Shown: positions 1-64,000 of the stretch, piece by piece
Numbering within the stretch: position 1 is the stretch's first letter
Layout: every line of letters starts with the position of its first letter
Assembly: GCF_018687715.1 (NCBI RefSeq)
Contig: NC_056767.1
Coordinates: 2,294,001-2,358,000 of the forward strand
DNA length: 64,000 nt
From: Carya illinoinensis
Lineage: Eukaryota > Streptophyta > Magnoliopsida > Fagales > Juglandaceae
Reading direction: 5' to 3'
Translations under genes and position numbers: made by a program
The notes under the pieces: generated by a model
Databases searched by the model: none
What the model saw: only the letters and a program-made list of their open reading frames with translations
Told to the model about the DNA's origin: nothing

Positions 1-934
1 GACTCGGGCTTGGACTGCCGAGGAGAATAGGCATGGGGATCTGCTTCGGACCTATTTGTATCTATCGGGTCGGGTCGACATGCTCATGATTGAGAGGACC
101 GTCCAGTATCTTCTTGGAGCTGGAATGGTAAGTCCGAGTAATTAGAACAGAAAATTATATTTATTTTTATAGATTTTATGATAAAAAGATAAAGAAAATT
201 ATATCAATATTTATAGAATTTTATATTTATTTTTATAAAATTTATGATAATAAAAAAAAAATATTTTTATCTATATAGAAATTATGATAAAAAAAATCTT
301 CTTTATAATCTCTAAATATTAGTTACGTCATGGGCATTTCTAATACCCGACGTTGTGGTTTTGATAGGATCCGGGAACAGAAAACAACCCGTACTTGGGC
401 TTCGTGTACACGTCGTTTCAAGAGCGAGCCACGTTCGTGTCGCACGGGAACACGGCCAGGCTGGCGAAGGACGGGGGCGATCCGTTGCTGGCGCGCATAT
501 GCGGCACCATCGCAGCCGACGAGAAGCGCCACGAGAATGCTTATGCCAAGATAGTCGAGAAGCTCCTCGAGGTGGATCCGACGGGGGCCATGCTCGCCGT
601 CGCCGACATGATGCGCAAGAAGATCACCATGCCGGCCCACCTGATGTTCGACGGCCGTGACCCGCGCCTTTTCGAGCACTTCTCAGCGGTCGCCCAGCGG
701 CTGGGCGTGTACACGGCTAACGACTACGCTGATATTATGGAGTTCTTGGTCGGAAGGTGGGGGTTGGAGAAGCTGGAGGGATTGACGGGCGAGGGAAGAC
801 GCGCGCAGGACTTCGTTTGCGGATTGGCGCCAAGGATTAGGAAGTTACAGGAGCGAGCGGACGAGTTGGCGAAGAAGATGGAGCCCCGTGGCGTTAAGTT
901 TAGCTGGATTTTCAATAGGGAGGTCAAATTGTAA
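1..934 (+). CDS. SAD: Acyl-ACP (stearoyl-ACP-type) desaturase, copy 1, 3' part
   Basis: Soluble plastid di-iron enzyme that inserts a delta-9 double bond into acyl chains carried on acyl carrier protein. The window opens inside an exon (1-127, reading [15 protein letters not shown]...). A 240-bp GT-AG intron (128-367) follows, then the last exon 368-934, which starts [12 protein letters not shown] and ends [10 protein letters not shown] plus TAA. Both di-iron motifs are present: EENRHG in the first exon and DEKRHE in the last. Splicing is phase 0 and there is no stop or frameshift in the visible part, so it may be functional, but the 5' end lies outside the window. The last exon differs from the complete copy at 31073-31639 by about seven residues, for example Asp for Tyr in AK(D/Y)GGD and Gly for Asp in LT(G/D)EGRR. 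It belongs to the duplicated block that ends at 3374. Confidence 0.93.
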
Positions 935-2481
935 ATAAAATCGAGTGGAGGTCCTTATGCACGTGTCAATTAATGAGCTTCCTAGACTTGCTTTCCGAGA
1001 CCTTGGAATTAAAGAGTTTTTAGCCTAATGGGATCCAACTTGGGCCTCCACGGTAAATCATAAGAGTACGATTATGGTATTGGACTGTAATGAACTGGGC
1101 CTACTTTTTGCTAGAACTCCTAGCCCAAAAGAAAGGCGGGCTTTGGCTAGTAACTATCTATTATTATCAAATAATAAACTTTTTAAATCTATCATTATTT
1201 TATTAAAATAATTTATTTTAATTATAATTATAGTTAAAATAATTATTTATTGATAAAAAATACACATTAATTTTCAAACGCTACTCAACTTCTAAGACTT
1301 GAAGCACATAACAGTAGCAATCTTCAGCTCAGGAATATTTCACAAGACCAGTTCAACTTTTGCCCTCATGTTCACCAACCTCATCGATGATCTACGAAAG
1401 GAAGTTCAATCAGACAGAGAGAGAGAGACCAGGAAGTTGGGAACTCAGGAATGTGTCCTAATTGCCCTCGATTCTAACCAACGAAATTCCTCACAAGCCA
1501 TGGGGAAATTCCCTACAACTAGAGAAACAGAGGGAATTCCTCTATGTCTAACCCCATCAACAACCAATCTCATATTTCAACCAAGCAAATCTGAAATCAA
1601 CCTTAAAACCTTGAAACAACAATCAAATGAATAAATCAAATAATAAAAAAAAAAAACCCAAATCAGAAACCACAACAGATAGACCAGGGTCCTGGAAAAA
1701 AGAACCGAAAAAGAGAAAAAAAGAAAAAGAAAAAAGAGATGGCTTGTTGATGGCTGCGTCAAAGTGCTCTGAAGAATGTATGGGAGAAATCGACGTGCTC
1801 TGAGAAATGGTGTGGATTTTTCTCCCCCACAAGGGTCCAAAGGGGAGCACTCCTCAATCCCCATCTGCTGTACTGGGCCTAAAACTTCAGTTTGCATGCT
1901 AATTCCTTCCCACAAGTGCCTCCCAAAAATGAAAAATAAAAAATGTAAAACGAGTAAAAATATGATGCCTGAAAAGTTAGGGATCTCAATGTGCGCAAGG
2001 AATGATGTATTTCACTCTAAATTTATTTTATAATAAAAATAACTTTATACTCTGACATATTATATCAAAACACGTTAGTTTATAAGTATATTTTTATAAA
2101 ATTCTTTTAAGGCTAAATCATTAGTCGTGATATTAATTAGAGATAGAGACACGAGTATGTTAATTAATCTCTTTCGTTGATTTCTGACGTACTATATCAA
2201 AACATGTTAGTTTGAATTTACTTTTATCAAAATACGTTAGTTTGTAAAACCACATATTTTTTTTTAATAGTTATTTTCATTTGTATATTTGTAAACTTTC
2301 TATATGTAATTGAATAAAATAGTTATTTTAATAGGACCTACATTTGTAGGGAGACATAGTAGCTTGTTATTGAACTCCATGCTACATAGATACTAGCTAG
2401 GAGTATTATACTTTGGAGGCTCCACATGCTTTATTTGAAAATGCACCACCTACTTCTTGTAATAGTACTATTCCTTTTTTT
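935..2481. other. Duplicated desaturase 3' flank, no gene seen
   Basis: AT-rich sequence between the desaturase stop and the PIN6 remnant. It is closely matched by 31640-33831 in the second block. The best conserved parts are about 940-1180 (probable 3' UTR), 1275-1960 and 2340-2480. The second block carries several hundred extra bases around 32900-33690. Short open frames occur but they are not conserved between the two copies and I do not support any as a gene. Confidence 0.6.
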
Positions 2482-3357
2482 TCATAGGCCTACAAATTTG
2501 TAGCACAGGAGGGTCATTGGTAATGAGACTAACATTCCAAAGATAACCCTACAAAAGGAGAAGAAATAAGACCATGTCATTGTTTGTTCATTATATATAG
2601 AAGCAATGGAAAATGAGTGAACTACACTTGGAAGTATTGCATGATCATACAAATTGACGTATCGTATAATAGTGACACTTCAGTGTTGCATATGTCAGTT
2701 TGTATCCCTTTATAATAATAGTATAAATCCAAAAACAAATCCCGATAAGCAATTCGATAACGAGACAAATGACTTTTGATATTGTTGGTGGTTATTGGAC
2801 TTTTATTGGAGTTACTACCAACGAAACATGATGATTGTATTAATCCAATGCTATTTTGGAAGTAAAACTGAAAGATGATTCTTAAATGCAACTTACCCTT
2901 TACTCAAAATGTCAGGATGAAACCCATATTCCCTCGCAAAGACAAATGGTACAATGCCTTGTGGAAGAGCTGCCTGTGATTCAGCAATAACATGATTATA
3001 AACCCAACAGATGGAAAGTTTTACAATCATAATTAAAATCCACCAGTCTCTCTCTCCAGGCAGTGATCTAGTGTATATGTATATAATAAAAAAGAAAAGC
3101 ACCAACATTGATGATGAATGTACATGTACATACAAGATATATATATATATATATCCATGGATGCATTGAAACCTTCTACATTGGTACAGCTCTCAGTACC
3201 TGTACAAGAGCAAAATGTAGCTTTACACCTCTTAATCCAACAGCAACCGAGGTGGCTGACATTATTATGGGTCCACAAAGGAAGCGAATTGCCATCCCCA
3301 TTGTTGCCCTTTTTGTTCCGCACGCAATAATCCGGGGCTGCAGGGCCATGAACAACC
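2482..3357 (-). pseudogene. PIN6-type auxin carrier, 3'-end remnant (last three exons)
   Basis: Three exons match the last three exons of the complete gene at 33832-38979: exon 5 at 3200-3357 ([14 protein letters not shown] to KLHFALVQ), exon 6 at 2897-2973 ([25 protein letters not shown]) and exon 7 at 2482-2548 ([10 protein letters not shown] to GL and a stop). Lengths (158, 77 and 67 bp) and splice sites equal those of the intact copy. Everything upstream is missing because homology stops at 3374, just inside the preceding intron. The exons remain open but carry replacements at conserved sites: LST became LSK, and LLYYIFLGL became LLCYKFVGL. Without a start or the first transmembrane half it cannot make a transporter. 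It is a by-product of the segmental duplication. Confidence 0.9.
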
Positions 3358-3376
3358 CTGCAATATTCAGCAATAG

Positions 3377-3607
3377 AAAATGATAAGAGTTATAACTATC
3401 CTACTATTCATTTATTACTCTTTTTATTTTTAGTTTTTTTTTTTAAATTTTACTTAATGATTAAAGAAGTGATTATTAATAAAATTATATATATTTTTTA
3501 ATTTTTTCTTAGTGATTAAGGATGTTTAAAAAATACTTAAAAGAAAATATTAAGAAAATAAAAAATTTCAAATCCTTTATAAGTAGTAAATAGATAGTGA
3601 TAGGGTA
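3377..3607. mobile_element. MITE-like element at the duplication breakpoint
   Basis: An AT-rich 0.23-kb block with no coding capacity. It shares its inside (cttaatgattaa..gaagtga, gtgattaaggat, aatacttaaaagaaaat) with the clearer element at 55943-56170. Its ends, AACTATCCTACTATTCATTT on the left and a reverse-complemented ACCCTATCACTATCTATTTA on the right, form degenerate inverted repeats. It begins within a few bases of the point where homology between the two duplicated blocks stops. Confidence 0.55.
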
Positions 3608-3779
3608 TTGATGTCGTAGCACTGTACAACCAACGAATATATATATATATATATATATACATCTCAATCATAACAAACTAACTGCAAATTTACCACAAGT
3701 AGTAATGCTCTAACAATAAAGAAAAAACTTACAGAATAATCAAATAATCAAAAGAACATTTGAGAAATGAAATACATGA
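3608..3779. other. Short AT-rich stretch with (TA)n
   Basis: Contains an (AT)n run at 3637-3659 and unremarkable AT-rich sequence before the first recognisable copia sequence. It may include the copia 3' LTR, but I could not define LTR ends because the partner LTR is missing. Confidence 0.4.
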
Positions 3780-3913
3780 AATATGTACGGTATCATCCAT
3801 GCCCAGACTTATGATTTAATGCAAGACGACATGTAGCTTTTGTAGTAGATAAACGACCTGCAGCTGGGAGATATTTATTGTGTAATAGCCCCCCACAAGA
3901 TGGAGAATAGAGA

Positions 3914-5409
3914 TTAACTATTTCCCATCTTGGACAAATGTAATCGAAGAAGATATGAGGGCAAGCCCTTGGTAAAAATGTCAGCCAGTTGGCTGTTTGA
4001 GGCAATAAGTGCAGTGGTGATGCTTCTTTTTTGGATTTTATCCTTTATCAAATGACAATCCAACTCAATGTGTTTTGTTATTTCTTGAAAAACTGGACTA
4101 GCAGCTATATGAAGAGCTGCTTGGTTGTCACAATAAAGTAATACCGGCTGTGAATGATGAATTTGAAGATCATTGAGAAGATATTTGAGCCAAGTAGTTT
4201 CAGAACATGTGGAGGCCAAAGAGCGATACTCAGCTTCAGCTGAGGAGCGAGAAACCACAAATTGTTTCTTTGACTTCCAAGAAACAAAAGAGTCTCCAAG
4301 AAATACATAATAACCAATGACACTACAGTGTGTGTCAGGACATGAGGCATAATCTGAGTCACAATATGCTCTAAGTTGGAGTGGAGAAGAAGATGAGAGC
4401 AATATGCCTTGACCAGGAGCAGCTTTGATATATCTGAGAATCTTATGTGCTGTGGCCAAGTGTGATGTTGTTGGATGACTCATAAATTGACTTAGAAGCT
4501 GGACATCATAGCATATATCAGGCCTAGTGATTGTGAGATACAACAAGCGACTTATAAGCCGTCTATAAGTACTCAGGTATGATAGAGGAACACCATAATC
4601 TTTGCTAAGTTTGAGGTTATGCTCAAGAGGAAACTTAAGAGGCTTGCTGCCAAGTGTCCCTGAATCAGCCAAAATGTCCAAAGCATACTTTCTTTGGCAT
4701 AAGTGAATGCCATTGGAAGATCTTGCAACTTCCAAGTCAAGAAAATAGCGCAAACAACCAAGGTATTTGATCTTAAATTGAGTGTTAAGGAAGCATTTAA
4801 GGGAGGCAATGGAAGATGAACAATTTCCAACAATGATAATATCATCTACATAAACTAGAAGTATAATGAAGGAAGTTCCATCTAGTTTAGTGGAGAGACT
4901 GTAATCAGCTTTAAATTGTTGGAATCCAAAAGCAATAAGTGAGGAGGAAAATTTAGAGTACCATTGCCATTAAGCTTGTTTAAGGCCATAAAGGCTTTTG
5001 AGAAGCTTGCATACTTGGTTGGGGCCTCATTTGGTGTAACCGGGTGGTTTACGCATATAAATCTCCTCATCCAACTCTCCATGGAGAAATGCATTATTGA
5101 TGTCAAACTGAAAAGGAACCAGCCCTTGACAGTAGCAATGGAGAGTAGAATTCTCACAGTAACAAGCTTAGCTAAGGAGGAAAATGTTTCGGTATAGTCG
5201 ATACATTCTTGTTGTTGTGTAAACCCTTTTGTCACAAGTCGTGCTTTCAACCTTTCTACAGACCTATTAGCATTAAACTTGGTCTTGTAGACATACTTGC
5301 AGTCAATAGCCTCTTTCCCAAGAGGCAAATCACTGATGAGCCAAGTTTGGTTTTGTTCTAAAGCCAAGAGTTCAGCTTCCATGGCTTTACACCAACCTGG
5401 GTGTTTCAT
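3914..5409 (-). pseudogene. copia reverse transcriptase and RNase H (decayed)
   Basis: Minus-strand Pol remnant. The stretch 5409-4882 carries the RT start (KHPGWCKAMEAELLALEQNQTW, FKTKFNA-type, LVTKGFTQQ). The catalytic box YVDDIII is encoded around 4860-4830, after a frame change. From 4753 to 3914 one open frame gives 279 residues with the RT end (YFLDLEVARS) and copia RNase H landmarks: AYCDSDYASCPDTHCSVIGY, SWKSKKQFVVSRSSAEAEYR, YCDNQAALHIA, HIELDCHLIKDK and ADIFTKGL. Several frames are needed to cover RT, so it is not functional. Confidence 0.9.
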
Positions 5410-6104
5410 AGCTTGTTTATAAGTAGTGGGATCAGAAATGGTTGAAATAGAAGTAGAAAAGGTAGTAAATGAAGGGGAAAATTTTTGGTAAGTTAAAAAA
5501 TGAGCAAAAGAACAAGAATTACCAATGTTGGACTTGGACAGTGACTAAGAAGTGGCTGGAAGTGAGGCCTGGTTGCAGTGGAACTCTTGCAAATACTATG
5601 GAGCTCAACTCTGGTGGACCTACGGAGAGGGGGTTAGATGGTGGAGAAGGGGGGTCAAGCATATGTGAGGAGGGGCAAGGAATTTGAGGGGAAAGAGAGA
5701 CAGATTTGTAAGATGTAGATGAGGTTTGTAGGGTGGTCCGATTTTGAGATGGGCTAGAATTTGAGATTGGGCTGAGATTTGGATGGAAGGGGCAGGATGT
5801 TGAGGTGTGACAGGACTAAAATTCAGGGAATTGGTTGGAAAGTCAAGTGAATTAGGTAAGGGTTTAGTAAAAACAAGTATGGGAGATGGGTTGGATGAGG
5901 CATGAGGTAAATGTTGGAAAGGAAAGGTGGATTCATGGAATATGACATCCCTAGATATGAAAGTGGTTCATGATTCAAGATCAAGGAGTTAGTAACCTTT
6001 AGTACTAAAAGGGTATACTAGAAAAATGCACATGCGACCTCGAGGGTCAAATTTCTTCCTACCTTGGTGTAAGGTGGAGGCAAAGCATAGTGAACTAAAA
6101 ACTC

Positions 6105-6659
6105 TTAAATGAGAATATGAATGTGGAGAGTTAAAAAGAAGTTCAAAGGGGTTTTAGTTAAGTAAAGGACTAGGAGTCCTATAATGAGGTACGTGGCTGT
6201 TAAAACACAATCATTCCAAAATTCAAGAGAGAAATTAGCTTGGAATTTTAAAACCCGGGCTACATTGAGAATATGTTGATGTTTTCTTTTCACAACCCCA
6301 TTTTGTTAAGGTGTGATAACACAACTAGTGTGATGAATAATGCATTTGCTGTTGAAAAAAATGTGCATAAGAAATTCTTTGCCATTGTCACTTCTCAGAA
6401 TTTTGATTTTGAGATCAAATTGATTTTCAATTAAATTGACAAAAGATTATAAGCTTTTTCTGGTTTCAGCTTTAGTGTGAAGAAGATAGAGCCAAGTTCT
6501 TCTAGTAAAGTCATCAACAATGGTAAGAAAATAATTAGAACCATCATAAGCAGGGACTAAATTTGATCCCCAAAGGTCACAATGCATAATTTCAAAAGGT
6601 TGGGTTGTTTTATGTTGAGTAATTCTACTCTTAAGCCTTTTGTTTCTCCAACACCACAC
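6105..6659 (-). pseudogene. copia integrase core (decayed)
   Basis: The minus-strand frame at 6659-6447 encodes MHCDLWGSNLVPAYDGSNYF and LTIVDDFTRRTWLYLLHTKAE, the catalytic integrase core with its D(L/V)WG and VDDFTR landmarks. The frame at 6293-6105 encodes [20 protein letters not shown], the usual sequence after the catalytic Glu. Breaks at about 6430 and 6300 interrupt it. The upstream zinc-binding part lies on the far side of the insertion, at about 11000-11110 (CYVCPLAKFHRLHF), which confirms that the two pieces were once continuous. Confidence 0.88.
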
Positions 6660-6861
6660 ACTAGGTTGAGCTGGATTTATCTTTTTTTTTTTTTTTCAAA
6701 ACGTGCATTTTGAATAGCACGGTATTTTACCCCTCACCCCAAAACAAATCTCGAATCATGTACAGCACAAATACCCATTCAAAATTTTTCCCCTCCCCCG
6801 CCTACGTTCTCCCTCCTCCGCCCATCTTCACCGCAGTGTTCAGCCGTCGGCGACTCCAAGG

Positions 6862-6908
<47 letters not shown>

Positions 6909-7600
6909 GATATTTGTGAAACGGGATTTTTTTGGGTCCTATTCGCAATCGCACGTACGTGTGGAATGGGATGTATTCCTCAATCGCAAACGCATGTCGT
7001 CAAAAAATTACCTTTACATTTTAGCTTTTTTTCTTTAGCCAAACAAAAGAACCAGGTAATTGAAGCAAAACTCAAATGCAAAGGAGAACTTAAAGAGTGC
7101 TTGGCTCAATGAAGATCGAGGATATTCAAAGGCCTAAGGCCTTAAAAATCAAGAATTATAATGCTTCAAAAGTTCTAAAATAAATGATAGAATTTTGAAT
7201 TCTTCAAAGGAAAATTACGATGAGTTCCTTACTAAAAAATGATCTAGTGGCAAGTATTGTAGACAGAGTTTACCTCCAAACCACAGTTTCCCTTTACATT
7301 TTAGCATTTTTGTCTTTAGCTAAACAAAAGAACAAAAATAGAAACTTCATATAGAACAAAAGCTAAAATGTAAACATGCCAGATTTTAATTGTTTAGATT
7401 TTCCTCATATACAAAATCGTAGCTTTATACATAAGGATTTGGTTTTTTTTTTTCTCTGCAATGTGGCAGCATGAGGTGGATTAAAATGTTGATGCTTGAG
7501 ATAGTAAAGATTTGATTTTTTTTTCTTTGCAGTACTCAAAACCATAGCAGTACTAAAAAAAAAACAGCAATATAGAAGGATTTTATTATTATTATTATTA
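6631..7600 (+). repeat. Left terminal inverted repeat with (CT)n
   Basis: Left arm of the Mutator-like element. It contains a T run at 6681-6695, a (TC)n microsatellite at 6860-6905 and a G+C-rich block at 6790-6860. About 270 bp around 7050-7370 have no counterpart in the right arm, so the left arm carries an internal duplication or insertion: the phrase CCTTTACATTTTAGC occurs at both 7011 and 7291. Confidence 0.7.
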
Positions 7601-7984
7601 TTTATAATTTGCAATACTAAAAAACACAGCAGAAAGAAATGGTATAGTAGTACTTAGTGGTCTATAATCTATGGGATGGAGTAGGGGGTGTTCCAAACTA
7701 GAGATCTTTCGGGCATGTTTTAATTCTCTCTCAGGGTTTAGTTTGCATGATATATATAGTGCAACAACATTAGAAGAAATCTCCATATCTTCTATTTGAT
7801 TGTAATTTATGATCATGAAGTATCTAGAAGGCCTATAATTGCATTGAACCAAAAAAAGGTGAAATGATTTAGTGCATTTCTGTTTAGTAACCGGGGCCTA
7901 TACCTATATGATAATTTGATCAGTTCAATAATTTAGAAGTGCTAAGTGGTGAAATGATTTATGCGTTTCTATTTAGTAACTTTG

Positions 7985-8545
7985 TTTTATCAACTCAGTT
8001 AAAATAGTATGATGGACAAAGATGGAGATGAAAGGCCACCCAGGCCTTCTACATCAATTCCAAGTTTCCAACGACTTAGGTATGATTTGGTCATAATGAT
8101 AATATAAATGTCATTGTATGAAATTTCTACTCAGTTGGTGTATTTTTATTTGTGTATTATAGGGATATCATAGTCTAGGAAATTTGTTCTAGTTGCATTT
8201 ATGATGCATCCAGATGCATCCAAATGCATATCCAAATTCATATATATACATTTGAATTTTTGTCTTACATGCATTTGAGTCATTCTAACACTGTGCTTAA
8301 TTACAGGCCCTATCAATGCCACCTTTTGGAGCAACGATCATCTACCCTCCATCGACTAATGTGAAGGAGTTAGGCCGAATTTAAAAAACGACCCATGTAG
8401 ATTACTTTCTAACTTTAATTTTTTTTTTCTTACGTGCATTTGAGCCATTCTAACATTGTGTCTAATTACAGGTCCTATCAATGCCACCTTTTGGAACAAC
8501 GATCATCTACCCTCCGTCGAGTAATGTGGAGGAGTCGGTGTGAGG
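7985..8545 (+). other. Exon-like fragments with a direct duplication inside the Mutator-like element
   Basis: A short frame starts at an ATG at 8011 (MDKDGDERPPRPSTSIPSFQ) and runs into a GTATGA donor-like site near 8080. Downstream, two copies of a segment of about 100 bp (8271-8372 and 8441-8541) each show an acceptor-like TAATTACAG followed by a frame reading LSMPPFG(A/T)TIIYPPS. The second copy ends in VEESV and a stop. This could be a captured host gene fragment. I do not recognise the gene. Confidence 0.35.
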
Positions 8546-9339
8546 CCGTGGTTGTAAATTAATAATTTGTTGTATTTTGGTTGTTGTCATAAATTATTGT
8601 AAAGAATGTCATTGCAAAGTTGTAGCTTGTTGTATTTTGAGTGATGTGATGAAATATGTTGTGGGTGTGAGACTCTTTAATGTAAAGCTTGGATTTTATT
8701 GTAAAGAATGTGGTTTGCAAGTTGTAGCATGCATATTTGTTGTAGCTGGCAAGTTCATTCAAGATTTTTTTTTAGTGTTGGTGTAACATGCAAGGGGATA
8801 CACATGTTACGGACAGATGAACATGATTTATTTCACAATTGTTATGAGAAGGGAAATGATATCTGTGAACCTGGGGACTTGCAGCTTTTGAAATGTAATT
8901 ACTGCACAATTGTTTGTGCCCAGCTTTTGAAATGATTTACTTCATTTTTTATTTTCAATTTTGGAAAATTCTGTTCAGTTCCAATGAAGTATCTATGGGT
9001 TTGTTTTGTCATGTTGGACCAAGGTGGAAACATCTCACTTCGTATTTAAAAGCACTTATTCGAGTGTGCTTTCATGTTCACGATGAAGGCAATATTTCTA
9101 CAAGGAAGAAACAGGTATCATATAAATCTAAGGCTCTATATGTTTCGAAGTAGAGAGATTTTCATGAATCGATGATTCATTCATGCATTCATAATATCCA
9201 TCAAATACATAGTTGGAACCATCCATTTACGATTAATAGTAACATATACATCTATAGTTTAAACCAACTACAAACTATTAATATCGATAACACCTAGTGG
9301 ATACACAATAATATACATGCACATTTATTATGGAGGATC

Positions 9340-9480
9340 CGCTTTCTAATTTTCTTCTCTTGCTTGTGAAGATCATTTTCTCTCTCAATTAGTTTATCTT
9401 TAATTTCTTGAACTTTATACTCGCACAACAATAAATCATCCTCCCTTTTTCGAAGTGCATTCTCTCTTGAAACCTGCAAG
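9340..9480 (-). other. Exon-like fragment encoding a charged coiled coil
   Basis: On the minus strand, TTGCAG at about 9480 is followed by an open stretch reading VSRENALRKREDDLLL, then a run rich in Glu, Lys, Arg, Asp and Leu with heptad spacing. It looks like one exon of a coiled-coil protein captured in the element. No start, no partner exons and no recognised family. Confidence 0.3.
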
Positions 9481-10309
9481 CATTCAAAAGTACACAATAA
9501 ATGCCTTTAAAAATTGAAAACTGCAAGCATTCAAATATGCATCAAATTTAGTACACAAGAGCACAAAGTCATAGCTACACCAGAGCATGTTTCTGGCAAC
9601 AAGAAGCAGTCCAAATAAATCTAGCTACAAAAATAGTTAATTGAATAGAAGAGAAGTTGTGTAGTACTAAAGATTATATAAAATTGCCATAAATGATCAC
9701 TGAAAGCTTTTCTGAGAGAAAGCTGAACTTTTAGGCTATCAATTACTTGCTACTTTTGATGTATCCCTTGTAAACTAAAGAACTACTACCGTGATAATTC
9801 TATGGCAAGGACAGCTCAAAATGATGCTAACGAATCTCAAAATTATTGATGGCAACTTCATGAAATGCATGCATCTCCTTGCCAACTTCCAAATTCCAAC
9901 ATAAACTAATGTTCACATTTAGGATTCAAACTCCTACTTTTTAATGCTTTTTCATTGCATTCGAATATAAGTTGACCACATAAGAGGATGATATAACAAT
10001 CCAAAATAATCTCTTCTTCCCATTGTCTTCAATTTCTTCTATTTTTCATCACAGTGTGTTTCCAAAACAGAACATAGACATGGACACAGACACATAATGT
10101 GAAACATGCACTGACACTGATGGTCACAAAAATGGATGCACACACACAATGTCCATTTAGCTCAGTAATTCCTTCAAATAGTCGATTGGCACAATCAAAA
10201 AAATCAAAACATTTGACCAACGATTTAGAAAAAAACATACAAAAAAACTAAACAAAACAGAAAACACAACTATGATGGGGAATTAAAAGGAAGGTTCGGC
10301 CGAAAACTT

Positions 10310-10654
10310 ACCATGGATGCAGATAGGGGATGCAGTACTTTCCTCTAGCTCACTATCTACTCACAGATCAGGGACGCAGGCACAGATCTTTGAGTACTGC
10401 AAAGAAAAAAAAATAAAATCCTTCTATCTCAAACATCAACATTTTAATCCACCTCTCTACATTGTAAAGAAAAAAAAAATCAAATCATTCTATATAAAGC
10501 TACGATAATGTATATGAGAAAAACCCAAACAATTAAAATTTGCCATGTTTACGATAACATCCCATTCAATTGACGACATGCGATTGCGATTGAGGAATAC
10601 ATCTCATTCCACATGTACGTGCGATTGCGAATAGGACCTAAAAAAATCCCGTTT

Positions 10655-10740
<86 letters not shown>

Positions 10741-10986
10741 CTAGGAGTGGTCGACCGCTGAATGCTGCGGTGAAGGCGGGCGGAGGAGGGAGAACATAGG
10801 CGGGGGAGGGGAAAATTTTTGTTTGAATGGGTATTCTGTGCTGTACATGATTCGGGATCTATTTTGGGGGGATGGGGGCTGGGAAAAACAGCGTGCTGTT
10901 CAAAATGTACATTTCAAAAAAAAAATTAAGATAAATCCAGCTCAGCTGGTGTGTGGTGTTGGAGAAAAAAAAAAAGCTTAAGAGTA
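10310..10986 (-). repeat. Right terminal inverted repeat with (GA)n
   Basis: Reverse complement of the left arm. Its microsatellite is an uninterrupted (GA)n of about 80 bp at 10658-10738, clearly longer than the (CT)n of the left arm, so the arms have diverged mostly by slippage. Confidence 0.7.
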
Positions 10987-10995
10987 TAATTACTC

Positions 10996-11931
10996 TTTTA
11001 TGTTTGCTGTGAGAAAAATGAAGTCTATGAAATTTTGCAAGTGGACAAACATAACATGGTTTTGTATTAATGATACTAATGTGGTTTTTTACAATAGGAT
11101 CTACAATCATATTTAAAACTGGAAGTGATAGATGACCTAGGCGAAAATCCTATAGGTCAATAACATTATGAGAATGTGAAACACAAGTTGTTGGTAAAGT
11201 TTTGTTAAATTTGAAAGGGTTAAGGCCAGAGTAGATGGAGAAACAACAGTATTAAGTAAGTAATAAAGTTCATTCCTCACTTCACCCCTCTCAATTGCTG
11301 TCCATGAGAGAATGTCCTATATGAGACAAAAATCAGGAAAAAATACTAGACAATAGACGAGTGAAGCAGCCAATTTCTTGGCAGAGATCAGATTAAATTT
11401 AAAGGAGGGAACACACAAAACATTGTTAAGATAAATGGAAGATAAAAATTGAACAGTGCCAGTGTGAGTAACAAGAACATTAGTTCCATTTGGGAGCCTA
11501 GCTGAGTAAGAGGTAGAGGTTGTGATGGAGGTGAGTAAAGAGGGACAGCAGACCATGTGGTCTGTTGCACCTGTATCAATGATCTAAGGAATGGTTGTAT
11601 TAGACAAAGTGGAGTGTGTGTTGGTGGATAAACAAAGTGATATACCAAAAATGTGAGGAGTCGATGTAGAAGGGAAATTGGATTGAATCTGATTAGCAGA
11701 AGGCTGAACAGCAATGGAAAGCTCCTGAGGTTTAAGTAAAGCCAGAAATTGTTGGTACTGAATCTTAGTGAGACCCACTTGAGCATCACTGATATTCTCT
11801 GGTTCAGAGGCAGATTGAATAGCAAAAATAGGGGAACCGTGTGTTATTGAACAATTTATGGCCAGGTGGGTGGCCATGAAGCTTATAGCATTTATCCATC
11901 GTGTGTCCAAACATGTTACAGTGGGAACATA
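10996..11931 (-). pseudogene. copia gag C-terminus, protease and integrase zinc region
   Basis: The zinc knuckle CSHCNMFGHTMDKC (CX2CX4HX4C) is encoded at about 11930-11890, then YKLHGHPPGHK, a frameshift, and a linker (QYQQFLALLKPQE). The aspartic-protease region follows at 11600-11340 (ATDHMVCCPSLL-type start, LPNGTNVLVTHTGTV, NVLCVPSFKFNLISAKKL). The integrase zinc-binding CYVCPLAKFHRLHF is encoded around 11000-11050. Stops and frameshifts break it in several places. The hAT insertion at 11940 lies directly upstream of the first Cys codon of the knuckle. Confidence 0.85.
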
Positions 11932-11939
11932 TAGGTGGC
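11932..11939. repeat. 8-bp target-site duplication, left copy (TAGGTGGC)
   Basis: TAGGTGGC immediately precedes the left end of hAT element 1 and is repeated exactly after the right end (17644-17651). Eight base pairs is the hallmark length for hAT insertions. Removing the element and one copy restores continuous copia gag coding across the zinc knuckle. Confidence 0.95.
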
Positions 11940-11952
11940 TAGGGCTGAGCAG

Positions 11953-12180
11953 AAATCCGAAAATCCGACTTCGACTCCGACTCCGATCCGGCTCCGCTCC
12001 GACTCCGACAAGTCGGAGTCGGAGTCGGAGTTTTTTTCCCCCTGGAAGTCGGAGTCGGAGTCGGAGTCGGAGGCAGAGGTGTCCCGACTCCGACTCCGAC
12101 TCCGACTCCGACTTCCAATCCGACTCCGACTTCCAATCCGACTCCGACTCCGACTTCTACTCCGACTCCGACTCCGATAT
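11953..12180. repeat. Left subterminal TCGGAG/CTCCGA hexamer array
   Basis: Runs of GACTCC on the plus strand at 11965-12010 and 12080-12178, with the inverted version GTCGGAGTCGGAG at 12010-12080, so the array can fold on itself. The matching array at the right end is at 17478-17630. In hAT elements, transposase binds short subterminal repeats. These hexamers are the obvious candidates here, by inference. Confidence 0.85.
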
Positions 12181-12189
12181 TGTGCATAT

Positions 12190-13560
12190 TTTATAAAAAT
12201 ATTTGTTATCAATAATATATTAACATCTAATAAATAATAATCTATAAACATTATAATGAATAATATAAGTTAATATAGTTACTATAAGTTAATTTACATT
12301 ACTAATTTACTATAAGTTAGTAAGATACTATAAGTTAATATAGTTATTAGTTACACTATAAGTTACTAATTACTATACCTTATATAGTTAATTTACATTA
12401 CTAATTTACTATAAGTTACTATAAGTTACTATAAGTTAATATAGTTACTATATAAGTTACCATACCTTATATAGTTAATTTACATTACTAATTTACTATA
12501 AGTTACTATATAAGTTACTATACCTTATATAGTTAATTTACATTACTAATTTACTATAAGTTACTATATAAGTTACTATAGCTTATTTTATATTTTACAT
12601 TACTAGTTTACTATAAGTCAATATATAATATATAGTTATATATATACTATATATATTAAGGGCTTGTATAGTATATAGTTACTATACTATGTATAGTAAT
12701 TAACTAACTATACTTATATAATATATATAGTTATACTTATATAATATAATATATATAGTTATATATTAACTTACTAATTAACTATATTTATATAATATAT
12801 ATAGTTATACTTATATAATATAATATATATAGTTATATATTAACTTACTAATTAACTATACTATATTGGAGGAGTACTTATATACTAGAATATATATAGT
12901 TATATATTAACTTACTAATTAACTATATTTATATAATATATTGGAGGAGTACTTATATAATATAATATATATAGTTATATATTAACTTACTAATTAACTA
13001 TACTTATATAATATATATATATATATATATAGTTATACTTATATACTATAATATATATAGTTATATATTAACTTACTAATTAACTATACTTATAGTATAT
13101 ATATATATATAGTTATACTTATATACTATAATATATATAGTTATATATTAACTTACTAATTAACTATACTTATATAATATATATATATATATATATATAG
13201 TTATACTTATATACTTATAGTAAATTAGTAATATACTAGTTATTAGTTATAACTTTAAGTTATTATATATATTAAATATATATCTTTAAGTTATTATCTA
13301 TTAGTACTAGTGTAACTAGTGTTATGGACATATTATTAGTTACTAGTTAGTAGTTATTACATCTAGACTATCTAGTTATTAGACTATAGTAAATAAGTTA
13401 ATAAATATTACTAATTTACTATATATTAATAGACTAATAGTATTAGTATTAGTATATTACTAATATATAATATATTTATTAGTATACATTTTTACTAACT
13501 TAAATATATTTTTACTAACTTATTAATTTATTTTTACTAAATTAATAATTTGTATTTTAA
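12190..13560. repeat. AT-rich tandem-repeat zone of hAT element 1
   Basis: More than 1.3 kb of nearly pure A/T. Two repeat families are visible. The first is a CTATAAGTTA-based unit at about 12260-12620, with TTAATTTACATTACTAATTT recurring. The second has the phrase CTTACTAATTAACTATA recurring about six times between 12770 and 13170, with spacing of roughly 65-90 bp. No coding potential. Confidence 0.8.
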
Positions 13561-13586
13561 CTTTTTTTTTTTCAATTTTTTAAAAG

Positions 13587-13663
13587 TGAAAAGTGGAAAA
13601 CCCTAATGGGTTAGGCTGAAACGGCGTCGTTTCAGCCTAACCCATTAGGGTTTTCACTTTTCA
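13587..13663. repeat. 77-bp near-perfect hairpin with telobox arms
   Basis: Two inverted arms of about 36 nt around a 4-nt loop (GCGT), with one extra G in the left arm. Each arm contains AACCCTAATGGGTTAGGCTG or its complement, so the arms carry AACCCTA telobox motifs. The core reads GAAACG-GCGT-CGTTTC. It lies about 1 kb upstream of the transposase start, where a promoter is expected. Confidence 0.9.
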
Positions 13664-14138
13664 TTTCCCCCCCCCCCCCCCCATTCCCTCCCCTTTCCCC
13701 CCCCCCCCCCCCCCGATTCCCTCCCCTCCCCCTTCAGACTTTCAGTGTTTAGACAGTTTAGTGCCCACTGCCTTCACAAGTCATTTTCTTCCTCACTCCT
13801 CAGTGCCTCACCTCTCATCTGAACCGGTGCCGTGCCGTCGCCCCTCCGACCTCCGTCACTCCTCTGAAAGCCCATTCTTTGCAAAACCGAGGTGCCTCTC
13901 TCTCTCTCTTTCTCTCTCTATAATTTGTATATCTTAACTATTTTTGCATTATTTTTGTTCATTTTCGAAATAGTTGTGGATATTAGGTTTGTTTGTGTGC
14001 TGGAATCGTTGGATAGTTGTGGATTTTAGGATTGTTGTGTGCTATTTATGAAAGGCCATGGGTTTTCTTCATGAGAGATGGATGGGGGTCATGGGTTTAA
14101 GCAGATTCGCAGAAGCTTTTAACCCAGTAAGCACTGAG

Positions 14139-14480
14139 TTCGCTCGAGCTCAGTGTCGAGCGAGGGTCGAGCGGCACACTCTGCCTGAATTCGCTCGAGC
14201 TCAGTGTCGAGCGAGGGTTGAGCGGCACACTCTGCCTGAATTCGCTCGAGCTCAGTGTCGAGCGAGGGTCGAGCGGCACACTCTGCCTGAAATCGCTCGA
14301 GCGAAGTGTCGAGCGAGGGTCGAGCGGCACACTCTGCCTGAAATCGCTCGAGCTCAGTGTCGAGCGAGGGTCGAGCGGCACACTCTGCCTGAATTCGCTC
14401 GAGCTCAGTGTCGAGCGAGGGTCGAGCGGCACACTCTGCCTGAATTCGCTCGAGCGAAGTGTCGAGCGAGGGTCGAGCGA
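14139..14480 (+). repeat. 51-bp minisatellite (6.7 copies) in the transposase leader
   Basis: Units start at 14139, 14190, 14241, 14292, 14343, 14394 and 14445 (last one partial). Each begins TTCGCTCGAG or ATCGCTCGAG and ends CACACTCTGCCTGA. Because 51 is divisible by three, the array stays open in several frames on both strands and makes artificial open frames, such as a 17-residue repeat starting FARAQCRARVERHTL. Copies differ at only a few sites, such as GAGCTCAGT versus GAGCGAAGT. Confidence 0.95.
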
Positions 14481-14644
14481 TGCAACCACATTTATAGATT
14501 CCTAGGACATTTTTTCTCATTACTACTATATAAGTATATATGTATATCATATAAGTTACTTGAGTAATCTTTACATTAGTTCATGAATTTATTTTCTTTA
14601 TGTTTATCTTATTTGTTGTGCTCTACAGTTCTAGTTATTAAATA

Positions 14645-16948
14645 ATGGATATGGAAGGCACAAACACTCCTACATCCACAGGTGCATCTTGTCCTGGCAT
14701 TCCAGCCCCAGAACAACCGATTGATATTCCCATTCCAATAGTTGATGAGTCTAGCGGACCAATAGGCTCTTCAGTAGGTACTCCTAGTGCCTTTCATTCT
14801 ACCCCTCGCCCTCCACCTGGTAGTAGAAATATTAAGAATAGGTCTGAGGTATGGTCCCACTTCACAAGAGTGCCCGATTGTGATCCCGAAGAGCCTATAG
14901 CTACTTGTAATCATTGTCATAGGCAATGGAAATGCCATCCCAAAAGGCAAGGCACTTCGGCCATGAAAACACACATCCAACTTTGCCCCAAAAACCGTAA
15001 GAGTAAATTGGATAAGAGTCAAACATTCTTGGTCCCGGAAGCAAGAAGTGAAGGAGGGGAAGGGGAGAAAACCTTAGGGATGGCCAAATATAATGAGAAA
15101 AAAATACGAGCTGCCCTTGCTAGGATGGTGATAGTGGATGAGCTACCATTTAGATGTGTTGAGGGAGAAGGGTTTCGGGAATTTGTTAAAGCCCTTGATC
15201 CAAGGTTTCCTATTCCTTCTCGATTTACCGTAATGCGTGACTGTATGAGGGTATTCTTGAGAGAGAAGGATAGCTTGAAGAAAATGTTTTTGACCACCAA
15301 ACAAAGAGTATGCCTAACCACCGACACTTGGACTTCTATCCAAAATATTAATTACATGTGTGTGACCGCTCACTTTATTGATAATAATTGGAAGTTGCAT
15401 AAGCGGATCATTTCATTTGTTCGGATTAGCGACCATAAGGGGGCAACGATTGGGAGGGAGTTGGAGGAGTGTATGCTTGATTGGGGCATTGACAAAATCC
15501 TCACAATTACAGTGGATAATGCTACCTCTAACGACTCTGCTATTGATTGGTTGAGAACAAGGGAAATAGGAAGTGCGGATTGTATAGCAAATCACGAGTT
15601 TATTCACATGAGGTGTACGGCACACATCTTAAACCTTATTGTGAGTGAAGGTTTGAAAGATGTTGATGACTCAATTGTAAGGGTCCGAAATCTGATTAAG
15701 TATGTGAAGTCTTCTCCCCAAAGACTTGCCACTTTCAAGTCTTGTGTTGATAGATCAAAAGTTCAATGCTCTAGTTTTTTGACTCTTGACGTGCCTACTA
15801 GATGGAATTCGACTTTTCTTATGTTGGACGTGGCTGAGAAGTATCAAAAAGCCTTCCAACTTTTGCTTGATGAAGATCCCTACTCACGAGTTTATTTGTC
15901 TGAGGATGGACATGGGAGAAAGGGTCTAGGAGCTCCTGGGCCGGATGATTGGGAGACCATAAGAAACTTTTCGAAGTTTCTTCAAATATTTTATGGTGTT
16001 ACATTGCGCATTTCTGGTACACTATATGTCACATCAAATAATTATGTCCAGGAGCTTATTGCCATTCATAAACACTTGAATAATTTTTGTGACAATAGTA
16101 ATCGACGTTTGAGTTCAATGGCTTTCAGAATGAAGACAAAGTATAATAAATATTGGGGTGATCTTGAAAAAATAAATCGGTTGTTGTTTATTGCTGCTAT
16201 TCTTGATCCGCGGTTTAAATTGGTTACTCAAGCTTATTGGTTCAAGAAAACATTGGGTGAGGCGAAGGGTGAGGAATTTGTTGCACTCCTCAAGAGGGAT
16301 ATGGAATATTTGTATGAGGCATATGTAGAGTTTGGTGGTGGGTGCGTAACTGGTGCTAACAAAACTCAAAGCGGTGAAGCTAGTGCATCAATGGGGAGTA
16401 GTAGTACAGTTACAGACTATGATCCATTGGATTTTTTGAGGGAGTTCCATAAAGAGCATACAGCATCTTTGATGGATTGTAAGTCAGAGTTAGAGCGGTA
16501 TTTGTTGGAGAATATTGAGATTCCTACGGGGAGTTTCGATATTTTAATTTGGTGGAAAGTCAACTCTACCAAGTATCCAGTTCTTGCTCTAATGGCAAGA
16601 GATATCTTGGCCATTCCTATCACCACCGTTGCATCTGAGTCAGCATTTAGCACAGGAGGCCGTGTCCTGGATCCGTTTAGGAGCTCTTTGGCTCCTAGAA
16701 CTGTAGAAGCTCTCGTGTGCTCGCAAAATTGGTTGAAGTCTACTCCCATATGCTTGAGTCAAAATTATTCTGAAGCCATTGATGATGCAGAGAGTTATAA
16801 GCTAGACTCAGGTAATGTATTTAGAGATTTTTTTTAAGTTGTTATATGAGTTGATTTTAACATTTTGTAATACTAATTTCCTATACTTTAACATCTTAAT
16901 GCAGAATTAGCCAATTCTATGGCCAACATACTCCGTGAAGAGGATTGA
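14645..16948 (+). CDS. hAT transposase with BED zinc finger
   Basis: Predicted 736-residue nuclear DNA transposase, in two exons: 14645-16811 and 16905-16948, joined by a 93-bp GT-AG intron that replaces the exon-1 readthrough with the ending ELANSMANILREED. Without splicing the frame ends at 16837 after 730 residues. Domains: disordered Pro/Ser-rich start (1-60); BED finger (about 67-115, C88, C91, H110, C114); RNase-H-like catalytic core with D227 in LTTDTWTS and D291 in ITVDNATSND; hAT C-terminal dimerisation and catalytic region (about 615-715), with IWWKVNSTKYPVLALMARDI and the Glu in ASESAFSTGG at about 665. There is no internal stop or frameshift. It belongs to the plant Ac/DAYSLEEPER-like zinc-finger BED group. 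The intact ends and the target duplication make this the likely source protein for its own element. Confidence 0.93.
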
Positions 16949-17477
16949 CAATCTTGTTTCTGGTATCTTATTTCAATTTTGCTTTCTTTATTTTTATAAA
17001 TTTATATGATATCTTATTTCTTCACTAATTTTTTTTTTTTTTCAGGCACAAGTTGAAAAATTACATTTTTTGGACCTTTGGTTATGTATTTTTAATTTTA
17101 GGTTGTAATTTTGGACTTTTGGTTATGTATTTTTAATTTTAAGTTTTAATTTTGGTTATGTATTTTTTAATTAACATTTTGTAATTTTGGTTATGTAATT
17201 TTAATGTGTGTATTTAGTTTTAATTTAGTTTTTAATTTTAGTTGCACATTTGAATTTAGTTTTATTTTTTATAGTGATAGATTTTGAATTTAGTTTTATT
17301 TTCTAATGTGATGATTTTGGTTAGATAAATTAGAAATCTCAAATTATATTTTAAAAAAAAAATTGATATAGAAGTCCAAATCCGATTAGAGTTGGAAATT
17401 GTAAAATTGAAATGTTAATTGGGTTAAAGAAAAAAGTCTAAAAAAAGGCCCAATAAAAAAGCCCAACAAAAAGCCCA
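16949..17477. other. T-rich 3' region of hAT element 1
   Basis: Holds loosely repeated phrases such as TTTGGTTATGTATTTTTAAT (17088, 17122 and 17153) and TTGAATTTAGTTTTATTTT. It is probably transposase 3' UTR. No gene seen. Confidence 0.6.
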
Positions 17478-17630
17478 ACTCCGACTCCGCTCCGACTCCG
17501 CTCCGACAAGTCGGAGTCGGAGTCGGAGCGGAGTAGGGTGTAAGCGGAGTCGGAGTCGGAGGTCGGATTCGGCCTCCGACAAAGTCGGAGTCGGAGTCGG
17601 AGGATGCCAAATCCGACTCCGGTTCAATCG
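17478..17630. repeat. Right subterminal TCGGAG/CTCCGA hexamer array
   Basis: Counterpart of the left array. GACTCCGCTCCGACTCC is followed by inverted GTCGGAGTCGGAGTCGGAG, then further GGAGTCGGAGTCGGAGG blocks up to the terminal inverted repeat at 17633-17643. Confidence 0.85.
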
Positions 17631-17643
17631 GTGCTCAGCCCTA

Positions 17644-17651
17644 TAGGTGGC
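17644..17651. repeat. 8-bp target-site duplication, right copy (TAGGTGGC)
   Basis: Exact repeat of 11932-11939, directly after the terminal GCTCAGCCCTA of hAT element 1. Confidence 0.95.
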
Positions 17652-18412
17652 TCAACATTTCTGACTTTAAAACAGGTATCAAGGGTGTGACCAGTGATTT
17701 TACTCTTTCTTAGGTTTGGATTGAGGGGAAGATTTAGTGGCATTTAGGTAGGCTTTTCTGATGGCGAAGGCCAATGAGTCAGGGCAAGGGTTGGTAGAAG
17801 CCATTTGGTAATGGCGTTCTTGTTGTTGAATTAGGGAGACGACTTTGGTGAGTGTGGGTAATGGGTTGAGCATCATAATTTGATCCTGAACAGGTAAATA
17901 AGTATCATGTAAGCCCATCAAAAATTGAAACACGCAATCACGTTGATAACGATCGGATAATATTTTTATTGAGCCACAAGTGCAAACAGGGATAGGATTA
18001 TAAATCAATAATTCATCACAAAGAGTTTTTAGCTTGCCGTAATAAACACTTACAATGTCAGATTCTTAGAGAAGACCAGCTAAGTTCTTTTTAAGCTAGT
18101 AGATTCGCGAGCCATTCTGATGAGCAAACCGATCCTCAAGGTCAATCCAGATCTCAAGGGCATTATCAACGAATGCGATGCTGGATCTGATGGAAGGGCA
18201 AATGGAATTTTGTAGCCATGAGCCTACTATGTCGTTGCAGTAATTCCATAGATCAAGAAGGGGATCATTTGGGTCAATGGGTTGAGGAAGTAAGCCGGAA
18301 ATAAAACCCAATTTATTCTTCGTGCGGAGAGCCCTCCTCATCGCACGCGACCAAGTAATATAGTTGTCAATGGTGAGAAAATCTGTGACTAAAATCACAG
18401 CGGGGCTGTCGC
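17652..18412 (-). pseudogene. copia gag, N-terminal half
   Basis: Minus-strand copia gag-like coding. The stretch 18412-18096 encodes AVILVTDFLTIDNYITWSRA, ALRTKNKLGFISG and LWNYCNDIVGSWLQNSI. A break lies at about 18080, then 18008-17700 encodes CVFQFLMGLHDTYLPVQDQI, MLNPLPTLTKVVSLIQQQE and the basic linker. It runs into the zinc knuckle on the far side of hAT element 1. The start codon and 5' LTR are lost at 18412, where hAT element 2 begins. Confidence 0.88.
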
Positions 18413-19097
18413 TAGGGGTGGGCTCCGACTCCATCGGAGTCGGTATGGTCAACTCCGACCTCTGACTCCGACAGGAGTCGGAGAAAAATTTTCACTCCGA
18501 CTCCGACTCAGAATGGAGTCGGAGTCTGACTCTGAAATGATGTCAGAACTCCGATCGGAGCATTGTTGGGCTTCGGCCCACCTCTGACTCCGAAGGCCCA
18601 GCTCCGAAGGCCCATGCAAAATTCAAGATCCAACAATCTAATTGACTTCCAATTTCAAAAAAATGATATAACAATAAATAAATAAAACTTAAATACAAAT
18701 AACATTGATTAAATTCCATACAGTCATACATTAAAAAGCCAAAAAGTAGTAAATTAGTAATTGAACATTGATAAAGTCTTGATTCTTGAACATCAATAAA
18801 GGAACAAAGTCTTAATTCTTGGAGTTGAAGATAGTAGCCACTACCATTTGGCATCCATTCTCATAAACTTTTATCTGCAAAATAAAACATATGAAAATAT
18901 TTTTAAAAAATATAGTATGAATTATGAAATGGTCAATAATTTTTTAAATGATTTAAAAATACTAATATAGTACCTGAATAGCATCACTGCAATACATGAA
19001 CCCAACTCCTCATCCATGTAACTTGTAACTCATCTGCAATTATCACTCATCCGCAACTATGCTAGGGTTCACAAGTATGTCTACAAAATCATAAAAA

Positions 19098-21433
19098 TTA
19101 GAAATTAATAATTAAAACATTACAAATATTTAAATTATCATTTAACAACATATAAACTATAAAGTTTCCTGATTCAAGCCTATAACTCTCTGGATCAATG
19201 ATATCTACTCCAATGGGCATTTCACATAGCCAGTTTTGTGTGCAAATGAGGGCCTCCACAGTTAAAGCTGACAATGAACTCCGGTAAGCATCCAACACAC
19301 GACCTCAAGTGCTAAACGCAGACTCAGATGCAACCGTAGTAATAGGAATAGCTAGCAGATCTCAGGCTATTCGGAAAAGAATAGGAAATTTGGTGGAATG
19401 AACTTTCCACCAAGTTAATAACTGAAATGCATCACTAGGTGCCTCGACATCTTCCATCAAATAGCATTCAACCTCGGACCTACATTGCATAATATTTCTC
19501 GATGCACGCCTTTGATGATATCGCTGCACCAATGGTGATGAGATAGCTACAGCAGAAGCAGTGTAATCATAGGTAGATGTCGAACTAGTCAGGTGTGAGA
19601 AGCTACGGCTACCACTTGCTGAAGTAGGATGACCATTATTGTTGTAGTGGCTATATAAGCTATCAGTATCCTTTCTCAGCTCTCTAATAAACTCTTCAGC
19701 CTTCTCTTCCCCATGGATGTCAATAAAGAAAAATTGTATAATTTTCAACTTATATCGGGGTTCAACTATTGTAGCCATAAGTAATAATCTATTTATCTTC
19801 ACAATATCCCCCCAATATTTATCATATTTTGATTTCATCCTTATAGCTGTAGCATATAACAGTCCCTCATTGTTAGCATAACTCTATTGCAGGTGTTCAT
19901 GAATCCTCGAAAGCTCATCGAAGTACAAGTTCGCAGTACAATATTTCGATCCAGATATCTGCATAGTTGTATCATAAAATAATTTCAAAAAATCAACAAA
20001 AGACTTTACACGATTCCAATCAACTGCATCCGGCGCACCGAGCCCCCTTCTCCCCCCAGTAGACTCCATCAAAGCATACCTCAAACCCCATCCTCGACCT
20101 CCATTCTCTGAAACGCTCTTTCGTACTTCTGCGCCACCTCCAACATCATATATGTCTAGTTCTATCAAGTTAGAACGTCCAAACACAACATCGCAGAAGA
20201 TGGAATATGAAATTGTTCTGCTATAGCCTTAAACTTGCCAAGCCTTTGGGGGGAAGCCCTCACATATCTCACTATATTGCGGACTTTGGTAATTGAATCA
20301 TCAACCTCCTTCAACCCCTCAGATACAATGAGGTTGATGATATGAGCACAACATCGAACATGTAGGAACTCGTGTCCACAAAGGATATCATCTTTTACCA
20401 TTGTATTCCTCTTGAACCACTCAATTGCAGTGTCATTGGCACTGGCATTGTCAACTGTGATACAAAGGACTTTGTTAATACCCCAGTCCTGAATACAACC
20501 ATCCATCATTACATCAATGGATGCACATTTGTGATCAACAATCTTTTTAAATCCAATTATTCGTTTATGCAGCGTCCACTCACTGTCAATAAAGTGGGCT
20601 GTGATACACATGTAGCCCACATTTTGTATGGACGTCCATGTATCAGTGGTGAATGACACTCTCTGGCCAGTTCGACTAAACATCTCATTCATTTCTGTCT
20701 TTTCTCTCACATGCCTCTTCATACAATCTCGCATAACCATATACCGTGACGGCATGGGAAAACGTAGCTCAAGACAGTGCACAAATTTGTTGAAGCCTTT
20801 TTTGTCAACTGTAGTAAAAGGCATCTCATCAGTAATGATAATCTCTGCAAGTAATTCCCGCAACATCTTCTCACTATATTGAGGGATTATAAGCTTCTTA
20901 CCATGTGAAAGGCCACCATCAGTTGCCATTTGAGTTTCATAATTGAACTTTGTTTGATCAGTGCCAGTGGCCGCCAATCTCTTCGCGATCTTATACCGTT
21001 GGCAACCAGTAAGATGTGCTATTAATACACTGGTGCCTTGCTTCTTCGAATGGCAACCACAAAGTTGCCCATAGTGGTTGCATCTTGCCTGAGGGTTCAC
21101 ACGATCACTAGGAATTTTAGTGAAATGTTCCCACGTCCACGACCGTTTTTTAGAAGGTCGTGGTGGTTGATCAGGCTCAATGGGCACATCTGCCATCTCC
21201 TCCTCTTCATTGAACATATTTTCATCTTCTCCTTCTATATCTACTGGAAGTCGACTACTTGCACAAGAAGTAGCTACTCTAGATACCGCTCTAGATGCTG
21301 CCCTAGATGGGGCTCTAGGGGTGGAAGTATCTGTCGTCATCAGGGTGGAAGCCCTCGTTAGTGTAGGAGGACTGGCATCGTCTCCACAATCTCTACTTCC
21401 ACTAGGTCTAGCATCCATACTATTTGAAATCAA
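19098..21433 (-). pseudogene. hAT transposase of element 2 (frameshifted)
   Basis: From the ATG at 21433, one frame runs 422 residues to 20168. It has a Ser/Arg/Thr-rich start, a BED-like finger (WEHFTKIPSDRVNPQARCNH, with GTSVLIAHLTGC), and the catalytic-core landmarks FTTDTWTSIQNVGYMCITAH and LCITVDNASANDTAIEWF. A frameshift near 20170, at LDV(P)TRWNST, moves coding to 20186-19884. A TAG stop follows, coding resumes at 19838-19362 (KYDKYWGDIVKINRLLLMAT to LLTWWKVHSTKFPIL), and the hAT C-terminal end lies at 19298-19150 (LDAYRSSLSALTVEALICTQ). At least three disabling lesions. It is related to, but well diverged from, the transposase at 14645-16948. Confidence 0.9.
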
Positions 21434-23000
21434 AGAATCTGAAAAATTAAATTAAAAGTAAGGAGTTAATTGCTAAATAAAAAATTAGAAGTATTGTAAA
21501 TAAAATAAAATTATAACAAAGCTATAAATACAATCGAATTTACTATTTAGAGAAACTTTTTCACATATTTACTTTCTCGTTTGTCAAGTTTCTTAATTTA
21601 TCAAAAGAAGAGGCTTAATATATAATTCTCACAAATAGGGACAAATTAATGCTATTCTGGCAGCACTGCATATATATACAATTCTCCATCTTTTACGTCT
21701 GGTAAAAGTTGGTAGAAAATAACAAGCAATATTAATTAAAAGCTGCTTTTTGTAAACCTAAATGAGGATCAAATTGATCAATGATATAGACATACATACA
21801 TATATATATATATATATGTAATCAGTTGGATAATATATAATAATATAATATAGTGATAATAATTTCAGCATTTATTCATGTCCGGACTTAGGGAAATCAT
21901 AAAGAACCTACTTATACTTGGATGGAAAAAATGAATTAGCATCCCAAAGCATATCGGATGTAGCTTTTCTCGTGACTAAACTAAAAAGGCCCTTGTGTTT
22001 CAAAAAGAAGGGTGCACTTGTTTATCAATATGACATGGTCAGATATATACCAACATGTATTTATTACATGCCATTATGAACCTAAATCCATATATATATA
22101 TATATATATTTAATATATGTATATAAAAGGATTATTTAAGTCTTTTATTATATACATAGAGAATTAATTTCAATCATGAACTGATCATTTTTTATCTGCA
22201 TTGAGAGTCTTAAAGTTGAATTTGAAGCTAGATCCATACCTTGGCAATACACTATACAGTATGACTAGGATATAGAACTTCCTTGATTTGAATAAAAAAA
22301 TAAAAGAGATCCAAATGTTGTTTTAAATACTTATGAGAGATGTTAGAAAAAATTATCTAATGTGTTGTTCACTTGTTCTCTTGTTCGGTGTTGCTCCTTG
22401 ATCTAATGATCTAATGTGATGTTAGATTTTTTTTAATTAAGTAAAAAAGATTAAACACAAGTAGTAGACTAGTGTTGTTCACTTGTTCTCGTTCTTGATA
22501 TTTCAAAAAACAAACTAATGATTCACTGAGGCATTTTCACAAACAGTTTGCATGCAACCACATTTACATTCCTATAACAATGATTCTGTTACTGCATTTC
22601 CATCCTAATTACATACAACGAACTAAATTCATAAACCAACAAATTAAAATGCAGAAAAAGGAACCACTACATTACATTATTTGAAAAGAACTACAACCTA
22701 AAATTAGTAATTACCGATTGGGAACTGGGAACTGTAAGTGATGACCAGTCGGCACTCGGCACTCAGCAGGATGCGTCTCAGGGACTCTTAGCTGTGAGCT
22801 GTGTATGGGCAAGACAAATGACGGCCGTCGTGTGAGGCTGGGGGTAGTCGTGTGACGGTGTGAGCCTTGAGGCTGTGCTGCTGTAAGCCTGTAAGGCTGT
22901 AAGTGTGAGGTCTCAGGGCGAGGAAGCGAGGCTGCACTGAGGGGGACTCAGGGAGGGCTAAATCAAGAAATGGCATTATGCAACGCCAACGGGCCATAGT
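21434..23000. other. 5' region of hAT element 2
   Basis: AT-rich with (TA)n at 21801-21816 and 22089-22109. A more G-rich part at 22700-22980 contains loose repeats of GGCTGTAAG and GTGTGAGG. It corresponds to the leader and promoter zone of the element. No gene seen. Confidence 0.5.
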
Positions 23001-23001
23001 G

Positions 23002-23038
23002 AACGACGTTGTTCCTATTTAAATGGAACAGCGTCGTT
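23002..23038. repeat. Inverted repeat with AACGACG core
   Basis: Arms AACGACGTTGTTCC (23002-23015) and GGAACAGCGTCGTT (23025-23038) pair at 13 of 14 positions around a 9-nt spacer. Confidence 0.85.
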
Positions 23039-23060
23039 TAATAAAGAGGTTTATTTAAAA

Positions 23061-23110
23061 AAAATTAAAACAGATGCAAAACGACGTCGTTTTGCATCTG
23101 TTTTAATTTT
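23061..23110. repeat. Perfect 50-bp palindrome
   Basis: Two 25-nt arms meet at ACGAC|GTCGT with no spacer. The left arm runs AAAATTAAAACAGATGCAAA then ACGAC. It sits in the subterminal 5' zone of hAT element 2, in the same relative place as the 13587-13663 hairpin of element 1, and shares a CGTCGTTT core with it. Confidence 0.95.
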
Positions 23111-23156
23111 AAAAAATTCGGAAGTCGGAGTCAGAAATTGGAGCAACTCACCACTC

Positions 23157-25069
23157 CGATGCATCATATTTTACTAGTGAATCAATTTTGCAGAAATTTT
23201 TTCTTTCAAATTTGGCCAATATTTTACGTCGTATTCTGCGACGATTCTTAATTCACTTTCGTCATTACTTCTGGTAATGTCAATTGCCATTTCATATGGA
23301 AATATGTTGTCGACAACGATTTTATTTCTATCCATAATTTCTCCATTATTCATAAAATGTAACGAGATCTCGTTATCTTCAGGTACCTGTCCCTCTTCAA
23401 GGGAAGACATTTTCATGAAAAACCTCTTCAGGAGGCACTCTTCAAGAGTTTATATAGGAGAATTTTATACAGAGAATTTGGATAGACTTTATTGCTTGTT
23501 TTATGGGTATGGCCTCTTCAGGAGCACCAAATTATTTGTGCCTTTCTCTTTTGAGATACTCTGTCTTTTGTATCGATAAGTCTCACATGCCTTTATACAT
23601 GTCTTTAGACTACTGAATTTCTTAATTGTCCTACATGGACTTCAATCCTCGCTGGAATTTTAGCAGGTAGAATATGAGACATTTTTATCTTATTGTATCC
23701 AAAATTTAATTATCATCTGAACTTCTGGTTCACATATGATAATCAAGATAACGTCGAATAATTTCATCTTATTTATTTCAAGCAAATTTTTCTTTCCACT
23801 TCTGGTGGTAAGACTTTATAGTAAAAGAATCTTCTGGTTCTTTTATAGACGTCAATATGAAAATCATTCGAGTTATCGTAATTGATTTTGGATGATCAAG
23901 ATAATCATGAAAAGATACAAATATTTTGAATCATATCGCCTTTTGATGCATCATAATATTTGATTCAATAATTTGTATAATATCATCTTAAAGAGAAAGC
24001 TTACAGCTTTTCCAATACGAGCTTCTGGCCCGAAAAGATATTCATTATCACGTCCAATCTCTTAGTTTCTTTGAATGAAACGCATCATTATTTTCACTTC
24101 AGGGAATAGAATGATATAAATTCATTATCATTCACTTCAGGGAATAATGTAGATCTAGTAAGATGTAAATAATGATTCTTATCAAAAGCTCATTATTTTT
24201 GCTCAGTCACTGAAAGACCTGATACAAATTTAGAATATATTGTGAACGTTTGCATTTCATATTGTTACTTCAGGAGCATACTCGATATTGCTATTTCAGA
24301 AGCACATTCGAGACATTCATTCAAATATATATTTTTTCCACAATTTCAATTATGCAACTTCAGGTGCATAAATCCTAATGAGCTTTTGGTACAAGTATCA
24401 CTCATATGAGATACTCAATAAAATTATTGATTTAGGGCGATCCTTCAGGGATGCTCCATTTCCATTCTCAAATAAATCATATCATCAATAATTTATAATA
24501 AGTATAAAAGAATAAATAAAACTTTCATTACTACAAAACATTGTAGAATATAAAAATATTTTATAATAAGATAAAGGAAATACATTAATTAAAAAGGAAC
24601 ACTTCCATGATCAACTCTACCATCAGAATCCTTAAAGAAATCAGAAACATTAAGCAGTGGACAGCCATTTTTGACTGGAGGATGATAAGCAGCCCATTAT
24701 TGCTGTCCTCTTTTCAAGTTTCTCCATTCTTTTTCTTCCCAGACCCGCAGTCTGTGGTCATGCAAGAAAACTTCCTAAATTTTATGCAAAATAATGTCTT
24801 CTTGGAATAATAAAAGTAGTTGGACAGCTTGCATCAATCTGGAACAACAACTTGCCACTCCCATGGGACCCACTTGTCCTCTTCATCTATCTTTCTTTTT
24901 ACAAAAATCAAACACTTTCCCACCAACTTTGAATTTTTTATTACAAGAATCACATGCTCCAATTATGCGATAATCAACACTGGCCCGCCCATGCGCTACA
25001 TACTTCATTGACTTTGCTTTTTCGACAAGTACTGTCTGTTTGGAGAATCTTCCCTCGGTGGTCAACAGA
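23157..25069 (-). mobile_element. Rearranged copia fragments (family 2)
   Basis: Pieces of the same family as 25270-29276. The piece 23157-23360 matches 27414-27620 closely; its minus-strand frame (23416-23174) encodes the integrase-to-RT linker (PEDNEISLHFMNNGEI, NKIVVDNIFPYEMAIDITRS). The piece 24520-24651 matches 27632-27771, the end of gag. The piece 24000-24500 has decayed gag-like phrases (cacttcagggaat repeats). The order differs from that in the other copy, so the segment has been shuffled or built by repeated insertion and deletion. Confidence 0.7.
24840..25069 (-). other. Unrecognised Cys-containing reading frame next to an LTR
   Basis: A minus-strand frame open from about 25221 to 24883 includes KSMKYVAHGRASVDYRI, GACDSCNKKFKVGGKVFDFC and a Lys-rich end. 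A neighbouring frame could extend it as KIDEEDKWVPWEWQVVVPD and a stop at about 24843. The upstream part overlaps LTR sequence, so only the part below about 25070 could be foreign. The CXXC and the compact end look protein-like. I do not recognise the family, and it may be a captured host gene end. Confidence 0.3.
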
Positions 25070-25269
25070 CTCACTTGGGGTGAAAAGGAAAGAGTTTCAA
25101 GAGATTGAGAGAGAGTGAGGGAGGAGATTCTCTTATTGATCTGTATATCATATAACATAAATATACCCATATATATAGGGTTACAAAAGAGACTATGCTT
25201 TTGACGACTAGCACTATGCATTAGACGGCTAACTAAATGTGGTCATACAATTCAAGATGGTTTATAACA
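25070..25269 (-). repeat. 3' LTR (partial) of copia element 2
   Basis: Starts TGTTATAAACC after the polypurine tract and includes a TATA-like CCTATATATATGGGTA and a CT-rich run before homology with the 5' LTR fades at about 25070. Confidence 0.65.
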
Positions 25270-25305
25270 CTTCCCCTTTGGATGACCATATTTAAAGAAT
25301 ATGCC

Positions 25306-25490
25306 TCATTAAAACCTTGCCAAGGAAAAACCCTGTAGGAAAAAACCAATGGCGAAGGAAAAAGAGTACAGTATTCATGTGTATCGCCGAGTGTTTTTAG
25401 GATTGCCTCATTAAAACCTTGCAAAGAAAAATCCAGTGGGATAAAACCTTAGCGAAGGAAAAAGAGTACAATCAGCATAAATCTTCAAGA
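25306..25490. repeat. Tandem duplication of about 100 bp in the copia 3' UTR
   Basis: GCCTCATTAAAACCTTG followed by GGCGAAGGAAAAAGAGTACA occurs at 25306-25370 and again at 25404-25470. Repeats of this kind before the polypurine tract are common in plant copia elements. Confidence 0.8.
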
Positions 25491-25509
25491 CATTACTTCC
25501 CCTGAAAAG

Positions 25510-25780
25510 TGTATGATAACAGGTCTTCAAACCTCCGCATTCCAATGATCTGCACAATCTTCTTAAATGTTGCAGTTGGTAATGCTTTTGTGAATAAATA
25601 TGCCAGATTATCACTTGATTGTACCTTATTGATATCAATTTCAACTTTCTTCTCATGAATTGTAATGATCTTCTTGTGTGGATCTGAAAGATAACTCGCA
25701 TCTGTACATCCAATTAACTGTGGACTTGATCCATGTTGATAAAATAATCACAACTGGATCTTTCTGCTCATCACTACTCT
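25510..25780 (-). pseudogene. copia RNase H C-terminal end
   Basis: The minus strand reads DASYLSDPHK, then DINKVQSSDNLAYLFTKALP and TATFKKIVQIIGMRRF before a stop, the standard copia Pol ending. A segment between the two parts (IITIHEKKVEI) shows that about 60 residues were lost by internal deletion. Confidence 0.8.
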
Positions 25781-26020
25781 TCTGGAGTTGTACTCTTCTG
25801 GAGCTTTTGTAAATAACACAGTTAGTGGAGAATTCATCAACATTAAACCGCTAACCTCCTTTTTCAATAAAAACGGTGGCCAGCTTTTAGACCAGACAAA
25901 CACCGCTGATTTTCAACTCTTCTGTAGGTGTCAGGCATGCTGTCAGGCGCCGCAGAGCTATGAAACTATATTTCGTCTCTTTTCTCTTGCTTCAAGAGAG
26001 ATGCTGTATCATATTTTTCT

Positions 26021-26029
26021 CTATAAAAG
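26021..26029 (+). promoter_or_regulatory. TATA-like box before the plus-strand ORF
   Basis: CTATAAAAG lies about 115 bp before the ATG at 26143. It is followed by a CT-rich leader (TCTTCATTCGCATCTCATCT) with no upstream ATG that fits the frame better. The placement is what a plant RNA polymerase II promoter with a short leader would look like. This is inference. Confidence 0.4.
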
Positions 26030-26142
26030 AGATATTTAGCTCATCTTCATTCGCATCTCATCTTCTTCACTTTTCTGTAATCATACTGCATTTTTACTCT
26101 GCAATCTCTTTCTGCATTCTTATCCTGCAATCTCTTTCTGCA

Positions 26143-26569
26143 ATGGCTCAGCAATCTTCTCAGGGTCAATATATGAGGTATTCTACACCTCGTTCATCAG
26201 TTGTTCCTGCTTCTACCACGGGTGCTATCATGCAATATAATGATCTGACTCATAAGTCAGATAATGAAGCTATTTATGAGCTTGTGAGTCTCGGTACTCG
26301 ATACTCATCATCCATTGTCGCATTTTCTCAGCGACTGCAATCTAGAATTTGTGGAGTTGACAAACTCCACGAGAATATTGCTATCCTTCAGCGACTTCTT
26401 CTGGAGTCCAACATGAAGATAGGAGCAATAAAATAAGAGAATAAGAATTTAAAATCCTTACTTAAATCTTCTTTTCGATTGCCCACCCCTTTAGATAAGG
26501 ATGTCATGCAGATTCTTGAAGAACAAAAGCGTTTGAAGAATGAGGCAAAGTGCCTCAAATTTCTGTAAT
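26143..26569 (+). CDS. Unrecognised coiled-coil protein, one in-frame stop
   Basis: The plus-strand frame starts MAQQSSQGQYMRYSTPRSSV, runs 97 residues to a TAA at 26434-26436, and then stays open in the same frame (ENKNLKSLLKSSFRLP, QILEEQKRLKNEAKCLKFL) to a stop at 26567-26569. The undamaged length would be about 141 residues. The second half has Leu/Ile heptads (SQRLQSRICGVDKLHENIAI, LQRLLLESNMKIGA), so it predicts a coiled coil; the front is a Ser/Thr/Gln-rich tail. It lies antisense to the surrounding copia remains, with a TATA-like box and a CT-rich leader. It has no zinc knuckle, protease or polymerase motif. It could be an accessory gene of an unknown element or a captured host gene. 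I cannot assign a function. Confidence 0.45.
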
Positions 26570-27413
26570 TTTTTCTTCAAGATAATAAAATAATATTTCA
26601 CAAATATTTATATTTGTGTTTCTATCTTTTGGTAGATGTTCTGTGTGCTCCCTTTTATTTCTTCTTTAATAATGCACACTTCATATCAAACCCATAATAT
26701 GAATCTGAAATACTAATTGTATTTAAAAGATGATATTTCAGAACTAATAATATCATCCATCTTCCCCTTGAAGGTGCAAGGGTTTCATATTTATATTTCA
26801 AATATGTGCAGTTTTCATGAGCTCTTCTGGAGCCTCAATGACATTTAAATCATATATATAAACTGCAATGATAGCTTGTTCCCATTTGTGCTTGGATTGC
26901 TTTAGATCATATAAGGATTTTTGAAACTTGATAGAATACATATTTCTAGATGTATTCATATTAGAAGTTTCAAGCATTTTCTATCATTTAGAGATTTTCA
27001 TATATATATATATCATGATCCAATAATCCATATAAATATGCAGTTAATCATGCATATCCAAACTCTCGGTAAATTTCAAGCTAATAAAAATCTCAATATG
27101 ATTTCAACCATTTTAAAAACGTAACAATATTGTTTCTTCAAGAAACTAATTTGTGATTTCTATATCACATTTTCATATTAAAAGCTTCAGGCTTTTTATA
27201 TCATGTATATAAATATCCACTGATATTTAACAAAAATTACCTCTTTAGGTGTTTGGACTTCAGATCCATATTTATCACATTTAACTAGTGATATCAATTT
27301 TTCAGGAATTGAGAAATTGACTCGTGATTTATATATCACATTTTTATTTCCTTTTTATAAATACCCACTGACATTCAACAAGCATCACCTCTTTAGGTGT
27401 TTGGACTATAAGT
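26570..27413. other. AT-rich stretch with repeated phrases, no gene seen
   Basis: Contains TCACCTCTTTAGGTGTTTGGACT or close variants at 27238 and 27388 and (AT)n near 27000. It is probably decayed element 2 sequence, but I could not assign domains. Confidence 0.4.
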
Positions 27414-27620
27414 TCCGATGCATCATATTTTACTAGTGAATCAATTCTGCAGGAATTGTTTCTTTCAAATTTGGCCAATATTTTACGTCGTATTCTTCGA
27501 CAGTTCTTGATTCACTTTCATCATTACTTCTGGTAATGTCAATTGCCATCTCATATGGAAATACGTTGTCGACAACGATTTTATTTCTATCCATAATTTC
27601 TCTAATATTCATGAAATGTA
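27414..27620 (-). pseudogene. copia integrase-RT linker fragment
   Basis: Closely matches 23157-23360 and encodes the NKIVVDNVFPYEMAIDITRS-type linker that precedes RT in this copia group. It abuts the gag end at about 27632 directly, which marks a large pol deletion. Confidence 0.75.
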
Positions 27621-27707
27621 TCGAGAATCCTTATATAAAACTTTCATTACTACAAAACATTGCAGAATATAAAAATATTTTATAATAAGATAAAGGAAAT
27701 ACATTAA

Positions 27708-28760
27708 TTAAAAAGGAACACTTCCATGATCAACTCTACCATTAGAATCCTTAAAGAAATCAGAAACATCAAGACTTGTAATATCTTCTCCATCTATAGA
27801 ATCTAAAGCATATGATGGTTCAGCAAAATTTGTTTCAAATTTCTTTGTTTTTTCTTTTATAGAAGATTGATATAAGTCAACCAAGTGCTTATCTGTACGA
27901 CAGACACGAGCCCAATGTCCAGTCATACCACATCTATGGCATCCATCTTCATCTTTCTTTAAAAATTTGTTTTGAGGACCTTTGCCCTTCTCTGAGTTGA
28001 ACCACTTCTGGTGGTACGGTGTATATCTATTATTGTCCCTTTTAGTGTGGTCACTTCTAAGACCTCCACTTCTATAGATTTTCCTACCACGTCCACGCCC
28101 TCGTTTTTTTTTGAAAGATGCATCATTCGCTTCTGGGAATGATGTAAATCTAGAACCATTCACTTCAGGGAATGATATAGAACCAGTAGGACGTGACTGG
28201 TGATTTCTTAACAAAAACTTATTATTTTGCTCAGCTAATAGAAGACAAAATATAAGTTCAGAATATTTTTTTTTTAGCTTTCACTCTCGATATTGCTGCT
28301 GCAAGAGCACATTTGAGGCATGAAAAGTAGTATATGTCTTCTCTAACAAGTCATCATCAGTGACTTTTTCACCACATAATTTCAATAGCGAGCTAATTTT
28401 AAAGAGTGCAGAGTTATACTCACTAACACTCTTGAAGTCTTGCAACCTCATGTGCATCCAATCATGACGAGCTTTTGGGATGATTACAGTTTTCTGGTGT
28501 TCATATCTCTCCCTTAAATCATTCCACAAAATAAGTGGATTTTTCACCGTTAGATATTCAGTTTTTAATTCTTCATGAAAATAGTGCCGAAGGAAAATTA
28601 TTGCCTTAGCACGGTCCTGTAAGGGCCCTTGATTTCCTTCTTTAATTGTATTTCTCAGGTTCATCGCATCCAGATGGATCTCAGCATCAAGGATCCAAGA
28701 TAAATAATTTTTTCCAAAAATGTCAAGAGCAACGAATTCTAATTTTGTAAGATTTGACAT
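27708..28760 (-). pseudogene. copia gag of element 2
   Basis: Starts MSNLTKLEFVALDIFGKNYL and continues SWILDAEIHLDAMNLRNTI, then the gag domain with LRERYEHQKTVIIPKARHDW, to ASNVLLQQQYRE at 28284. A frame break follows at about 28270. The second half (28214-27708) has a basic patch (KKKRGRGRGRK), the zinc knuckle CHRCGMTGHWARVC and the end DVSDFFKDSNGRVDHGSVPF. The protein would bind element RNA in virus-like particles. One break separates otherwise well-preserved halves. Confidence 0.88.
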
Positions 28761-28899
28761 TTTTTACATATATAAATCAGGAACATAAGTATAGAGTTTT
28801 CATTAAGTAATGTAACATTTCATATTCATTTTGGAAATTACAAAAATATATTGAAAAACTTACTTGAAGTAGAGGACTACTAGCTTCAAAATCGTCAGA

Positions 28900-29276
28900 A
28901 CTTTCGTGCTGATAGCGTGTTATGAAATCATTGAAAAGAGAGAGCCATAACGTGTTATAAAACTTTCAAAATGAGAGAGAAAGAGATAGAGCTCAGAGAA
29001 GTTATGAAACTTATGAATTCCTTAAAGGATTCAACGATATATATAGGAGTACAAAGGAGATTATGCTTTTAACGACTAGCACTATGCATTTGACGGCTAG
29101 CTCACTATGCTAATACTATGTACTATGCATTTGACAACTAGCTCACTATATTAACACTATGCACTATATATTAGACGACTAGCACTATACATTAGCACTA
29201 TACATTTAACGATTAGTACTATATATTTGATGACTAACTAAATATAATCATATAATTTAAGATAATTTATAATACA
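28900..29276 (-). repeat. 5' LTR of copia element 2
   Basis: Begins TGTATTATAAATTATC at 29276 and has several tandem copies of a phrase of about 20 bp (CATAGTGCTAGTCGT with TCAAATG). A TATA-like CCTATATATATCG lies at about 29045. It ends near AACACGCTATCAGCACG, which resembles the LTR end and primer-binding zone of this copia group. Confidence 0.7.
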
Positions 29277-29665
29277 AGTAATATTTATGACCTTTTTTCT
29301 ACTGATTGGTAGAATTTTTCATTTTTCTTTTTTGAACTTCTTTTTTCCTTTATCGAAATCACAAAGGAGGAAAGAAAAAGAAACGTGGTGTCGACCAATT
29401 AATAGGGTAGCTGGGACTCATTGAAGCAGTCAAAACGAGAGGCCGACAGCTCACATACAAAACACACGCATACTGAAACAATCACAGTCTGGTTTTATGA
29501 ATATTTAATGCCAAGAGGTCTGTAATTCTTATTTTTGTCAATAAGAAATGGTAGGATAGTAATTTTTATGGAGAATATAGGTCAAATATTTGGCGTCCTG
29601 TCGCATAAATAAAACTGCAGGCGGTTCTCAATTGCCAAGTCCCTCTCAACAACCAGAAGACAACC
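29277..29665 (+). promoter_or_regulatory. SAD: Upstream region of the complete desaturase gene
   Basis: 389 bp between the copia LTR and the desaturase ATG. It includes an AG-rich stretch (29363-29385) and a CACACGCATAC patch. I could not place a convincing TATA box. The copia 5' LTR ends only 390 bp upstream and is oriented away from the gene. Confidence 0.5.
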
Positions 29666-31639
29666 ATGCAGATGCAGGCCTTATACTCGTATTCCAGCTT
29701 TTGCACGGAAAACCAGGCATTGCGCCGGTCAAGTGGCTGCAATCCGACCCTCCACCGCCTCCGATCACCCACCACCGTCAGGTTCGCTATGACAGCAGCT
29801 CCGGCAGTACGACCACCTGCTCTCAAGCACCAGAAGATCACGCACTCGATGCCGCCGGAAAAGATGGAAGTGTTCAAGTCTCTGGAGAACTGGGCGTCTC
29901 AGAGCGTGCTGCCACTTCTGAAGCCCGTGGAGCAATGCTGGCAGCCCCAGAACATGGTGCCCGACCCCACATTGCCGTTCGAAGAATTTACTGATCAGGT
30001 GAGGGAGCTTCGGAAGCGGACGGCGGAGCTTCCGGACGAGTATTTCGTGGTGCTGGTGGGGGATATGATAACGGAGGACGCACTCCCCACGTACCAGACC
30101 ATGATCAACACGTGGGATGGGGTCAGGGACGAGACCGGGGCCAGCGTCAGCCCATGGGCCGTATGGACTCGGGCTTGGACTGCCGAAGAGAATAGGCATG
30201 GGGATCTGCTTAGGACCTACTTGTATCTCTCGGGTCGGGTCGACATGCTCATGATTGAGAGGACCGTCCAGTATCTTATTGGAGCTGGAATGGTAAGTCT
30301 TGAGCAATTAGAACAGAAAATTATATTTATTTTTATAGGTTTTATGATAAAAAGAAAATTATATATATTTTCTTTTTATAAAATTTATGATAAGAAAAAG
30401 AAAATTATTTTTATCTTTAAAGAATTGTTGATAAAAAAAATCTTCTTTATAGTCTCTAAATATTAATCATGTCATTGGTAAGGGTAGTAATATGTTACAC
30501 GATTGATTAATCTAATACAAATAAGATACGATAATAGGGGGTTAGAATTTAATCTTGACGGGTTCGGATCAAAATATATTGATTTATTAAGACACTATTG
30601 CTTAACAGATTGATAACGGGTCAACCCGTTATGACACGTTAAGAAAGTTAAAGTTACAATTATATCCTTCTACTTAAAAGTAAATTTGTTAGAATTTTAA
30701 TTTCAATATTTTTATTATTTGAATTGTAATTTTTGACTTATAGTTAGTTTTATAATTTTTATAGATATTGTGATTTTAAAATTTATATAAAATTATACTA
30801 AATTTAATCATGTCAAACTGATTAATTTAAGACATATTCAACCAATTTACATAAACAGTTTGAAACGGGTCGTATTATGTCGTGCTAATCTATTTCGTAA
30901 TATTTACAAATGAATCAAAATAAGTCGCGTTAATATTTAAAATTTTAACATGATAAATTTAACGGATCAGATTAAAATTAAACTATATAATATAATATAT
31001 ATTTTTATCACAACATAAACACGATTTTACATTCCAAGACATTTCTAAGACCCGACATTGTGGTTTTGATAGGATCCGGGAACAGAAAACAACCCGTACT
31101 TGGGCTTCGTGTACACGTCGTTTCAAGAGCGAGCCACGTTCGTGTCGCACGGGAACACGGCCAGGCTGGCGAAGTACGGGGGCGATCCGTTGCTGGCGCG
31201 CATATGCGGCACCATCGCAGCCGACGAGAAGCGCCACGAGAATGCTTATGTCAAGATCGTCGAGAAGCTCCTCGAGGTGGATCCGACGGGGGCCATGCTC
31301 GCCGTCGCCAACATGATGCGCAAGAAGATCACCATGCCGGCCCACCTGATGTTCGACGGCCGTGACCCGCTCCTTTTCGAGCACTTCTCAGTGGTCGCCC
31401 AGCGGCTGGGCGTGTACACGGCTAACGACTACGCTGATATTATGGAGTTCTTGGTCGGACGGTGGGGGTTGGAGAAGCTGGAGGGATTGACGGACGAGGG
31501 AAGACGCGCGCAGGACTTCGTTTGCGGACTGGCGCCAAGGATTAGGAGGTTACAGGAGCGAGCGGACGAGTTGGCGAAGAAGATGGAGCCCCGTGGCGTT
31601 AAGTTTAGCTGGATTTTCAATAGGGAGGTCAAATTGTAA
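29666..31639 (+). CDS. SAD: Acyl-ACP desaturase, complete copy, with Trp at the castor-118 position
   Basis: Predicted 397-residue plastid enzyme that uses ferredoxin and O2 to desaturate acyl-ACP. Two exons: 29666-30292 and 31073-31639, with a 780-bp phase-0 GT-AG intron. Residues 1 to about 40 are Ser/Arg-rich and fit a transit peptide. All six di-iron ligands are present: E137, E175 and H178 (EENRHG), E228 (FQERATF), E261 and H264 (DEKRHE). Numbering is castor enzyme plus 32. At the substrate-channel position equal to castor Leu118 it has Trp150 (TGG at 30113-30115), while M146, T149, P211, T213, G220 and F221 match castor. Castor L118W and the cat's-claw seed enzyme, which has Trp there, prefer 16:0-ACP, so a palmitoyl-ACP preference is inferred. 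It lies tail-to-tail with PIN6. The start is the first ATG that gives a transit-like leader. Confidence 0.96.
30478..31036. mobile_element. Intronic insertion of about 0.56 kb specific to the second desaturase
   Basis: The first copy's intron is 240 bp and this one is 780 bp. The extra block starts after GTCATTGG and ends before ACATTTCTAAGACCC. It contains a palindrome TAACGGGT-CA-ACCCGTTA at 30617-30634 and phrases such as GACGGGTTCGGATC and ACGGGTCGTATTATGTCGTG, typical of non-autonomous repeats in plants. I could not define terminal repeats. It could equally be a deletion in copy 1. Confidence 0.5.
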
Positions 31640-33831
31640 ATAAAATCAAGTGGAGCTCCTTATGCACGTGTCAATTAATGAGCTTCCTAGACTTGCTTTC
31701 CGAGACCTTGGAATTAAAGAGTTTTTAGCCGAATGGGATCCAACTTGGGCCTCCACGGTAAATCATAAGAGTATGATTACGGTATTGGACTGTAATGAAC
31801 TGGGCCTACTTTTTGCTAGAACTCCTAGCCCAAAAGAAAGGCGGGCTTTGGCTAGTAACTATCTATTATTATCAAATAATAAACTTTTTAAATCTATCAT
31901 TATTTTATTAAAATAATTTATTTTAATTATAATTATAATTATAATATTTATTTATTATTAAAAAATACATATTAATTTTCAAACGTTACTCAACTTCTAA
32001 GACTTGAAGCACATAACAGTAGCAATCTTCAACTCAGTCAGGAATATTTCACAAGACCAGTTCAACTTTTGCCCTCATGTTCGCCAACCTCATCAATGAT
32101 CTACCAAAGGAAGTTCAATCAGACACAGAAAGAGAGGGAGATCAGGAAGTTGGGAACTCGGGACTGCGTCCTAATTGCCCTGGATTCTAACCAACGAAGT
32201 TCCTCACAAGCCATGCGGAAATTCCCTACAACTAGAGAAACAGATTTTGCTTGAAAGGAAATTCTTCTGTCTCCCCATGATCACCCAATCTCATATTTCA
32301 ACCAAGCATATCAACCTTAAAACCTTGAAACAACAATCAAATGAACAAATCAAATAATAATAATAAAAACCCAAATCAGAAACCACAAGAGATAGACCAA
32401 GGTCCTGGAAAAAAGAACCGAAAAAGAGAAAAAGAGATGGCTTCTTGATAGCTGCGTCAAAGTGCTCTGAGGAATGGTGTGGATTTTTCTCCCCTCACAA
32501 GGGTCCAAAGGGGAGCACTCCTCAATCCTCATCTGCTGTACTGGGCCTAAAACTTGAGCTTGCATGCTAATTCCTTCCCACAAGTGCCTCCCAAAAATGA
32601 AAAATAAAAAATGTAAAACGGGTAAAAATATGAGGCCTGAAAAGCTTGGGATGTCGAGTCGAAGTGTGCAGGAAATGATTTATTTTACTCTATATTTATT
32701 TTACAATAAAAATAATTTTATAATCTGAAATACCATATCAAAACACGTTAGTTTATAAATTTATTTTTATAAAATTCTTTTATAACTAAATCATTACTCG
32801 TGATATTAATTAGAGATAGAGACACGAGTACGTTAATTAATCTCCTCCATTGGTTTCTGACGTACTATATCAAAACATATTAATTTAAATTTATTTTTAT
32901 AAAATTTCTTTTATGGCTAACTCATTTCTCTTTGATATTTAATTAGAGATAGAGAGGAGTATGTTAATTAATTAATCTCCTTCCATCAGTTTCTGATAAA
33001 CTAAGGTATCCTAGAATTAAGGTCCTTCTTCGTACATATTCATTTGAAAGACTGACAAAATGGTCTATTCCAGATCAAACTTAAGAGAAAGATGATACTC
33101 TCCAGCAAAAAAAACATAAATCATGATGTTCATTGACTTAAGCCACAAGAAAGTTTCACCACTTTCAAAAAGACATCTTTCCTTTCTTCCCATGCATAAA
33201 CTGATTTGTAATAATTGCTTAGGATACTGAAAGACAAACACAGAAGAAGTGGTGATATATATGGGAATAAATGGCATGATTTTTCCTTTGTTCTTGAGTC
33301 AAAACACACTTGGTTGCACAAACTTTAGCTGTTCCCCCAACAAGAAAAAAGAAGGCTCCTACCTTAATCATAAGCCATGATCGATATTTTCTTTTCCCTT
33401 TCGGTTACCACTAATCCATGTACTAGGATAGTAACCCAGACAAGAGCATGAAGAACCCTAATTAATATCATCCTGTTTGTCCCATTCTAATTTGACCCTA
33501 ACCTCTTGGCTTTTTTATAAAAGTCAACTTTTTTCTTAGAGTACTTTACAATAATGGGAAAGTCTACAAATTTATAATACCATTGATCTCGAAGCTAATG
33601 ATCATGATTATATATATATGTTATATGTTGGCGACATCATCATCCAACATGATGGGGTCGACCATGGGGTATGATGGTCGACCACCCACGAAATTGTAGG
33701 GAGACATGGTAGCTTCTTGTTGAACTCCATGCTACTTAGATACTAGCTAGGAGCATTATACTTTGGAGGCTCCACATGCTTTATTTGAAAATGCACCACC
33801 TACTTCTTGTAATAGTACCGCTCCTTTTTCT
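31640..33831. other. Intergenic region between convergent desaturase and PIN6
   Basis: Holds both 3' UTRs. The parts 31640-32880 and 33690-33831 match the first block (935-2210 and 2340-2481). The middle 32900-33690 is missing from the first block and includes AT-rich sequence and (TA)n at 33609-33618. No gene supported. Confidence 0.6.
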
Positions 33832-36800
33832 TCATAGGCCTAGAAATATGTAGTACAGGAGGGTCACAGGTAATGAGACTAACATTCCAAAGATAACCCT
33901 ACAAAAAAGGAGAAGAAATAAGACCATGTCATAGTTTGTTCATTGTGTATAGAAGCAATGGAAAATGAGTGAACTACAACACTTGTAAGTATTGCGACAT
34001 TGTCGTATAATAGTGACACTTCAGTATTGCATGTGTCAGTTTGTATCCCTTTATAATAATAGTATAAATCCAAAAACAAATCCCGATAAGCCATTCGATA
34101 AGGAGACAAATGACTTTTGATGATTGTTGGTGGTTATTGGACTTTTATTGGAGTAATTACTACCAACGAAACATGATGATTGTATTAATCCAATGCTATT
34201 TTGGAAGTAAAACTGAAAGATGATTCTTAAATGCAACTTACCCTGTACTCAAAATGTCAGGGTGCAACCCATATTCCCTTGCAAAGACAAATGGTACAAT
34301 GCCTTGTGGAAGAGCTGCCTGTGATTCAGCAATAACATGATTATAAACCCAACAGATGGAAAGTTTTACAATCATAATTAAAATCCACCAATCTCTCTCT
34401 CCAGGCAGTGATCTAGTGTATATGTATATAATAAAAAAGAAAAGCACCAACATTGATGATGAATGTACATGTACATGCAAGATATATATATCCATGGATG
34501 CATGGAAACCTTCTACATTGGTACAGCTCTCAGTACCTGTACAAGGGCAAAATGTAGCTTTACACCTCTTAATCCAACAGCAACCGAGGTGGCTGACATT
34601 ATTATGGGTCCACAAAGGAAGCGAATTGCCATCCCCATTGTTGCCCTTTTTGTTCCGCACGCAATAATCCGGGGCTGCAGGGCCATGAACAACCCTGCAA
34701 TATTCAGCAATTGGTCATAATCCAAGCACCTTTCTGGTCTAACATATAAGCGAGTACGGGATGAATAGAGATTCTCCAACACATAAATCCGACAGTATTT
34801 AATGTTGTTCGTGTAGGATTTCCGTGCCATGTAGACCCCGCATAAGCATTTAATTTTGGAGATCATGATCTCAAACAAATGAACATGATCCTCTCAATTG
34901 AATGTGTATATATATGTGTGTGAAGGCAGATAATTATATACCTAAACTGAACATGGCCATCCCAAGACCTGCATCTGAGATTATTTTGATCGAGTATTTC
35001 ACCAAACTAGGCATCCCTACATTCCATCTGCGAGATCATCCAAAACTCGTCATTATCAACACAAACTATGTATATATACACACACACGTAATTCAGTAAC
35101 TCACTTGAATGAGATGAGAGACCACAAAAGTCCCAATACACTTGAGTATGTGTTTGGATTGCGAGAAAGCTTCCTTCCAACCACGACGAGTATAAGCCTC
35201 ATCATGACAAAAGCATGCGGCATTTCTTGAGTGGTGGTCGGTGCGGCACCTTTGGTATCTGCTTCCTCTGGCATTTGGATTTTGGTGCTGTCTCTGAAGC
35301 TAATTTCTTTCCCTAAGAGATCAGTGCTAATGCTAGTTAATTAATACAGTAATTAATACCCACATGAAATGCAAAACATTGTTATTTTTTCTTAGAGTAC
35401 GCATTCTTTTTTAACCAAAAAAAAAAAAAAAACGTGTAAGAACTAGATGAAAAAATTAATTTTTTAATAATGAACTCTTTTGAAATATGTAGGATTTACA
35501 CACTTTACAACTGTATCTAGTATTATTCTAAAAATAAATTAATTATATGATGCATGCGTAAGAGAATGAGCAAAGCATGATCACCAACTACAGCTAGTAC
35601 TACAACTCTCCGTGAGAAAGATGAAAAGAAAGCAGGACTGATCTTTGTGAAACAAAGACATGATATCAGACAACATGATTACGAAGTGGAAAATTTATGT
35701 TGCTGTTACAAAGTTGGATGCTTTAACATGAGTACCAATTAGGCAATCAAGTAGGCCTCACCTCTATCATTACACACGTGCCTCAAACAAATGATGGCTC
35801 CAAGCAATTAAGATTCTTACTGAGCATTCAGCAATAAAATGTTGGATGGAAAAATATATAATTCAATATCACTTTTGACCACTTTTATTTGGTTTATTTA
35901 TTTTTTTATTTGTAATCGGTGAAGCGTGATATATGGGAGTCACTTCTTTATTCCTCTCAATCATGTCATGCTAATTAAAAAAATAATAATAAGAAATTAA
36001 AATTGAAAATAAATAGACAAAATTTATAAAGTTATGTTGGAAGCTTGTCTAGGTTTTTTCACAAGATTTCTTTGTCCAATAGTATCTTATATTTAGCGAA
36101 GTTGGACCATGGATTTCATATTTTAAGTACAAAATCAAACCTTCTTTTTTTTTTTTTTTTTAAATATCGGGGAAGCTGTCCAAGGCAGGTCTTTCGGACT
36201 TACCCTAGAGAGTAAACCCCACTTCCATGCACCAAACTCTCCTACCATGAGGAAGAACGAGGCTTACTTTATCCAAAGATTGATCAGAAATATTAAAAAA
36301 AAAAAAAAAACTGTTTTAAACGAGAAAAAAAAGTGGGTTCTTGTTTACTATGCTTAAAATCTCAAAATCATGACCATTCTTGGAAGAATGCATCTTCATT
36401 TAGCCCCCATATTAATGATGCTACTTAACATTTTAAACGCTACACACAATTTAGAAGTAATTTGCTCACTTAAATAGAGCCTTAATTCTACATTGAATCA
36501 TGCATCCTGTTATGGGCAGACACTCTAGCTCTTGATCTTTTTCTACCTAACAGGTAGGAAAAGGTAAAGATTTAAGATTCCATATCAACCCTTCAAGAAT
36601 TAGATCCTTTTAGAGGTGATATTAATGTTGGTAAGTTATGGCTCTAATGAAGAGTAAATGAGTAAACTAGTTTCAAAAAGACCCTTTAATATGAACATAT
36701 ATATTTGGAGATAGCATTTTGTGAGAAAAACTAGTCTATAAAAATATTCTTTTAAGTTCTTGTTTAAATTTGAGTCTCGAGAGGAGGAAAGATAAATACA

Positions 36801-38973
36801 TGAATTAGATGAAACGACATATAATATGTCAGTGTAGATTTTTTGAGTAATATTAACTCAATAATAAAGATTTTATAATTTACTTATGTGTGTATCTTTC
36901 TTCTACTTAATGTTTTGAAGTTGTAATAATTTTGAAAAGTTTGGTTGCACGAACTTACAAACTCCTAGAAAAAGCAATGTATGATATGTTACAATCTTGT
37001 GTCCACTTTTTCTCTTTTTCTGTCCCCAATTATCTGAGCAAAGAACAAGTTTTAGAATATTTAGATGATAGAACTAAACAAACAAATAAATCCTTCCTTT
37101 CATAGCTGGGAAACTAAGCAACATGACAAAAACCAAATGTCAAAAGATGCAGATGTACGTTTGTTCCAGCCCCTACCCATTTTTGAAGAAAAATAAAAAC
37201 TTTCCTAGTGTTTTCCTTCCATTATCGACAACAACTAGTGAATTCGATTGTTAACTGAGGGATCAACCTCAGACCAGCTTGTGCTCATGTCAGATTTCTG
37301 CAGACAACATTCAGGCATTTGCAGTACCCCAATATTCTGAAAAAGCTTTCATGTCTGCTTGATATTAATTCTGACGTATATAATTATGGAAAAAAGAAGG
37401 GTCATTTCAGCGTTTTTCCCCTCCGAAACGGAGGAAACGACGATGAATCAAACAAACACAGTGGCGGACACAGACCTGCCATGTTCGGTACTGGGTACAT
37501 ACCTGTGACCATGACATCTTTGAATCCTTGTCTATCTCCTTGCGCACACAGCACGGGTGATTCCCACATCATCGTCACGCCGGAGAAAGTCGGAGAAGTC
37601 TGACGGAAAACTCTCCCGGCTACGGGGGACCTCGACCATACCGGAGTGCTCCCCGTCGTCGTCTCAAGCTCGTTGAAATTCGATGCGCGTGGAGAAGGCT
37701 GGAGAGAGTAGGCATCGGAGGAGACGTATCCAGACAACCGGGGGCTCCCGGAACGGTACCCGAGAGCGAGGTCGTTGTGCCCAAATGCGACATCGTGCGG
37801 AATTAGCTGTGCTGGAGTGTTGACTGAGAAGATTTCGGCGTTGGACAGGTTTGACGCTCTGGGAGTAATGCCTATGGAGGGGGACACGTCGGTGGCAGAG
37901 GAAGTAGACCGTCGGATGCGCACGCGTATGGTGCGGCCATTGGCGTCGAGTTCCGATTCGGTGCGTAGTGGGTCCCGGCCGTCGAGCGAGATCACATCGT
38001 TGTCGAGCTCGAATTTTGAAATGGAGGCGGCGGTGGCGCCTGGAAATTGGGTTTTGATTAGCAGGGTGGCGGCTCGGTATTCGAAGAGGAAGAGCAAGAG
38101 TGTGTACCTACGGATTGACACGAGACCTCTAATTAGTTAGCATTAAAACTCGTTTAAGAACCAAAACAAAAGAAACAGAGAAACGGCAAAACACTGACAT
38201 AAACAAACACGTGTTTGTACCAAAATAATCATATGAAATGCTAAAAAAGAAAAGACTTTGACGTGAAAATTCCAAGTTGATAAACGAATGAACCATCTCA
38301 CTTGAATTTAGAACTATAGAATAATCTTTTATATATGTGAAAGCCATTCCTTTTTTTTGTTTTTCCATCTTTTCAGCTTACTTTTACAAACAGTGCTTCA
38401 GCTAAGTAAAACTGTAGAAAGCAGTAACAAGAAAGAGACCCTTTGATTACACTTTCACAAAATTCAAGATCGTAAGGACTAATCAATGAAAATCTGGAAG
38501 AGACAGAGGGGAAGAAGAAGAAAGAAAGAAAAGAAAATATCTGATAAGTACCATATGATGCATTGAAGCACAACCACTTGCACCATGAGGCTCTGAGTGA
38601 AATCACCATACATGGCTTTGAGCAAAGGAATGCCCATGACAAGAGTGTTAGGCAAAGTGGCTACGGAGAAGAGAGTGATAAGCCAATCCAAGCCACCATT
38701 AAAAAAGATAGCCCAAACTGAGAGCAAAACAAGGACCACGACCTTAGAGAGAGTGTCAGCCAGTATGAACTTGGTGTCCATTTGGTAAGGATTATTTTGA
38801 GATATGAAGTGGAAAGACAGCACTGGAACCGCGAACACGGCCACGAACCGGTTGATCCCTGAGCACTGCTCGGGACTGAATATCTTCCACCATTTCACTG
38901 AGCTATATGCTACCAACATTGCAAAATATAGAGGAACCATTGCACACATGACCTTGTAGAAATCATTCCCACT

Positions 38974-38979
<6 letters not shown>
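33832..38979 (-). CDS. PIN6: PIN-type auxin efflux carrier, closest to PIN6
   Basis: Membrane auxin exporter of 542 residues. Seven exons, all with GT-AG introns and consistent phases: 38552-38979, 37503-38107, 35105-35312, 34942-35027, 34537-34694, 34242-34318 and 33832-33898. The first transmembrane block (residues 1 to about 160) starts [20 protein letters not shown] and includes [15 protein letters not shown]. The central hydrophilic loop (about 160-383) holds [52 protein letters not shown] and MMWES. The second membrane block begins [20 protein letters not shown], with NPNTYSS, and ends [13 protein letters not shown]. The loop sequence and its moderate length fit PIN6, an atypical PIN reported at both the plasma membrane and the ER, better than PIN1 or PIN3. 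TPRASN and SPRASN are candidate AGC or MAP kinase sites. A (GA)n run sits right before the ATG. Confidence 0.95.
34712..34941. other. PIN6 intron 4 beyond the duplication breakpoint
   Basis: From 34712 onward the sequence has no counterpart in the first block, so the duplicated segment ended inside this intron. Otherwise ordinary AT-rich intron. Confidence 0.7.
35313..37502. other. PIN6 intron 2 (2.2 kb) with a repeat insert
   Basis: Largest PIN6 intron. At 36141-36312 a poly(T) run is followed by AAATATCGGGGAAGCTGTCC and GTAAACCCCACTTCCATGCA, and another A run closes it, which looks like a short retroelement fragment. No coding sequence on either strand that I can support. Confidence 0.5.

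Positions 38980-39022
<43 letters not shown>
38980..39022. repeat. (GA)n microsatellite abutting the PIN6 start codon
   Basis: A CT run on the plus strand (38981-39021) reads as about 20 GA units on the PIN6 strand and ends two bases before ATG. It therefore lies in the 5' UTR. GA runs in this position are frequent in plant genes and bind BPC/GAGA-type factors in known cases. Its role here is inference. Confidence 0.85.
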
Positions 39023-39026
<4 letters not shown>

Positions 39027-39546
39027 TCTCTCTCTGATCTGTGCTAATGAATGGAGGATTACATGATACTAAAATGCAGAAGGAAGTGAGTGTTTATATA
39101 GGAGAGTAGTGGACGGAAATGCCCTTCAAAGGATATGTATATTCATTCACTTTTGAGATACTACTACTTCTATAGTGAGCTGAAATTACGGTTGGTAAGC
39201 TTAATGATATGTACTTTTTAGTGTGTTTATATTATTTATATATATATATATATAGATATGTGTGTATCAGTGTATGTTGTTGATAAACTTTGATCGGTAG
39301 TTGGAGTAGTAGTCATGATCATGGGCATTGCCAATTTCCCAAAGTATTAATGACCTAATGAGTGAGGCACCAAGCACAAGGTTTTCCCTTATAATTAATT
39401 AATAAGGGTTGTAATGTTTTTGATGCAGAATGGATTGATCCATCCATGTGTTAAAAGAATCAATGAAAATTAATTCATGTAATCAATCCCAATTAATTTT
39501 TCAATTTCATCTGCACATCATCATCATTCCTCACAACTCATCATTT

Positions 39547-39579
<33 letters not shown>

Positions 39580-40414
39580 ATTATGATCTGTATTTCATTG
39601 AAATTAATAGTATTCATTAATTTAATGTAAACAGTAGATGTTTTATACTATTTGAATTAAATCCATTTCTTTTATTAAAAATTTTATGTATAGTTACTTT
39701 TACGTATTTTTTTCGCATTCTATTAATGTGATTGACTGAGTCATTTTTTTAATATAAAATAACTACTTTGACCAATCACATCAAGTAGAGTGCACAAAAG
39801 GATATACCAATATCAAAATTATAAATATTACGTAATGATTTAAGAAACATCCAAATCACATTTAGGTTCATTGATCTATTTCTCGAAAACAGAAGAAATG
39901 AGCGAAAGGAGATAGAAGCTTTTAAGTTTTGAAGAGACCTTAATTCATGCATGCATGAGTAGTATACTCTCGTACACAACACATGGAGTTCAACATCTTT
40001 CCTCGTGTTAAGTGATGGATCATTAAGAATGTAGAAAGAAATCGTCAAATCCAAGGTTAATAATCTCCCAAGGGTCCCTCCCATGCTTTGTTTACTTCTA
40101 TACAGAATGCAGTAATAAGCTATATATATATATATATATATATTTCTCCAAGCTTTTTCTCTTTCTTTTTCTGTTGATCCATCTCCTTTTTGGCAAAAGT
40201 TCATCGTTTAAAGTTTGAGAAAAGTAAATTTAGAGTTACTGCAAAAGTGAGGATCGAGAAAATTTGTTTACCTTTTCAACTATCATAAAAAAGGTCGTTG
40301 CTTCAAGTAAAGTTTCCTTGCTTTTCAAACATTGGGTTGATTTTTTATTCATTCAAAACATGAGAAGGAATATTGTCATATTATGTTAATTTATAAGTTG
40401 AAAAATCTATTATC
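39023..40414. promoter_or_regulatory. PIN6 upstream region
   Basis: 1.4 kb of AT-rich sequence between PIN6 and the LINE, with (TA)n tracts at 39235-39256, 39555-39579 and 40122-40142. No gene seen. The LINE insertion at 40429 separates PIN6 from anything further upstream, so it may cap the native promoter. Confidence 0.5.
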
Positions 40415-40428
40415 AAGTTGATACAACA
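40415..40428. repeat. LINE target-site duplication, left copy
   Basis: AAGTTGATACAACA, repeated exactly at 46480-46493 after the poly(A) tail. The 14-bp length is typical for target-primed insertion of L1-type elements. Confidence 0.92.
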
Positions 40429-40518
40429 AAATGGTCCCTTTCCTACGTAAAAACTTTCCTTATACGCTCTGCTAGGGTTCTCTCGCTTTGGCTCTGCTAG
40501 GTGCATCCGTTTGCCTGC

Positions 40519-41997
40519 ATGGCGGCCTCTGATGGCCCGCCGCCCATGGCAGCCCCGATCAGGTCCTTTGCAGATCTAGTTTCTACGGTGCCTCAACCTC
40601 TGCCGGTGATGGAGGTTCCTTTCCGTCAGCCAAAAGTCATTGATGGTGAGCTGGTATTCACGTTTTCAGCGGAGGAAATTGACAAACTTGCCCAGCCGTT
40701 TCGGTACTCCATTGTTTTGAAATTCCTTAGGCAAAGGCCCTCCCTAGATGCAGTGAGATCTTTCATTCACAGTCGGTGGGGGTTGTCTAGCATGCCGGTT
40801 GTCTCAGCGATGCAGCGTCCAAGACACGTTTTCGTTCGGATGGCTAACGAGTTGGATTATAATAAGGCCCTGTCCAGAGAATCATGTGAGGTTAATGGGA
40901 TCTTCTACAGGCCTTTTGCATGGACACCAGAATTCGATGAAAACTATGAACCACCGTGTGTACCGGTTTGGGTGTTTTTGCCTGGACTTCCACCGAGTTT
41001 CTACCAGCCTTCAGTGTTAAAAATGATCACAGCTCCTATTGGTAGGTTCATTAGATGTGACAATTCCACTATGTGTGCTACGCGTACAGATGGTGCTCGA
41101 GTATGCTTAGAAGTCGACTCCTCAAAGGCACCAATTACCTCCTTCTGGATCGGTAAGCCTGGGGTCCCGAGAAACAGAAGACAGGAGGTCATTTTCGAGA
41201 CTCTGCCGGCGTACTGCTCCAAGTGTAAATGTCAAGGTCATAATACTCAAACATGCCGTAAGGAAAATGACCAAAAGAAATATATGAAAGGCTCAAAGAA
41301 ATGGGTAAAGATTGATGTGAAACCTACGGATGAGAGGGTGACAGATTTAGAGAATATGGGAAATCCTGAGAAAGAGGTGCAAAAGGACGGTTTTGTGCCT
41401 CATGAAGTTGCTGTAGTGGCCGAAAATCTTCCTATGTTGAAGTCTGATTTTAATGGAAAGAAGGTACTGGAAGATGAAACTGGAAATGGGCACACGGCTA
41501 GCATGGAGATGCAGAATATTGATCAGGCCCCTCGACATGAAACAGCCCAGGTTTACGTAGGTGAACCGAGTTCTCCTAATGGACCTCAGGGTCAAGAATT
41601 TGAACATGGTGTGGAGTTGATGAGTGAAATGCGTGTGGAGAAAAGTGTTGTTTCGGTGTTGGGTCTCATAGATAAGGAAGGGAGGTCTAAAGATATTCCT
41701 TCTTTTCAAGTCACGGAACTTATGGAGGATGGGTCAAGCTTGAATGATGAGATGATGATACCGAATACTGATGGTGAGCATGTGGAACATCTTATTTCTA
41801 TAGGATGTAATGATGGGGGTAACAAGGAGTTGGCTGCGGAATCACAATCGGACCATGAAATTGAGAGAGTTAGTATGAGAGTGGATATGCAAAAAGACTA
41901 TTGTACGGACTCGGAAGGCATGACCAAAAAAGCAGGTAAGTTCCTGAAAAGAAATTCTACCCAGGCTATTACTCGTCCTAATAAGTTGAATTTATGA
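40519..41997 (+). CDS. LINE ORF1 (RNA-binding, zinc knuckle)
   Basis: 492-residue nucleic-acid-binding protein that packages element RNA. The N-terminal half matches the plant LINE DUF4283 type (GELVFTFSAEEIDKLAQPFR, YSIVLKFLRQRPSLDAVRSF, CVPVWVFLPGLPPSFYQPSV). It is followed by the zinc knuckle CSKCKCQGHNTQTC (CX2CX4HX4C, about residue 234) and an acidic low-complexity tail of about 220 residues. The ATG at 40519 is the first that gives the domain start. The stop codon overlaps the ORF2 start as ATGA (41994-41997), so ORF2 is probably made by termination-reinitiation. Confidence 0.93.
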   Translation: MAASDGPPPMAAPIRSFADLVSTVPQPLPVMEVPFRQPKVIDGELVFTFSAEEIDKLAQPFRYSIVLKFLRQRPSLDAVRSFIHSRWGLSSMPVVSAMQRPRHVFVRMANELDYNKALSRESCEVNGIFYRPFAWTPEFDENYEPPCVPVWVFLPGLPPSFYQPSVLKMITAPIGRFIRCDNSTMCATRTDGARVCLEVDSSKAPITSFWIGKPGVPRNRRQEVIFETLPAYCSKCKCQGHNTQTCRKENDQKKYMKGSKKWVKIDVKPTDERVTDLENMGNPEKEVQKDGFVPHEVAVVAENLPMLKSDFNGKKVLEDETGNGHTASMEMQNIDQAPRHETAQVYVGEPSSPNGPQGQEFEHGVELMSEMRVEKSVVSVLGLIDKEGRSKDIPSFQVTELMEDGSSLNDEMMIPNTDGEHVEHLISIGCNDGGNKELAAESQSDHEIERVSMRVDMQKDYCTDSEGMTKKAGKFLKRNSTQAITRPNKLNL

Positions 41998-44900
41998 TTA
42001 GTCCTATTCTCTTTTGGAACATACGGGGAGTTCGCTCTTCCAGGTTGAGGTTGAGAAATATTTTTAAGAAATTCAGGCCTAAGATTATTGCTTTGGCTGA
42101 GCCTTTTTTGAGGGAAGATAAAATTCACACTCTTTTGGGGAAGTATAATTGTGATAGTTTTGTCACTAATGAGAGACATAGTGGAAAAATATGGCTGTTG
42201 TGGAACTCTGATATTTCTATACAGTGGTTGAATGGGTCGAACCAATTTGTTTCGGTGAAAGTTGAGGAGAATGGGTTTGTTTTTATTCTTACTATAGTCT
42301 ATGCTAAGTGCAACCCTGTTGAAAGGAAAAACCTTTGGGAAGACTTGGTTGAGCTGAGTAATGGTAATCTTCCATGGATTCTATGCGGCGATTTCAACAT
42401 TATCAGAGAGGACTCGGAAAGACGGGGGGGTCACCCCCGCCCTTTTACGGCTATGGGGGATTTTAATTTTTGCCTCCAAAACTGCGGTGTTATGGATATG
42501 AAATCACAAGGCGCGTCGATGACTTGGTGTAATGGTCAAAGCGGCTTGGCTCGCAGTTGGGCAAGGTTAGATCGTTGCTTTCTTAATTCTATTTTTCTTA
42601 ATTGCTATCCTAATGTTTTTTCTCAGGTGTTATCTCGTTCTACCTCTGATCACTCTCCTTTAGTGATTAAGATGGGTGAAGACCCGTTCAGGTATGGGCC
42701 TAGTCCTTTTCGTTTCCAATTTATGTGGACTGACCATGCAGATTTCCTTAGCTTCGTGGAGGGGTCTTGGAATCAAGCTGGGCTTGGTTCTGGTCTTTTT
42801 AGGTTGTCCTTTAAACTTAAAAGACTTAAGGTGGCGCTTAGGGATTGGAATCAAAGTGTTTTTGGGAGGACAGATGAGATTATCAAGAATATTGAGCAGC
42901 GTATAGATCGACTGGATAATAGCCTTCAGAATTCTTATTCTAGTGAGGATGATAATGATCTTTTGGCTGCTAAATTGGATCTCTTAACTTGGAGGGGTCG
43001 GGAAAATACTCGTCTGTCTCATATGGCTAAGAAAAGATGGTTAAAGGATGGAGATAATAATTCAAAATTTTTCCATGCATATTTGAATGCAAAAAATCAA
43101 AAGAGGGTAACTGACATGTTTCTTGCAGATGGTACTCATTTAAATAACCCTCTTGAGATTCATAAGGCTGCTGTTGAGCATTTCAAGCAGTTTTTGAGTG
43201 AGAATAGCAGTTGTGAGCTTTCCAGTTTACGGGATTTGATTTCCCCAGTGATTACGGAGGATGAGAATTTGATGCTTTGTAGTCCTCCTTCAATGGGTGA
43301 TATTAAAGATGCTTTGTTTAGTATTCCTATTGATAGTAGTCCGGGCCCGGATGGTTTTGGCTCAGGGTTTTTTAGGTCCTGTTGGGAGATTGTTAAAGCA
43401 GACCTTTTGGAGGCGGTTTCTGAGTTCTTTCAACATCAGATGCTCCCTAGATATTATTCTGCGTCTTTTATTGTGTTGATTCCCAAGGTTGATTCTCCTA
43501 CGGGCTTTGATAAGTTTAGGCCTATAAGTTTGTGTTCTGTGGTTTATAAGATTTGTGCGAAGATTTTGGTGGGCCGTCTCACGAATGTGCTCCCAAAGAT
43601 TATCTCTCAGGAGCAAGGGGCCTTTATTCCTGGTCGTAGCATTTTTGAAAATATTAGTCTTACGCAGGAAATGGTCCACTCTATTAATAAAACCACTAAT
43701 GGGGGAAATGTCTTGGTTAAGCTTGATATGTCCAAGGCCTATGATCGAGTAAATTGGAGGTTTCTTATTCATGTGCTGGATTCTTTTGGGTTTTCTTCTC
43801 AGTTTTGCGCTTTGATAAACCTTTGTATTTCCTCACCTTGGTATTCTATTATGATGAATGGCACCTCTTTGGGTTTCTTTAAGGGCGAGCGTGGTCTGAG
43901 GCAAGGCGACCCACTCTCTCCTTATTTATTTGTCATTATGCAAGAGACGCTATCTCGGCTTCTTAAGCATGCTTTTCAGAATGGCAAGATTGTCGGGTTT
44001 TCTCAAGCTAGAGGTACCCCCCTTATTTCCCACCTTATGTATGCGGATGATATTGTTATTTTTGCTAATGGTGGGAAGAAGTCTATGAGAGGGTTGATGG
44101 AGGTGCTTAATCTTTATGAGACTTGGACAGGTCAGATTCTTAATAAAAATAAAAGTGCTATTTTGTTTTCTAAAAAGATATCTGATCCAAGAAAGTCTTC
44201 TATTCTTCGTATGACTGGTTTCTCAGAAGGCTCCTTTCCTTTTAATTATCTGGGTGTTCCTATTGTGATGGGTCGTCTGAAGGTTTGTGATTTTGGGGAC
44301 CTGATTGGTAAATTTAATAAGAAAGTTGCAGGGTGGAAAATGAAACTGCTCTCTACTGGGGGTCGTGTTATTCTTTTACGTCATGTTTTATCGAGCATGG
44401 CAACTCATCTTATGGCTGTTCTTCATGTTCCCCATGGTGTTTACGTGGCGCTTAACAGGATTATGAGTTCCTTTTTTTGGGGTGATTTTGAAGGGAAAGG
44501 TAAGAGGAAGTGGGTGGCTTGGAAACATATTTGTCAGCCTACAGAGGAAGGCGGTTTGGGTATTCGGGACTTTGAGGAGGTTCAGAGGGCCTTACATATG
44601 AAATTTGCTTGGAATCTTCTTCAGGGGCATTCTTTATGGGCAGAGTTCTTTAGAGGCAAGTATGTGCAAGGGAGTCATCTATCCCTTTTGAGCCCTACTA
44701 AAGGAACTAGGTTTTGGAAAGCTGTTGTGCATTGCATCCCGGAGGTTTTAAATAATTCTAAGTGGCTTGTGAAAGAAGGAAATGTTTCTTTCTGGTATAA
44801 TAATTGGGCGAATGGGGGCCCTATTGGTGATCATTTGCCGGTTCTTGAAAGCCCTTCGCTTCGAGTCAAGGAGTGTAGGATTGAGAATGGTTGGGATATT

Positions 44901-46124
44901 TCTCTCTTGGAAAGATTAGTGGGTCCACAAAAAGCCGAAGATTTGTTTCAGTTTTTGGCTACTAGGAAGGATGGTCAGGATATCCTTATTTGGACGAGGG
45001 ATAATAATGGGAATTTTAATACTAGAAGTGCTTGGGACTGTATCCGTGTGAGATCCCCATCGTTACCTTGGGCAAATTGGATTTGGCATACTCATATCCC
45101 CAAAAAAATTTCTATTATGATGTGGAAGGCGTACCACAATTGTTTGAGTGTGGATGAGAAGATCATGAATATTGGCATCCCTTTTGTTTCTAAATGTAAT
45201 TGTTGTGCCAGGGGTCACATGGAGGATTTAAACCACGTACTCTGCACTGGTGAATTTGCCAGATGTATTTGGAGGTTGGCGGCGACCCATTTAGGTGTCC
45301 ATATGGGTGTTTTCCATACTTGGAAGGAGTAAATTAATTTTTGGTTTCGTCGTGCGGGTAAGTCTTCTCAGTTAAGGTCTATCTTTGGTATTCTACCATC
45401 CATTGTTTCTTGGCGACTTTGGGATAGACGTTGCAAAGCTCGGGTTGAAGAAAAAGTGGACTCAGTTCAATCAGTTTGGCATGTTATCAAATTGTGGATT
45501 CGAAGGATTATGTCGTTATTTATGAAAGTCTCTAGGATTTCTGCCCATGATGAGGCTATTCTGAAAAGGTTGGAGATCCCAGTTGTATATCCTAAGCCTA
45601 GGCATACTCGTGTGATTAGATGGAAGAGGCCACCACAAGATTGGATGAAACTTAACTCGGATGGTAGTAGTTTAGGGAATCCAGGGCCGGCTGGTGCTGG
45701 GGGGGTTATTCGTGACAGCCTTGGTAGGTTGCATACTGCTTACTCGGTTTTCTTGGGTCAGGGGTCTAATAATTTTGCTGAGTTGCGTAGTTTGTTGGAA
45801 GGGGTTAGGAGGTGCCATCAGCTGGGCTTTCGTCGGGTTGAGATTGAGGTTGATTCCCAATTGCTGGTTCGCTGGTGTACTAAGGGTGAATGTAATATTT
45901 GGTACCTAGAAGATTTTTGGGAGGAATTGTGGGGTCTCTTGGGCGGTATGGAGTTTCGCATGCAACATGTTTTTCGTGAAGGTAATGTAGTCACCGATTT
46001 TCTAGCCAAAAAGGGAGCTGGGGGTTTAAATATGGACTGGTCTGTTAATGATTCCTTACCCGATCAGCTCCGTGGTCTGCTTCGTATGGACAGAATTGGT
46101 CTCCCCTACTTGCGCATCTCGTAG
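41994..46124 (+). pseudogene. LINE ORF2: endonuclease, reverse transcriptase, RNase H (one stop)
   Basis: One continuous frame of 1376 sense codons, broken only by TAA at 45330-45332 (codon 1113). Order of parts: AP-type endonuclease (1 to about 225; WNIRG, LAEPF, CGDFNII, SDHSP); reverse transcriptase (about 440-720; SSPGPDGFGSGFFRSCW, KLDMSKAYDRVNW, GLRQGDPLSPYLF, LMYADDIVIF with Y683); zf-RVT region (about 1010-1100; IWHTHIPKKISIMMWKAYHN, CNCCARGHMEDLNHVLC); then, after the stop, RNase H (about 1215-1350; KLNSDGSSLGNPGPAGAGGV, NFAELRSLLEGVRR, VEIEVDSQLLV). Endonuclease and RT motifs look intact, so the truncated 1112-residue protein may still act; RNase H would be lost without readthrough. 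Confidence 0.93.
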
Positions 46125-46441
46125 TCCTGGTACGTTTTCTTTGTTTTTATTCTTGCATATTTTATGATGTCTTCTCGTTTTGCAGGTGCTTTGGTTTGGG
46201 TCCTGGTTTTTCTGTTGTTTACGTTGAGTTGGTTTGTTTTTTAGGCCTGTTAGAGTTGGTCTTTTGTTTGTTTTGTTGTTTGGTTTGGTTTGTTTGGACA
46301 CTTGGTTTTGGGTCTTTTTTTCTTAGCGATTATTTTGTAAGCCCCCAAGTGTCATGATGTTACCACGGTATTCCTCCGCCATAAGTGAGGGCTCATTAAT
46401 AAATTTGGGACGGGGCTGCTATGTGGGTGGCTGCCGGCTCT

Positions 46442-46445
<4 letters not shown>

Positions 46446-46481
<36 letters not shown>
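46446..46481 (+). repeat. LINE poly(A) tail
   Basis: Uninterrupted run of 36 A residues at the LINE 3' end, followed by the target-site duplication copy. Confidence 0.95.
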
Positions 46482-46484
<3 letters not shown>

Positions 46485-46493
46485 GATACAACA
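46480..46493. repeat. LINE target-site duplication, right copy
   Basis: AAGTTGATACAACA, identical to 40415-40428. Confidence 0.92.
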
Positions 46494-47822
46494 CAATTCA
46501 TAATTTGATTTTGAAAATAAATTTTAAAATTTAAATATTACAAATCAAATACTATTATTTAAATTATATACTTATAATATATATAACTCAAACCAATTGA
46601 ATAAGCCGATACAAATCTATACTCATAATATATTACTTTATTCATTTTAATTTACCAAAACTGATGTTAATTTTAAAATCCTCACATCATTCGATAATTT
46701 AAAATAGAATAATGTTAGATATAATTATAAAATATGTAAATATTTTGTAATTTTTTAAAAAATAAAATAAAATTTATTATTAAAAAATTAATTTTTTTAT
46801 ATAAATTATATATATATATTTTTTAAATAATACACGATGCTAAATTATTGCAAACATTATTTCTCTTCGAAACAACAGAGTACAAAATATCATAAAGTTG
46901 TTTTATAATTATTTTTATGTATTTTTTATACATTTTATTATTATAATTAATCAAATTAATTATATTAAAAATAAATAATTAAATCAATCGAATTAATAGA
47001 ATAATATCAAATTTTTTTTATCAGAAAAGAGTGATCTGTATGTAGCAGCGAGCAACCGCAACTGCAGAGCTCGTGGGACGAGAGAGAGAGAGCACGGGGG
47101 GCTGACTAGATTCACTGTCGGTAAAGACCCAACAAATGGTTGTCCTATTCGATTTGTTTTCTTCTCTTTTTAGGGTTTGATGGTGAAATGACAGGTGGCT
47201 CTTGTGAGTACCACGTCCATCTGATTTGTCCCGTCCGACGGGGCCTATCATAATAGTTTATTATTACTTCTGCACTTTATTAACTCGGTGAATTATTTTA
47301 TAATTTAATATATTATATCAAATTAAATTAATTTACATATTTACAACAATATAATCACCTATTTCTCTTTTCTATTTTATCATACCTTTTTATCTCCTTA
47401 CAAGCCACCACATCTACGCTATTATCTGATTGGGTTGGAATTGCTCAGCCTGTTTTATTTTTACCGCAATTTATTTCTTTTTCAAATTCTCACAAAATAA
47501 AATAAAATAAATAATTTCATTCTTTTCAAATTTTTAAATAAAAATAACATTAAAATAATATATTCAAATAATATTTTATTTAATTTCCGACTTTAATCTC
47601 TACTAAAACAAACAATGCCTAAATCTATCACTGGTTTAAAACAAAAACATTTGGAGGCCACGTCTCCGTCATATAAATGCATTACAAGTATTTTGGTTAA
47701 GCACAGGGGGGAAGAATGAGAGAGAGTTCACCTGAATCTGAATCCCTCCAAAGCTTTTTTCATTACTATTAACGATATACAACACATTTTTTTTTTTTTT
47801 TTCAAATTATAACCATATCAAA
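46494..47822. other. Intergenic region between the LINE and the SPT5 3' end
   Basis: Strongly AT-rich, with one G+C-richer island at about 47030-47250 that includes a GA run (47078-47091) and CCGTCCGACGGGGCC. Long T run at 47786-47802. I see no supported gene; the last part holds the SPT5 3' UTR. Confidence 0.5.
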
Positions 47823-50800
47823 TTATGGTTGTGCTAGTTTTGCTAAAGAGACCAAGTCTAAAATCTTAACGTCAAGAGTATCATCTACCTTTACAATTCC
47901 ATCACTACCATCCACGCCAATCAACTTGCCAGTGGAACCTCGTAGCAAACCAGCCATGATCTTGATCTTGTCATTTTTCCTTGGTGCCACCACCACCATT
48001 TCATCAGCAAGGGCTGTTACTGTTTCACCGTTCCCACTCGACCCAAGGACTACCCGGCAAGAGCCATCCTGGAAGACGTAACACATACATTATTAATATA
48101 TATCGCTGCCGTCTTGGGTGATCCAATTAACATGTTAAACAGTGAACGATTTAAAATGGAAAGTTGATGGTATCTGCTCAAGGAAGCCCTTCCGTGGCTG
48201 TTTTATCTATAATAATACCAAACAATTATTCTGACCCTTACAAACCCCGAGTACTTCCAATTTTCTTAGGAGAAGAAATATTCTAATGAGCATTTGAGAA
48301 GACATACCACAAGCACCTCTCGGACAATCCCCACAACAGATTCCTCCCCAGACCTACGCACACTAACCAGTATGTCTGGCATAAGGAATACTTCATTGTC
48401 CCCACCTGCAAATGCATTGAAAAGTTAAATAGACCTCTACAAAAACATAAGTACAAAAATGTTCGATCATAAGAACTATGGAGGGCTGATATAGGACTGC
48501 CATGTTAAAGCTTTTATGGAGAGTAATTAAAGATAATGGGTATATTTGTACTCAATGGTTGACTGTAATAATCACTAAAGACATCCTATTAAGATCTAAA
48601 GAGCATGCCCATGCCTTCAAATGACAAAATAGAACACTGAAAAAACAAACCTCCCGTAACCCAACAAAAAAAGGAACTGACAGCAACATGTTAGGCGTCT
48701 TATAGCATCACATTTCCCAGTTTTGGCAAACAAATACAACATACTCAATACATTTGGAAAATTCTCTGATTAAAATATCTTGATTAACATATAATTCACC
48801 ACTGAAGATGAAATACACAGGTTCTACTCATTAACTTCTTAATTTCAAATTCCCATTTGTCTCGGGTTGCAACGAGATGGTACATAGCTCTTAAATTCAG
48901 TTGGGGTTACACTGCTCATGGATGCTTTCAAGTTGAGTGAGACCAACCCTCACTACCCTTTCTTTGGCTAAAAGAAAATTCTAAGCATCAATCCAATTCT
49001 ATGCCAGCCAAAGTAAAAAGTCGAGACCAACCTATAACAGGAGACATAGCATCCAGACCACCAGTTCCTGGAGTCATTGGCTGCCCTCCAGGAGTGCCAG
49101 GAAGATAGGAAGCTGAATTTGGTGTCAGAGGCTGTCCACCGGGAGTTGAAGGCAAGTATGGGCTCGGAGCATTGGCTGCAGAAGGGACACAAATTGAGTT
49201 CCTCTAAGCAAGAATGCAGAAAATCAAACAAAAAAAAATTATGAGCACGTGTCTTGAGTGTTTCAATAACATTAAAGAGTACCATAGGCTGAACTGTCCC
49301 TTGGCGTTCCAGCTTCACTATAATTACCACCAGGGGTATTAGCCCAACCAGAACCAGGAGTTGGTGCTTCATATGCACGCAAAGGAGGACTTCCCGCCTG
49401 GAGGAAGGAAAAAAGAAACACAAATCATTTTCTTTATCTATCAAGAATTGAAAATTCACTTTCTCAACATCAGACTAAATTATGCAAGATTCTTGACCTG
49501 ATACTGTGGACTGGTTCCCCAAGAGGCAGGGTTTCCATCTTCCCAATTATCCCTAGTTTTTTTCAACATCACATTCTCAAGGATCAGTCATCAATCATAA
49601 TATATATAATTCTCCCAACTGTCCTAATCTAACCAGATAAAATCATTCTTATGCAGTCAAAGAAGAAATGAAGATGTAATTTCTTCATTAAATATGTAAT
49701 TGAAGTTAATGTTCTCTCGTCTCTCCAATTACAAATGAGCAACTTTATGACATACCTAGGGGGACTCATTGGTGTATAAGGATTCCATGCTCGATCACGC
49801 ATGGGTGTTCTCATGCCATCATGAATAGGTGTGGCTGCATAAATAAGAACGAAAATTAATTTTTCAAAAAAATATATATATATATTTCCTTGGTAAGAGA
49901 GAGAAAATTCAAATAGCAAACTCCATTTAATTGTAGATAGAACTTCATTGAGTGGTTAAGGTGTCCACGTTTCTGAAAGAGGAACCACAAGACTGAAGAG
50001 AACAAACCTCCAGGATCTCTCATAGGAGTCATGTATGGATGAAGTGGGGTTCGAGAAGGATGCATGGGGGTCTCACTTCCCATCCCATAACGAGGCGCAT
50101 CACTGGTAAAACATACAAATGGTCAGACTTTTCAAAGTGTGGAAATATTGAGGCAGGTAAAAGCATAATTGACAATTACCGGTAGGGGGTAGAAACAACC
50201 ACGTTATCAGAAATAAAATTGCGATCAACTGCACACACAACCACTATTAAAACCCACATGAAAACAGAGTAGCCAACAAATCCACAAGTATCTTCACATA
50301 TAAAACTGACTTGCCTGTCACAACTTTCATCTGTGACTCCAATTCAACCCGAACTGAGCCGCCTTTGATTTCTACAACACGCCCGCGGTAACCTTTGTAT
50401 GGACCTTGGCGGACTTTAACTGTGGTACCAACCAAACCATCATGCCCCCGTCCACCTCTATGTCTTCCTCCAGCTGAACCACAAAAATAAAGGTTAATAA
50501 TAAAAGTTTTTCCAACATGAGAATAAGATTTTAAATAAACTAATGGCATCAGAAAGAGAAATCATTGATAATCAGCAACCATACAATCAAGTGGAGGGCC
50601 TCCTCGAGAAAATCTCCTTGGGGACTCGGGAATACGAGGTGGAGTTCTAAGACTGGGAAATCTAGAGTACGAATCACCCTAAAATTGATACAAGAGCAAC
50701 AAGAAGTCTTAATAACAAGTACAATAAAAAAAACAAATACTGAAAAGAAAAGTAGATATATGAAAGGACCTAACAAGTATTTAAGAGCAATGTAAAGAAA

Positions 50801-53800
50801 ACAACTACACTCACCACACAGTGGTAAGAAAAGTTGCACAACCACAAAATAAGAAGAAAAGTTGACTCACATTTCTATTACCACCTGTACGTGAACCACC
50901 CACAATAATACAGCAATGGGCTTTAGCACAAATAAAGCCCGCATGCTCAAGGTGATGGCGATCGTATATGAACAAGACTCCTCTGTGTATATGCTCCACG
51001 GGACCTTGTTTCCCCTAACATGACAAAACGAATGATAAGAGTAGGATTACAGATGCCTCTAACAAAATATGTCAAAGCTAGAAATATGGCCTTACTTTAC
51101 AGGGACCCTCAATGATTCTCACAATATCTTTGACTGATACTGTGTTCTTATGCCGATCTTGCACATTGATTTTCTTCTCAATCTTGCATTTGATCTCTCG
51201 CAATTTAACAAGCGCTACCTCAGGTCTGTCAGGAACTCCCTTAAGAACCTAAATAATAAAGTCACATATATATGAGTATCTTTGTCAGTGGTTGTCTAAC
51301 ATTTTAACTTTCTAGCAACAATACTCACCTGAAATGCTTCACTTTCTACACGGATGATTACACCGAAACTCATATTACTGCACCCAAAAGCACAAACAAA
51401 TGTTTGACTCAGCCCTGAACAACTAAGAACATATACTCCAGTATCACCAGTTGAATTGTATGCAAAGAGAACATTTATCTAATTCCCGAACAGAAGATAT
51501 CTTACTCGAGAAGCACAAGATCATGAAGCTCATAGTCCCCAATTCTTGTAACACCAGAAGTAACCTCTGAGCTCTCCACCACATCATCGGCAAAAACTCG
51601 AATCTGAAGACAATGGATACTAAAGTTATCTATGCATTCTTCTATCTAAAAGGCTAACCGTGATGTTCACAAGAGTGCTCACAAGGTACATCAAAACATG
51701 ATGACCATAACTTACATGTTCCTTAGTAGTATCAGATAAAATTATGAGCACATGCTGCTCAACCTTGACAACCATACCAGTTGCACCTTCCTGTGTACCG
51801 GACACAACCTTCACATGATTCCCAGGTTCAAAGTATTTGCAAAGTTCTTTTTCATTTACTGCAAGAGTTTTCTGAAAAGTACAGGCACATTAGGGACAGC
51901 TACTTTGAATAGTCAAAGAATATAAGAATTTCTTATTCTTGCAGTTCAATTATTTCTTACAGGAAGGCCCTTCATTTCTGGTCTGATGTGCACATTCTCT
52001 TCCTCGACTTTCTCAACCCATCCTTTCAAGTTTTTGAGATCTCCCTTGATGACAATAACTGCATCACCCTTCATAAAGTGCCCTTTCTTTCTATTTGCAA
52101 ATAGCGTTGACAAACTGGCCATATCACCATCTCCATTCTCACCAGGTTTCCGAAATTTCTCAAGCTCATCAAAAGTGGGTTTTATATTTTGAGAGCTAAT
52201 TGATTTGATTGACACTGTCTTGTATAAGAAACCATCTTTAAATAACATGCCTGAAATATTCTCAAAGTAATCACCAGTCATTGGATCTCTTCTCCGCTCT
52301 ACACGAATATTCAGTTCTCTGAAAATATAAAGCATGAGATATTAGAGGCCAGTGAACTAGACGTTATACCGGGACTACATTACCTAGAAACCACGTCGAA
52401 ACATATCTGATAAAAATGATACCTAGCTTCATCAATGTTCATAAAACGTGGTGGAGGAACAAATGCCTTCTTCTTCACAACTTCTCTACCCTCCTGTTTC
52501 ATATATTAATTAACCAGCTATTATCAAGATACATCAACCATTCAATGCACCGCATTTAACTTCATCAGTCAAAGCTTCCTTTGATTTTTTTTTTTTTTGG
52601 TAAGTAAAATTTTTTTTCAACGGATGTAATAGGCGAAGCCTGTGTACACAGGAAGTTTACAAAAGAAACACCTAGAAAAAAAAATAATACCATTTTATTT
52701 GCAAGAGCCTGTAAGTCGATCCTTGGGATTAATTTCACAGTAACTCTCTGCCTCACATTATCTACATCCACCACCTATGGAAAACAAAGCTTGAAGGTCA
52801 GATCCAAGATTTATAGTAAAATATCATTGAATGAAAGTAATATAATTCACACCTTTGCAAGGTCCCCCTTATATGTCCCAATCTTCATTCTGACCCAAGT
52901 ATCCCTAGAGAGATCAATTGCTTTGCTTTCAACTGAAAGAACATCAGTCATTTCTTTAATAGGGACAAGCATTACTTTCTGGGAAAAAATGTTGCGCAGT
53001 CCTTTGCAAGCCTGAAGCAATAAGGAAACAAAAATAGTTAAAACCTCAAGCATTAAATAAAAACAAATGTATTAATTACAGCATAATTCCATTCATAGTC
53101 TCAGAAGTTAACATGAACAATGCATTCATCCAACATAAATTACCTCTTTAACATGGGCTTCTTTGTATGCTTCAATATATATATAGTTCTTAAGGTGATC
53201 AAGAGCAACCGCAGACGTGATTTGCAATTCAGTTCCTTTATCAATATACTTCTGCATCAAGCAAATAACTGCTTCTCGCTCCCGACCAATCTGATAAACA
53301 AGAAGACAAATTTACTAAGAAATTGATGCACCGCAAAAAATAAATAAGAATAAACAATCAGACAAAACATATTGATGGATGAGAATGATAATCATACCGC
53401 ACATTTCACCATCCACAACTTTGGATCTCTAACAGACGGCAAATGAGCCTGTTGCTCAACATCTGTGGTCTCCTCATCATACTCGGTGTGACTAGACCTC
53501 GCATATCTTGCCTGGATCCTCCTCTCAAGTGCTTCAACATCTTCTTGTTCATCTTCTCGAGAAAGGAGTGGGCGACGCTGGATCCTTCGACCATCATCTT
53601 CATCAGGCAATTCCGCTCCACCATCCACAATGAAATCTGCATGGTCAAGTTTTTGTTCATTTATCATCAATGCACATAAAATTTAGGATAGAGTAACAGA
53701 TGAGTAAAATACATAAAACAGGGCGATTACATAAATGCTTGAAAATAATTTATTTACCACATAGGCACCCTAATTTTGGTTACTTTTCATTATTATGGTC

Positions 53801-55758
53801 TTTTTACCTCCGTAAGTAAATCAAGTCCTTCCCCGTTACAAAACAACTTCACAGTGGATAACATAAGAACCAGTAGAGACAGCTGACATACGTATTACAC
53901 TCAGCAAGTCGAACGGAAAGAAACAAGTTCAAGTATTCCATTTACACACACAAACAAGGAGGTACAAAGAAGGGGGAGGGTCAGTGCAGGAAAAAAAAAA
54001 CAAAAAGAAAGGAAAAAGATCAAACTTGCACCCAACACGTCTCAGCCCAAACACATAAAAATAACAGCATATTTGGGAACAATGAGTTTTTCTTTTTCTA
54101 ATTTCAAGATTTTCTTAGTCTTGATCCAAAAATATCTCAATCATCAAAGCAAGGACCCATTAAAACCCATCTTCAAATGTTCTCAAAGGTTTCATAAATT
54201 TTTTAGAAAATCTTTAATTATTGGCACCAAGTGACGCAGGCGTCCAATAAAAAGTCCTTACCAATCCGGGGGGAGCACAGGCCTTTAGCAAGGAGTTTCC
54301 TGCGAGTGCTAATTGAGTAATTCGAGAAGAACTCTACCAACCCAATGGCCCCTAGAAATCATTTGCACCTAAGAGGGTTCAAGAAAATCTTAAGTCCAAA
54401 CATTTCCTTAACTCTAGTCAGTATCAAGGATAAAGCCATTTCAAACATTGCAAACTAATGGAGGACCTCTCAAACTATGGCAATATATGGGCATAAGAAT
54501 GGGTTTGCCAATCACACTCCAGCAAACTCTAGCAACAAGATATCCAGAAACATCTTACATCTCATTGAAAGCCCTACATCTCCAACCGTGGTGATGGAAG
54601 ACGTGCATTTTTTCCAACAGATTAATGGGAAAAAAAATTCAACAAGAATCAACCAGGATCTTCGCTATGAGGAGAGCCTAGTCACCAAGAGTCAGCTGTC
54701 TTAAATAAGAAAGTTTATGTTACTTTTCAAAGCTTTTGAGAGAGCTCTACACGCATTCAAATACAGGATTATGAAAATAAGGTGCTGGGAATTTCATGCC
54801 CGTGACTTTATTTAAGGGTAAACTTCTTCATTATAATTTCCGGAGTTTTAATTTAGGGCTTTAAATAAGTGTTAGAAAAGTTAATGATGGCCAGGAATTA
54901 AGGTGCAACAAGGCTTAATCCATATTCTGATAGGAAGAGTCAAAAGAATCGAATAAAAACCAGGAATTCTTCGTTAAATACGAATTCCTCTTGAACATCA
55001 AGGTGTTCTACAATCAAACAAACAATATGCATCTTGATATGAACAGAATGTATGCATGCCTGTAAAATGATATGTGTTCTTTACATTTACATGATTCAAA
55101 TCCAATATAAGCAAAGGCTATTTACGTTTTAGAACTAAAACTAAGCCCACTAAAGAAACGTTTGAAACCATAATAGCGGTCAATTACGCAATTCATTCAC
55201 GACAACCTCCACAAACAAAGTCACAAAATTTGGTACATACTAACAACGGACAGTCAGCGCAATCAATTCACTTGTTGCCCGAGAACGGGAAAAAATCAAT
55301 CCCTTCACTCCTGAATTTTATTATCCCTAATTGGATAAAAAATTCCCATCTCATCTCGCAGCGGATTTGAATAACCCAGCTTCACTTATCCTATCCAAAG
55401 AAAAGAACAGAAAGCAGGAAAGAACCTTACCATCCTCGCCATCTTCCTCCTCCTCTTCGTCGTCGGTATCGACCTGCGCCTCTAGATCAAAGAACTCAGA
55501 ACCGGACCGCCTCTTCGGCCGGGGCCTACGCCCTCCACCTCCGCCGCCGCCACCACCGTAGTCATCGTCGTCATCTTCGTCCTCTTCCTCGTCGTCTTCC
55601 TCCGCAACGTCGTCTATGAACTCAGATCTCCGCCTCTTCCGGCTCGAGACGCCCCTGTCTTCTTCCTCCTCTTCCTCTTCCTCGTCCTCATCGTATGCCT
55701 GATATTCTTCCTCCTCAGGCTCGAGGTCGTCGTCGTCTTCGTCTCCTCTACGCGGCAT
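47823..55758 (-). CDS. SPT5: Transcription elongation factor SPT5
   Basis: Nuclear elongation factor that pairs with SPT4 to clamp RNA polymerase II. 22 exons give 1039 residues: 55431-55758, 53398-53636, 53144-53290, 52853-53011, 52691-52774, 52423-52493, 51961-52318, 51716-51871, 51506-51603, 51329-51377, 51096-51248, 50871-51014, 50585-50678, 50315-50473, 50180-50228, 50008-50102, 49756-49834, 49498-49552, 49283-49397, 49032-49175, 48308-48405, 47823-48068. All phases agree. Domains: acidic N-terminus (1-120, Asp/Glu runs, GRRPRPKRRSG); NGN (about 180-275, PKLWMVKCAIGRE); KOW repeats near 280, 430, 475, 603, 708 and 990; a C-terminal repeat region (about 765-925; TPMHPSRTPLHPYMTPM, TPGGQPLTP, TPGGQPMTP). 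The length is close to Arabidopsis SPT5-2. Intron 14 uses a GC donor (GCAAGT). No damage seen. Confidence 0.96.
52580..52690. mobile_element. Short retroelement-like fragment in SPT5 intron 5
   Basis: A T run followed by GGTAAGTAAAATTTTTTTTC, ATAGGCGAAGCCTGTGTACA and CAGGAAGTTTACAAAAGAAA. Sequence of this type recurs across plant genomes as a short retroelement fragment. It lies directly next to the exon 5 donor without touching it. Confidence 0.5.
53637..55430. other. SPT5 intron 1 (1.8 kb)
   Basis: The only large intron of the gene, directly after the acidic exon. Mixed sequence, no supported ORF or repeat pair. Long first introns are common in plant housekeeping genes and can hold expression-enhancing sequence. 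Confidence 0.6.
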
Positions 55759-55942
55759 CGCTCTCTCTACCTGTCTTTCGTTTTTCTGTGTGCTCTGAAA
55801 GTGGAACCCTAGAAGACGATAGCCTGTTAATAAGGGGTGCGGGACGATGATGAATTGATGATAATAACATATTGTTATAATAATAATAATATACTTTTAA
55901 ATTTTGTCAAAATTATATTATTTTTTATATTTTATTTAAGAA

Positions 55943-56170
55943 TAATGATAGTCTTACCACTCTTTTACCACTTTTTTTAATTTTTTAATTTTTTTAAAAA
56001 TTTTTCTTTTACTTAATGATTAAGCAAGTGACTATCACTAAAATTATATATTTTTAAAATTTTTTCTAAATGACTAAGGATATTAAAAAAATACTTAAAA
56101 GAAAATGATAAAAAATTAAATACACTATAAGTGGTAAAATAGTGGTAAAAGAGTGGTAAGTGTATCATTA
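55943..56170. mobile_element. MITE with inverted terminal repeats
   Basis: 228 bp, starting TAATGATAGTCTTACCACTC and ending with the reverse complement of TAATGATACACTTACCACTC. CTTTTACCAC is also shared between the arms. AT-rich, non-coding. Same family as 3377-3607, which is more decayed. It sits about 185 bp upstream of the SPT5 start codon, so it lies in the promoter region. Confidence 0.85.
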
Positions 56171-56679
56171 CCCTGTATTTATAAGTTTGAGAGAAATTAT
56201 ATTGAGTTTTATGTTTATTTAATGATGAAGTAATTCAAATGGAAATTTAAAAATTTAAAATTAAAATTTATTTTATGTTTGATGATATTAGGGAAAAAAA
56301 TCTAAAAATATGTTGTTAGAAAATTTTAAAAATAAAAAATAAAATTTATTAAATAAAAACTAAAATTTATTTTATGTTTGATGATATTCAGATAAAAAAT
56401 CTAAAAATATATTGTTACATAAATTATAATATATTTTAATAACCATCCATTGTATTATCATAAAGTTTTCTAAGACTCCGTTTGGATACTAAGGTACTCT
56501 CAATACTTTTCATTACTATTCATTACTTTATTGTTACTTTTCACTAATTTTTACTACTATCCATTACTTTTTACCTACTATTTATTACTTTATTATTACT
56601 TTTTACCTACTTTTTATTACTATTCATAACTCTTCTCGATATTTCTCAACTTTCAAACTCACTATTAATGCACATCTAC
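56171..56679. other. Intergenic AT-rich stretch with short tandem phrases
   Basis: 56475-56640 has repeats built on ATTACTATTCATTACTTTAT and TACTTTTTACCTAC, starting with TCCGTTTGGATAC, a common plant repeat opening. No gene seen. Confidence 0.5.
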
Positions 56680-56870
56680 CAAGAATCGAGACGTCTAATC
56701 TTTAAAGAGTCTAAAAATGTGCTTCATTCATTCATTCATATGTAAAACTGTTTACAGAGTTGCCTTATATACAAAGCCATACTTGACTCTAATTGGCTAA
56801 TACATTAATAGAAATGAAGTATATATATATGTGTAAAAACATAAAATACATAGATTCATAAGTCTTAATA
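56680..56870 (-). repeat. 3' LTR of copia element 3
   Basis: About 190 bp, from TATTAAGACTTATGAATC (56870) down to GACGTCTCGATTCTTGG. It keeps the uninterrupted sequence GTGTAAAAACATAAAATACA, which shows the empty insertion site for hAT element 3. Confidence 0.75.
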
Positions 56871-57059
56871 CTCCCTCTTAAGATAGACTATATATGTTAA
56901 CTAGTCACATCTTGCCAATAAGGTGATTAAACTGATACAAACCAAGTGATTTAATCAAAACATCTGCTATCTAATGACTAGATGATACATGGAAGAGCTT
57001 AATGATTTCAGCTTACAACTTTTCTCTTACAATGTGACAATCCAACTCTATATGTTTTG

Positions 57060-58400
57060 TTCTTTCATAATATACTAGATTTGAAGAAATATGAATAACA
57101 GCTTAACTATCACAGTACATTAAAAACAGGTTGAGAATGCATAGTGTTAAAATCTTCCAACAAGTTTTTCAATCAAACTATTTCACAAATAACTGCTACC
57201 ATTGCTCTATACTCTGCTTCGTAGAAGATTTAGAGATAGTCTGTTGCATTTTTTTACTTCTAACTAACAAGATTATCACCCAAGAAAATAGTATACCTAG
57301 TCACATATCTTCTGGTATCAGGGTATGCTGCCCTGAATCTATGTAGATTTTCAGCTACAAATTAGTTGAAGAAGAGGATAAAAACAAGCCTAAACCAATA
57401 GAACTCTTAATGTATTGAACCACCCTATGAGCTGTCGCCATATGTGGTTTTCTACACTTGTGCATGAATTGACTTAGCCTTTGAACTAAAAAAGTAGTGT
57501 CTGGTCGTGTAGTAGTCAGGTATATCAACCTTCAATATTGAGAAGGATCTGTTAGTTCATCACCACTACCTACACTTAAAACTAGATTATGTTCCATTTG
57601 GGAACATGTTGGTTTACACCTAAGCAATCCACAGTCTTCTATTATTTCTAAGGAATATTTTCTTTGATATAGGTGGATCCCCTTTTAGGGTCTTGCAGCC
57701 TCTAGTCCCAAAAAATACTTCAAAGGCCCTAAGTCCTTTAGCTTAAAACGAGTATTAAGATCAGCTTTCAAAGACTGAACAGCTCGAATATTATTACTTG
57801 CAATTAGTATATCATCAACATATATTAGTAAGATGATAATTGAAGAACACTCTTGTTTGCTGAAAATAAAGTAGTCTGACTTGGATTAAGTGAAACCATT
57901 GTCCAATAGGGTTGAGGGAAATTTTGCAAATCATTGTTTTGAGGCTTGTTTTAAGCCATACAAAGACTTCTTCAGTTTGCAAATTAGATTCATCTCCCCC
58001 TTGCTATCAAATCTAGGTGGAAGAGACATATAAACTTCTTCTTGCAAATCATCATTCAAGAATGCATTATTCACATCCATTTGAATAATGTGCTAGTTAT
58101 TAACAGCAGCTATAGAAAGGAAAAAAAAAAAGTCTAACAGTGATAGTTTTGGCCATGGCATTGAATGTATAATAGTAATCAAATCCTACCAACTGAGTGT
58201 AACATTTGGCAACCAACCTAGCTTTGCACCTTTTCACACTACCATCAGCTTTAAGCTTTAGCTTAAAGACCCACTTACAACCACTGGATGTTTACCAACA
58301 GGTAGAGAAACCAAGTCCCATGTACCATTCTCTTCCAAAGCTAAAATTTTTTACTACATTGTAGCTTTCCTCCACTCAGGATATAAAATGGCTTGAGAAT
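57060..58400 (-). pseudogene. copia RT and RNase H remnants (element 3)
   Basis: The RT catalytic box reads IYVDDILI at about 57830-57800, followed by NTRFKLKDLGPLKYFLG; RNase H traces follow down to about 57060. Frequent stops and frameshifts; no frame longer than about 70 residues. Confidence 0.75.
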
Positions 58401-58573
58401 ATATCTTGGGTTCAAGCAAAATTTAAGGTAGTAAGAACAAATGATTTGTAAGTAGAAGATAATCTGTCATAGGTTAGAAAATTGCTGAGAGGGTAGGGAG
58501 TACTCGAGGAACCAACAACTTGTGGATCATTTGAATGAGTTGAGTGCAAGCTAGCCTGCTAACACTGATAAGA

Positions 58574-59439
58574 TTAGAGATAGGTAGGAGGATGAGTGGA
58601 TCGAGTTGATCTCCTAGGAGGATCAACTGGAGAAAGGAATAGGAGAGTTAGAAACATTTTCTGAAACTGAGGTAGGTGGAAAAAGAGATAAATTTGAGTT
58701 TGGAGCATGAAATGAATGGAACAATTAGGAGAATTGTTCTCAAATTTTAAAAAAGATGGATAGGAAGTAGAGAAAGGTGTTGAGGAAGAAGTATTAAAAG
58801 GAAAGACTTTTTTATGGAATACTACATCTCTAGAAATGTAATAAGTCTGAGTTTCTAGGTTTAAAAGTTTATAACCCTTAACACCAAAGGGATATCCTAG
58901 AAAAACAGATTTTATAGCTCTTGGTGAAAATTTTGATCGATTATGAAAAAGTATCGAGCCAAAACATAAGCAGCCAAACACTTTTAGATGTGAAAAAGTG
59001 GGTGTTTTATGATACAAGAGCTCAAATGGACTCTTATTTAGAATAAGAAGGGTTGGGGTTCTATTGATAAGATAGACAGCTATAAGAACACTATCACCCT
59101 AGTAGGAAATAGGTAGTTTAGCATGAAATAGAAGAGACATTGCCACATTGAGAATGCGTTGACATTTTCTTTCCACAACATAATTTTGTTGTGGAGTAGC
59201 AACTCAAGTCAATTGGTGAAGTACACCTCTAGAAGCAAAGAAGTCTTTTAAAGCAAACTCAGGTCCATTATTTGACCTAAGTGCTTTAATTTTGACCGAA
59301 AATTGTGTTTCGATGTGAATGAAAAAAGATTACAAGAAGCCTCAGATTTTGATTTCATGAGATATAGCCACGTAGCTCTAGAATAATCATCAACAATGGA
59401 AAGAAAGTATCTAAAGCCATCATTAGTAGGAGTGGTCAT
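58574..59439 (-). pseudogene. copia integrase remnants (element 3)
   Basis: The stretch 59439-59248 encodes DGFRYFLSIVDDYSRATWLY (core with VDD). The stretch 59017-58574 encodes [40 protein letters not shown] and [16 protein letters not shown], the copia integrase C-terminal end. Separated by stops. Confidence 0.85.
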
Positions 59440-60059
59440 GGGTCCCTAAATATCACAATGCACCAAACTAAATGAAGCATCACATTTATTATTGCCAACA
59501 AGAAATGGCAAACGTTTTTGTTTAGCAATGGGACATGTAGTACATGAATCAAAACTTGAAGACAAACAATGAATGCACTTATGCAAAAGTTATATCCCAG
59601 AGGAAGAAGGATGTCCTAGCTTAAAGTGCAACAAGGCTACATTAGACTAAATAGAAAAACAATGAGAAACATTAGGAGATTTAGAAGTAATCAACTTGTA
59701 CAAACCACCTTGCAACTCACCCATCCCAATCATCTTCCAAGTTGCTAGGTCTTGTAGAAAACACTTGTCAGCATTAACAATTAAACAACAATTGATAGTG
59801 TGAGTTAATTTGCTAACTGAATAAGGTTGAAAGAGAAGGTAGGTACACATAGAACATTGGTTAAGGTTAGAGTAGAGCTTAAAACGATATCACCAATATT
59901 TGTAACTTTTGCTTAAGAATCATTAGGCAATTGGACAGAGGTGGAAACAAGATGAGGGATGCTGATATAAAGAGTGAGAGAGCAGACCATGTGATCTGAA
60001 GCCCCACTATTGATTATCCAAGTACACAGAGGAACTAAAATGTCAGCAACACAAAATGT

Positions 60060-61031
60060 TTTAGGTTAACCTGAGAAATTGGGAACCAAGGCCATGTTGT
60101 TAGAGGATGTTAGAGCAGCGGATTGAGTTGGTTTCAGCAGAGCAAGTAAGTGTTGATATTGATCTATAGTCAAGGGCATATTGGATGGAGAATCAGCAAG
60201 CACAGCAGAGTGCTGAGTTACATTAGTAGAAGTTGAAGCCTTGGATTTATCCCAAAACTTGTAATTGTGAGGATAGCCATGAAGTTTAAAACACTTATCA
60301 ACTGTGTGTTCAGCAAGACCACAATGGCTACAAAGAAGCTTACTACATGGATTACCCCTAGAGATCTTAATGGAAGAGTCTCCTTTAGTAGATAGGGCTA
60401 CATATTCAACATAGGCAAAAGAAATGCCTCAATTGCTAACAAGCATTTGTCTCTCTTCTTGGATAACAAGAGAGAATGCTTTGTTAATTGGAGGTAAAAG
60501 ATCCATCATCAAAATCTGACCCCTTACATTATCAAAGGCATCAGTAAGTCCCATAAGGAACTTCATAACATAGTTTTGATGGTGATAGGCAGCAAAAGTT
60601 TTGGTGGAATTACATTTGCAACCTTTACAATAACAGACATGTAAGGGTTGGTAATTCAAGAGTTCATCACACTAATAGACAAGTAATAGTTGTTAGTTCA
60701 AGAGTTCATCCCATAGAACCTTCAAATCTGTAAAATACATACTAACATCATGTTGTTCTTGACGTAGATCGAAAATTGCAGTTGGTAATTTGAAGATTTA
60801 AGAACCGTTACCTTGTGAAAACTTCTCCTTCAACTCAAGCTACATTATATGAGAAGAATCAACATATATCACATTTTGAGCAATCTTTGGAGAAAAAGAG
60901 TTAAGTAGCCACGAAAGTACAATTATATCACATTTACTCCATGGAGAAAATAGAAAATTATCCTCTATTGGAGTAGGTAAGGAGCCATCGATAAAGCCAA
61001 GCTTGCTGCATGCCTTTAGTGAAAGAAACAT
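60060..61031 (-). pseudogene. copia gag remnants (element 3)
   Basis: The gag N-terminal half is at 61031-60840 (LKACSKLGFIDGSLPTPI), the middle part at 60659-60429 (KFLMGLTDAFDNVRGQILMM), and the zinc knuckle with its KCFKLHGYPHNYKFWDKSK tail at about 60330-60240. The start and several joints are broken. Confidence 0.8.
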
Positions 61032-61229
61032 CGAACACTACTAGGAATGATAATTGTTGTTGCTCAATTTCTCACTAACGAGAAGAATACCAGGATGATC
61101 GGCATTCGCGAGAAAATAAAGACTACGTGGATCAGATTCAACAACAGAAAGAAGAGGAGAAGAATCAACCATGAGCAAAAACAATTGAGCAGAAATTAGA
61201 GGAAAGACCTAATTTCTTCTGATGCCATA

Positions 61230-61390
61230 TCAAAAATCAAGACCTCTAATTTTCAGAGTGTAAAAATATACTTCATTCATTCATTAGTATGTAAAACTGT
61301 ATATAAAGTTGCTTTATATACAAAGCCATACTTGACTCTAATTGGCTAATGCATTAATAGAAAGGAAGTATATACACTTGTGTAAAAACT
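61230..61390 (-). repeat. 5' LTR (inner part) of copia element 3
   Basis: Matches 56690-56850 until GTGTAAAAAC at 61390, where hAT element 3 begins. The missing outer 20-40 bp should lie beyond the right end of that hAT element, outside the window. Confidence 0.75.
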
Positions 61391-64000
61391 AGGGGTGCTA
61401 CCCGCACCATACAATGCGCGGGTAGACCCCCTCCCCCCCTCGGCCCCTGCCCTCGCATGGGGCGGATGGGGAAATTTTTTCCTGTCCCCTGCCCCTGGTG
61501 TGCGGGGGCCGGGTACCCCGTCTCGGATGACAGGGTACAGTGTGGGGGGGGCAATCCGTCCGCCCCCCCGCACCCCTTTCTGGGCCCAGAAGTAATTTTT
61601 GGACCATTTTAGGCCCAGAAACCTCAGCAATGGGTCAAAAATGGCCCACAATGTTGTATTTTTGGCCCAAAAAAAGCTTGTAGGTCATTTTCATTTTTCA
61701 GCTCATAAAATTATAAGTAAAAAGAAAAAAAAAATTAAAAACCAGATTAAAAAAATGTTATGAATGGTAATTGATTTTATAGTTAATAAAAGTTACTAGT
61801 CTAAGAGTCTAATACGTAATAAACTAATAATAATAACTAAGCTATTACAAAATTGAAAGGCTAAACAATTACAAAATTACAAACATAAAAGTATCCAAGG
61901 AACATTGTATCAACATTACAATCATTGAATACAAAATATGAACAAATAATTAAAAATTGAATATTCTAAAAAGGCTTATCAGCTGTGGCTTGTCTTTGAG
62001 TCAAGGGGTGTGACAATGGGCGGCCTGGGCTTGAGCACATTTTTATGTTGCAGAGGTGCAGAGGTGCTAGACGTCTCATGTGTTATTACAAAAATTAATA
62101 TTAAAATTAATAACGGTGAAATGGAAATGAATATAAATAAATTAAAATAAAAAAATAAAAAACAATTACCAGGTGGTCTAAATCCAAACTGATCACCACC
62201 CTCATCGGTCTCCTTAAAATCTAAAATATCCAGAACATGAATATCATTTCCTATCGTCCAACTCTGTGTGCATATCAATGCCTCTACAGTTGTAGGAGAT
62301 AATGAACTACGGAAAGAATCCAATATACGACCTCCGATACTAAAAGCTGATTATGAGGCAACGGTGCTAATAGGGATGGCTAAAATACAGCGGGCAATTT
62401 CAGAAATGATGGGATATTTCTTTGAGGCATTCTTCCACCATCCTAATATATCGAAATTATCATAATCATCTTGGACCATATCCGCTGACAAATAATTGTC
62501 TAACTCAGAAACGACCTCCGTAGATTGATGGACTAGTGTGGGATTCTGTGCGAGGGTTTTAGTCTACGGCATTTTGCGCTTCTTTGTAGGAGGCCTGGTC
62601 ACGGTTTCTGTAGAAGGCGTTGGAGTCGGTGTATGTGTCTTCGATGTAGTACCACCCTTAATTGCATTAAACTCATCATATAATTTTTTCAGGGTATCTC
62701 GGGCCAATTCACCAAAAAATTCAGTCCATACTTGATCGTGAACAAGTCCCAACCCATATAACAAGCCTGAAACTTTCAGACGGAGATCAAGAATAACAAC
62801 CACATATAAAAAAATATTCATTCTAGTCAAATCTCCTCAATACTTGTCATATTTTAGCATCATGGTCACTGTCATCTCCCTCATCCTTTCATTGGAACCC
62901 CTACGCATATCTTCTAATTCTTCTTTTACCCTATATACTTTTTGACAAAATCCATGGGATGTAGGGTACAAAAAACCAGATATATTCAATGTGACATTAT
63001 AAAATAATCCAAGAAAATCAACGAAAGTAGAAACTACCACCCAATCATCATCATTAGGCTTTCGTGATCACTGTGCTCATCAAAGTATTTGACATATTGG
63101 ATGTCTTCATCACCCAATAATTGAAAGGATGCCTTATATTCTTGGGCCGCCTCCAACATAAAGAAAGTTGAGTTACATCTGGTAGAAACATTAGTACAAA
63201 GACCCTTTTTCGATGTTATGCCCATAGTCTTTGCAGCAACTTTGAATTTCTCCAATCTAGAAGGAGAAGACCTTACCCATTTCACAACCATCCTAACTTG
63301 TGCAACCGAGTCATCAACATCTTTCAACCCCTTAATCACAATTAAATTCAAAATATGTACAGCACATCTAACACACAAATATTCACAACCTAAGAATGTC
63401 TTATTTGCATCTTTAAGATAATTTTTTAGATATCTCAATGCGACATCATTAGACCACACATTATCAACTGACACAGATAAAATATTTTTCAACCCTCACT
63501 CCTTTATTGTGGCCTCCAAGGCCTTCCCAATCGTCTCACCCTTATGATCAGTTATTTGACAAAATTTAATAATCTTTTTGTGCAGAACCCAATCAGCATC
63601 AACAAAATGCATAGTCAACGACATGTAATTCATATTTTGGATAGAAGTCCAAGTATCGGTAATGAGGTAAACTACCAAACCCGCCAATTGGCATCTCAAA
63701 ACATCTTTATCACGGATGTACATCTTCTTAATATCCTTTGCTACTGTGTGACGAGAAGGAAGTACAAATTTCGGTTCCAACTCTTAAACAAATTCTTGGA
63801 ACCATTTACCCTCCACAAACTGAAAAGGCAGCTCGTCCATGACAATCATACGAGCTAACTTTCTTCTACACTCATCGGGGTTATACTTCATATACCCCTT
63901 CAATGTTGGCCCCCCGGCCCCACTACTCCCATCCACCATTTTAAAATCTAGTCTAGATTGACCCTTCTATACTAAGGATTTTAAAATTGGACTCTTCTTG
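61391..64000 (-). mobile_element. hAT element 3 (partial, runs off the window)
   Basis: Begins TAGGGGTGCTACCCGCACC. This matches the hAT terminus type TAGGGGTG of element 2. The subterminal zone (61391-61600) is unusually G+C-rich, with inverted phrases (CCGCACC/GGTGCGG-like and CCGGGTACCCCG). A broken transposase reads leftward from beyond about 63960. The likely 8-bp duplication is GTAAAAAC (61383-61390); its partner lies outside the window. Confidence 0.8.
62170..63960 (-). pseudogene. hAT transposase of element 3 (multiple stops)
   Basis: Recognisable in order on the minus strand: RRKLARMIVMDELPFQFVEG (about 63870-63810); LPSRHTVAKDIKKMYIRDK and LITDTWTSIQNMNYMSLTMH (63780-63496); ILSVSVDNVWSNDVALRYL and VRCAVHILNLIVIKGLKDVD (63492-63034); a middle part with MLKYDKYWG (63040-62837); and the C-terminal dimerisation region (about 62480-62240), where the conserved Glu of ASES is now a TAA stop (62351-62353), before SFRSSLSPTTVEALICTQSW. 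At least five stops or frameshifts. The BED finger would lie outside the window. Confidence 0.88.

What the first reader, a model, noticed from the sequence alone, without database searches (positions are those of the whole stretch)
29666..31639. Desaturase with a natural Leu118-to-Trp change predicts 16:0-ACP preference
Aligned from memory to the castor delta-9 18:0-ACP desaturase with a constant offset of 32 residues (all six iron ligands fall in place), residue 150 is Trp (TGG at 30113-30115) where castor has Leu118. The other known specificity positions (114, 117, 179, 181, 188, 189) match castor. A bulky residue at 118 shortens the acyl channel: the cat's-claw seed 16:0-ACP desaturase carries Trp there, and castor L118W shifts preference to 16:0. 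The gene may therefore feed palmitoleate and vaccenate rather than oleate.
Basis: partly seen in the sequence, partly recalled or inferred. Interest (0 to 1): 0.75.

Follow-up and report, generated by a model that had tools for sequence, protein, structure and literature searches.

The report
Duplicated desaturase with one pocket change
One of two neighbouring copies of a plant fat-desaturating enzyme gene has gained, by a single DNA letter, the same pocket change that is found in a cat's-claw vine enzyme that acts on a shorter fat; whether this enzyme behaves that way has not been measured.

Summary
The gene (two exons, 397 aa) is a soluble plant acyl-ACP desaturase of the SAD6/AAD6 type. Residue 150 is Trp (TGG, 30113-30115), opposite castor Leu118; all six iron ligands and pocket residues 114, 117, 179, 181, 188 and 189 match castor. 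Position 115 is Ile, as in most SAD6-type proteins retrieved (110 of 128).

Three points are added. (1) A full-length twin about 30 kb upstream, partly inside the window, keeps Leu118 (TTG): the Trp is one derived base change in one of two tandem copies. (2) Trp118 is rare: 2 of 247 retrieved homologues, one of them a record that differs from this protein at one residue, which makes a base-call error unlikely. (3) The Trp copy's branch is longer than its twin's, but relative-rate tests are mixed.

The pocket equals that of the cat's-claw 16:0-ACP desaturase apart from Ile115. A shift towards 16:0-ACP is therefore the best reading, but it is inferred; pocket residues misplaced two cotton enzymes. 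Relaxed selection on a redundant copy is the main rival. The host looks like pecan (inference).

The parts
29666..30292 (+). exon 1 of the Trp118 desaturase gene (copy B), residues 1-209, with a transit-peptide-like N-terminus
   Evidence: spliced translation; Pfam PF03405 from residue 65; plastid targeting not tested
30113..30115 (+). codon 150, TGG (Trp), equivalent to castor Leu118; TTG in the twin
30293..31072 (+). intron, GT..AG, phase 0, 780 bp (240 bp in the twin)
30479..31039 (.). about 560 bp in the intron that the twin lacks; copies of a dispersed repeat
   Evidence: alignment of the two introns; similar stretches at 39 or more other places of the host genome, (43 matches: own place, 39 others, 3 short second pieces; 40 of 1481 candidates scored)
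31073..31639 (+). exon 2 of the Trp118 desaturase gene, residues 210-397 and stop
29471..29665 (+). 5' flank that aligns with the twin's; at about 29471 a 104-bp block of the twin's flank (its -295 to -192) is absent
   Evidence: blastn of the two flanks; which copy changed is unknown
1..127 (+). end of exon 1 of the Leu118 twin (copy A); the rest lies left of the window, gene C16:2293501-2294934
128..367 (+). intron of the twin, 240 bp
368..934 (+). exon 2 of the Leu118 twin

Best explanation
The gene encodes a soluble diiron delta-9 acyl-ACP desaturase of the SAD6/AAD6 type, presumably plastidial. It is one of two tandem copies, and a single base change (TTG to TGG) turned Leu118, at the closed end of the acyl channel, into Trp in this copy. 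The bulky side chain should shorten the channel, so that 16:0-ACP fits with C9-C10 at the iron centre while 18:0-ACP fits less well; the product would be 16:1-delta9 and, after elongation, 18:1-delta11. The twin with Leu118 would keep the ordinary 18:0-ACP activity. Shown here: gene structure, residue identity, the twin's Leu, rarity of the Trp. Inferred: the substrate shift, plastid import, expression and any effect on the plant's lipids.
For: W150 opposite castor L118 with the remaining pocket intact. [quoted passage not shown] Review passages: bulky hydrophobic residues at the channel bottom shorten it and favour 16:0-ACP (PMC5790276; PMC8002970), and one substitution can be enough (PMC4982047). 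Leu in the twin and in 235 of 247 homologues makes Trp derived. Reading frame, splice sites and all six iron ligands intact; dN/dS between the copies 0.0198/0.0613, below 1. Trp118 is also in P0001, a record with one other residue changed. The 80-fold shift of castor L118W is recalled (Cahoon 1998); the paper was not held.
Against: No activity or expression data. Pocket comparison misplaced GhA-SAD5 and GhA-SAD7 of cotton, which preferred 18:0. Arabidopsis AAD6, of the same type, is listed as a stearoyl-ACP enzyme (PMC8002970 passage), and the effect of Trp in this background is untested. The Trp copy also changed at two other conserved sites, castor 257 and 284, besides 118, which may mean loosened constraint; exon 2 alone gives dN 0.0162 against dS 0.0239. 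The structure model was unusable (mean pLDDT 53.0), so channel depth was not modelled. Palmitoleate is only a trace in pecan kernel oil, if the host is pecan.
Confidence: 0.58

Rival explanations
1. Relaxed selection on a redundant duplicate: the twin does the work, and Trp118 is one of several loosely tolerated or damaging changes in a copy on its way to loss. Any change of specificity is a by-product without a role.
For: Branch to the Trp copy 0.042 against 0.0055 to the twin. Changes at three sites that are 90% or more conserved in a 40-row alignment (castor 118, 257, 284) against one in the twin (173). Exon 2 dN 0.0162, dS 0.0239. Repeat insertion in the intron.
Against: Open frame, splice sites and all iron ligands kept; overall dN/dS about 0.3. 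The relative-rate excess is below p 0.05 with only two of seven outgroups (counts 9:3, 7:3, 8:2, 9:2, 10:2, 11:1, 7:3).
Confidence: 0.3
2. An active 18:0-ACP (or mixed) desaturase like its twin: the SAD6 background, with Ile115 and other differences, absorbs the Trp, and the copy is kept for dosage or for expression in other tissues.
For: Pocket residues do not decide specificity alone in cotton. In the retrieved SAD6-type set Phe occurs at 118 in 5 of 128 and other residues in 5 more, with no activity known to me for any of them. The 5' flanks of the two copies differ by a 104-bp block. Chinese hickory SAD6 raised 18:1 in walnut embryos (PMC10523321 section 19), though its residue 118 is unknown to me.
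Against: Muc-PAD with nearly the same pocket is a 16:0-ACP enzyme; channel-length reasoning. The Chinese hickory protein also raised 16:1 in yeast and docked stearic acid weakly.
Confidence: 0.11
3. A base-call or assembly error at codon 118.
For: A single base separates the two states, and the copies are 95.5% identical in protein.
Against: P0001, which differs at residue 309, also has Trp118 and the other copy-B residues; its longest contig is 27.9 Mb whereas this chromosome is 30.6 Mb.
Confidence: 0.01

Closest known systems
Cat's-claw (Doxantha/Macfadyena unguis-cati) delta-9 16:0-ACP desaturase, Muc-PAD
   Same: Trp at castor position 118; 114 Met, 117 Thr, 179 Pro, 181 Thr, 188 Gly, 189 Phe
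   Different: Muc-PAD has Leu at 115, here Ile. That Muc-PAD is a FAB2-type sequence is recalled; it was not retrieved. Its activity was measured, this one's was not.
Castor delta-9 18:0-ACP desaturase (PDB 1afr, 1oq4, 4v0j)
   Same: All six iron ligands and six of the eight listed pocket residues
   Different: L118W and L115I
SAD6/AAD6-type desaturases of dicots (Morella rubra P0003, Ricinus P0006 and others)
   Same: Best named hits are mostly labelled desaturase 6; the copies join the Morella pair in the tree (support 89/76, below the starred level); Ile115 as in 110 of 128
   Different: Trp118, where 116 of 128 have Leu
The twin gene C16:2293501-2294934 (copy A)
   Same: Tandem, one intron at the same place, 397 aa, 95.5% identical
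   Different: Leu118; 17 other residue differences; short intron; a 104-bp block in the 5' flank
Arabidopsis AAD2/AAD3 16:0-ACP desaturases
   Same: Proposed short channel by changes at its bottom (passages)
   Different: They have Thr, Ser and Phe at castor 114, 179 and 181 and Leu at 118 (Table 1); none of the three is here

Membership tests
Plant soluble acyl-ACP desaturases (Pfam PF03405) | Match to the family profile over its cut-off | tested here: met
   505 bits against a cut-off of 22.7, residues 65-391 on profile 1-325 of 325
Plant soluble acyl-ACP desaturases (Pfam PF03405) | Six diiron ligands (castor E105, E143, H146, E196, E229, H232) | tested here: met
   All six present
Plant soluble acyl-ACP desaturases (Pfam PF03405) | Plastid transit peptide | not tested
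   About 60 N-terminal residues precede the conserved part; no targeting predictor was run
Plant soluble acyl-ACP desaturases (Pfam PF03405) | Fold by structure prediction | tested here: inconclusive
   Model of P0001 with mean pLDDT 53.0, not used
SAD6/AAD6 type | Closest relatives are SAD6-type proteins | tested here: met
   Named best hits mostly 'desaturase 6'; tree of 36 rows, chosen from 120 retrieved plus the two copies. No Arabidopsis AAD6 row was identified by name.
SAD6/AAD6 type | Induction by low oxygen, as reported for Arabidopsis SAD6 (PMC12994171 passage) | not testable with these tools
   No expression data
Delta-9 16:0-ACP desaturase, cat's-claw kind | Trp at castor position 118 with an otherwise castor-like pocket | tested here: met
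   Seven of eight residues as in Muc-PAD; Ile115 instead of Leu
Delta-9 16:0-ACP desaturase, cat's-claw kind | Preference for 16:0-ACP in an assay | not testable with these tools
   No assay possible
Delta-9 16:0-ACP desaturase, AAD2/AAD3 kind | Thr, Ser, Phe at castor positions 114, 179, 181 | tested here: not met
   Met, Pro, Thr here (against Table 1)

The most novel reading that the evidence does not exclude
A tandem duplicate of the SAD6 desaturase gained a new substrate, 16:0-ACP, by a single base change at codon 118. This would repeat independently the step seen in cat's-claw vine, in another branch of the family, with the unchanged sister 30 kb away as a built-in control and with a 5' flank that has also diverged.
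Probability: 0.4. Interest if true: 0.6.

Novelty: new variant of a known kind. Interest (0 to 1): 0.42.

Why it matters
If the prediction holds, this is an independent natural use of the castor L118W change, in the SAD6 branch, with its Leu118 sister beside it: a clean pair for asking whether one residue is enough to move a desaturase from 18:0 to 16:0 in nature. It would also mark a 16:0-ACP desaturase gene in what is probably a nut tree, of use for omega-7 oils. If it fails, the pair shows that residue 118 does not carry its effect into the SAD6 background, which limits a rule used to predict specificity from sequence.

Tried and rejected
Base-call or assembly error: judged very unlikely because of P0001. 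Trp118 as a normal feature of the SAD6 type: rejected, 2 of 128 in that set. Mis-alignment: rejected, no gap near the site. AAD2/AAD3 pocket class: not met.

Led nowhere: the structure prediction of P0001 gave no usable model (mean pLDDT 53.0), so no fold search and no channel model were made. The castor L118W paper could not be read; the one library paper holding 'L118W' and 'desaturase' is by its title about sunflower thioesterases (listing only). A pecan miRNA paper held nothing on these genes in the passage search, and a pecan seed transcriptome paper counts two SAD unigenes without saying which (passages). The Ophrys genome paper gave no residue data (passages).

Species: pecan is inferred from assembly size (674,387,116 bases in 17 contigs, against 674.27 Mb in 16 scaffolds for 'Pawnee', PMC8257795 Table 1 as a passage) and from two DES6 genes being reported in pecan against one in Chinese hickory (PMC6497033 passage). 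No call names the organism. Date of the duplication: not estimated; dS is 0.061 and no rate was tested. Low-oxygen element: the twin's extra 104-bp block holds AAACCACTGGC at -269, one base off the HRPE consensus as I recall it; no paper confirmed the consensus, so nothing is built on it. One search found the twin's exon borders first and printed a meaningless long translation; one search replaced it.

Full report
What is there. On the + strand, exon 1 (29666-30292) and exon 2 (31073-31639) join across a GT..AG intron into a 397-residue protein. Pfam gives one family, FA_desaturase_2, PF03405, 505 bits. [quoted passage not shown] Residue 150, TGG at 30113-30115, is Trp opposite castor Leu118. 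The six iron ligands and pocket residues 114, 117, 179, 181, 188 and 189 equal castor's; 115 is Ile instead of Leu.

How unusual it is. Three protein searches (each listed its best 120 of about 8000) gave 247 different proteins, all of which were counted. At castor position 118 the 128 proteins from the two SAD6-type queries read L 116, F 5, W 2, T 2, A 1, I 1, H 1; the 119 further proteins from the castor query all read L. The two Trp rows are P0001, which differs from the window protein only at residue 309, and a Bauhinia paralogue, P0103, whose pocket differs from castor at four of the eight positions besides 118 (114 Q, 117 S, 179 I, 181 N). In the host genome a family search gave 19 exon-wise matches, which I read as nine genes and a fragment; position 118 is Trp in this gene, Leu in four and Thr in four. 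One of the Thr genes has a stop inside exon 2 (L024).

The twin. The window opens inside a second copy. Its full gene (L020:3002-3628 and 3869-4435, that is C16:2293501-2294934; exon 2 at window 368-934) is an intact 397-aa protein with TTG, Leu, at the same codon. The two copies differ in 33 codons, 15 silent and 18 not; dN 0.0198, dS 0.0613; exon 2 alone 0.0162 and 0.0239. Since Morella (P0003, P0005) and nearly all other retrieved relatives have Leu, Trp is the derived state and needs one base change. In a tree of 36 rows the two copies and P0001 join at 100/100, the window copy and P0001 at 100/99, and the branch to these two is 0.042 against 0.0055 to the twin. Relative-rate counts (window-unique to twin-unique) with seven outgroups were 9:3, 7:3, 8:2, 9:2, 10:2, 11:1 and 7:3, with p below 0.05 in two of seven; with the nearest outgroup, Morella, p is 0.146 (P0003) and 0.34 (P0005). 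The window copy is changed at castor positions 118, 257 and 284, which are 90% or more conserved in a 40-row alignment; the twin at 173. This fits adaptation or loosened constraint. The intron of the window copy holds about 560 bp that the twin lacks and that belong to a dispersed repeat (43 matches: its own place, 39 others and 3 short second pieces, with 40 of 1481 candidates scored). A 104-bp block of the twin's 5' flank is absent here.

What it probably does. Published comparisons list eight residues at the channel bottom; cat's-claw Muc-PAD departs from castor only at 118, with Trp (PMC6554319, section 14 read). The window protein shows that set with Ile115, a residue also listed for three cotton enzymes of the omega-9 group of that table. 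Reviews say that bulky residues there shorten the channel and favour 16:0-ACP, and that one change can suffice (PMC5790276, PMC8002970, PMC4982047; passages). The 80-fold figure for castor L118W is recalled and was not read. Against this, two cotton enzymes whose pockets placed them with 16:0 enzymes preferred 18:0 (PMC6554319 passage), and Arabidopsis AAD6 is listed as a stearoyl-ACP enzyme. A Chinese hickory SAD6 is reported to raise 16:1 in yeast and 18:1 in walnut embryos and to dock stearic acid weakly (PMC10523321, section 19 read); that protein is a 289-residue model found in the cytoplasm, and its residue 118 is unknown to me, so this is only a hint. I put the chance of a real shift towards 16:0-ACP somewhat above one half.

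Host. Assembly size and the number of large pieces fit the pecan 'Pawnee' reference (PMC8257795 passages), and pecan has been reported to hold two DES6 genes where Chinese hickory has one (PMC6497033 passage), which could be this pair. That is inference. In my searches of the held library (listings) and in the passages and sections read I saw no mention of Trp at this position in Carya; I did not search all these texts for it, and subscription papers are not in that library.

Verdict. A confirmed, rare, derived change in one of two tandem copies, with a well-grounded but untested functional prediction. It is a new variant within a known enzyme family, of moderate interest because the sister gene makes a direct test easy.

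Noticed in passing
14642-16837 (+): A 731-aa open frame between the twins with hAT transposase domains (zf-BED, hAT-like RNase-H, Dimer_Tnp_hAT). The spacer of the tandem pair is rich in mobile elements.
   Followed up: partly
41985-45332 (+): LINE-type open frame of 1115 aa with endonuclease, reverse transcriptase and zf-RVT domains.
   Followed up: partly
3914-4969 (-) and 28281-28763 (-): Copia-type pieces: RVT_2 at 3917-4969; a gag-like match just below the cut-off at 28284-28763 (26.1 against 27), upstream of the Trp118 gene.
   Followed up: partly
37402-39093 (-): Two exon-like frames matching Mem_trans (auxin efflux carrier family), the weaker one only at the cut-off.
   Followed up: no
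55351-55896 (-): Acidic open frame with a weak Spt5_N match, 27.1 bits over a cut-off of 24.2.
   Followed up: no
14052-14567 (+): Open frame made of repeats of about 20 residues (FARAQCRARVERHTLPE...), seen by eye; no repeat finder was run.
   Followed up: no
L021-L024 and L026 (C1:46.97-47.03 Mb and 47.24 Mb): A second cluster of four diverged desaturase genes with pocket residues such as T-I-G-T-I-S-F-T (castor 114, 115, 117, 118, 179, 181, 188, 189), unlike castor, cat's-claw or AAD2/AAD3; one (L024) has a stop inside exon 2, and L026 is a fragment. They are further candidates for unusual specificity.
   Followed up: partly
L020:2707-2810: 104-bp block in the 5' flank of the Leu118 twin (-295 to -192) that the Trp118 copy lacks; the two promoters may differ in their response.
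   Followed up: partly
P0103 and P0121 (Bauhinia variegata): Two SAD6-type proteins with Trp and Phe at position 118 and several other pocket changes, another duplicated pair with altered pockets.
   Followed up: no
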